Below, in pieces: positions 1 through 32,960 of a DNA stretch of 32,960 nucleotides; position 1 is the stretch's first letter; each line of letters begins with the position of its first letter. Source of the DNA: a virus; IMG/VR virus record IMGVR_UViG_3300030098_004818, positions 1-32,960 of that record. One strand, given 5' to 3'. Both the position numbers and the translations under genes were made by a program. A model generated the notes under the pieces. That model was not told where the DNA came from and searched no databases. It saw nothing but the letters and a program-made list of their open reading frames with translations.

Positions 1-24
1 TTTATGGCACCGCTGCATGAGTAA
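1..24 (+). CDS. 3' end of an upstream gene, cut by the window edge
   Basis: A frame open from base 1 ends in a TAA at 22-24, overlapping the ATG of the next gene at 17 by 8 nt. Short overlaps of this kind are usual here, so this may be the tail of a plus-strand gene. Only seven codons are visible and no function can be given. Chance is a real alternative. Confidence 0.25.
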   Translation, partial: FMAPLHE

Positions 25-394
25 GATTTGCCAAAAATGTAAAGGCAACGGGTTTCTGCGCGATGGCGAAGTCATTACCCTGTGTGAGTGTTGCTGCAAA
101 AAGCCTAAGCAAAAAAAACAGCAACCCACCAGGCTATCAACCTTGGCTATTGCTGGACATTTGATTAGCAAAGACCGTGCGAAACAATACGGTTCTGCCT
201 CAAAAAATTTCGATGATATTGCTCGCCTCTGGTCGGCCTACTTAGATCAAGACCTTACAAAAAGCGACGTGTCTTGCCTCTTGAGCTTGCTCAAGATTGC
301 CCGACTAAAACGTAACGCAAACCACGAGGACAGTTGGATTGACCTTTGCGGCTATGCCGCTTTGGGGTCTGAAATTTCTGACGAAAGCGAATAA
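17..394 (+). CDS. Small phage protein, N-terminal Cys-rich knuckle plus DUF6378-like domain
   Basis: The 125-residue product begins with a Cys-rich segment (CQKCKGNGF near residue 5, then CECCC near 23) that resembles a DnaJ-type zinc ribbon. A basic linker follows. The C-terminal half has the pattern LKIARLKRNANHEDSWIDLC followed by GYAALGSE, which I recall from the phage domain DUF6378. The function of that domain is unknown to me. The gene is on the opposite strand from most of the window and its 3' end overlaps the convergent gene at 352-549 by 43 nt. No good ribosome binding site precedes the ATG, so it may depend on coupling to the gene cut at the edge. The domain name is from memory; the Cys motif is read directly. 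Confidence 0.7.
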   Translation: MSKICQKCKGNGFLRDGEVITLCECCCKKPKQKKQQPTRLSTLAIAGHLISKDRAKQYGSASKNFDDIARLWSAYLDQDLTKSDVSCLLSLLKIARLKRNANHEDSWIDLCGYAALGSEISDESE

Positions 395-549
395 TCTAAA
401 AGCAAGTCTTCGAGATTACCGGCAAACTTCCGCGCAATCTCCTCACTCTCAAAATTAAATGCTATGCCGTCACCGAGCGCGTCTTCAAAATACACGTCGG
501 TGCCTTCCTGGTTTGGTTGGTTTTCTATTGTTATTTTGTATTTGTGCAT
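352..549 (-). CDS. Small acidic hypothetical protein
   Basis: A 65-residue acidic protein starting MHKYKITIENQ and ending SSEISDPKAA. I do not recognise a family. The start is uncertain: an ATG at 573 and a TTG at 579 are in the same frame, and none has a clear Shine-Dalgarno. I chose 549 because the bases just upstream look promoter-like (TTGCAT, then TATACG) and because a terminator-like hairpin ends at about 577. It overlaps the convergent gene 17-394 at their 3' ends. The even residue mix and lack of low-complexity sequence favour a real gene, but evidence is thin. Confidence 0.5.
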   Translation of the reverse strand: MHKYKITIENQPNQEGTDVYFEDALGDGIAFNFESEEIARKFAGNLEDLLLDYSLSSEISDPKAA

Positions 550-576
550 TACCGTATAATCATATGAGGGCATATG

Positions 577-602
577 CAAAAAGAAAGTCCGTTTTGTGGA
601 CT
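577..602 (-). terminator. Likely intrinsic terminator after the integrase operon
   Basis: Read on the minus strand, AGTCC-acaaaac-GGACT is followed by TTCTTTTTG. A second, GC-rich hairpin (AGGCCGC/GCGGCCT) lies just before it at 604-620. The site is downstream of the 715-1518 gene in the direction of transcription and would insulate the next minus-strand gene. The stem is only five pairs, so strength is uncertain. Confidence 0.45.
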
Positions 603-714
603 CAGGCCGCGCTGCGGCCTAAAAATCAAAGCTGAGAAAACCTAAGTTGTTGATTTAGTTAAATTGCTGGTTTTTTTTCGAGGCAATCAAGTCCACAAAA
701 AGACCCTTACGTAC

Positions 715-1518
715 TCAAATTACGTCTTTGATAACCTCGTTGTATGCGCTCTCATAAGTCTTACGAGTCTTTTCAATGTCATATGCTCTCATGCTTCCCA
801 CCGTTGACCCATGTTGCAGCAAAGCCATATCGGTCATTCCATATACTCTTCGGAGCATTCCCACTAGCTGTATCGTTTCTTTTTTAAAAATCATTTTTAA
901 CAGATTGAACCAGTAGTCGTCTTTGGTTTCATCGCTTAACTCATATGTACCTTTTTTACGTTGAGTTAGAATATTTTCTTTTAACGCTTGCGCCAAAAAA
1001 TTTGTTACGACAGTCTTTTTTACGCCATATCGTTGTGCTGTGAGTATGAGATTGCCTGTCGTTATTGGCATATTGTTGCTAAATTTATTTAAACAGACTC
1101 TTAATATTGTTAGATAGGTTGGGTTTTGCGAAAACGACCGAAAACTCTTAGATACGCCTTCATCAGTTCGCCGCTCTATGACAGATAAATTGAAAGCGGT
1201 TGTCACTGAGTGCAATTGCCATCGGACAGCCTTTATAATCCCGAATAATTCTGCAAAGTTTTCTTCGTTTGAAAGTGCTTTGTACTCTTCAATAGTATCA
1301 ACACTTGCCATCACCTTTGCTCTCGCGGTCATGCTTTTACTTTTTCGTGCCAACCTTTTTTGTATTCGCGTTAATCGTTCTCGTTGCTCGTTTTTCTCAT
1401 TAGCTTCATTTTGTAAAGCTTCTATTTTCTTCCGAAGCTGTCGATTCTCTTCAAGTAGCTCGTGATATTTTTGCTCTTGTGTTTTCTCGCGTTGCGGAAA
1501 CTGTTTGATATTATCCAT
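715..1518 (-). CDS. Coiled-coil / winged-helix protein co-transcribed with the integrase
   Basis: A 267-residue protein I cannot assign to a family. Residues about 10-65 are strongly charged and heptad-like (HELLEENRQLRKKIEALQ), predicting a coiled coil. Residues about 150-200 look like a winged helix-turn-helix: ITTGNLILTAQRYGVKKTVV, then a basic hairpin TQRKKGTYEL. It begins 8 nt inside the end of the integrase gene, with a GGGAG ribosome site nine bases upstream, so the two are probably translated from one message. A DNA-binding protein in this position could control integration direction, lysogeny or integrase expression, but that is inference. It is much larger than a typical excisionase. 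A replication initiator-like winged-helix protein is another possibility. Confidence 0.7.
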   Translation of the reverse strand: MDNIKQFPQREKTQEQKYHELLEENRQLRKKIEALQNEANEKNEQRERLTRIQKRLARKSKSMTARAKVMASVDTIEEYKALSNEENFAELFGIIKAVRWQLHSVTTAFNLSVIERRTDEGVSKSFRSFSQNPTYLTILRVCLNKFSNNMPITTGNLILTAQRYGVKKTVVTNFLAQALKENILTQRKKGTYELSDETKDDYWFNLLKMIFKKETIQLVGMLRRVYGMTDMALLQHGSTVGSMRAYDIEKTRKTYESAYNEVIKDVI

Positions 1519-2743
1519 TTTGACTTACTCCCTGTTTTATCATTTGCAGAGCTCCGGCTAATTGTGTGTCTCGCCGTGCGGACTGCATCCAGTGACCGTA
1601 AACATCTCGAGTCAGCATGATTGAAGAATGTCCCATCACCGTTGCAATGACGCTATCGGTCCACTGCAAATCAAACAATAGCACACTGGCATAGAAATGC
1701 CTCAGATCGTGCCAGTTCATTTTGTAGTCGCCGTCTCTTAGCTCGTCTTGCAAGCCAGCCTTTTTTATTGCTGGAAACAATCCAACCTTTCTCCACCGAT
1801 TGATCGGGGGATAGCCACCGTCAACATATGGAAACACAAGATTCTGTTTGCGTTGCCTTTGAGGCTGCTGCTCTTTCCATGCCAAAAGTCTTGCTTTTAG
1901 ATCAGCAACCAGCGGCACGAGGCGATTACCGGCTTCGGTTTTCGGGGCTCCCACATCACCGTCTTTTTTCTGTGCCTTGTTGACCCGAACAACATTGTTT
2001 GCAAATTGAATATCATCCCATGTAAGCGCAACCTGTTCGCCACGTCTGAGGCCGGTCCATGCCGCAAACTCCATGATAAGGTCAAACGGCTCTCCGCTCA
2101 TCTGTAACTGTTGGTTGTGGCCTCTCAAGCTTGCCTGTTCACCGTTCTCTATTATTGCAGCAATAGCGGCCTGAGAAATACGTTTAGCCTTGCGCTTGGT
2201 TTTTTTGGGCAGACGTATCAATCTTTCGCCTAGAGACCCGCACGGATTATATTTCAGCGTTCCTTGCACCACGCCAAACCGCAGGGCGCGTGAAAAAGCT
2301 GAGTACATATGACGGCCCGTTTTATTCGCCCGGCCCTCAAATATTTGCGGCACTAGGTGATGCTGTATGTCACCGCTTGTTAGTTGATGTACTGGGATGT
2401 TGCCGACCCGCGTTTTGTCAATGAGCATATCTGCGGCTTGGTTTAGATAATTCTCAAGTGCGTGAAAATAATTAGGGCTGATCTCTGACGGCACACGTCT
2501 ATTTTCAGCATGAAGAAAGCTGCCAAATTTTTCCGCTGCACCAACGAGCGTGTCGAAGTCTTTTTGTTTGGAATTATCAATGAATGTTTCGTCGGCGAGA
2601 CGCTCTTGGGTATGCTCAAGTATTTTTCTGGCCTCGGCCAGTGTTTTTGCGGTGGGCTGACCCCCGCCATATTTTCGCAGATCGATTCGGTATACGTCTC
2701 TTTTTTTGTGCTTAGTTATTTCTTGCGGGATGAAAGCTGGCAC
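1511..2743 (-). CDS. int: Tyrosine-family phage integrase
   Basis: A 410-residue site-specific recombinase that would join phage attP to a host tRNA gene. The catalytic set is visible: Arg in WTGLRRGEQVALTWDDI (about 230), the box HDLRHFYASV (about 345), and a distal motif MGHSSIMLTRDVYGHW whose Tyr is the nucleophile. The N-terminal part (MPAFIPQEITKHKKRDVYRI) resembles an arm-binding domain, followed by a SAM-like core-binding region around 65-160. The start is GTG, supported by AGGAG seven bases upstream. A possible promoter (TTGCTA, 17 bp, TAATAG) lies at 2777-2805. The attachment site sits just upstream at 2923-2950, the classical int-attP arrangement. Length and motifs are complete, so it should be functional. 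Confidence 0.96.
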   Translation of the reverse strand: MPAFIPQEITKHKKRDVYRIDLRKYGGGQPTAKTLAEARKILEHTQERLADETFIDNSKQKDFDTLVGAAEKFGSFLHAENRRVPSEISPNYFHALENYLNQAADMLIDKTRVGNIPVHQLTSGDIQHHLVPQIFEGRANKTGRHMYSAFSRALRFGVVQGTLKYNPCGSLGERLIRLPKKTKRKAKRISQAAIAAIIENGEQASLRGHNQQLQMSGEPFDLIMEFAAWTGLRRGEQVALTWDDIQFANNVVRVNKAQKKDGDVGAPKTEAGNRLVPLVADLKARLLAWKEQQPQRQRKQNLVFPYVDGGYPPINRWRKVGLFPAIKKAGLQDELRDGDYKMNWHDLRHFYASVLLFDLQWTDSVIATVMGHSSIMLTRDVYGHWMQSARRDTQLAGALQMIKQGVSQNG

Positions 2744-2776
2744 AATTTGTCTCCTACGTTTCGGCCTTAATCGTTA

Positions 2777-2805
2777 CTATTAGTAAAAAAAACTTACCAT
2801 AGCAA
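2777..2805 (-). promoter_or_regulatory. Putative integrase promoter
   Basis: On the minus strand TTGCTA and TAATAG are separated by 17 bp, ending about 34 bp before the GTG start of the integrase. The match to sigma-70 is moderate. Because it abuts the attP arm repeats at 2831-2877, integrase binding could repress it. Confidence 0.4.
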
Positions 2806-2828
2806 CAATTTTTAAGGCCACGGGTGCA

Positions 2829-3083
2829 AATGTGTCAGATCGTCATTCTGTCTCATTGTGGCAGATTTGTGGCAAACGACCTAACGATGTCCGTTAAGCC
2901 GTTGTTTTATATGGGGTTTTAGTGGCGGGAGTGACGGGACTCGAACCCTTGAACAACCATTAATAGAATCAATGACTTAGCGTTATGCCACTGATAACAC
3001 AGGCAACAGAAGGAAACAACAGGAAACAGAAGGAAACTACTGACGACGCTCATTGTGGCAGATTGTGTCACATTGTGTCAAAA
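2829..3083. other. attP: attP region with phased repeat arms
   Basis: This stretch is mostly non-coding (2744-3067, 324 nt without a gene). At its centre is a tRNA 3' end (2923-2950), the probable crossover core. To the left are TGTGTCAGAT (2831), TGTGGCAGAT (2857) and TGTGGCAAAC (2868). To the right are three head-to-tail 10-mers TGTGGCAGAT, TGTGTCACAT, TGTGTCAAAA (3054-3083). Between core and right arm are four head-to-tail 10-mers beginning AGGCAAC or AGGAAAC (3001-3040). Repeats flanking a core are what arm-type integrase sites and excisionase sites look like. The repeats are read directly; the assignment to particular proteins is inference. Confidence 0.7.
2923..2950 (-). other. 3' end of a tRNA gene (attachment-site core)
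   Basis: Reading the minus strand, a T-arm (GGGTTCGAGTCCC) is followed by CACTCCC, the discriminator G and the encoded CCA end. The matching 5' acceptor strand GGGAGTG is absent upstream, so this is a fragment, not a gene. Phages that integrate into tRNA genes carry such a piece to rebuild the host gene. The outer T-stem pairs imperfectly (AAGGG against CCCGT), suggesting identity with the host gene begins at about GGG. From memory it most resembles a tRNA-Asp 3' end, but the isoacceptor is not certain. Confidence 0.8.
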
Positions 3084-3301
3084 CCCGTCTCCTTGCGATA
3101 GCAGCCTACGCTTTTTACGAGTGCGCCTTTGAAGGTTTCTCGACCGAAGGCGTGCAGCGCATAAATATTGTTTTCCACATGATCGCGGCACTGCTCCAAA
3201 CTGTAGAATACTAAGGGCTTGCCGTTCATGGATTCGACCCGCAATGCATCGTCTTCTAAGGTCGCAAAGCCCACATACATTATTATGATTATCTCGTACA
3301 T
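3068..3301 (-). CDS. Small conserved-looking hypothetical protein
   Basis: A 77-residue protein with MNGKPLVFYSLEQCRDHVEN in its centre, then ALHAFGRETFKGALVKSV and a short tail. I recall similar small proteins in marine podoviruses but know no function. It follows the lipoprotein gene by three bases and is the last gene of the late leftward operon before attP. Its stop overlaps the right attP arm repeats. Two starts are possible, the ATG at 3301 and one at 3280, neither with a strong ribosome site. Confidence 0.65.
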   Translation of the reverse strand: MYEIIIIMYVGFATLEDDALRVESMNGKPLVFYSLEQCRDHVENNIYALHAFGRETFKGALVKSVGCYRKETGFDTM

Positions 3302-3304
3302 GAA

Positions 3305-3541
3305 TTAGTGAACCCACCTGCTTGACCATATGCGCGGCGGTCTCCCCGCTGGCATATTGTGATTGGGTGGCAAGACCGGCGAGGTTCTAAAGACACATTC
3401 GCTTTCGAGGCGCGTCACTCTTTTCTCAATAGCTTTGTCTTTGTGCCAGCTATAAATAGAGTTTGCTCCACCCGCCGCCAAAAGCGGTAAGCAACCGCTC
3501 ACAAAAGCACACGTAACCACAATGGTAACTATTTTAGAAAT
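3305..3541 (-). CDS. Outer-membrane lipoprotein, probable o-spanin, likely ATT start
   Basis: The product, read from ATT at 3541, is MSKIVTIVVTCAFVSGCLPL and continues for 78 residues in all. It has a hydrophobic signal and a lipobox FVSGC, so Cys17 would be lipidated. A short coiled segment AIEKRVTRLESEC follows. The position overlapping the end of the lysozyme gene by 13 nt is typical of Rz1-like outer spanins. No ATG or well-placed GTG gives a full signal peptide. A strong GGAGAGGG lies four bases before the ATT, as in infC-type ATT starts. A GTG ten residues before the lipobox Cys is the alternative and would give a very short signal. Spanin function is inferred from position and lipobox. 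Confidence 0.6.
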   Translation of the reverse strand: MSKIVTIVVTCAFVSGCLPLLAAGGANSIYSWHKDKAIEKRVTRLESECVFRTSPVLPPNHNMPAGRPPRIWSSRWVH

Positions 3542-3966
3542 AACGCCCTCTCCGCATATCTTCGCCTCAACAAACCTGCCAGCACCCGACCACCGGCAAA
3601 TTTCCATCTCAAGAACTCATCCGCGCAATCTTCTTCACGGTTAAATTTTCGCCGCATTGTGCTTGATTGGAAGGCACCGCCACCGACATTAAATGTGAAG
3701 CTCACAAAAGCCGAAAACTGATTTGCTGTGACGGACACATATATAAGACGCGCCACCTGGCGTTCCGCATGAGCAACCTCTCTCGCCAGCAACACTTTTG
3801 CTTCATCTTCTGTAATTTGCCTGTGGCTCATATTAAGCTTTTGGCCGTCAATCCCGTAGGTGCTCCCATATCCTATTGTTGGCACACCCGCAGCGCATTT
3901 GTATGGTTCAAGCTTTAAGCCCTCAAAGGCGCGAATAAGGTTGAGCCCAGCAGCGTTTGTCTTCAT
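3529..3966 (-). CDS. Endolysin, GH24 lysozyme (T4/P21 R type)
   Basis: A 145-residue muramidase that would cut peptidoglycan at the end of infection. The family triad pattern E-x8-(D/C)-x5-T is seen in FEGLKLEPYKCAAGVPTIGY: Glu15, Cys24 and Thr30. Cys rather than Asp at the second place is an accepted variant. VTANQFSAFVSFTFNVGGGA and the C-terminal GLLRRRYAERALF are also typical of the family. There is no signal or SAR segment, so release should depend on a canonical holin, consistent with the holin-like gene two places upstream. The ATG overlaps the stop of the 54-residue membrane protein (ATGA). Confidence 0.93.
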   Translation of the reverse strand: MKTNAAGLNLIRAFEGLKLEPYKCAAGVPTIGYGSTYGIDGQKLNMSHRQITEDEAKVLLAREVAHAERQVARLIYVSVTANQFSAFVSFTFNVGGGAFQSSTMRRKFNREEDCADEFLRWKFAGGRVLAGLLRRRYAERALFLK

Positions 3967-4127
3967 GGCTTTGCTCTGAGCCCAGATTTGACCCTGCGCT
4001 TTTTCTTTTTTGACGGTGGAGTCTTACGGTGTTTTGGCTTGCCGAATACATACGAGCCAATAGTCAAACCGGCTGCATAGGCAAGCACAACTAAAAACAA
4101 GACTACGGTAAAAGCAGTCTCAGTCAT
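3963..4127 (-). CDS. Small single-pass membrane protein with basic tail, lysis cassette
   Basis: A 54-residue protein: MTETAFTVVLFLVVLAYAAG starts a transmembrane helix, followed by a strongly basic tail rich in Lys and Arg (KKKKRRVK). It sits between the holin-like gene (ATGA overlap) and the lysozyme (ATGA overlap), so it is probably a lysis accessory such as an antiholin, second holin or inner-membrane spanin. Size and lack of a coiled coil argue against a spanin. I chose ATG 4127 because it makes the standard overlap and has GGCAAGAA just upstream; a longer frame to 4202 is less likely. Confidence 0.65.
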   Translation of the reverse strand: MTETAFTVVLFLVVLAYAAGLTIGSYVFGKPKHRKTPPSKKKKRRVKSGLRAKP

Positions 4128-4549
4128 TTCTTGCCGAAAACCCGCCCACCAAACCAGAACGTCACTATGCAAGAAAATAGTCCGTTGATCTCTGAACTCC
4201 ACACCAACTGACTAGCCTTAATAGCAGACATGCCCTCATTCAGCATGATGATGTAAGCGCTTATTTCGACAAACAAAAAGAGCAACACAAACAAGTATGT
4301 GATTACAGGCCGCACACTGGCACGCAGACCATCAATGAATTTACCGCCGCTAATTTTTGAATCGTGCTGATGAATCGTTTCCACTTCGCGGATCTCGGCG
4401 TCAAGCGCCATTTCCTCACGCTTGTTTTGCGCCATCGCCGCAAGCATTTTAAGCTCGTGTTTGTTGTCTTCTTTTTTCTGGAAGTAGTCCATTATTTTCG
4501 GCAAGAACGAGGTAGCAAACCCGAGAGCCGAACCTATTAAAGTAAACAT
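4124..4549 (-). CDS. Holin-like membrane protein (3TM holin / gene-transfer release type)
   Basis: A 141-residue protein with an N-terminal hydrophobic segment (MFTLIGSALGFATSFLPKIM), a charged middle (KHELKMLAAMAQNKREEMAL), and two C-terminal hydrophobic helices (VITYLFVLLFLFVEISAYII and LFSCIVTFWFGGRVFG). This layout matches proteins annotated as 3TM holins of gene-transfer-agent type. It lies directly upstream of the lysozyme block. The ATG at 4549 overlaps the stop of the preceding 41-residue gene (TAATG), so it is likely translated by coupling. The family name is from memory. Confidence 0.7.
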   Translation of the reverse strand: MFTLIGSALGFATSFLPKIMDYFQKKEDNKHELKMLAAMAQNKREEMALDAEIREVETIHQHDSKISGGKFIDGLRASVRPVITYLFVLLFLFVEISAYIIMLNEGMSAIKASQLVWSSEINGLFSCIVTFWFGGRVFGKK

Positions 4550-4674
4550 TAGACTACGCTCGAATAGCCGATTACGCACCCCACAACAAAACAAGCTCCA
4601 CATTTTATGAGGAGCTTTTTGTTTATGGTTACATAATCAATAACTAAGTCTTTGTAATATTCTATGTGTTTCAT
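4549..4674 (-). CDS. 41-residue membrane peptide upstream of the holin
   Basis: A short gene encoding MKHIEYYKDLVIDYVTINKK followed by a hydrophobic stretch LLIKCGACFVVGCVIGYSS. The ATG at 4674 has GAGG five bases upstream, and the TAA overlaps the holin ATG, which supports real translation. One transmembrane helix with a charged N-terminus is predicted. Tiny membrane proteins beside holins often act as pinholins or antiholins; that role here is inference. A hairpin inside the gene (4591-4617) mimics a terminator. Confidence 0.65.
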   Translation of the reverse strand: MKHIEYYKDLVIDYVTINKKLLIKCGACFVVGCVIGYSSVV

Positions 4675-4692
4675 AGTAACCTCATTAGTTTG

Positions 4693-5055
4693 TTACTCAG
4701 CAGTTCTAGTGCTGGACACCGGTGGATGTTTGGAATTGTGAATGTGGATTATGTGATCGACATCTTTACGTAAATGCTCAACCTCTGTCAGCAGTTGTGC
4801 CATCTGCATCTGATCTCTACGCAGGTTTTCGGGGCTGGACATTTTCGCTAGCACATCAAGCCTTTGTTCCTGCGTCTCTGTGACAGTCCAAAGCTTGTCG
4901 GCCCGTGCATCGCTTTTGCGTAGGCGCGTTTCAATGTCCTCAAGCTTTTCGGTAATAATTTTTATGTTTGATTTTGCGACTGCCATAGCGCCAGCCACTG
5001 ACACGAGCATACCTGCCACAGTCATTACTAATCGTAAGTCAATGGTGCCGTCCAT
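4693..5055 (-). CDS. Membrane-anchored coiled-coil protein
   Basis: A 120-residue protein with a transmembrane helix at about residues 8-30 (LVMTVAGMLVSVAGAMAVAK) followed by a long heptad-rich region (ITEKLEDIETRLRKSDARAD, then QMAQLLTEVEHLRKDVDHII). One N-terminal helix plus a periplasmic coiled coil is the layout of inner-membrane spanins, and it lies next to the lysis cassette. A phage-encoded DUF2730-like protein is the alternative. A ribosome site AGGT lies eight bases before the ATG. Function inferred from topology and place. Confidence 0.6.
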   Translation of the reverse strand: MDGTIDLRLVMTVAGMLVSVAGAMAVAKSNIKIITEKLEDIETRLRKSDARADKLWTVTETQEQRLDVLAKMSSPENLRRDQMQMAQLLTEVEHLRKDVDHIIHIHNSKHPPVSSTRTAE

Positions 5056-5064
5056 TACGAAAAC

Positions 5065-5664
5065 CTAATTTTGGAACTGAATATCTGATAGGTCAGCTTT
5101 GTTCACTGTGAAACCGGACACGCAGAACCGCAAAGTTTCCGAAGTGCCTGTCCACGTTTGCACGACACTACCAGCAATAGATAATGTTAAAGTTGTGCCG
5201 GTTCGCTGCCATTTAAATTGGTCGTTTACACTAAAGTTTATTGAGGATGTTTTTGATGTGCTGCCCTCAAAGGTTTCAATGTTGCGAGTGCCTGTGGTTG
5301 CATCAAACCAATAGCTATTGCTCATGCTATTCAAACCCTGCATGAATGCGGTTTGTGACCACGTAGAGTCTTCAGTTATATCAAAAAAGCCGTAGCTTGA
5401 ATCTGTGTTTCCACCCATATCTCCGGTCTGGGTGTATTGCCAAACAAAATCACCGTCTAAAACTGGAGCAGTTGCGTGTTTTATGCGGATATTATTAAAC
5501 CCGCCGCCGGTAGTTGCGGTCTTAGATATGTCGTCATTGGATCTAGTCCAGTTGGCAAGACCTTGAACGCTGCCGTCCCACATGGCTGCTGTAATGCTCG
5601 TCAACGCACTTAGCCCACCGCTCACGCCAGCACCAAATCCAATCAATTGTGTGGTCTGCAACAT
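5065..5664 (-). CDS. Probable tail-associated protein with lectin-like beta fold
   Basis: A 199-residue protein rich in Ser, Thr, Gly and aromatic residues. After a short N-terminal segment, the rest (TEDSTWSQTAFMQGLNSMSN, FKWQRTGTTLTLSIAGSVVQ, ETLRFCVSGF) reads like a concanavalin-type beta sandwich. It follows the tail fibre and a small gene in the same operon, so it may be a receptor-binding or fibre-tip protein. No catalytic motif is seen. The start overlaps the stop of the previous gene (TGATG). The fold is inferred from composition and motif rhythm. Confidence 0.6.
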   Translation of the reverse strand: MLQTTQLIGFGAGVSGGLSALTSITAAMWDGSVQGLANWTRSNDDISKTATTGGGFNNIRIKHATAPVLDGDFVWQYTQTGDMGGNTDSSYGFFDITEDSTWSQTAFMQGLNSMSNSYWFDATTGTRNIETFEGSTSKTSSINFSVNDQFKWQRTGTTLTLSIAGSVVQTWTGTSETLRFCVSGFTVNKADLSDIQFQN

Positions 5665-6071
5665 CAGAAGGCGTCTCGTAAGTGTTTCTGAAACGCGGCT
5701 ACATCAAGCGCACTTTTGCTTTCCAGTGCGCGTATGCGGTTTTCTTGATCCATTGCCAACTTAAAAAACACGCTGACTGGCTGTGCGTATTGTGCATCTT
5801 TATTTGCGGCAATTTCAGATTCGCTTAGTGCTACCGCTTCCCAGTCCTCTACTCTCTTAGATGATGATGGCACGTCAACCGATAGATCTGACAGATCTGG
5901 TTGAGTAACTATTGCATTTAGTTTGTGCGTGCTGGCGTCATATTCAGGCGCATTCTTTTTATCTAGCTCAATCCAAACTTGAGGCTTGTTAAAAACGCGC
6001 TCAAGCTTGTCTTCAGTGCGTTTTTTCAGAACCTCGCCGGTTGCCCGGTCAATTTTTACCCATTCAGTCAT
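5664..6071 (-). CDS. Tail-fibre-associated hypothetical protein
   Basis: A 135-residue protein beginning MTEWVKIDRATGEVLKKRTE. The middle has acidic and Ser-rich segments, and the C-terminus has a helix with heptad spacing (FKLAMDQENRIRALESK). Small proteins of this kind directly after a fibre gene are often fibre chaperones or fibre-bound components, but I do not recognise the family. The ATG at 6071 overlaps the fibre stop (TGATG) and has GAGG seven bases upstream; a GTG one codon earlier is less well spaced. Confidence 0.6.
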   Translation of the reverse strand: MTEWVKIDRATGEVLKKRTEDKLERVFNKPQVWIELDKKNAPEYDASTHKLNAIVTQPDLSDLSVDVPSSSKRVEDWEAVALSESEIAANKDAQYAQPVSVFFKLAMDQENRIRALESKSALDVAAFQKHLRDAF

Positions 6072-7510
6072 CACGAGTCCTCACCGCTATCAAGTTGGAA
6101 CAAAATTTGCAAGCCCAAAAGCACGCAGTCTTCCGTCATGTCGTCGGCTGATACATCTCTGCCGATCCTAAAGAATGTAAGCGTGTCGGCTGCTGCTGAC
6201 GCTATTGTGACGTTGCCCGACACGGCACTGATTCCGATATCCTCAACGGTTCCAGATATGGCCTGCGTGACGGCGACGGCGGTCCCGTACGCTACGTCTA
6301 TCGTTGCGTCGTCTGCTACGCTTACACCTTGCAAAGCGAAGCTGACGGTATCTGTACCGTCTGTCGCAGCCGCGTCTGTGACCGCAAAGAAATAACGAAA
6401 CTGGATTACGCCTTCGTCCCAGCTTTTAGGAAAGCCGATATTGAACATTGCAAATTCGTCAGAAGCGCCGTCGAACAAAAGACCCGAAATGTCTGGTCTG
6501 CCGCTTGTTGTTACAACGTCCGTAATAGCGCCACAGCCGTTTGATTTTTCGGGCCGCATCGCAGCCGCTGGCACATAGATTGTGTGCTTGCCAATTACGC
6601 CGCCTTTGCTTGCCAGTAGATTGCCGGTGCTGGACGAGAAAAAGGCACCGCTCGTCACGGTGCTGCCATTGCCGATAAGTATGTGGCCGTCGGTTAAAGA
6701 GGTCACGCCAGTGCCGCCATTCGCGGCTGGCAGTGTACCGCTGACCGCAGTTGCAAGTGGCACCTGGCCGTAAGCCGGATCAGTGCCATCCGAAATAATC
6801 ACACGGTTCGCTGCGCCGACACCTAGGCGACTGGCTGCAGATGCACCCTGAACGATGATGTCGCCGCGCGTTGTCAAGGTGTCGACGCCAGCTCCAGCGG
6901 CTCCAGTGGCACCCGTTGGCAAACCTAACGCAAGAGCGCCGGTAGCATTGTTAAAACTCACCGTAGGTGATCCCCCTGCGGCAACCGCGCTGGCAGTGAC
7001 TGACGAGACTCTGCCTGTAGTTGCTTGTAAGGTGTTTCCGTCTGATGAAAAACCAAGCAAAAGGTCGGCTCTTGCCGACGCGCTATCTGTAAATTCTGAC
7101 GTTGTAATAGTATTGGTTTTAGACACTTTAAAAGAGCGGTCTAACTCTTCTTGTATGCCTTGAGCAATAAACGTTAATCGGTCAAGGGCATTTTCATGAC
7201 TGTCCGCAGGAAACGGATCGTTTTCCACAAAGTCTGTGCCTTGGGTCAGGGTCAGGTTTCTCCGAATGACCACAGTCTCACCACTGGCCGGTGTGTTGCC
7301 GCTTGTGAAAGTAACTGTCCCGCCGCTCTCTGACCCAGCGCCAGAGACCGTGTAATGGGTGGTCAGAGTCTTAGTTGTTTCTGCCCCTGTGCTTGCGCGT
7401 ATGATGACCTGCAAGTCTGCGGCGGCGAAGATTTTAAAACCGTAGGCAAAGGCAGTAGTGCTACCATCACCGTTATGGCTGTTTTTCGTCGATGTGCTAC
7501 TAACGCTCAT
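6071..7510 (-). CDS. Tail fibre protein with T7 gp17-like N-terminus
   Basis: A 479-residue fibre. Residues 1-130 match the T7-type tail-attachment domain: GDGSTTAFAYGFKIFAAADL, TVVIRRNLTLTQGTDF, FPADSHENALDRLTFIAQGI. A short collagen-like GATGAAGAG patch and a GGTG repeat zone (TLPAANGGTGVTSL) follow. The C-terminal domain from about 315 (KHTIYVPAAAMRPEKSNGCG) should carry receptor binding. The ATG at 7510 is preferred over one at 7540 because AGGA lies seven bases upstream and it begins two bases after the stop of the internal virion gene. The first part is family knowledge; receptor binding is inference. Confidence 0.88.
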   Translation of the reverse strand: MSVSSTSTKNSHNGDGSTTAFAYGFKIFAAADLQVIIRASTGAETTKTLTTHYTVSGAGSESGGTVTFTSGNTPASGETVVIRRNLTLTQGTDFVENDPFPADSHENALDRLTFIAQGIQEELDRSFKVSKTNTITTSEFTDSASARADLLLGFSSDGNTLQATTGRVSSVTASAVAAGGSPTVSFNNATGALALGLPTGATGAAGAGVDTLTTRGDIIVQGASAASRLGVGAANRVIISDGTDPAYGQVPLATAVSGTLPAANGGTGVTSLTDGHILIGNGSTVTSGAFFSSSTGNLLASKGGVIGKHTIYVPAAAMRPEKSNGCGAITDVVTTSGRPDISGLLFDGASDEFAMFNIGFPKSWDEGVIQFRYFFAVTDAAATDGTDTVSFALQGVSVADDATIDVAYGTAVAVTQAISGTVEDIGISAVSGNVTIASAAADTLTFFRIGRDVSADDMTEDCVLLGLQILFQLDSGEDS

Positions 7511-7511
7511 A

Positions 7512-10500
7512 TTACATTCCTGACATTGATTCTTTATCAATTATGATTTGATGGAGGTCTGGGTTTTTACTCAGCAGAATTGGCACTGCTTCGTCATAGT
7601 AACTATCTTCAAGGTTTGTAATCAGAGTTCTTTTTTCACTATCATCGGCTCCTAAATAATTCTTGCTGCTAACAAGCGCATCAAGTGCCGGTCTAAAAGG
7701 TAATTCTATTCTTTGTGTATTATTGAAAATCGTAACTTCGTTTTTCGCAGCGTTTGTCCATTGAGACATCATCGCTTCTGTTAAGCGAACACCTTGTAGT
7801 TGATTTCGGTTAAAACGTAATGGAGCACCCAAACGAATGTGCTCTCTTTCTGCGAGTGTTAATTTTTTACCCTTTGAAACATTAAAAGGCAGAATCAAAT
7901 TGTTCAAAGCTTGAATAGGATTTACATCAAACCGCACATTGGTTTCACGCGGTCTGCCCATTATGTCATATTGGATACCAGATTCTTTTTCATCAAAACC
8001 TAAAAGCGGTCTTTCGGTGGCAATACTTTCAAGCTCTGATAGGCTTGCAGTTAAAGCATTTTCTACGCCACCTTTTGGCAACCCAACCAAATCATAGCGC
8101 GGCTCCATTTTGCCGAAGTCATTTCGCTGGAATGGCACAATGTCCGAATTTTGCACATCTTGCAGAGTATATAGTGAGTATGTTGCACTCGGTTTACGTT
8201 GAACAGGATCAACGGCTTTTTCTATTGCACGCACCGCACTCGAATAAGGTAACGCACTTTGGAGAGGGCTTCGCGCTATAAAAGAGGCGTTGTTATACTC
8301 AAACGCTTTTACTACATCACCAACGCTCTTGAGCATCGGCATGTCTTTTACATAGTTAAAAGCAGCCCCTACTGCATTCGTCACAAGGCTTAGGGATTTT
8401 ACGGGATCATTTGAACGCCGCATACCTTCAGCGGTAGAAGCCGCAATCCCAAGCATGGCACCAACAGGCTCAAGACCTTGGTACGAAACATATGTTAGAG
8501 GACCGTTTGCCGCCCCTGTTACAGGGTCAAAAATCGGCAAGTCATCGCCGTCTTCGTCTTTAGGCCAAGTATCCCCTTTGAAAACCATCGAGTATGGTTG
8601 CCACCCAGGCGGTAACAGTCTGCGCTGTTTTTCTTCGGAAGGCATGGCACCCGTGAGACGGCCATTTACAGCCATATTATGAAATTGATACATCGCACCC
8701 CATGTAATCGACAACCGGCCCATCATTTTTTGACGAGTTTTCGGGTCACTAAATGCACCTTTGTGAAATGGATGCAGACGCTCAATTACTCTAATAATTG
8801 CATTGGTTGGTGCTTTGACAAAAGGCATCAATAACTTGCCGAAAAACGGAACCCGCTGCACTAAACGGGTGACGTTACCAAGGGTGTTTAGTTCTGTAGT
8901 AAGAGTACTATAAGAAGCTGTGGCATCTAACTCATTTTGAAACGTTCTAGGATCCAGTAGCACCATTGCGGCATCGTCTTTTGCGGCTTGCACCTTCTTA
9001 CCGGAATTTAAGCTTTTCATTCCCTGATTATATGATTCGGCGTACAACTCTCCGCGCATACCAATTACACGCCAAAAATCATCTGCACCCATTAATGCAC
9101 GCCCGGGTATTCTTATGCCCTTGCCTAACGCATCCACAAACTTTGCTAGATTTGGAGAAGCTAACGGGTCTACTCCAAGGTTTTCTGCTGTAATTGACCG
9201 AAACTGTCCTGCCTCTACTTTATTTAAAGCGCTGGTGGGCATTTCTGTGCGAAAAGTCTGCCCCGCTGTAACCCATGCGTCCCGTATAGCGCCCGTCATT
9301 CCAAACATACGGGCAAAGGCTTGGCCTACATACACTCCATCTGCTGTTACTTCTCTACCTAGCGCCCGTTGCGCTGTACGCTCAACGCTTCCATAAACAC
9401 CGGCGGCGACTTCTTCCGCGAGTTGCCACCCCATAAACATAGGTGTTGCAAGAAAATTTTTGACATGCGTTTTTGTCCAGCTTAACAGGCCATTGACATA
9501 AGCCTCGTGAAAGGCCGCTGTGCCGCGCCGTCCGATTGATTCCGCATATTTATGTAACGCTGTTGCACCACCGGTATTGTGTACATCGATAAGAGCTTCA
9601 GCAACTTTCTCAACATCGCGTGTGCCGCCCTCAAGTATATTACCAGATTTGTCACCGCCGGTAATTTCGAGAATTTCATCCGTTATCTTTGATCGCATTG
9701 CATCATCGGCACCAACTGGAATATTAAATGCTTGCAACGCCCTCGCTATTTCAGTCTGTGCGGACTTGACCTGCATCTGTATACCGGAATGAATCACCAT
9801 TTGGCGGCGAAACTGCACCATCAGATTTTTGTCAATAATGTTTTGATTTTTATTGTCGGTAATTTTGTTTGCCATGTTGAGCAAACGTTCGCCGCTACGC
9901 ACCATTAGTTTGCGTGCCGCCGTCATTTGGGCAGCGTTGAGCATACCCCCTTTTCTCTTTTTTAATAGTTCCCTAGTAAATCCAAGCTCATCTGCCAACA
10001 ATTGAGAGGCTTGATCCAAGGTTTCTGGATTAGCTATTTTCCCTCTTTTGGCATCGGTGATTCCCGGCGCGTGTAGTTCACTGACATGATCAAACAACGA
10101 TTTTACATCATCGCCTGTCTCCAGCTTATCAAAGTTAAAATCAATGCCATCATCAGAGCTTTTTACAAAACCCTCTACTTTTTGACGCTGAAGCGTGCGT
10201 TGTAAATCTGCTGCATCAATTTCCGATGCCGCACCCTTGTCGGTAGCACCGGCCCTAAGCTCACCGGTGTCTTTGTCGATATATCTAAGGTTTTGCTGCG
10301 CTGGCTTTTGTACCAACTCTGTTTCGCCTAATGCCTCTTGAGCTTTTTCAACCGTTGTTTTTGGCTGCAAAGCCTTTTCGGCACTAAAACCAGACTCCTC
10401 AAATCTTTTTTGCCCCTCTTCTGATAACAGTTTTGGCGCGACCTGTTCTTGTCGCTGACGGTATGAGTCAATTTCTGGCTCAAGCATACGCTCTTCATCG

Positions 10501-10688
10501 CGGGTAGGCACTGCGGGTGTGCCTTCTGGCATTGGCTTTGCGGTTTTAGGTGCCGCACGCATGGTATCGGCCATACCGCGCATAAGCTCAAAAATTTCTC
10601 TACCAAGACCCGCTACTTGCACCTCGTCATCAGGGCGCAAAGGCCCACCCTGACGCGAAGCGTCAAGTGCTCTTTCATCTATTGCCAT
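7512..10688 (-). CDS. Large internal virion protein (T7 gp16 analogue)
   Basis: At 1058 residues this is the largest product of the window. Its place between the other internal proteins and the tail fibre matches T7 gp16, which forms part of the DNA-ejection channel. The sequence is mainly helical and charged at the N-terminus (MAIDERALDASRQGGPLRPD), with a long central region (GFTRELLKKRKGGMLNAAQM, NGLLSWTKTHVKNFLATPMF) and a C-terminal third containing LVQRVPFFGKLLMPFVKAPT. No lytic transglycosylase motif of the T7 type was seen at the N-terminus, so it may lack that activity. Assignment rests on size and gene order. Confidence 0.8.
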   Translation of the reverse strand: MAIDERALDASRQGGPLRPDDEVQVAGLGREIFELMRGMADTMRAAPKTAKPMPEGTPAVPTRDEERMLEPEIDSYRQRQEQVAPKLLSEEGQKRFEESGFSAEKALQPKTTVEKAQEALGETELVQKPAQQNLRYIDKDTGELRAGATDKGAASEIDAADLQRTLQRQKVEGFVKSSDDGIDFNFDKLETGDDVKSLFDHVSELHAPGITDAKRGKIANPETLDQASQLLADELGFTRELLKKRKGGMLNAAQMTAARKLMVRSGERLLNMANKITDNKNQNIIDKNLMVQFRRQMVIHSGIQMQVKSAQTEIARALQAFNIPVGADDAMRSKITDEILEITGGDKSGNILEGGTRDVEKVAEALIDVHNTGGATALHKYAESIGRRGTAAFHEAYVNGLLSWTKTHVKNFLATPMFMGWQLAEEVAAGVYGSVERTAQRALGREVTADGVYVGQAFARMFGMTGAIRDAWVTAGQTFRTEMPTSALNKVEAGQFRSITAENLGVDPLASPNLAKFVDALGKGIRIPGRALMGADDFWRVIGMRGELYAESYNQGMKSLNSGKKVQAAKDDAAMVLLDPRTFQNELDATASYSTLTTELNTLGNVTRLVQRVPFFGKLLMPFVKAPTNAIIRVIERLHPFHKGAFSDPKTRQKMMGRLSITWGAMYQFHNMAVNGRLTGAMPSEEKQRRLLPPGWQPYSMVFKGDTWPKDEDGDDLPIFDPVTGAANGPLTYVSYQGLEPVGAMLGIAASTAEGMRRSNDPVKSLSLVTNAVGAAFNYVKDMPMLKSVGDVVKAFEYNNASFIARSPLQSALPYSSAVRAIEKAVDPVQRKPSATYSLYTLQDVQNSDIVPFQRNDFGKMEPRYDLVGLPKGGVENALTASLSELESIATERPLLGFDEKESGIQYDIMGRPRETNVRFDVNPIQALNNLILPFNVSKGKKLTLAEREHIRLGAPLRFNRNQLQGVRLTEAMMSQWTNAAKNEVTIFNNTQRIELPFRPALDALVSSKNYLGADDSEKRTLITNLEDSYYDEAVPILLSKNPDLHQIIIDKESMSGM

Positions 10689-10697
10689 GTAATACCT

Positions 10698-11555
10698 TTA
10701 GTTTGATGCGGGTTGATCAACCGGCATGTATTTTTTGTCTATTTTTTTGTCGAGATCGGTTCCGATTGTATTGGGCAGATTCTCAATTATTTGACCTTCA
10801 TCTGTTTTCAAAAACTGTTTGGCCGCCTTGATACCTCCAATGGTTGTTCTGACAGTGGCTTCTGCACCACCGAGAAATAATAAGGCTTCAACTGCGTGCC
10901 GTGCGCGGTTTTCGTACTGGGTATCATCGATATCCGTAGCTAATAAATTCCGCAACGCCTTTGCTGCTTCGCTGTCTGTATCTTTGGAAATAAGATTAAA
11001 CATGCTCTCGTCTTCTGGTGTCATTGCGACAAATCCAGCTATGGGCTCTGCTGCCACTGTTGCTGTAACAGGCGAAGCTCCGATGGATCTAAATGCCTTA
11101 TATAAAAGCCCAACCGGCGCTAGCAACTGACCACCAATACGACCGATTGCCTCTCCTGCTTGGGCTGGCAAATTATTTTTTGTCAGGGAATCCGTAAATT
11201 TCTGGCGTCGTTCAAAAAATAAGTTAACTTTTTCGTTTTCAAATCCTGCTAAAGAACCAATATTTTTTACAGCAAGCAATATGCCGTATGGTATCGCCGC
11301 AAACGGAGCATTAAGAGCAACCTCCAGATCACCCAAACCAGCCACTTGGGTTTGCGTCTCTTGCGGCGGCTCTGGTTCTTGCTCAACGCGCACAGGGCCA
11401 AGATTCACGTATTGATTACCAATGCGCCCAAACTGCGTATTACCTAACGTTTCAACAGATGCAAAACTATTGGCATCAACATCTGTAAAATCAATAGACG
11501 AAAGTTCTTCAGCCGCCGCGTAATCATCTAAATTTTGGTCAAATTCGTTAATCAT
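10698..11555 (-). CDS. Probable internal virion protein
   Basis: A 285-residue protein between the gp15-like and gp16-like genes. The N-terminus is acidic (MINEFDQNLDDYAAAEELSS). The middle is hydrophobic (LGDLEVALNAPFAAIPYGIL, IGGQLLAPVGLLYKAFRSIG) and could insert in a membrane. The C-terminus is charged. T7 has no separate gene here, so this looks like an extra ejection protein of this phage group or a split-off part of the gp16 analogue. It is separated from the upstream stop by no bases. Function from context only. Confidence 0.65.
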   Translation of the reverse strand: MINEFDQNLDDYAAAEELSSIDFTDVDANSFASVETLGNTQFGRIGNQYVNLGPVRVEQEPEPPQETQTQVAGLGDLEVALNAPFAAIPYGILLAVKNIGSLAGFENEKVNLFFERRQKFTDSLTKNNLPAQAGEAIGRIGGQLLAPVGLLYKAFRSIGASPVTATVAAEPIAGFVAMTPEDESMFNLISKDTDSEAAKALRNLLATDIDDTQYENRARHAVEALLFLGGAEATVRTTIGGIKAAKQFLKTDEGQIIENLPNTIGTDLDKKIDKKYMPVDQPASN

Positions 11556-13160
11556 CTAATTACCAATCGCTCTTTTATACTCATTAATTAGACTAATTAA
11601 ACTTATTGCCGTTTTTGGATCTGCAAAATTACGTGTTTTTGATTTTACTTTTTCCATCATCTCATCAGGCGTATCTTTCATGCTATCGATACCAAGACCT
11701 ACGTGGTTCAAGGATCTCAAAGCGCCAGAAATTCGGCTTTGATAATAAAGTTTAATAGTGGGCGCATTTGTTTTTTTGTACTCTCTATGCAAACGTTTAG
11801 CTATTGATAGTGGATCAAAGTCCGATGATTGTTCGTTGGCTTTTATATATTCTATTAGAGAGATCTGAGCCTCAAAATATCCTGCTCTGGCAGGATTGTT
11901 TGCCTGCTCCATTACTGGGTCAACTGCTTCGGAGTAACCAAACAGCCGCTGCAATATTTTATGAGCGTCTTCACCGTCTCTGCGTTGTTTAGTCGTAGCT
12001 TCTCTTGGCTGTGCAGTTTGCTGAAGCAAACTTGTGTAATCACTTTTAGTCAAAGATCCTGATGACGCAAGTAAAGCAGACGGCGTTAAAAGTCCTGTTT
12101 TAGCCCTTATACTAAGTACTCTAAAAACCGAAGTGTCTGTTTGGTCTGCAAAAACATCTGTTTTAAACAGATTTTCAAAATTTTCTAATTTCGCTCTAGT
12201 ATCAAAGTAGTTGGCAGCTTTTAGTTTCTCAAAAAGTTTTTCGGCTTTTGCCACTTGCTCAGGGTCGTCAAAATTTGTGTTAACAATCTGATTTCTATCT
12301 TTGTCATGTTGACGCTCTATATTTTTTTGCTCTTGCTCGGCCTGAAATCTTTTAAATTTTACTGCTTTTACATAGTTACTAAAAACACTCTGAGTTACTT
12401 TTTGCCTGTCCTCTGTGCTAATCTTGAGACCTTTTATAATCGGGTCTTCTAATTCACCACGTTCAAAAGCCGTGATTACGTCCTCACCATTAGGGCTGGT
12501 ACGCGCAAGCTCACTAACTCGCGTTTGAGTAATTCTCTTGTAAGCATCTAATCGTTTTTTTTGTATGTCCTCTTGTTTTAAAAGACCCCTAGTGACTGCT
12601 TCCGCTAACCTATTATTTAGAGCGATTATGGAATTTTCCGCATCTTTAAAAGAATTTTTGGGATTACCAGCTACATCTATAGTATCAATTATATTTTTTT
12701 CTACATTTGCGTTTGCACTATCGACAACTCGTGCTCTGTATCTTTTATTAAAATCTAAAATGCTTCGTGCGTTTAAGGGACGTATTTCTTTTTTAAATTT
12801 ATCACGAGCAAGACCAAACGGAATCTTGGCGCTATGTTTTTCCTGTAAAAGTTTTTGCTTGCGTGAAAATTCCCGTTCCTGATTTGGTTGAACCGGACCC
12901 GTCAAATTTTGTTCTTTTAGTGTCAATAGATCAGTCTGGTATTCTGTGGCAGCTTCTTTGGCTAAGGTTTCAGAGCTTGAATCCAACATTTGCTGCCCAA
13001 ACTTAAACAAGGCGGCACCAGCTTTGGCGGTTTGTTGACCCGCTTGTGCTTCTGCCCGACCCGGCATAGTCAAAGCTGATACACTAATTTGAGCGTTGAG
13101 GGGGCTTGCCGCTACATCACTCACCACACGCCGCCTGTTTTCATACAATGGCACTCTCAT
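11556..13160 (-). CDS. Internal virion protein (T7 gp15 analogue)
   Basis: A 534-residue, strongly helical and charged protein. The N-terminal MRVPLYENRRRVVSDVAASP and following Gln/Ala/Lys-rich helices (ALFKFGQQMLDSSSETLAKE) are typical of gp15-like ejection proteins in podoviruses. The order gp13-14-15 and TAATG coupling to the previous gene support the role. After release it would help build the trans-envelope channel with the gp14 and gp16 analogues. Codon use is more A/T-rich than in the tail tubular genes nearby. Confidence 0.8.
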   Translation of the reverse strand: MRVPLYENRRRVVSDVAASPLNAQISVSALTMPGRAEAQAGQQTAKAGAALFKFGQQMLDSSSETLAKEAATEYQTDLLTLKEQNLTGPVQPNQEREFSRKQKLLQEKHSAKIPFGLARDKFKKEIRPLNARSILDFNKRYRARVVDSANANVEKNIIDTIDVAGNPKNSFKDAENSIIALNNRLAEAVTRGLLKQEDIQKKRLDAYKRITQTRVSELARTSPNGEDVITAFERGELEDPIIKGLKISTEDRQKVTQSVFSNYVKAVKFKRFQAEQEQKNIERQHDKDRNQIVNTNFDDPEQVAKAEKLFEKLKAANYFDTRAKLENFENLFKTDVFADQTDTSVFRVLSIRAKTGLLTPSALLASSGSLTKSDYTSLLQQTAQPREATTKQRRDGEDAHKILQRLFGYSEAVDPVMEQANNPARAGYFEAQISLIEYIKANEQSSDFDPLSIAKRLHREYKKTNAPTIKLYYQSRISGALRSLNHVGLGIDSMKDTPDEMMEKVKSKTRNFADPKTAISLISLINEYKRAIGN

Positions 13161-13744
13161 TATGAAATAAGCCCTGCACCGCGTAAGTCTGTCCTAAAGT
13201 CACTACTTGCTATGTTCTGTGCCAGTTGCGCATAACCGGCTGTGCGTGCTGATCGTGCTTGGGTGTCAAACGCACGCGCTTGGGATGCCCCCTCCATTAG
13301 CGTAAGACGCATATTTAGCCTTTCGTTAAGCGCACGCTCTCTCAACTGACCGGACTTTGTGCGTCCCTCAAGATCCATAAACGCGGCCTCTTCGTCTGCC
13401 TGATTGGCATTAGCCATTAGTATTTCGAGAGGAGTGCCGGTCATAGATTGCACCCCTCCAGCCTTGCGGTAAACGGTGCTGGTGCGTGCTTGCACTTTAC
13501 CAAAACTATTTCTAAATCTAATTATCTCACGATCTGTGGCCCTTCGCAGTGCGTCTGCTTGTTGCTCAAAAGCGATAGCATTCCGATTGCGTACCGCAGC
13601 ATTAAACTTTGCACCCGCTCTGGTCGCACTAGCGGCACTTTGCATCCCTGCGGCCTGTTGTTGCGCTCCATAAAATGCAGTTCCCGCACCAGCGGCACTA
13701 ACGCCAACTGCAATAAGACTTAATGTTGCTGCCTCAATTCCCAT
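13160..13744 (-). CDS. Internal virion protein (T7 gp14 analogue)
   Basis: A 194-residue protein with a hydrophobic Ala/Gly-rich N-terminus (SLIAVGVSAAGAGTAFYGAQ) and a long Arg/Ala-rich helix (RNRNAIAFEQQADALRRATD), then TSTVYRKAGGVQSMTGTPLE. This pattern is usual for gp14-type ejection proteins, which are thought to reach the outer membrane. Its start lies 11 nt inside the end of the gp13-like gene, and its stop overlaps the gp15-like ATG. Confidence 0.85.
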   Translation of the reverse strand: MGIEAATLSLIAVGVSAAGAGTAFYGAQQQAAGMQSAASATRAGAKFNAAVRNRNAIAFEQQADALRRATDREIIRFRNSFGKVQARTSTVYRKAGGVQSMTGTPLEILMANANQADEEAAFMDLEGRTKSGQLRERALNERLNMRLTLMEGASQARAFDTQARSARTAGYAQLAQNIASSDFRTDLRGAGLIS

Positions 13745-14180
13745 TTTTCACCCATGCATAAAGTTCGTAATCTTCTTTTAACGGCGTCATTTGCCGTATC
13801 GTGCCTTCGTGCTGCATATTAAGAAAAGCAGCCCACCGCGAAAGCTCAGGCCAATCGCTTTTCATATGCGCTTGAACGCGGTGCAGATCGTATGCGTCAG
13901 CGATTTGTGCAAAATGCGTTTTGACACTACGTGCCACGGCAACTTTGTGTTTCTCTATCTGTGCGCTAGCAAGTAGCCATGCTTCGCCCACTCCAGGCCA
14001 AAGCTCAACAATACCGGCAGAAAAAATCAGATGCCCGTTGACCAGTCCGCTTTTGCACATATCTGAATTTGTCAGATGCTCGTATGCCTTGAGCCCAAAG
14101 GACGGTCTGTTGCGGTCATCGTTCAATTCTTGTGACACAAGCTCGATGGCATGACCCGCATCAAACTGAATGAGCTTCAC
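13734..14180 (-). CDS. Internal virion protein with GNAT-like fold (T7 gp13 position)
   Basis: A 148-residue protein whose sequence (GHLIFSAGIVELWPGVGEAW, then KTHFAQIADAYDLHRVQAHM) resembles the degenerate acetyltransferase fold found at the gp13 position of many podoviruses. In T7, gp13 is needed for core assembly. No clear acetyl-CoA loop of the Q/RxxGxG/A type is visible, so catalysis is doubtful. The start is GTG, overlapping the stop of the previous gene (GTGA). Confidence 0.78.
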   Translation of the reverse strand: MKLIQFDAGHAIELVSQELNDDRNRPSFGLKAYEHLTNSDMCKSGLVNGHLIFSAGIVELWPGVGEAWLLASAQIEKHKVAVARSVKTHFAQIADAYDLHRVQAHMKSDWPELSRWAAFLNMQHEGTIRQMTPLKEDYELYAWVKNGN

Positions 14181-16987
14181 TGATCAAACGTTGACAACGT
14201 AGCAAAGACCGCCTGTACCACCATTGGCAAAGGCTGATCTTGCCTGATCGTTAACTGTCCGTCAGTGTCATAGTTTGAATTTAACTCAATTTCTTTGTCA
14301 CCATTAAACATTGGTATAGCTACGTCCATGAGATCCGCACTTGAGCGGAACGGCACCACATCGAGATTGTTCGCATCACGACCCACTTTGAGGCCAACCG
14401 TTTTTTGCAGTCGCACCGTAACCTCGTTTATGCGCTTCATCTTACCTTGGCTTGTTCCCATCTGTGATCCCGCATCAACCCGCAACGTTCTTAGCGTGCT
14501 GTTGTATGCTAGACCTGCATGGGCTTTTGTGACATAGCGTTGCAGAGTCACGGCACCGCTGGCAACCGTAACGTCTGGATGGACAGAACCATCACCTAAA
14601 ATGCTAACGGTCTCACCCTCGAGGTGTGACAAGCCGCTGAGACTTTGTGTTGCTTGAGTGACCGTTGCGCCGTTGTTATGAGTCGCTGCAACACCCACCG
14701 CGCCACGGGAGCAACCGGTAAGCTGGTTGCTGCTGTTGCCGGTGTAGGTAATGATCTCGTTATTGATTTTGACCGCTCCGCTCGACGGAAAGCTGCTGCT
14801 ATCAATAAGCGTTATCGTGGTGTCGCTTGCCGATATGCTGTTGCTCAGGGTTGAGGACACACCGGTGAACGTCAAGCTTGAGTCTACAAAAACGGCGTCA
14901 GCAATGTCAGCCCCATGGTCAAAGTTCTTCATATACTCAATATACCGTTTGGTTGCCCGACCATCGGTAAAGTTTGTGATTTTCAAGCGCACAGCATCGC
15001 TCGTGGTGGTGACAGAGCTTTCATCGCCCTTCGCTACTCGCGTTATTGTAATTGCGTTGCTTGCCGGGTTTGCCGCTGAAAACTTAGAACTGTTGTCGTT
15101 GATGCAATTAAAAATATTATCAGCGGTTGTGTCATTGTTTGTGGTCGTAAAAAACTTGCCTGAGTCCGGTGTGCCGCTTCCTGAACCCTGACAGGTAAAC
15201 GTTTCGCTGGTGCCGTCTGTGTCTTTAAGCGTAATTGTTGCGTTGGTTGCAATGTTTGCAAAATCAGTAACCGTGAGTGTGCATGTTGCTTGCGCTTTGA
15301 GGTCACGCTTCACGATGACGTACACTTCGTCCTCGTCCAGATCGCCCGGTATCGTCACTACGCGCTCAACAATCGCTGCGCCACCGGAAAAGCTGCCGCC
15401 TAGTATGTGGCGCGACCAGCCAAGAACCTGCTCTTCCGGTTTGTAGGTCACGCACGATAACTGACCGTCCGTTCTCACAGACCACATAATAGCATCGGGC
15501 TCCTGCTGAAAAGCAAGTTCTGTCAAGCCGGTTTCCGTGATGTGCTCACTAATTATGGTGATATCAGGGGCAATGTAGCCGTCCACATCAAAGTTGAATT
15601 TTAGCTCTCTAACCTTTCGTTTCGCACGCTGCAAAAACAACACAGAGTTACCGGCTTGTACCGGCGTGTGGTCGGCTGCGCCATGCCGTGTCTGCTGTTT
15701 TATTTGAATGTTTGTCGGTGTTATGGCTTCGTCCGTGCCACCGGCTCTGACAATAAACTCACCACCACTAGTGCCACAAATGAGGTTTCTTGTAGAAGCT
15801 AGAAATCTTATTACATTCACGGTGTTTGAGCCAATGGTATAGACCATTGCATCATCGTCTTCGACACCGGTCTCAAAGTTCTCAAAATCCCCGCCTTGCG
15901 AGAAAAAAATTGTTTGCGGCTGTTCGTCTGTACCAGCAAACACAAGACGCTCCTCATAGAAAGCAACAGCGCGAGGAAAGCCGGTGGTGGTTGAAAACGC
16001 TCCTAACGACCAGTTTGTAACCGCTTCAAGCTTACCGCTAACCGTAAAAGAGCTACCCGCGCTTTCGTCTGTAAGATCTGGGCCAGGAGCCAGCGTCAAC
16101 ACCGTGTCGGTAACATCGACTATTAAAAAGCCGTCTGTGGTGTTGTTGTTGCTCGTACCGCTTATAACAACTGTCTGACCATTTTTGAAGCCTTGGTCAA
16201 TAAAGCCACCCGCCGAATCCTCAATCCGGTCATTGTGCTCAAGCCCTGTGCTGGATGGATCACCCTCGTGAAAACTGATGGTGCTTGCAGCGTACTCAGG
16301 CGCAATTTCAGACCTGCCGTCTTCAAGCTCTTGCACCGTACCGGCTACCGTGGTGGCGTTTGTGTGGCCGGTGATTTTTACAAAGCCGTCTTGGATTTTA
16401 ACAAGCCGCCCCACATCGTTTGCACTAAAGAGATCTGCACTTGCTGTGATAGTAACTGTGCCGCTGCGCCCGTTGGATGTGAGCGTTGTCGTTGTCGTAT
16501 TTTGGTCCAAGAACGGACCACGCAACAAATCAACCTCCGCAATCGTCCAAGCGGTGTGGCTTGTGCGTGTGATCTTTCGCGGCGCGTGATCTGGACTCAC
16601 CACAAACATAACGTCAGCACTCTGAGCAAACTTGAGCCCGTCAAGTTGTGCAGTCGTATATGGAGTCGTTACCTCTACCGCCGAGCCGCTACTTGTGACC
16701 TGACCCCCGTCTTTATAGATACGGAAATAGGTATTCCCAAATTCAAGCACATAGGCTTGCTCTACATTGAATTCAAATGGCACGAGGCGCGTTGATGCAG
16801 AGCTTGTCTTGACCTCGGCTATGAAGCGCGTGCCGGGTCTGCGGCTTAGGCCGCCGTGCGGTTGCACCAAAAAATTCTCAACGGTCTCCGCACCATTTTC
16901 GTAGCGCGAGAGGTCTGTGCGCCCGAACAAACGTGGCGTGAGTTCACCCGCTGTAAAATTAGAAAATGCTTTAGAGACTTTTGCCAT
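14177..16987 (-). CDS. Tail tubular protein B (T7 gp12 analogue)
   Basis: A 936-residue nozzle protein. The N-terminus is characteristic of the family: KVSKAFSNFTAGELTPRLFG, then ETVENFLVQPHGGLSRRPGT. Further family-like segments are FPRAVAFYEERLVFAGTDEQ and NPQTIFFSQGGDFENF-like text near 350-370, and the C-terminal KMKRINEVTVRLQKTVGLKV. Between about 560 and 810 are Ser/Thr-rich insertions with the look of beta-propeller or Ig-like decorations. The ATG overlaps the tail tubular A stop (TAATG), so the two nozzle components are translationally coupled. Confidence 0.9.
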   Translation of the reverse strand: MAKVSKAFSNFTAGELTPRLFGRTDLSRYENGAETVENFLVQPHGGLSRRPGTRFIAEVKTSSASTRLVPFEFNVEQAYVLEFGNTYFRIYKDGGQVTSSGSAVEVTTPYTTAQLDGLKFAQSADVMFVVSPDHAPRKITRTSHTAWTIAEVDLLRGPFLDQNTTTTTLTSNGRSGTVTITASADLFSANDVGRLVKIQDGFVKITGHTNATTVAGTVQELEDGRSEIAPEYAASTISFHEGDPSSTGLEHNDRIEDSAGGFIDQGFKNGQTVVISGTSNNNTTDGFLIVDVTDTVLTLAPGPDLTDESAGSSFTVSGKLEAVTNWSLGAFSTTTGFPRAVAFYEERLVFAGTDEQPQTIFFSQGGDFENFETGVEDDDAMVYTIGSNTVNVIRFLASTRNLICGTSGGEFIVRAGGTDEAITPTNIQIKQQTRHGAADHTPVQAGNSVLFLQRAKRKVRELKFNFDVDGYIAPDITIISEHITETGLTELAFQQEPDAIMWSVRTDGQLSCVTYKPEEQVLGWSRHILGGSFSGGAAIVERVVTIPGDLDEDEVYVIVKRDLKAQATCTLTVTDFANIATNATITLKDTDGTSETFTCQGSGSGTPDSGKFFTTTNNDTTADNIFNCINDNSSKFSAANPASNAITITRVAKGDESSVTTTSDAVRLKITNFTDGRATKRYIEYMKNFDHGADIADAVFVDSSLTFTGVSSTLSNSISASDTTITLIDSSSFPSSGAVKINNEIITYTGNSSNQLTGCSRGAVGVAATHNNGATVTQATQSLSGLSHLEGETVSILGDGSVHPDVTVASGAVTLQRYVTKAHAGLAYNSTLRTLRVDAGSQMGTSQGKMKRINEVTVRLQKTVGLKVGRDANNLDVVPFRSSADLMDVAIPMFNGDKEIELNSNYDTDGQLTIRQDQPLPMVVQAVFATLSTFDQ

Positions 16988-17577
16988 TAGAACCGGGACG
17001 CAATAAGTATATCGCTTTCTGAGTAGGTGGCACGCTCCATATTAACGACGTTTTCGGGAGTGCCTTCCGTTGCATCGACAAATCGCGCCTCTGACAATTT
17101 CTGTTCGTATAATTGATATAGCTGGGCGGTCAGACTCGCAGAGTTAACCAATGCGTAACTAATGTCACTGGCGAGACGGGCCGCCAAGGTCTCAAGCAAC
17201 AGTTGATCATATTCATTAGGGTCCGTGACACGCGCAACATAGATCATTTTAAACGGTGTCGTGTTGGATAGGAGTTTGCGCCCCTCAACGCGATAAACTG
17301 TGTCGGGATCTTCTGGCCTTAACACTCTCAGGCAATACGGGTCACTCGGTAGCGTGTGCTGGCTGGTAAACTCAAAGGCTGGCGCATCGCTCTCTGCTGC
17401 CATAGAGGTGCGGCGTAAAAGGCAGTTCCATGGGTGTGCGCGAAAGGTTGCATCTCTGACAAACTCAAAGCGCTGGTTGCAGACTCGCGCAGCGCGGCTG
17501 TCCTCTGTAAGTGCAACAATATTACTCGCGCCAATCATGTTAAGTGCCGAGTTGCAGATATCTACGTCAGATGCCAT
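16987..17577 (-). CDS. Tail tubular protein A (T7 gp11 analogue)
   Basis: A 196-residue adaptor/gatekeeper protein that would join portal and nozzle. The N-terminus SDVDICNSALNMIGASNIVA is a hallmark of this family, as is the later ATFRAHPWNCLLRR. It lies immediately upstream of the nozzle gene and directly after a strong terminator at 17590-17619. It must therefore be reached by read-through or by its own start signals; no clear promoter was seen in the short gap. Confidence 0.92.
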   Translation of the reverse strand: MASDVDICNSALNMIGASNIVALTEDSRAARVCNQRFEFVRDATFRAHPWNCLLRRTSMAAESDAPAFEFTSQHTLPSDPYCLRVLRPEDPDTVYRVEGRKLLSNTTPFKMIYVARVTDPNEYDQLLLETLAARLASDISYALVNSASLTAQLYQLYEQKLSEARFVDATEGTPENVVNMERATYSESDILIASRF

Positions 17578-17589
17578 TTTTTATCCTTA

Positions 17590-17619
17590 AAAAAAATGAG
17601 GGGGCATTTGCCCCCTCAT
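17590..17619 (-). terminator. Strong intrinsic terminator after the capsid genes
   Basis: On the minus strand a 10-bp perfect stem (ATGAGGGGGC / GCCCCCTCAT, loop AAAT) is followed by eight T. It sits just after the stop of the gene at 17623-18099 and before tail tubular A. A terminator at this place would keep head proteins at higher levels than tail proteins, as the terminator after gene 10 does in T7. Confidence 0.92.
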
Positions 17620-17622
17620 AAT

Positions 17623-18099
17623 TTAGTCAACAACATAGTGCATCACGAGTTCAATCGTGCCGGTGGCTGCCGCACCGGCGAGAGTCACTGTGATCACAAA
17701 CTCGTTGTCAATGACCGACTGGTCAATATCAACGGCTGTGTTTGCACTAAGTGCTAGTGTAGCGGCTACATCGGTTCTCGCAGCACTTGACGTGCTTGTT
17801 GCAGCGAGATACTCGTCGCCATCGGCTGATACAGATGAGCCTGAGCTATCCGTATATGCCGCATGACCAACCGCTAATGTTGTCGAAGAACCTAGCGCAT
17901 CATTATAGAGATACCCGCCGAGAATCCTCGCGCCTTGCGGCAACGAAAACATCTCAATGATATCTCCAGCACTGAGGCTAGAGGCTTCGTATTGGGCTTG
18001 CGCCACCCTAATGGAACCGCCAAGCTGGTTTGACTTGACAAATTCTTTCGGATCGTCCTGTGTAAGGTCGGTCCGAACATTACTGTAAACAGTAGCCAT
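17623..18099 (-). CDS. Probable head decoration or minor capsid protein
   Basis: A 158-residue protein rich in Ala, Ser and Thr, beginning MATVYSNVRTDLTQDDPKEF. It contains FSLPQGARILGGYLYNDALG and a beta-rich tail ending TGTIELVMHYVVD. Proteins like this follow the capsid gene in many marine podoviruses and are probably capsid decoration proteins. The excellent ribosome site AAGGAG lies just before the ATG and immediately after the second capsid exon, so high expression is expected. The decoration role is inference from position and composition. Confidence 0.75.
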   Translation of the reverse strand: MATVYSNVRTDLTQDDPKEFVKSNQLGGSIRVAQAQYEASSLSAGDIIEMFSLPQGARILGGYLYNDALGSSTTLAVGHAAYTDSSGSSVSADGDEYLAATSTSSAARTDVAATLALSANTAVDIDQSVIDNEFVITVTLAGAAATGTIELVMHYVVD

Positions 18100-18115
18100 A
18101 GTTCAGTCTCCTTCC

Positions 18116-19225
18116 TTACTCGTTACAGGCAATTTCAACGACTTTGTCTTCTTCCATCATTTTGTGTTCACCTTGGTTCGTTAGACCAAGACCGCTTTCG
18201 CTGCTGAACGTCACCGCCCAGTTCAGATCATATCATCGTCTATGTAAGACGCTCGGCGCTTCGGCATCACTTGATGCCTACTCCATTTCTGGATGATCGT
18301 TGCACCTTCCAGCTTGCGCTGGCTTGGCTCAGAATTGTCTCTCGCGAGAGGTTCTCTGAGTTCACCGAGTTTTTCACTAGTGCGTTGCCGCACTAGGCCG
18401 CATGGATTTACGGGTCGCACCGAAGGTCGCACAGTAGTACACCTGGGTGGAATAAGACTTGTCGCTGCGCTCGTCGATTCGTGCCATCACATCCTTGCCT
18501 ACGGCTAATTTTACGCCGTCTTGGGCGAAAGCATAACAAAGGCGGGAAGTGCCATCGTCAGACAATCGATTGGATACGATGAACTCGAAGCCGACAAAGC
18601 TTGATATGTCACCTTGAGCAAGTGCTTTCACGGTATTAAAATCACTGCTCGTGACTGTCGTGTTGTTGAGCAGATCTTCGATTTGCTCAGGGCTCACAAC
18701 GATGAAACGCTTGATGCTTGGGTCCACACTATTGGCGTCAAGTTTCTTTTTACTTTCGACCAATTTTGCAATGGTTAATCCCGCACTACCATGCGCTATT
18801 TTTTGGCCCGAGGGAAACGCAGTACTCGTTGTTCCCGTCTTGCCCGTTTTGGCGGTGCCTCCTAAAGCATCAATGATGACATCATCCATGGAACGCCCAA
18901 TCGCGGCGGCTGCTGCCCGACTGTAACTGCTCGTTGGATCTGCCAACATTCTTACTTTATCAGCATCGTCAATTAGGTCAGCCCATTCGTAAGTGGTCAG
19001 GCTGACCATACGCCGAGAGTGTGGCGTTTCTACAAGAGGCGTATCTCCGTGTCGGCTGGTACGGGCAACGGCTGCTGCCTCTCCCACCTGATCGAAGAAT
19101 GCCTTTTCGCCAGTGACAGATTCACTGTCAACGGCACCTCGCAACAGACTTCCCATCTGCTGCGAGAGCATTGAGACGTTTGCAGAAAACTGATTTACAA
19201 ACGCCGTAGTGATTTGAGTAGACAT
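18116..19225 (-). CDS. Major capsid protein, interrupted by a group I intron (join of 18410-19225 and 18116-18157)
   Basis: The spliced product is 285 residues: 272 from exon 1 (19225 to 18410) and 13 from exon 2 (18157 to 18116). Exon 1 has capsid features MSTQITTAFVNQFSANVSML, TYEWADLIDDADKVRMLADP, IKRFIVVSPEQIEDLL and YSTQVYYCATFGATR. Exon 2 adds MEEDKVVEIACNE, which matches the usual C-terminus of this capsid family as I recall it. Without splicing, translation enters the intron, adds KSMRPSAATH and stops at TAG (18377-18379), giving a 282-residue protein with the wrong end. Exon 1 ends on a codon boundary, so joining is in frame. AGGAG lies eight bases before the ATG. The shell protein assembles on the scaffold encoded upstream. 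Confidence 0.93.
18158..18409 (-). ncRNA. Group I self-splicing intron without ORF, in the capsid gene
   Basis: A 252-nt intron. In intron numbering (nt n = window 18410 minus n): guide CCAUGCGG at 5-12. Its GCGG pairs with the 5' exon end CCGU, with the required U.G at the splice site (P1), and its CCAU pairs with the 3' exon start AUGG (P10). P2 is CTAGTGC/GCACTAG (14-20/27-33). P4 is CTCAGA/TCTGAG (50-55/77-82). P5 is CTCT/AGAG. P6a is CCAGC-GCAA-GCTGG (88-101), with a GNRA loop. P7 is GATC/GATC (112-115/181-184), inside R-like GTGCAACGATC and S-like GATATGATC. P8 is GGCATC/GATGCC (132-147). P9 elements are at 184-206 and 220-238. The last base is G (252). The text GAGCCAAGCC...GGTGCA recalls tRNA-Leu group I introns. 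No homing endonuclease is encoded. Confidence 0.93.
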
Positions 19226-19268
19226 TACTCATGCTCCTACAGTTGTGGTTGTCAAATGCGTGGGTTGT

Positions 19269-19304
19269 CAGTCTTTCGACTGGCCTACTATCGCTTTGGG
19301 CGAT
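19269..19304 (-). promoter_or_regulatory. Two tandem hairpins upstream of the capsid gene
   Basis: Between the small gene at 19313 and the capsid ATG lie two stem-loops on the minus strand: ATCGC-ccaaa-GCGAT (19304-19290) and CAGTC-gaaa-GACTG (19282-19269), the second with a GNRA-type tetraloop. No T-run follows either, so they are not intrinsic terminators. They may stabilise or process the capsid message. Structure is read directly; function is inference. Confidence 0.45.
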
Positions 19305-19312
19305 TAGTCCGC

Positions 19313-19477
19313 CTAACTCACAGGCTTGCGCCGAGGGGCTTTTTTGGGCTTATCCTCGGATTTTTTTATGAACTCCATGTACTTTGTTGCCAAATCAACG
19401 GGATCTGCGGTGGTGCGTGCATTACCAAACTCAACGGCAAGACGCAGACATTCAAGCCTAAGTGCTTCACTCTCCAT
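19313..19477 (-). CDS. 54-residue head-module protein of unknown function
   Basis: A small gene encoding MESEALRLECLRLAVEFGNA, then TTADPVDLATKYMEFIKKSE and a basic tail ending APRRKPVS. It is helical and amphipathic in the first half. The ATG has GAGAGG eight bases upstream and lies 11 nt inside the end of the scaffold gene. Short proteins with a similar start occur between scaffold and capsid in related phages, as I recall, but I know no function. Confidence 0.7.
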   Translation of the reverse strand: MESEALRLECLRLAVEFGNARTTADPVDLATKYMEFIKKSEDKPKKAPRRKPVS

Positions 19478-20270
19478 GTAACTGACCTCTCAAATGTAAT
19501 ACTTGGTTTACTATGCGTGTGTGATCGGGATGTTGTTTTTCCCAATACGGTGAATTTTTTGCGGTCAGACCCATAATCTGATCCTGTAGATTCTGATCAG
19601 TTATGCCGGGTGTGCTCTCACGACCGGCAAGACCGTCTTCGGATATTTCCGTGTCGATGTAATCGGCAATGCTGACCATGAATTTTACAAGGTCAGGGTT
19701 ATCGCCAAGCAGAGTGCCATCAGCTAGTCTGATCTCGGTTAGGTCTGGCGCATCAAATTCTGTCAATAGCTGGTTGGCTGTCTCCATTTTGGTGTCAAAG
19801 TCTTTACCGTATTCTTTACGAAGACTGGTTTCGACCTCGGAGCGGTGCTGCTCAAGGCTTGCCTCTGATACCTCGACCTGGCCTCCAGCAAACTCTTCAT
19901 ACTGGGTGGCTAACCGCTGTGCTTGTCGCTCCGATAGACCCGCGCTGTGGGCCGCGTCTCTGAACCAGTTTGTAAACTCTTCGTTGCTGCCGTCACCAAG
20001 CTCAAGCTCATAGTCGGCTGGCTGGTCGGGTCTGCCAAACTTGCTGTAGACTTGCTCCCAGTCTTCGTCGGTAGCCCAGTTGCCTGGTATCGCCACCTTG
20101 TCCGCACCAACCATTTTTTGCGCGTTGATGTAGCTTTTAGCCATAGCCTCAACGCTGCCAATGTGCTGGATGCTGGGATCTGCTGATATCTCTTGTGGTA
20201 GTGATTCGCGCCAATCGTCAGACGGGGCTATCTCTTGCGAGACCTCCGCTACCTGCTCTTGTTCACTCAT
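19467..20270 (-). CDS. Capsid assembly scaffold protein
   Basis: A 267-residue acidic protein directly upstream of the capsid module. Composition and layout fit scaffolds: acidic N-terminus (MSEQEQVAEVSQEIAPSDDW), a conserved FGRPDQPADYELEL motif near 75-90, a helical centre (ERQAQRLATQYEEFAGGQVE) and a C-terminal helix with basic residues (HPDHTRIVNQVLHLRGQLHG), the usual capsid-binding end. A strong AAAGGAG precedes the ATG. Confidence 0.88.
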   Translation of the reverse strand: MSEQEQVAEVSQEIAPSDDWRESLPQEISADPSIQHIGSVEAMAKSYINAQKMVGADKVAIPGNWATDEDWEQVYSKFGRPDQPADYELELGDGSNEEFTNWFRDAAHSAGLSERQAQRLATQYEEFAGGQVEVSEASLEQHRSEVETSLRKEYGKDFDTKMETANQLLTEFDAPDLTEIRLADGTLLGDNPDLVKFMVSIADYIDTEISEDGLAGRESTPGITDQNLQDQIMGLTAKNSPYWEKQHPDHTRIVNQVLHLRGQLHGE

Positions 20271-20273
20271 TAT

Positions 20274-20483
20274 TTACTGCTCCTTTGGTTCGCCCCTTAA
20301 GGTTGAGTGAAGGAACAGCAGTACATCGCGCTGGCCCTCACGAAATGCCGTTTCATCGGAGTTTGGGACGAAGCTTGTTCTGTAGACTCCAAATCGTCGG
20401 CTTAAATCTTCGAGGATTATCTGACCATCCTCGCTCTCAAAAATCGATTTGTAGGTGGCGCGAAGATCCTTCGGATCGATCAC
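20274..20483 (-). CDS. Bbp19-like small phage protein
   Basis: A 69-residue protein starting with GTG that overlaps the portal stop (GTGA). The sequence YKSIFESEDGQIILEDLSRR, then FREGQRDVLLFL, matches the small domain named after Bordetella phage Bbp19, as I recall it. Such genes lie between portal and scaffold in many podoviruses and their role is unknown. Family assignment is from motif memory. Confidence 0.7.
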   Translation of the reverse strand: MIDPKDLRATYKSIFESEDGQIILEDLSRRFGVYRTSFVPNSDETAFREGQRDVLLFLHSTLRGEPKEQ

Positions 20484-22120
20484 TCTGCACCGCCCTGCAA
20501 GACGCTCAGATCGACACCGGCTTCACGCGCCTCTTTGATGGCGGGTGCGGCCTGACCCGCTGCCTCGGCGGTCTGCATAGCCATCTGCATCTGTGCCTGT
20601 TGTGCCTGTTGAGCCGCACGCTCTTCACGCACATTGGCGACTTGGCCCTGACCGCGCACTACGGCGGCTGGTGTGTTGGTCACTTTAATAATATGATTGG
20701 CGAGACCGTCCATATCCAAGTAATCAATAACGCTTGGATCAAGATTCATAAGAGGCATCAGGAACTCAATCATTTGCAAGATCGACTGCACATCACCTGA
20801 GCGCTGCGCTCTTGCCAATGGGCTCACATACTCTATGTCGATTTGATCTTGTCTCAATATCTCGGGTGCCGGTACAAATTGTTTTTGCCGCGCAAGGATG
20901 TTGAAGGTGCGGTTGATGAGTGGTTGAAGAAGCTCTGCTTGCAATCTCCCGAGAACCGGCCCAAGCAACCGCATTTTCTCTTCGGTGCGTTGTATTACCT
21001 CGGTAGCCGTCATTTGCGGACCTTGCCCGAGTATAAGCTGGTCTACATAAAAAGCGGCACGGATGGCTTGGCGGCGTTGCTCCAGCATGGCTTCGCCAAG
21101 CGGGTTGTTCGCGCCGATGTTGAGTTGCTCGATACGGTCTCGGGTGCCGCTGCGGTAGAAGTTGAGGCCGCCCGGTGTGGTTCTGACCGGCAATAAAAAG
21201 CCGTCATCCGGAACCATGAGCGGCGGGTGTATCTGAAGCTGTGCGGCCCGTATGACGATCTCAGACATTTTATTGACCATGCGGGTGTCTGCCAGCGCGG
21301 TCATGCTGGGACTTCTTCCATAGCCCCGCTCAAAGCTTGCCTTTAGAAAACGTGGAACAACGTAAGGGAAATCATCGTATCCGCTTTCTCCAATAATCTG
21401 TTTGTCCTCTGGGTCAATATAAATGCTGGCAAACGGTTTGTTTGTTGCATTTTGTTTCCGTGCATCGCGCTCTTCACGAGGCATCACAATATGTAGCAGT
21501 TCGATCTCGGCGTAAGGGTCATCTTGGTTAAGTTTTGCAATCCTTTGTGTAACCTGTTGCTCCCCGAACTGCTTCACGGCTGCGCGTGCCGATGTTTTGT
21601 AGGTTCTGAAAACACCGTCAACACGGCCTTGTTCGTTCTCGGTGACCCAGCACTCGGCGATGTGTCGCGTACTAAAGCGTATGCCGTTAGGCTCATCGGC
21701 TTCAATAAACATGACGCCTGTGCCAAAGGTCACAAGATCGCTGTATAGCTCATGCACCTGTTCTTGAAAGTTGCTGCGTGCCAGATGCTGGTAGAGCACA
21801 TCGGTGGCACCCTCAAGCCATTCCTTTGCCTCATCCTCGCCGTTGAGGTCGTCATTCTCGTAACGCAAAGAGAACCAAGGGGTAGCCGCATTTGTGAGCA
21901 TGCCGTGAAGACTTGCCGCCATAAGCTCTGCCGCATGGATGGCGGTGCCGTCAAATATAAGCTCAGAGCGTTTATCACCGCTGGTGCGCTTCTTCGTAAT
22001 GTCGGCTTTTCGCGGCACAATGTAATCGGCAATTTCTTGCCAGTGGCTTTCCCAAACGCTGCGTTGCGTTTTGAGCGTGCCATAGCGCTTCAGGAGCCCT
22101 GTTGCTCTCGGATCGTCCAA
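20480..22120 (-). CDS. Portal protein (head-to-tail connector)
   Basis: A 546-residue portal. Typical family segments are WESHWQEIADYIVPRKADIT near the start, DGTAIHAAELMAASLHGMLT, LYSDLVTFGTGVMFIEADEP, and ATEVIQRTEEKMRLLGPVLG toward the C-terminus. The last 60 residues are Gln/Ala-rich (REERAAQQAQQAQMQMAMQT), a helical barrel-like tail. The start is TTG, supported by GGGAG eight bases before it, with no better in-frame ATG nearby. It would form the dodecameric ring through which terminase packages DNA. Confidence 0.95.
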   Translation of the reverse strand: MDDPRATGLLKRYGTLKTQRSVWESHWQEIADYIVPRKADITKKRTSGDKRSELIFDGTAIHAAELMAASLHGMLTNAATPWFSLRYENDDLNGEDEAKEWLEGATDVLYQHLARSNFQEQVHELYSDLVTFGTGVMFIEADEPNGIRFSTRHIAECWVTENEQGRVDGVFRTYKTSARAAVKQFGEQQVTQRIAKLNQDDPYAEIELLHIVMPREERDARKQNATNKPFASIYIDPEDKQIIGESGYDDFPYVVPRFLKASFERGYGRSPSMTALADTRMVNKMSEIVIRAAQLQIHPPLMVPDDGFLLPVRTTPGGLNFYRSGTRDRIEQLNIGANNPLGEAMLEQRRQAIRAAFYVDQLILGQGPQMTATEVIQRTEEKMRLLGPVLGRLQAELLQPLINRTFNILARQKQFVPAPEILRQDQIDIEYVSPLARAQRSGDVQSILQMIEFLMPLMNLDPSVIDYLDMDGLANHIIKVTNTPAAVVRGQGQVANVREERAAQQAQQAQMQMAMQTAEAAGQAAPAIKEAREAGVDLSVLQGGAE

Positions 22121-22124
22121 GCGT

Positions 22125-22334
22125 CTAGCTCCCTAATAATGTTTTTCTTGTTGTGGGTGCCTCGTCTTGCAGACCTTGTGCGCCGGTGGCTATGGTACTG
22201 CGGTAGCCTCTTCTGCGTGCGCGGCGTTTTTGCACACGCTCGGCCTCTTTGGTGTCCTTGGGCTTAATGGGTGGTGGTGGTGGCGGCGGTGGCGGTGCTG
22301 GCATCTGGGGTGGCTTATCGGGATTTCCGCACAT
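22125..22334 (-). CDS. Small proline-rich protein between terminase and portal
   Basis: A 69-residue protein beginning MCGNPDKPPQMPAPPPPPPP, then a basic segment (VQKRRARRRGYRSTIATGAQ) and a C-terminus TTRKTLLGS. Proteins of this layout (MCG start, proline run, STxxTGAQG, TLLG end) are common next to the portal in podoviruses; the role is unknown. The true start is 22334, where GAGG lies eight bases upstream. The frame is open further up, but that part overlaps the terminase gene and looks non-coding. Confidence 0.8.
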   Translation of the reverse strand: MCGNPDKPPQMPAPPPPPPPPPIKPKDTKEAERVQKRRARRRGYRSTIATGAQGLQDEAPTTRKTLLGS

Positions 22335-22344
22335 GGTTTTTTCC

Positions 22345-23637
22345 TCAAGCTGCTTGTGGTGTAAACGGGTTGTAGTCGCGGACGGCTTCGCGCTGCGGCG
22401 GCATTCCGTTAAAGGTATCTGTCTGCTCCAGGCCGACTGCCATATAACGAAAGGCATCGGCGGCGTGACTTGACCAATCGTGAATAGGCTTATCCTTAAA
22501 TTGTCGTGTGCGCTCCGAATAAGCGCGGTGGTAGTGCCGCAGAGCTTCAAGACCCTTGCGGCAGTTGTCTCTGTCGAAGTAACAGCGCGGTATCAGCATA
22601 CGTGCCGCGTGAATGCCATCTTCAATCGGGAGGCGCGGCACTACGCGAAACGTAAGTCCGAGACTGTAGGCGGCTTCTCTGCGGCTCTTGCCGGTCCCCA
22701 TTTCCTTTACTTCAAGGTCGTGTGGACCGTAGTGGGTGCCGTAGGTGTAGCCCTTGCTGTTAAGCTCGTTGACGTAGTGCGGGAGCCCCTCGCCTCTGTT
22801 CTCATAGTAATCGATGACGTGGACTTGACCGCGCCCGATTGATTGCGCGAACCAAATGGCGGTGTAATCATGCACGCCGATATCCCAAAACGTGTCCACT
22901 TTGACCTGTGGTTGGTGGGGTACGCTGGTAATTCTGTCCTGATCGTCTGCTGCCTGTAGCTCTTTGCCATATATGGAGCCCGGGACATTGGCAACCCAAC
23001 TGCACTCAAACTCCTGATTGTATTGGTCCTCGGTCATCGTCGCAGCGGCGGCCTCAAGCTCATCCTGATCGATGAGGTTTGTTTCGCTGGCCTTGTACAT
23101 TTTTCGTGACCAGCCTTTTGTAGAGGCTGCGGCTTGCCACAGATCGTGGAAGTAGTTGTGACCTTGTGGGGTGCCGAGAAAACAAACAGAGCCTTTTCTA
23201 TCGCTGGCGGCTGGCCTGATGATGGTCGGGAACAGATCTTCGGGACAGTTTGCGACCTCGTCAATTACAAAAAAGTCTCCGTAAATGCCGCGAATGCTGT
23301 TTATGTTCTCACTGCCTAATAAGGTTATGCGTGCGCCGTTTGGCAAGTCGGCACGCAGTTCTGTCTCATTGTATTTTGTGTTTGGTATATTCTTTGTAAA
23401 TTGTTTTATGTAGTCCCATGCTACCAGCTTGGATTGGCGGAAGGTGGGACTGATGTAAAAAAGGCGCGGGTTTGGTTTCTGCTCTTCGATGGCGCGTTTA
23501 ATCAGGTGATTGACGGCACAAACTGTTTTGCCCCACCGGCGGTGCATCACAAGGACGTTGAAGCGGTGACTGTCCAGCATTTTATGCACCTCCACTTGCA
23601 GGGGGCGCGGTGTGTAGTCAATCTCAATTTTTTTCAT
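22345..23637 (-). CDS. terL: Terminase large subunit
   Basis: A 430-residue packaging motor and nuclease. The ATPase has Walker A-like HRRWGKT (about 33-39) and Walker B FFVIDEVA (about 124-131). The motif FLGTPQGHNYF follows. The nuclease half carries acidic residues in TFWDIGVHDYTAIWF and near the end in HAADAFRYMAVGL. It begins directly after the TAA of a small basic gene. The small subunit is encoded five small genes upstream, a looser arrangement than usual. Confidence 0.95.
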   Translation of the reverse strand: MKKIEIDYTPRPLQVEVHKMLDSHRFNVLVMHRRWGKTVCAVNHLIKRAIEEQKPNPRLFYISPTFRQSKLVAWDYIKQFTKNIPNTKYNETELRADLPNGARITLLGSENINSIRGIYGDFFVIDEVANCPEDLFPTIIRPAASDRKGSVCFLGTPQGHNYFHDLWQAAASTKGWSRKMYKASETNLIDQDELEAAAATMTEDQYNQEFECSWVANVPGSIYGKELQAADDQDRITSVPHQPQVKVDTFWDIGVHDYTAIWFAQSIGRGQVHVIDYYENRGEGLPHYVNELNSKGYTYGTHYGPHDLEVKEMGTGKSRREAAYSLGLTFRVVPRLPIEDGIHAARMLIPRCYFDRDNCRKGLEALRHYHRAYSERTRQFKDKPIHDWSSHAADAFRYMAVGLEQTDTFNGMPPQREAVRDYNPFTPQAA

Positions 23638-23799
23638 TTATTTTGAGCGGCCCATCAGGGATCTTTTTTTCCTATTCTTCTTGCTGTTTGGGAAACCTTT
23701 TTTCATGTCACCATAGGCGGCTGCGCTTATGGTGCTTTTCTTCTTTGAGCGGCTGGTGCCAGCCCTTTTACGGCGGTTGATGTTTTCGTATAAGCTCAT
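23638..23799 (-). CDS. 53-residue basic protein upstream of terL
   Basis: Encodes MSLYENINRRKRAGTSRSKK and continues KSTISAAAYGDMKKGFPNSK before a basic tail ending SLMGRSK. GAGG lies eight bases before the ATG and the TAA abuts the terL ATG. Similar tiny basic proteins starting MSLY.NI are frequent in podovirus packaging regions, as I recall. Function unknown; nucleic-acid binding is plausible from charge. Confidence 0.7.
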   Translation of the reverse strand: MSLYENINRRKRAGTSRSKKKSTISAAAYGDMKKGFPNSKKNRKKRSLMGRSK

Positions 23800-23820
23800 T
23801 CTTTGTGCCTCGTGTGCTTG

Positions 23821-23940
23821 TTATTTTTTGCGCTTCTTCGCGTTTCGGCGCAGCATGGAAAAGTCTTTGCCGTCTAGTTTGTTTTTGGGGTTAGCCATTG
23901 CGGCCATCTTCTTTTGTTTGCTGCTGTAGGGTCCGGGCAT
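23821..23940 (-). CDS. 39-residue basic protein
   Basis: Encodes MPGPYSSKQKKMAAMANPKN followed by KLDGKDFSMLRRNAKKRKK. The ATG overlaps the TAA of the previous gene (TAATG). The MPGPYS start and basic tail recur in small phage proteins near the terminase in my memory. Function unknown. Confidence 0.65.
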   Translation of the reverse strand: MPGPYSSKQKKMAAMANPKNKLDGKDFSMLRRNAKKRKK

Positions 23941-24236
23941 TATTTTTTGTTCCTTTTGCTGATTGCTGCTGCTTTTTTGCGTGCGTCCGCTTTGGAGGTT
24001 GCGCCCCATCTGTTGAGAGAAAGAAGTAAGCGGGTGGGTCTGCCTTTGCTATCGCGCTCTGGGCCTTTGGCGTTGCCCATGCGTGCCAGAAACGAGGCGC
24101 GGCGGGGGTTATCGCCTTTGCTGACAGGTGCCTTGAGGTTGCTGCCCGGGTTCTCGCGCTCGTAGCTTTTACGCCCTTTCTCGTTGAGTCCGCCCTTGGG
24201 GTTCTTGCCTTCTTTGCGCTGCCAGGCGGCGGTCAT
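23940..24236 (-). CDS. DUF6321-like small basic protein
   Basis: A 98-residue, strongly basic protein. Motifs WQRKEGKNPKGGLNEKGRKS, then LKAPVSKGDNPRRASFLARM and SKADARKKAAAISKR match the phage domain DUF6321 as I recall it. Function unknown; charge suggests DNA or RNA contact. It is translationally coupled on both sides (TAATG overlaps) within the run of small genes that precedes terL. Confidence 0.75.
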   Translation of the reverse strand: MTAAWQRKEGKNPKGGLNEKGRKSYERENPGSNLKAPVSKGDNPRRASFLARMGNAKGPERDSKGRPTRLLLSLNRWGATSKADARKKAAAISKRNKK

Positions 24237-24382
24237 TACTTACCTACTTGCTTCTGTGCTGCTTTGTGAGCCTTTGAGAAGCTTGCGCCGCCGCGCATGA
24301 GCCGCCGCATCATGCTCATATGCTTGCTGGTGTGGTGAACACTGTGTTTTTTAAGAGTCTTTTTATCGCGCTTGGTAATCAT
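24236..24382 (-). CDS. 48-residue basic protein
   Basis: Encodes MITKRDKKTLKKHSVHHTSK and then HMSMMRRLMRGGASFSKAHK with a short Lys-rich end. The HxxHHTSKHM pattern followed by a GxSFxxAHK motif is familiar from small phage proteins, but I know no function. The ATG overlaps the end of the HNH-like gene and the TAA overlaps the next ATG. Confidence 0.7.
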   Translation of the reverse strand: MITKRDKKTLKKHSVHHTSKHMSMMRRLMRGGASFSKAHKAAQKQVGK

Positions 24383-24597
24383 TTCTTGCTCCGGTTTCGG
24401 CCCCGCGCCATGACTGAGAGGTTGGCGGTGCGGTTGTCGCGGGGGTTGCCGTTTCGGTGGTCTACATCCTTGCCATCGCCTTTACGTGTGCGCCCCAGTG
24501 CCGTCATCTTTGCCCGTGCGGCGTTGCGACCAGCGCGGTTTTTCTTCTGCGCCGGTTTGCTGTGGTAGCTTTTGTATTCTGCCGTGTAATTACGCAT
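24379..24597 (-). CDS. Small HNH-like basic protein
   Basis: A 72-residue Lys/Arg-rich protein with KDVDHRNGNPRDNRTANLSV near the C-terminus. The DVDH...N.R.N..NL pattern matches the core of HNH nuclease domains, although the third metal ligand is not obvious. It heads the run of small genes before terL. HNH proteins next to terminases assist packaging in some phages; whether this short one is active is unknown. A degenerate homing nuclease is another reading, given the intron in the capsid gene. Confidence 0.65.
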   Translation of the reverse strand: MRNYTAEYKSYHSKPAQKKNRAGRNAARAKMTALGRTRKGDGKDVDHRNGNPRDNRTANLSVMARGRNRSKK

Positions 24598-24639
24598 AGG
24601 GTTGATGGCTCAGTGTGGCTGTGACTGTGTTGTGTACGT

Positions 24640-24645
24640 ATTATA
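24640..24645 (-). promoter_or_regulatory. Possible -10 element for the late operon
   Basis: A perfect TATAAT on the minus strand lies 43 bp before the HNH-like gene, within a 285-nt stretch without genes (24598-24882). No -35 match is found at 16-18 bp. A TTGACA occurs further upstream but is too distant. Activator-dependent transcription is one explanation; chance is another. The same stretch holds a plus-strand G-rich tract (24674-24688) and the attP-like repeats at 24737-24757. Confidence 0.35.
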
Positions 24646-24736
24646 TGTGTATAGACAGCGCCCGATACACTAGGGGGGTGGGGGGGGTCATACTGTCAAA
24701 ATACAAACAACACTATCACCATATCCAATCCCGATT

Positions 24737-24757
24737 TGTGTCAGATCTGTGGCAGAT
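24737..24757. repeat. Pair of repeats matching the attP arm sites
   Basis: TGTGTCAGAT (24737-24746) and TGTGGCAGAT (24748-24757) are separated by one base. Both 10-mers are exact matches to ones in the attP arms (2831, 2857 and 3054). This second site lies between terminase small subunit and the HNH-like gene, far from attP. It may be an operator for a shared protein. Confidence 0.6.
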
Positions 24758-24882
24758 ACTCATAAGTTATTGATAAGATTAATATTGCCACGGGTTTATT
24801 ACCCGAAACCCTAAGCTTTGGGGGTATATAACTACATATGCAGTTGATCTCATGCGTATTGCTATGATTCTGAATGCTGTTA

Positions 24883-25350
24883 TTACCCGTTGTTCTCAAT
24901 CACTTTCGCTTTGCCATTCACGACCTTGGGCTCTGGCTTACTCTCCCCCCAAACCAGAACAATCCCTCCACTATTATCGACATCCTCTTTCTTGTGACGA
25001 ACCCCCCTTGGCTGCATCTTCGAGAACGTCCATTTCTTCGTGTCGACCTCAAGCCGCTGCCGTTGCACCCAAGCATTAGACAGCTTCGGATCAAGCTCCG
25101 CTGGTATTGGTAGTTCTGCCAGGTCGTGTAACTCATCCGCTAAAACCTCAGCACCAATCGCTCGGGCCTTCGCGTACATCTCATAAAGCTTTTCATCCCG
25201 TTGGACCCCTTGCAACACAGTCACAAAATGCGGCATTTCTTTTGAACTATCACAGATACCGCGCAAACTTTTCCCCAAGGCAAGTTGGTCGCAAACCTTA
25301 GCCATACGCTCAACAGTCAAGCGCTTATTTGATTTCTTAACTTTACGCAT
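24883..25350 (-). CDS. terS: Terminase small subunit
   Basis: A 155-residue DNA-recognition subunit. The N-terminal part carries a helix-turn-helix (ERMAKVCDQLALGKSLRGIC, then MPHFVTVLQGVQRDEKLYEM). The middle has the usual YAKARAIGAEVLADELHDLA and LSNAWVQRQRLEVDTKKWTF. The C-terminal 35 residues are acidic then hydrophobic. The start at ATG 25350 directly follows the T-run of a terminator and lacks a ribosome site; an in-frame ATG at 25305 is an alternative. A longer frame to 25395 would read through the hairpin and is unlikely. Confidence 0.82.
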   Translation of the reverse strand: MRKVKKSNKRLTVERMAKVCDQLALGKSLRGICDSSKEMPHFVTVLQGVQRDEKLYEMYAKARAIGAEVLADELHDLAELPIPAELDPKLSNAWVQRQRLEVDTKKWTFSKMQPRGVRHKKEDVDNSGGIVLVWGESKPEPKVVNGKAKVIENNG

Positions 25351-25374
25351 AAAAAAAGGCCCGGAACCCGGACC
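25351..25374 (-). terminator. Intrinsic terminator touching the terS start
   Basis: On the minus strand GGTCCGG-GTT-CCGGGCC (7 bp, one G.U pair) is followed by seven T, and the last T abuts the terS ATG. It lies between the helix-turn-helix gene at 25437 and terS. Any message that starts upstream must pass it to express the packaging genes, as with Q- or N-type antitermination. Confidence 0.85.
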
Positions 25375-25436
25375 ACCCCACAACCCAAAACACAACGCCC
25401 CAAAGCGTAATAATTCATTACCTTATTTCGCACGTT

Positions 25437-25883
25437 TCAGCAACCCCCTAATTCACTTTTTTTCAGCCCATACCATAACTCCAAAATAGCCCTTTCAAAC
25501 CGCCTCTTTACCGTCTCAGGATGAACCCCCAGCATCCGCCCTATCTTGCTCCACGCTGGCCCCCTTTGCCGCCTTACGGCACTATGAGCACAAGCCCAAA
25601 CCAATTTCCGGTCATCCACCCCCAGCCGAACCGTCAATCGCAACGCCCAGTCATAATTCCGAACCGCACTTGCCGTAGCCGGTGCCACATTCACAACCGC
25701 TCCGCTATACCCATATGCAAGCCCCGCATCGTCAGCCGTCTCAGGCCAGCACGCCTTGACTCGTAAATCAAAAGCCCTGGGCAACCGTCGTTCGGTATCA
25801 GCCGCCTCGAAAAACAGCCCAGCCAAACCCGCAACACCACCACAATGCCGCGACACCAATTCACTTAAAACACTATCATCCAT
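25437..25883 (-). CDS. Helix-turn-helix regulator, DUF6362-like
   Basis: A 148-residue protein. The C-terminal half, WSKIGRMLGVHPETVKRRFE followed by RAILELWYGLKK, is a clear helix-turn-helix of the kind I associate with DUF6362. The N-terminal half (VSRHCGGVAGLAGLFFEAAD) is unassigned. It lies alone, divergent from the plus-strand cluster, with the TGCGGT repeat region upstream of it and the terS terminator downstream. It could be an early/late switch or autoregulator acting on those repeats. The ATG at 25883 is preferred; a GTG four codons earlier is possible. Confidence 0.7.
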   Translation of the reverse strand: MDDSVLSELVSRHCGGVAGLAGLFFEAADTERRLPRAFDLRVKACWPETADDAGLAYGYSGAVVNVAPATASAVRNYDWALRLTVRLGVDDRKLVWACAHSAVRRQRGPAWSKIGRMLGVHPETVKRRFERAILELWYGLKKSELGGC

Positions 25884-25915
25884 AAAAACCCCCACAAATC
25901 AGCCCCGATACGGTG

Positions 25916-26010
25916 ACCGCAAACCGCATTCTATAGGAGAATGCGGTTTTTGCGGTCAGATACCGCATTATCCGCGCCGACCGCATTGCGGTGTTTGCGG
26001 TGTTTGCGGT
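25916..26010. repeat. Cluster of nine TGCGGT motifs with a 12-bp inverted repeat
   Basis: Plus-oriented TGCGGT occurs at 25942, 25951, 25987, 25996 and 26005, and its reverse complement ACCGCA at 25916, 25923, 25962 and 25980. The last three form a tandem array with a 9-bp period (TGCGGTGTT twice, then TGCGGTCAC). The copies at 25923 and 25942 lie in a perfect inverted repeat with 12-bp arms (25921-25932 and 25938-25949, 5-bp spacer). The cluster lies between divergent genes. Operator array or iteron-type origin are the two leading readings. Confidence 0.8.
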
Positions 26011-26024
26011 CACAAAATACCCCC

Positions 26025-26079
26025 TTGACCCATACAACACTATTGTATATAACCTAATATAACGTAACAAATTGTTACG
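26025..26079 (+). promoter_or_regulatory. Early rightward promoter with palindromic operator
   Basis: TTGACC (26025-26030) and TATAAC (26048-26053) are 17 bp apart, a good sigma-70 promoter facing the plus-strand cluster. Centred at 26071, about 12 bp past the expected start point, is the 17-bp palindrome CGTAACAAATTGTTACG (26063-26079). An operator overlapping the start of transcription is what a phage repressor would use. No matching repressor gene is certain in the window. Confidence 0.7.
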
Positions 26080-26082
26080 CCT

Positions 26083-26128
26083 GCGACAAGATAGCTTGAC
26101 GCAATTTGCAATAGAAAGGCAAACCAAA
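26083..26128 (+). promoter_or_regulatory. Hairpin-leader cassette, copy A
   Basis: Hairpin GCGACAAG-ATAG-CTTGACGC (one mismatch) is followed directly by AATTTGCA, then AGAAAGGCAAA and the ATG at 26129. The same order is found before the genes at 26341 and 27358. AAAGG is the ribosome site. Confidence 0.65.
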
Positions 26129-26296
26129 ATGGCACCACTTCAAATAATCATCGGGATATTGTTTTTCATCGGATCGTTATACCTGTCAGTTACAGGCTAT
26201 CACCTCGTAAATGGCTACGGCATTCCGCTACTCGCCATTATTTGCGGATTAACTTTCACAATCGGCGGAATAATTACCGAAATTAAAAATTACTAA
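26129..26296 (+). CDS. 55-residue membrane protein, early cluster
   Basis: Encodes MAPLQIIIGILFFIGSLYLS, then a polar turn (GYHLVNGYG) and a second hydrophobic helix (LLAIICGLTFTIGGI) with a short charged end. Two transmembrane helices are predicted. First gene after the rightward promoter. Phage early membrane peptides sometimes act in superinfection exclusion or host takeover; nothing here shows which. The ATG at 26129 is chosen because the AAAGG cassette precedes it. Confidence 0.7.
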   Translation: MAPLQIIIGILFFIGSLYLSVTGYHLVNGYGIPLLAIICGLTFTIGGIITEIKNY

Positions 26297-26340
26297 GCGT
26301 GGGAATAGTCCCGCGTATTTGCAAAAGAAAGGCAAATAAA
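26297..26340 (+). promoter_or_regulatory. Hairpin-leader cassette, copy B
   Basis: Just after the previous stop, GCGTGGGA-ATAG-TCCCGCGT forms a hairpin (two G.U pairs) with the same ATAG loop as copy A. It is followed by ATTTGCA, AGAAAGGCAAA and the ATG at 26341. Confidence 0.65.
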
Positions 26341-27108
26341 ATGACACTTGAACAAACAGTTTACAACATGCTTATCGAGAACACTGGCACGCATTTACTG
26401 GACAGCGGTGGTTCAAATGGTAGAGCTTGGCAACAAAACCAAAACAAAACGCTTGAGGATTTCCGAAACGAACCCGAGGCAATCTTATCTTTTTATTCTA
26501 TAGACAGAGACGAGCACGGGAACGTTACCAAAGCGTACCCAGAGATTTCGGTTTCTGTATTCCACAAACTCACTAGCGGCATTCTTTGGCTTGATGAAAA
26601 ATGCCGCGAATATAACGAGCTACCATGTAAAGATTGGGATAGCAGTTTTTACGGTGTAAGCGATAGCCAATACGATTGGTTGTATATTCACGGTTTTGAG
26701 GCCGAAGGCAAAGGTTTTAACACATACAATTGGGATAATAATTTCAGCCAAATTTTGCAAGGTCAAGATTTAACCAATAATGGTGAAAATTATGTGCTGT
26801 TGCAAATTCATGGTGGAGCCGATGCCCGAGGTGGTTATACGAACGCCAAACTATTTAAACTTAGTCAGCATTGTGAGCACTATTCGGTCGTAACGGACGA
26901 TTGCTCATTTGCCGTTGAAGATCAAAACGTTGAAACAAAAACCAAGGATATGTTCACCGGCGGTTATCGTGACAATTTAATCGGCCTTGATTGGCGCGGC
27001 GAGTGGATTGACTGGGACGGGCGTTGTGCGACCGATGATGATATTGCTCAAATTGCTCAAATAACTGATGGTCAAGATATTCACGGCCACCAAAATAATG
27101 AATTTTAG
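26341..27108 (+). CDS. Early protein of unknown function, 255 residues
   Basis: Begins MTLEQTVYNMLIENTGTHLL and continues DSGGSNGRAWQQNQN, a start I recall from a family found in many phages and some plasmids, without known function. The rest is acidic and rich in Trp and Tyr (WDSSFYGVSDSQYDWLYIHG), with a conserved-looking YVLLQIHGGADARGGYTNAK near 155-180. No enzyme motif is certain. The C-terminus DGQDIHGHQNNEF is polar. The ATG at 26341 follows leader cassette B. DNA-mimic or host-takeover roles could fit the acidity but are speculation. Confidence 0.75.
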   Translation: MTLEQTVYNMLIENTGTHLLDSGGSNGRAWQQNQNKTLEDFRNEPEAILSFYSIDRDEHGNVTKAYPEISVSVFHKLTSGILWLDEKCREYNELPCKDWDSSFYGVSDSQYDWLYIHGFEAEGKGFNTYNWDNNFSQILQGQDLTNNGENYVLLQIHGGADARGGYTNAKLFKLSQHCEHYSVVTDDCSFAVEDQNVETKTKDMFTGGYRDNLIGLDWRGEWIDWDGRCATDDDIAQIAQITDGQDIHGHQNNEF

Positions 27109-27121
27109 GGGGGTGTTCAAA

Positions 27122-27304
27122 ATGAAAACCGCCCGATTTTACACAAATATTATCCGTGAGACCCGTTTAGCAGTTTGCTTGAAAATCAAGCCCACAGATA
27201 AACGCGGTGTTTGGTTTCCCAAAAGTCTTATTAGTTTAGATGACCTAAACAAAACCGTTACGGTTTCCAATGATATCTGGTATCAAAAACAAAACTCACA
27301 ATAA
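27122..27304 (+). CDS. 60-residue early hypothetical protein
   Basis: Encodes MKTARFYTNIIRETRLAVCL, then KIKPTDKRGVWFPKSLISLD and a short polar end. Probably a small beta-rich domain. A strong AGGGGGG lies before the ATG at 27122. Unlike its neighbours it lacks the hairpin cassette. No family recognised. Confidence 0.65.
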   Translation: MKTARFYTNIIRETRLAVCLKIKPTDKRGVWFPKSLISLDDLNKTVTVSNDIWYQKQNSQ

Positions 27305-27310
27305 TTTTTT

Positions 27311-27357
27311 GCGGTGGCAATCAGGCCACCGCTATTTGCACAGAAAGGCAAAACAAA
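27311..27357 (+). promoter_or_regulatory. Hairpin-leader cassette, copy C
   Basis: A perfect 8-bp stem GCGGTGGC-aatcag-GCCACCGC is followed by TATTTGCA, AGAAAGGCAAA and the ATG at 27358. T-runs precede rather than follow the stem, so it is not an ordinary terminator. Third copy of the arrangement seen at 26083 and 26297. Confidence 0.65.
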
Positions 27358-27606
27358 ATGAACACCGAGAAAGCATTTAAAGACGGGCAAGAGGCGGGTT
27401 TCGACGCGCTCGAAGCGCTAGGCAAAATATATGATGGCGAAGATCAGGCAGAAATGCCAAGCGTCTACGCTGGTCTACTTACGACGATAATGCATTGCAT
27501 GTTTGCACATGCGCCCTCTGAAGAGGCCGCCGATGAAATTATAGCTTGGGCTCGAAAAATGGCGGAAGAGGATTGGCAAGAAGAACAAGCAAGAGGGGAA
27601 GGATAA
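27358..27606 (+). CDS. 82-residue acidic early protein
   Basis: Encodes MNTEKAFKDGQEAGFDALEA, helical and acidic throughout (PSEEAADEIIAWARKMAEED). No family recognised. The stop overlaps the next ATG (TAATG), so the two are coupled. The acidity again allows, but does not show, an inhibitor or DNA-mimic role. Confidence 0.65.
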   Translation: MNTEKAFKDGQEAGFDALEALGKIYDGEDQAEMPSVYAGLLTTIMHCMFAHAPSEEAADEIIAWARKMAEEDWQEEQARGEG

Positions 27607-27881
27607 TGATTAACAAATTTAATGAGGCGTTATCCCATTTTAGCCATCATTTTGGGCCTTATGTAACCAACACGGAAAAGGGTTATTTCTGGCCCGGTAA
27701 ATCAGGTACTGGCATGCGCGACCAGTTGGACGAAAACGGGTATTGGCTAGAACTAATAGACGACAAGGAGCCAAGTGTCATTATCCATGATTTTTACACG
27801 TTTGACCCAGATTTGCCAGATTGGGCGATAGAGTATGTCGTAGGATTTTGTAAGATACATAACATCAAATGCAAGTTATGA
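27606..27881 (+). CDS. 91-residue early hypothetical protein
   Basis: Encodes MINKFNEALSHFSHHFGPYV, with a Trp/Asp-rich middle (MRDQLDENGYWLELIDDKEP) and a C-terminus YVVGFCKIHNIKCKL. I do not recognise it. The ATG at 27606 makes the TAATG overlap and has AAGGA just upstream, so the longer frame starting at 27546 is rejected. The stop overlaps the next gene (ATGA). Confidence 0.65.
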   Translation: MINKFNEALSHFSHHFGPYVTNTEKGYFWPGKSGTGMRDQLDENGYWLELIDDKEPSVIIHDFYTFDPDLPDWAIEYVVGFCKIHNIKCKL

Positions 27882-28282
27882 CCTTATACAAAAACCTACT
27901 AAACGTGAGCGGCCTCTCCCACCTAGAGGCCGCTCATTTCCATGATGTGCGGCGCGACACCATCAATTCCTGGTCAAGTGGCCGCAACCCCACGCCCAAT
28001 GGAGTAATGCTCGAAATAGCAACACTCATTCAAAAAATGCACGCGGCAGTAGACGAAACCATGGCCGCTGTAGCGCAGCAAAAAACCAAACCACAAACCA
28101 TTGAGCTTGGGCTATGCAGCGATGACCACGAAGCCCAAACTTTGGGCTGGCCTTGCGTATCAGTTCACGCCCGAGTTATCGGCACCATTGCCGCGCAACT
28201 CATCGCGCTTGGTCATACGGTCGAAATAGTCCCCAGGGGCTCTACCCCTTCAACCGCTGCCGCAATTGAGGCCCATGATTAA
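27878..28282 (+). CDS. Helix-turn-helix protein closing the early cluster
   Basis: A 134-residue protein with an N-terminal HTH of Xre/Cro character: LLNVSGLSHLEAAHFHDVRR followed by DTINSWSSGRNPTPNGVM. The C-terminal part (VSVHARVIGTIAAQLIALGH) is a small alpha/beta region of unknown kind. It may regulate the cluster it ends, in the manner of the terminal regulators of anti-defence operons, or act as a repressor for the palindrome at 26063. Start ATG 27878 overlaps the previous stop; an ATG at 27869 is possible. Its stop overlaps the convergent primase stop by 3 nt. Confidence 0.7.
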   Translation: MTLYKNLLNVSGLSHLEAAHFHDVRRDTINSWSSGRNPTPNGVMLEIATLIQKMHAAVDETMAAVAQQKTKPQTIELGLCSDDHEAQTLGWPCVSVHARVIGTIAAQLIALGHTVEIVPRGSTPSTAAAIEAHD

Positions 28283-30024
28283 CTATCATAAACCCACGCC
28301 ACACCATCAAGAAAACCCACAAATTCATCGCCAATTAATTGGTCGGCAGCCCTGCGAAAGTTCGTGGACTTGTGCTTGCTTTCTCCCGTCATCAATCGAT
28401 AAGACTCTGAACGCCACAGCTCCTCCGAAACCACACGCTTACTACCCTGCTGCTGGCCGTGCTCAATAACCACATTCTGCAACGCCTTCAAAACGATACG
28501 CTGAACCTTGCCTACCGGACGTTTTTTGCGTTGAGAAATCGGCGCATCTGCCGCAACCACCACACACGAAGTAACCTCCTTGCCTCGTGCATTGACCCCA
28601 AGTGGAACCACACTTAATGAAAATGCAAACTCGCCCCCCGTCTCCAACTCCCGTTGCTTTGTTACCCGCGCGACCGACACACCGTCACCCCCGCTTACTT
28701 CAATTTCGGTATCTGTTGCTGCCCTCAACGACGAATGACCCCGAGCCCCTTTTGCCTGATCCTTGCCGGTGTGGTGTATCAGCATCACATGCGCCTTGGT
28801 CTTTTCCCGCAGTCGATCACAATTGGCTATTAACTTCCCCATGTCCCCTGGCCCGTTCTCATCTCCTCCCGCCATCACACGTGCCAAAGTATCCAAGACA
28901 ATGAGCCCCGCCTTTTTTACTCGCGCCGTATTAATAAGGCGCTCGACCGCCTCTTCATCGCCCAGTAAATCCATAGCTACCGGAATCACATAAAAAGGCA
29001 CAGACTCTTGCAAGTTATTATGGTTACGAAAGGCTGCTACCCTGTTCCTGATTCCATAAGAACCCTCCGCCGCAACATACAGTGCGGGTGCCTGGTCAAC
29101 GTCCAATCCCCGCCACTTTCTACCCAGCGCCACATGCAGCGCCAAATCCGATGCGAAAAATGTTTTACCCACATTAGAAGGCCCATAAACCACGCTCATG
29201 GCACCGGCGATCAATGTGCTCTCAACAAAATCATCAGCGCTCAAAACCGGCTTGATGGTATCCGCATCCAGAGTCGCATAAACAAAGCTCTCATCAAGCT
29301 CCTCTGCATCAAACTCCCGGAACCCCTTTAATACCTCCAGCAGATCCGCATCATTAACCGCCAGCCAATCAGACGTATCAGACCTGCTAGGCATATCCTT
29401 GCACACATCACAAAACCGCACTGATTTGGCTACACCGGCAACCATCGCACAAGTTTGCTGTGCGCCTTGCTGCCCAACTACGTCATTATCAGGAATAACG
29501 TACACATCACGATCAGCAAAGTAGTGAGCACAGTTGTCACCCCACGGCGCTTTCGCACCGCCGCTTTTCGTTGTTGCCACCAAGCCCTTTGCCCGTAACG
29601 CTTCGACATCTTTTTCACCCTCCACCACAATCACGTAATCACTTTTCAGCATCTCAGGCAGCCGGTATGGCAACCGCTCAACGCCGTCCATGCAGCCTTT
29701 ACCCTCACGCCATGCGCCATCAACAAACGCTCGGGGTTGGAAGTATTTAGGTGCAAACCGTTTGACCTGGTATTTGAGTTCACCGTCTGCATCCACATAG
29801 TCGTACTTATCAACCACCATGCGTGTGCTTCCATTAACAAACGGCTTTACGGCCTCACCATTAAAAACGCCGCCGCTCCAGTGCTCAAAGTCAAACCATT
29901 CGCCGCTTTCAAGGTTCACGCTCACACTGCCCTTGTTGCCGAAACGCAATTCGGTTTTTGAGCTAAACCTTTTATTTGGCTCTCCGAATTTTTCCCTCGC
30001 GGCGGTCTCTATATTCATCCCCAT
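28279..30024 (-). CDS. TOPRIM primase / RepA-like helicase fusion
   Basis: A 581-residue replication protein. The N-terminal part has a primase-like WFDFEHWSGGVFNG region and a TOPRIM core, VIVVEGEKDVEALRAKGLV with the partner acidic motif VIPDNDVVGQQ. The second half is a RecA-fold ATPase: Walker A YGPSNVGKTFFASDLALHVA, Walker B LIVLDTLARVMAGGD and a later HVMLIHHTGKDQAKGARGHS. The C-terminus has a wHTH-like segment (SEELWRSESYRLMTGESKHK). This domain pair serves phage fork priming and unwinding. Translation begins inside the end of the small HTH gene. Confidence 0.92.
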   Translation of the reverse strand: MGMNIETAAREKFGEPNKRFSSKTELRFGNKGSVSVNLESGEWFDFEHWSGGVFNGEAVKPFVNGSTRMVVDKYDYVDADGELKYQVKRFAPKYFQPRAFVDGAWREGKGCMDGVERLPYRLPEMLKSDYVIVVEGEKDVEALRAKGLVATTKSGGAKAPWGDNCAHYFADRDVYVIPDNDVVGQQGAQQTCAMVAGVAKSVRFCDVCKDMPSRSDTSDWLAVNDADLLEVLKGFREFDAEELDESFVYATLDADTIKPVLSADDFVESTLIAGAMSVVYGPSNVGKTFFASDLALHVALGRKWRGLDVDQAPALYVAAEGSYGIRNRVAAFRNHNNLQESVPFYVIPVAMDLLGDEEAVERLINTARVKKAGLIVLDTLARVMAGGDENGPGDMGKLIANCDRLREKTKAHVMLIHHTGKDQAKGARGHSSLRAATDTEIEVSGGDGVSVARVTKQRELETGGEFAFSLSVVPLGVNARGKEVTSCVVVAADAPISQRKKRPVGKVQRIVLKALQNVVIEHGQQQGSKRVVSEELWRSESYRLMTGESKHKSTNFRRAADQLIGDEFVGFLDGVAWVYDS

Positions 30025-30130
30025 ATTCTCTAATCACATTCCAAACTTCTGATTCTCTGACACCAATTACCACCGCAACCTCAGCCGTGCTCATGCGGTG
30101 GCGGTAATATAAATCAAGGATTGCATTCAT
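29972..30130 (-). CDS. 52-residue HTH protein overlapping the primase start
   Basis: Encodes MNAILDLYYRHRMSTAEVAV followed by VIGVRESEVWNVIREYGDEY and a basic tail. The helix-turn-helix is of the small sigma-region-4 or recombinase-linker kind. It overlaps the methyltransferase end by 17 nt and the primase start by 53 nt in another frame, so coupling is likely. The short length and good fit of the HTH pattern argue for a real gene. Partner and target unknown. Confidence 0.62.
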   Translation of the reverse strand: MNAILDLYYRHRMSTAEVAVVIGVRESEVWNVIREYGDEYRDRREGKIRRAK

Positions 30131-31016
30131 CTGCTTCCATTATCGCTCTTCCGATTTGTTCGACGACTTGCGGGACGACGGCATTTCCGAGGGCTTTAAG
30201 TCTGTCCACCCTGTTGGGAACCCCATGAGCCACTCGACCCACTGGGGGTTCAAAGTCCCAACCCCTGTGTTTCTGACCTCTGGGTGATTGCCCATCATCT
30301 TCTGCATTTTGCCGTTGGGTGTACCGCAAGCGTCTTCGTTCGCTGTCGGTGTCGGCCACATTTTTTTTTCTTCTCGAAAAACTCTGATCGTTAATTTGCT
30401 GTCGTCTCGACTGCCCAAGCCTCTGTCTGTTTGCGTTGGTGTGTCCTTGTAATCCCTCGCCATTGGCGTCGGCCACCAGCTTCCTGGGTCGCGGGACTTC
30501 ATCGACGGAGCCATCTGGTTCGCCTTGGCTGTCGGCGTGTGCAATAATCCAGACTCTGTCGCGTCGGTGCGGCGCATCGACACTGCAAGCTCCAATAATA
30601 AATGGGACGGCTTGATACCCGATGCCTTCCAAGTCAGAAAGGCTGCGCTCGAGCCCCATTGGTTGGTTAACAAAGCCGCGCACATTTTCGCCAACAAGCC
30701 AGCGTGGCCGTAACTCTCCAACAAGGCGAGCCATTTCCGGCCAGAGATCACGGTCATCTTCTGCGCCTCGCTGCTCCCCGGCTTGGGACCAGGGCTGGCA
30801 AGGAAACCCACCGACGATGATGTCAACTCTTCCAAGTCGATCTGTGTCGATGGTTCGCACGTCGTCGTAGATTGGCGTGTTGGGCCAGTGCTTTCGCAAG
30901 ACGGCTTGGCAGAACTTGTCTTGTTCACAGAAGGCGATGGTTTGAAAAGCTCCTGCTGAACACAGCCGCTCCAGTGCATATGAGAATCCTCCGATCCCGC
31001 TAAAGAGGTCGAGCAC
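30114..31016 (-). CDS. DNA cytosine-5 methyltransferase
   Basis: A 300-residue enzyme that would methylate cytosine in a specific site, probably for protection from restriction. Motif I is LDLFSGIGGF, motif IV is IIVGGFPCQPWSQAG with the catalytic Cys, motif VI is VGENVRGF, motif VIII is HRRDRVWIIAHA, and motif X is ALGNAVVPQVVEQIG. The annotated start is a GTG at 31016 with no ribosome site. The reading frame is closed upstream by the GNAT stop. The natural ATG, at 31039 overlapping that stop, is in a different frame. A -1 shift on the nine-A run at 31025-31033 would join it to TLHVLDLFSGIGG, a normal N-terminus for the family. Confidence 0.9.
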   Translation of the reverse strand: MLDLFSGIGGFSYALERLCSAGAFQTIAFCEQDKFCQAVLRKHWPNTPIYDDVRTIDTDRLGRVDIIVGGFPCQPWSQAGEQRGAEDDRDLWPEMARLVGELRPRWLVGENVRGFVNQPMGLERSLSDLEGIGYQAVPFIIGACSVDAPHRRDRVWIIAHADSQGEPDGSVDEVPRPRKLVADANGEGLQGHTNANRQRLGQSRRQQINDQSFSRRKKNVADTDSERRRLRYTQRQNAEDDGQSPRGQKHRGWDFEPPVGRVAHGVPNRVDRLKALGNAVVPQVVEQIGRAIMEADECNP

Positions 31017-31039
31017 ATGAAGTGTTTTTTTTTATTCAT
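30140..31039 (-). CDS. Overlapping 299-codon open frame within the methyltransferase gene
   Basis: In a second minus-strand frame, open from ATG 31039 to a stop at 30140, the translation reads MNKKKHFMCSTSLAGSEDSH and later contains LLAKMCAALLTNQWGSSAAF, SGLLHTPTAKANQMAP, WPTPTANEDACGTPNGKM and WVEWLMGFPTGWTDLKPSEM. I recall WPTPTA and WVEWLMGFP.GWT motifs in many phage proteins in databases. Whether they are a true overprinted gene or are maintained only because the methyltransferase frame is conserved is unclear. The ATG overlaps the GNAT stop, a usual coupling. Listed as possible, not certain. Confidence 0.35.
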   Translation of the reverse strand: MNKKKHFMCSTSLAGSEDSHMHWSGCVQQELFKPSPSVNKTSSAKPSCESTGPTRQSTTTCEPSTQIDLEELTSSSVGFLASPGPKPGSSEAQKMTVISGRKWLALLESYGHAGLLAKMCAALLTNQWGSSAAFLTWKASGIKPSHLLLELAVSMRRTDATESGLLHTPTAKANQMAPSMKSRDPGSWWPTPMARDYKDTPTQTDRGLGSRDDSKLTIRVFREEKKMWPTPTANEDACGTPNGKMQKMMGNHPEVRNTGVGTLNPQWVEWLMGFPTGWTDLKPSEMPSSRKSSNKSEER

Positions 31040-31496
31040 CACCCAGCAACTTCCGAAACGTTACACTGCCCTGCTTGTAGCCGAGACCCCGATAAAAGCG
31101 GCCCGCCAGTTCATCGGATATGCCAGCGGATACCCCAAAGCTAATCTCTTGCACGCCTATGCTTTGAGCCCATTTCTCATAGGCTTTGACCAGCCTCACC
31201 GCCGCCATGCCACCCCGCGCATCGGGATGCACATACGTTAAAAAGTCACAGACAATTTTGTGATCAGGGCAAAAATAGTGAGAGCTTACAAAACCGGCAA
31301 TTACGCCGTTAATGCCGCCCTCCGCCTCGGAAACAAATACGCCAAACTCTTTCTCACGCCCCACAGCCCATGCCGTATAGTTAAGAAGATGATCACGATC
31401 AAACTCGAACACGTTAAACACGCTCTCTCTATGCATGACGGCCCCGAGATCCACAATCTCACACACATCGTCGATCATGGCTCTTCGCACTGCCAT
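31032..31496 (-). CDS. GNAT-family N-acetyltransferase
   Basis: A 154-residue acetyltransferase. The fold is visible in MAVRRAMIDDVCEIVDLGAV, FGVFVSEAEGGINGVIAGFV, LTYVHPDARGGMAAVRLVKA (acetyl-CoA loop, degenerate) and ISDELAGRFYRGLGYKQGSV near the end. Substrate unknown. Such genes are common in phage early regions and may modify host proteins, DNA bases or toxins. The ATG overlaps the preceding stop (TAATG). Confidence 0.85.
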   Translation of the reverse strand: MAVRRAMIDDVCEIVDLGAVMHRESVFNVFEFDRDHLLNYTAWAVGREKEFGVFVSEAEGGINGVIAGFVSSHYFCPDHKIVCDFLTYVHPDARGGMAAVRLVKAYEKWAQSIGVQEISFGVSAGISDELAGRFYRGLGYKQGSVTFRKLLGDE

Positions 31497-31729
31497 TAGC
31501 TTAACGACTTCAACCCAAACGGATCTTCAGCTTCATAGGTTTGCTGCATCTGCGCGTCATGTGACGGCTGGATTTCGTTCATGCGCCCGACGACACATTG
31601 CAGAAACTGTAACCATTGCTCCTTGCTCAAACTTGCAAGGTCACTGATGCCAATGCTGTCAAGGTACTCGCCACCGGCTTTGCCGCTTTCGAGCAATAGC
31701 GCATTCTCAGCTTGTGAAAAGTCTGTCAT
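31496..31729 (-). CDS. Small hypothetical protein, possibly DUF6511
   Basis: A 77-residue protein with KAGGEYLDSIGISDLASLSK followed by EQWLQFLQCVVGRM, a pattern I recall from phage DUF6511 proteins. Helical, function unknown. ATGA overlap with the upstream gene and TAATG overlap with the GNAT gene mark it as part of the replication operon. Confidence 0.7.
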   Translation of the reverse strand: MTDFSQAENALLLESGKAGGEYLDSIGISDLASLSKEQWLQFLQCVVGRMNEIQPSHDAQMQQTYEAEDPFGLKSLS

Positions 31730-32022
31730 TCGTCATCACCTATATATTTAAGTTTTACGCTGACTTGGTTTTTTTGCGTGTAGAATCGCTCAAGCTCGTC
31801 TCCATAGGTTGCTTTGACCGCCGCCACATCAAGGCGCTTTGGCGAGGTCTCTTGTATGACCGCTTCCCAAAAGGCACCCTTTTCTCCGCCCGACTCCTTC
31901 AGCGCCAAAACAATTTCAGCCTCCCGCGCCTTCATTATTTTTATCTCCCGGCGAACCTTCTCCAATCGATCAGGCAGCGGTAAATTTGTGCTCTCACTTT
32001 TGTTCGCTTCAAACGGTTGCAT
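31726..32022 (-). CDS. 98-residue helical hypothetical protein
   Basis: Encodes MQPFEANKSESTNLPLPDRL, then a charged helix (EKVRREIKIMKAREAEIVLA) and a C-terminal FWEAVIQETSPKRLDVAAVK. No family recognised with confidence; the lay-out is usual for small replication-associated phage proteins. Start 32022 is chosen because GGAGG lies five bases upstream; an in-frame ATG at 32034 lacks one. It starts inside the end of the nuclease gene. Confidence 0.65.
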   Translation of the reverse strand: MQPFEANKSESTNLPLPDRLEKVRREIKIMKAREAEIVLALKESGGEKGAFWEAVIQETSPKRLDVAAVKATYGDELERFYTQKNQVSVKLKYIGDDE

Positions 32023-32960
32023 TGGCACCTCCATCTATCCAAATTGATTTATCAACAAGCCGATAGGTAACGCGGTTGCCCACATCATCAACATCAAGAA
32101 CCTCGCCGCCAACAAATGCTGGCCGGTAACGCTGATCCGCGCAGCCCTTTATTTGCTTTTCAAAATCGAGATCCTGTTTGTGCCTTCGGCAGTGCCACGC
32201 GCCACTGGCAATCGGCTCAACCCAAACACAAGAGCGGCAATTCCTAAGCGGTGCTTTGCCTTCATGGCAAATAGAACTGAACTCGCACCAACGACACATA
32301 TAGTAAGAGGGGGTCTCTGCTATCCGGTCAGGTAAGCGGTCATCACAGCCGTAAATAATATTTCGCGCACGCTCCACATAAAACAGAGCAGCTTCTTTAT
32401 CAAACTCAGTGCGGCAACTGTCCCACTGTCTGCCACCGGCGCTGGCAACAACCATGTATCCGCGTTTGCGACCACGATACAGCATGTAAACCTGATGCTG
32501 TGCGTAGTAGGTTTCTGACCATGCTTTGAGCGTTGCCTTCTCACCTTGCTTTTCTTTTAGCTTTACAAAGTCCGCAAACCGCTTGTCACTCACACATTTG
32601 ACTTCAAGGACGTGCGGCGTTTTCGGCGCTTGCACCAGATTAAATATCTCGCCGTCAAGATGCCCCACAAAGTGACCGTCATGGTCCATAACCTCAATCT
32701 GCTTGCCGGTTTCGGGGTCAACATCCATGACCGTAACCCCTGCCAAACGCAAACGCTCAATAACGAGGTCTTCAGTGCGATGCCCATCCGCAAAGTTTTT
32801 GAGTGTAATCGCATTGAAAGGCTTACCGCCAACCATCGCGTGCCGGTAAGCACTTTTGCGAGGACAGTCACCAATGGCGCTCATACCGAGATAGCCTCTC
32901 GGCTTGCGCTTTGCCTCTCTCTTTTCAAGCTCACGGTCAGCGCGGTCTAGTGTTGGGTCT
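32009..32960 (-). CDS. Cas4/RecB-like PD-(D/E)XK nuclease, 5' end outside the window
   Basis: At least 317 residues are visible. The frame stays open through the edge of the window (DPTLDRADRELEKREAKRKP, then RGYLGMSAIGDCPRKSAY), and RGYLGMSAIG.CPRK is the normal start of this family, so the inner ATG at 32884 is probably not the start. Nuclease motifs are GHLDGEIF (Asp), HVLEVKC (Glu-x-Lys) and QHQVYMLY. An N-terminal Cys and a C-terminal cluster YMCRWCEFSSIC suggest a Cas4-type iron-sulphur site. A second CRSC...HC pair follows. The likely role is a recombination or end-processing exonuclease in replication. Confidence 0.85.
   Translation of the reverse strand, partial: DPTLDRADRELEKREAKRKPRGYLGMSAIGDCPRKSAYRHAMVGGKPFNAITLKNFADGHRTEDLVIERLRLAGVTVMDVDPETGKQIEVMDHDGHFVGHLDGEIFNLVQAPKTPHVLEVKCVSDKRFADFVKLKEKQGEKATLKAWSETYYAQHQVYMLYRGRKRGYMVVASAGGRQWDSCRTEFDKEAALFYVERARNIIYGCDDRLPDRIAETPSYYMCRWCEFSSICHEGKAPLRNCRSCVWVEPIASGAWHCRRHKQDLDFEKQIKGCADQRYRPAFVGGEVLDVDDVGNRVTYRLVDKSIWIDGGANATV

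What the first reader, a model, noticed from the sequence alone, without database searches (positions are those of the whole stretch)
18158..18409. Group I intron without ORF inside the major capsid gene
Seen: the capsid frame stops early within a 252-nt segment. Removing it joins GCGACCCGT to ATGGAAGAAG in frame and restores a family-like C-terminus. P1 (CCGU with GCGG, U.G at the splice site) and P10 (CCAU with AUGG) both form from one guide. P2, P4, P5, P6a (GCAA loop), P7, P8 and P9 are all present, and the intron ends in G. Known: group I introns in phages mostly interrupt replication, nucleotide metabolism or terminase genes. A minimal one in a capsid gene is unusual and would make virion assembly depend on splicing.
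Basis: partly seen in the sequence, partly recalled or inferred. Interest (0 to 1): 0.92.

Follow-up and report, generated by a model that had tools for sequence, protein, structure and literature searches.

The report
Self-splicing introns crowd phage capsid gene
The capsid gene of this marine phage is interrupted by an RNA that very probably cuts itself out, and relatives carry up to four such small introns in the same gene at 15 positions, which makes the gene a natural test case for how introns without an enzyme of their own spread.

Summary
Window 18158-18409 (minus strand) is a 252-nt, ORF-less group I intron inside the major capsid protein (MCP) gene. Rfam Intron_gpI scores 57.1 bits, E=4e-12. 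All 80 closest MCP relatives are uninterrupted exactly at the predicted junction and carry the predicted C-terminus; the nearest are 92% identical. P1, P10 and the P3/P7 pseudoknot are supported by covariation. The intron is not minimal: P7.1/P7.2 and P9.2 make it IA-like.

Beyond the finding: the MCP gene of this marine HTVC010P-like phage group is an intron hotspot. Among 209 distinct MCP genes (sampling partly biased), 43 hold 65 resolved ORF-less introns at 15 sites, up to four per gene. Of 72 group I matches in 98 related contigs, 71 lie in MCP and one in the next head gene. The window's intron is 92-96% identical to introns at the same site in phages whose MCP genes are only ~65% identical, with little flank conversion, so it is mobile although it encodes no endonuclease.

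Precedents: the LittleE capsid intron and multi-intron MCP genes in crAss-like phages. Hence a new variant of a known kind. Splicing is inferred, not shown; the mobility mechanism is open.

The parts
18410..19225 (-). 5' exon of the major capsid protein gene (codons 1-272, ends ...GCGACCCGT)
   Evidence: Pfam Phage_capsid_2, E=1.9e-86; 80 relatives align over residues 1-272; AlphaFold model of the L002 MCP (92% identical) matches HK97-fold capsids, best E=3.5e-17
18158..18409 (-). group I intron, 252 nt, no ORF, begins AAATCC, ends ...AAAATG (terminal G); in-frame stop at intron nt 31 (18379-18377)
   Evidence: Rfam RF00028 57.1 bits, E=4e-12; exact junction by protein-to-genome alignment; empty site in 80 relatives
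18116..18157 (-). 3' exon: MEEDKVVEIACNE + stop; forms the last beta strand of the capsid fold
   Evidence: strand 278-284 in the model of the L002 MCP
18398..18413 (-). P1/P10 region: 5' exon CCGU (18413-18410) pairs with guide GCGG (18401-18398), U.G at the splice site; CCAU (18405-18402) pairs with 3' exon AUGG (18157-18154)
   Evidence: sequence; own exon pairs better than the exons of other sites over 15 sites, P1 p=5e-5, P10 p=5e-5
18377..18396 (-). P2 hairpin CUAGUGCG-GCAA-CGCACUAG
   Evidence: 8 of 8 pairs with double changes in relatives
18252..18369 (-). P3 (18369-18363 with 18258-18252), enclosing P4, P5, P6, P6a
   Evidence: P3 99% of cells paired, 4 of 7 pairs with double changes
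18226..18298 (-). P7 (18298-18293 with 18231-18226), pseudoknotted with P3; encloses P7.1 (18292-18283), P7.2 (18278-18263) and P8 (18251-18237)
   Evidence: P7 100%, P7.1 100%, P7.2 90%, P8 99% of cells paired, with compensatory changes
18172..18221 (-). P9 (18221-18204), P9.1 (18201-18194), P9.2 (18190-18172)
   Evidence: 97-100% of cells paired with compensatory changes
17623..18099 (-). next gene, virion structural protein; the counterpart in contig L227 carries the only group I intron found outside MCP
   Evidence: phrog_486 head and packaging, E=7e-15; L227 intron at 2669-2886, between the two halves of that gene
24379..24597 (-). 72-aa HNH_3 protein upstream of terL; candidate trans-acting endonuclease, unproven
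   Evidence: PF13392 E=1.8e-7; a small HNH_3 gene in 6 of 17 mostly intron-bearing records and 2 of 24 intron-less ones, confounded by kinship and contig length

Best explanation
The segment is a group I (IA-like, P7.1/P7.2-bearing) self-splicing intron that lacks any ORF. The MCP pre-mRNA folds, an external guanosine attacks after the U of CCGU, and the freed 5' exon attacks after the terminal G; the exons join to give the 285-aa capsid protein (splicing chemistry inferred from the family). Unspliced RNA would end the protein at codon 282, with the last beta strand replaced by KSMRPSAATH. The intron is one copy of a mobile, ORF-less intron family for which the MCP gene of this marine podophage group is the favoured target. 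It spreads between phages at the same site and, over longer times, to new sites in the same gene. The most likely way of moving (inferred, open) is DNA recombination between co-infecting phages over very short flanking homology, with or without a break made in trans; spread to new sites is limited by the need for exon bases that pair with the intron guide. The stated confidence is for the intron and its splicing; for the DNA-recombination route as a whole (trans break included) it is about 0.6.
For: Shown: covariance hit; empty sites; exact junction; covariation, 95.3% of cells paired, 51 of 67 pairs with changes on both sides, covariation score 0.63 against 0.22 shuffled and at most 0.09 slid; P1 and P10 match own exons; in-frame stop in the first 60 nt of 48 of 49 introns against 31.9 expected by shuffling. 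Hotspot: 43 of 209 distinct MCP genes with 65 resolved introns at 15 sites; 71 of 72 Rfam matches in 98 records lie in MCP. Mobility: the window intron shares 231-242 of 252 bases (92-96%) with same-site introns while MCP exons are ~65% identical, with mismatches within 12 nt of the junction in most comparisons. Site-64 introns of L330/L334/L335/L336 are 100% identical with exons 79-94% identical. Close relatives differ: L326 none, L329 one, L328 three; L343 none against L346 one at branch length 0.00.
Against: No transcript or protein data were available, so splicing is not demonstrated. No endonuclease is encoded in any of the introns, and no GIY-YIG or reverse transcriptase was found in 14 intron-bearing records, so the mobility step has no proven agent. 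Contigs are fragments, so absence elsewhere is not absolute. The intron count is biased by the searches used.
Confidence: 0.9

Rival explanations
1. The introns move at the RNA level: an excised intron reverse-splices into MCP mRNA at another site with a matching guide sequence, and the product returns to DNA by reverse transcription and recombination. (A rival only for the mobility step.)
For: Related introns occupy several sites of one abundant mRNA; within lineages the guide and target are often shared (GCGG/CCGU at sites 64 and 275; GGCC/GGCU at 50, 52, 106; GCC/GGU at 47, 53, 201); flanking exons are hardly co-converted; no ORF in the introns. Reverse-splicing spread has been argued for fungal rDNA (PMC1299323).
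Against: No reverse transcriptase in 14 intron-bearing phage records. Matching guide and exon is required for splicing whatever the route of insertion. T4 td homing is known to work with very short homology (own knowledge), so lack of co-conversion does not exclude DNA-level homing.
Confidence: 0.2
2. Trans homing: a free-standing endonuclease, for example the small HNH_3 protein upstream of terL, cuts intron-less MCP genes and the ORF-less introns ride on the repair. (A specific form of the DNA route.)
For: The window and the intron-bearing records G001, G018, G023, G054 and G069 carry a small HNH_3 gene a few kb from MCP; 22 of 24 intron-less records show none. Trans homing of introns is known in phages (own knowledge).
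Against: G016 carries an intron and lacks it; intron-less G027 and G031 have it; the distribution follows kinship and contig length. Fifteen different sites would need many specificities.
Confidence: 0.3
3. The insertion is a pseudogenising or assembly artefact, or a translational device such as a frameshift or bypass, and the capsid protein ends early.
For: The unspliced frame gives a 282-aa protein, 3 residues shorter than the spliced one.
Against: Independent contigs carry the same intron; the structure covaries, pseudoknot included; the exact family C-terminus is restored and is present, with small variations, in all 80 closest relatives; introns at other sites would remove most of the capsid.
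Confidence: 0.02
4. The introns regulate capsid output, for example by delaying MCP until late infection or sensing host state, and are kept by selection.
For: They are confined to the gene needed in most copies per virion; the early in-frame stop couples translation to splicing.
Against: Presence is patchy among nearly identical phages, which fits gain and loss of a near-neutral parasite better.
Confidence: 0.08

Closest known systems
Mycobacteriophage LittleE major capsid gene intron (PMC3706429)
   Same: Intron in the major capsid gene; spliced in infected cells; U before the 5' splice site, terminal G; absent from close relatives.
   Different: About 820 bp, with a putative LAGLIDADG-like endonuclease frame; single intron; siphovirus of Mycobacterium; its authors call the group I assignment likely, not certain.
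MCP introns of crAss-like phages, Delta and Zeta groups (PMC7886860)
   Same: Group I introns in MCP; one Zeta MCP gene is split into five fragments.
   Different: Large phages with introns in many genes (up to 14 per genome), identified there mainly by their endonuclease domains, together with inteins and recoding; here the introns are ORF-less, 188-269 nt and found only in MCP and its neighbour.
Phage Twort orf142 (tail tube) with three group I introns (Landthaler and Shub 1999, as cited in PMC11878797)
   Same: Several group I introns in one virion structural gene.
   Different: A Staphylococcus myovirus tail gene, and one phage; here 15 sites across a clade with horizontal transfer.
Group I introns in phage terL, DNA polymerase and psbA genes, e.g. 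Vibrio phage R16F terL and S-CBWM1 psbA intron 2
   Same: Closest sequence relatives of the ribozyme core among named phages (about 72-78% over the aligned part).
   Different: Other genes, and no match over 80% of the intron.

Membership tests
Group I intron (Rfam RF00028) | Match to the covariance model above the gathering score | tested here: met
   57.1 bits against 50, model 1-253
Group I intron (Rfam RF00028) | P3/P7 pseudoknot and P4-P6 core | tested here: met
   P3 99.2%, P7 100%, P4 98%, P6 100% of cells paired with compensatory changes
Group I intron (Rfam RF00028) | P1 with U.G at the 5' splice site, P10, terminal G | tested here: met
   sequence; permutation test over 15 sites, p=5e-5 for each
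Group I intron (Rfam RF00028) | Insertion absent from homologues with exact exon joining | tested here: met
   80 of 80 closest relatives
Group I intron (Rfam RF00028) | Guanosine-initiated self-splicing | not testable with these tools
   needs in vitro transcription with GTP
Subgroup IA | P7.1/P7.2 between P7 5' strand and P3 3' strand | tested here: met
   two hairpins, 100% and 90% of cells paired; no subgroup-specific model was run
Mobile (homing) group I intron | Encodes its own homing endonuclease | tested here: not met
   introns of 188-269 nt, longest open stretch 83 codons; no GIY-YIG in 14 records and no PF01844 hit above cut-off
Mobile (homing) group I intron | Horizontal spread to the same site | tested here: met
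   intron 92-96% against exons ~65% for the window and L212/L215/L328
HK97-fold major capsid protein (Pfam Phage_capsid_2) | Profile and fold match | tested here: met
   E=1.9e-86; Foldseek best E=3.5e-17, LME-1 capsid

The most novel reading that the evidence does not exclude
The MCP mRNA of a marine phage lineage is a habitat in which ORF-less group I introns live and spread by RNA-guided reverse splicing, without any endonuclease. To my knowledge this would be the first natural case in phages in which RNA-level transposition of group I introns builds up several introns in one essential late gene.
Probability: 0.18. Interest if true: 0.85.

Novelty: new variant of a known kind. Interest (0 to 1): 0.62.

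Why it matters
A group I intron in a capsid gene has precedents, but a small-genome phage group in which one essential virion gene has taken up ORF-less introns at 15 or more sites, up to four at a time, while the rest of the genome has almost none, is not described in the literature found here. It offers a natural experiment on two open questions: how group I introns without endonucleases move, and what it costs a virus to make its most abundant protein depend on several self-splicing events. It is also a practical warning: capsid genes used as markers for abundant marine phages are split in many contigs and will be missed or truncated by gene callers.

Tried and rejected
Artefact and bypass readings were rejected because independent contigs share the intron and its structure covaries. 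A single-intron view was rejected after the pattern scan gave L132, L145 and L198 with extra MCP introns. My first automatic junction finder misplaced several junctions, mainly at sites 50, 52, 64 and 275, and was replaced by a full protein-to-genome dynamic programme; two site-201 introns (L220, L347) were still shifted by 7 nt and corrected by hand, and junctions in L345, L357 and L368 remain less certain. A free-standing HNH gene as mobility agent was tested and left open. PF00078 and PF01541 gave nothing. The search of bacterial and archaeal genomes gave only intron-less MCP relatives at 31-75% identity and no clear host for the window.

Full report
What the window is. The window is a 32,960-base IMG/VR record. 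Its minus-strand order terL, portal, scaffold-like protein, MCP, head protein, tail tubular A- and B-like proteins, acetyltransferase-like protein matches Pelagibacter phage HTVC035P, whose relatives give the best MCP matches among named phages (65-70% identity). The window also carries a tyrosine integrase, a lysozyme and a C5 methylase. The host is unknown.

The observation. MCP frame 19225..18377 runs out of the family at residue 272. Rfam's group I model matches 18420..18204 over its full length, 57.1 bits, E=4e-12, the only RNA family hit in the window. Joining 18410 to 18157 restores MEEDKVVEIACNE. All 80 best relatives are uninterrupted there; the three nearest (92%) read GCGACCCGC|ATGGAAGAG. 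An independent protein-to-genome alignment with U-before and G-at-end rules chose the same 252 nt.

Structure. P1 (CCGU/GCGG with U.G), P10 (CCAU/AUGG), P2, P3, P4, P5, P6, P6a, P7, P7.1, P7.2, P8, P9, P9.1 and P9.2 can all be drawn. I wrote P2-P9.2 on an alignment of 17 related introns (A1) and counted pairs: 95.3% of cells paired, 51 of 67 pairs with changes on both sides, covariation score 0.63 against 0.22 for shuffles and at most 0.09 for slid versions. The structure was drawn from the window sequence, so the slid control flatters it, and related sequences can exceed the shuffles; but compensatory changes occur in P2, P3, P4, P7, P7.1, P7.2, P8, P9 and P9.2. P5 is the weakest helix (69% of cells). 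P7.1/P7.2 point to subgroup IA, the usual phage kind, but no subgroup model was run.

The hotspot. An exact scan for GTAAATCCATGCGG brought in contigs with the same intron at the same MCP site and, in the same gene, further group I introns. L145/L212 has four, each above Rfam's cut-off. Further scans gave 209 distinct MCP gene sequences: 156 intact, 7 cut by a contig edge, 46 broken or doubtful. In 43 of these, 65 introns (49 distinct sequences, 188-269 nt) were resolved at 15 sites: after codons 43, 47, 50, 52, 53, 60, 64, 65 (two phases), 68, 84, 106, 160, 201 and 275 in L132 numbering. Thirty genes have one, five two, seven three, one four. These are not population frequencies, since some scans were seeded with intron-bearing sequences. 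Ten of 15 sites fall in codons 41-75, the beta-hairpin that I take to be the E-loop in the model (binomial p about 1e-6 for that interval, which was chosen after looking).

Only the capsid gene. In 98 related records (1.62 Mb) Rfam finds 72 matches; 71 lie in MCP and one, in L227, in the head gene just downstream. MCP is about 5% of that DNA. Placement inside MCP was read from the coordinates of the matches against the gene positions, not by a separate script. Genome-scale intron-bearing contigs G001 (36.9 kb), G018 (41.1 kb) and G016 (26 kb) have introns nowhere else.

History. A tree of introns with outside introns gives three groups of MCP introns: a ~190-nt lineage (sites 201, 47, 53, 65 phase 2; support 100); the sister pair of sites 64 and 275 (support 100), to which the window belongs; and a broader group (sites 43, 50, 52, 60, 65, 68, 84, 106, 160; support 94) that includes two outside introns. 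Within groups, guide and target are often shared. The MCP tree shows patchy presence: L326 none, L329 one, L328 three; L343 none and L346 one at zero distance. The window intron shares 231-242 of 252 bases with same-site introns, while the MCP coding sequences are about 65% identical; flanks drop towards background within about 12-30 nt. Other pairs with similar exon divergence have same-site introns only about 67-86% identical, so slow ribozyme evolution does not explain it well. The intron has most likely moved horizontally.

How it works. Shown: anatomy, junction, covariation, exon-guide matching (P1 and P10 better with own than other exons, p=5e-5 each), an early in-frame stop in 48 of 49 introns, near-identical introns in diverged genes. 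Inferred: guanosine-driven splicing in infected cells, loss of function of the unspliced capsid (the last beta strand, residues 278-284, would be replaced), and the route of movement. No reverse transcriptase or GIY-YIG gene was found in 14 intron-bearing records, and HNH PF01844 gave no hit above cut-off. A small HNH_3 gene, in the window just upstream of terL, is found in 6 of 17 searched records (the window and G001, G018, G023, G054, G069, all intron-bearing) and in 2 of 24 intron-less ones, but kinship and contig ends confound this.

Compared with what is known. Capsid-gene introns: LittleE, spliced in vivo, with an endonuclease-like frame (PMC3706429; it also cites lactococcal Tuc2009). 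Multi-intron MCP: crAss-like phages, one gene in five fragments (PMC7886860). Several introns in one virion gene: Twort orf142 (cited in PMC11878797). The 2025 Bastillevirinae survey found introns in DNA polymerase, terminase and nucleotide metabolism genes (PMC11878797). New here are the ORF-less state, the confinement to one gene, the number of sites and the movement without long flank conversion. Hence a new variant of a known kind.

Noticed in passing
window 30114-31042 (-): Two 300-aa ORFs overlap by 877 nt on the same strand in different frames, and both match phage families called DNA methyltransferase (30114-31016: phrog_363 E=2e-80, Pfam DNA_methylase; 30140-31042: phrog_1008 E=4e-31, no Pfam hit). 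An unusually long pair of overlapping genes.
   Followed up: partly
L227:2669-2886: Group I intron in the virion structural gene immediately downstream of an intact MCP, the only one outside MCP in this set.
   Followed up: partly
window 24379-24597 (-): 72-aa HNH_3 protein just upstream of the terL region; similar small genes in related intron-bearing contigs.
   Followed up: partly
window 1511-2743 (-): Tyrosine integrase in this relative of HTVC010P-type phages, which suggests a temperate member.
   Followed up: no
L201 (Vibrio phage R16F terL): Terminase gene annotated as four separate 'terminase large subunit' fragments with a group I intron core between two of them; probably a multi-intron terL that was not annotated as such.
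   Followed up: no
MCP codons 41-75 in L212, L215, L330, L353, L225, L345, L387 and others: Ten of the 15 intron sites cluster in the presumed E-loop coding stretch; no reason known.
   Followed up: partly
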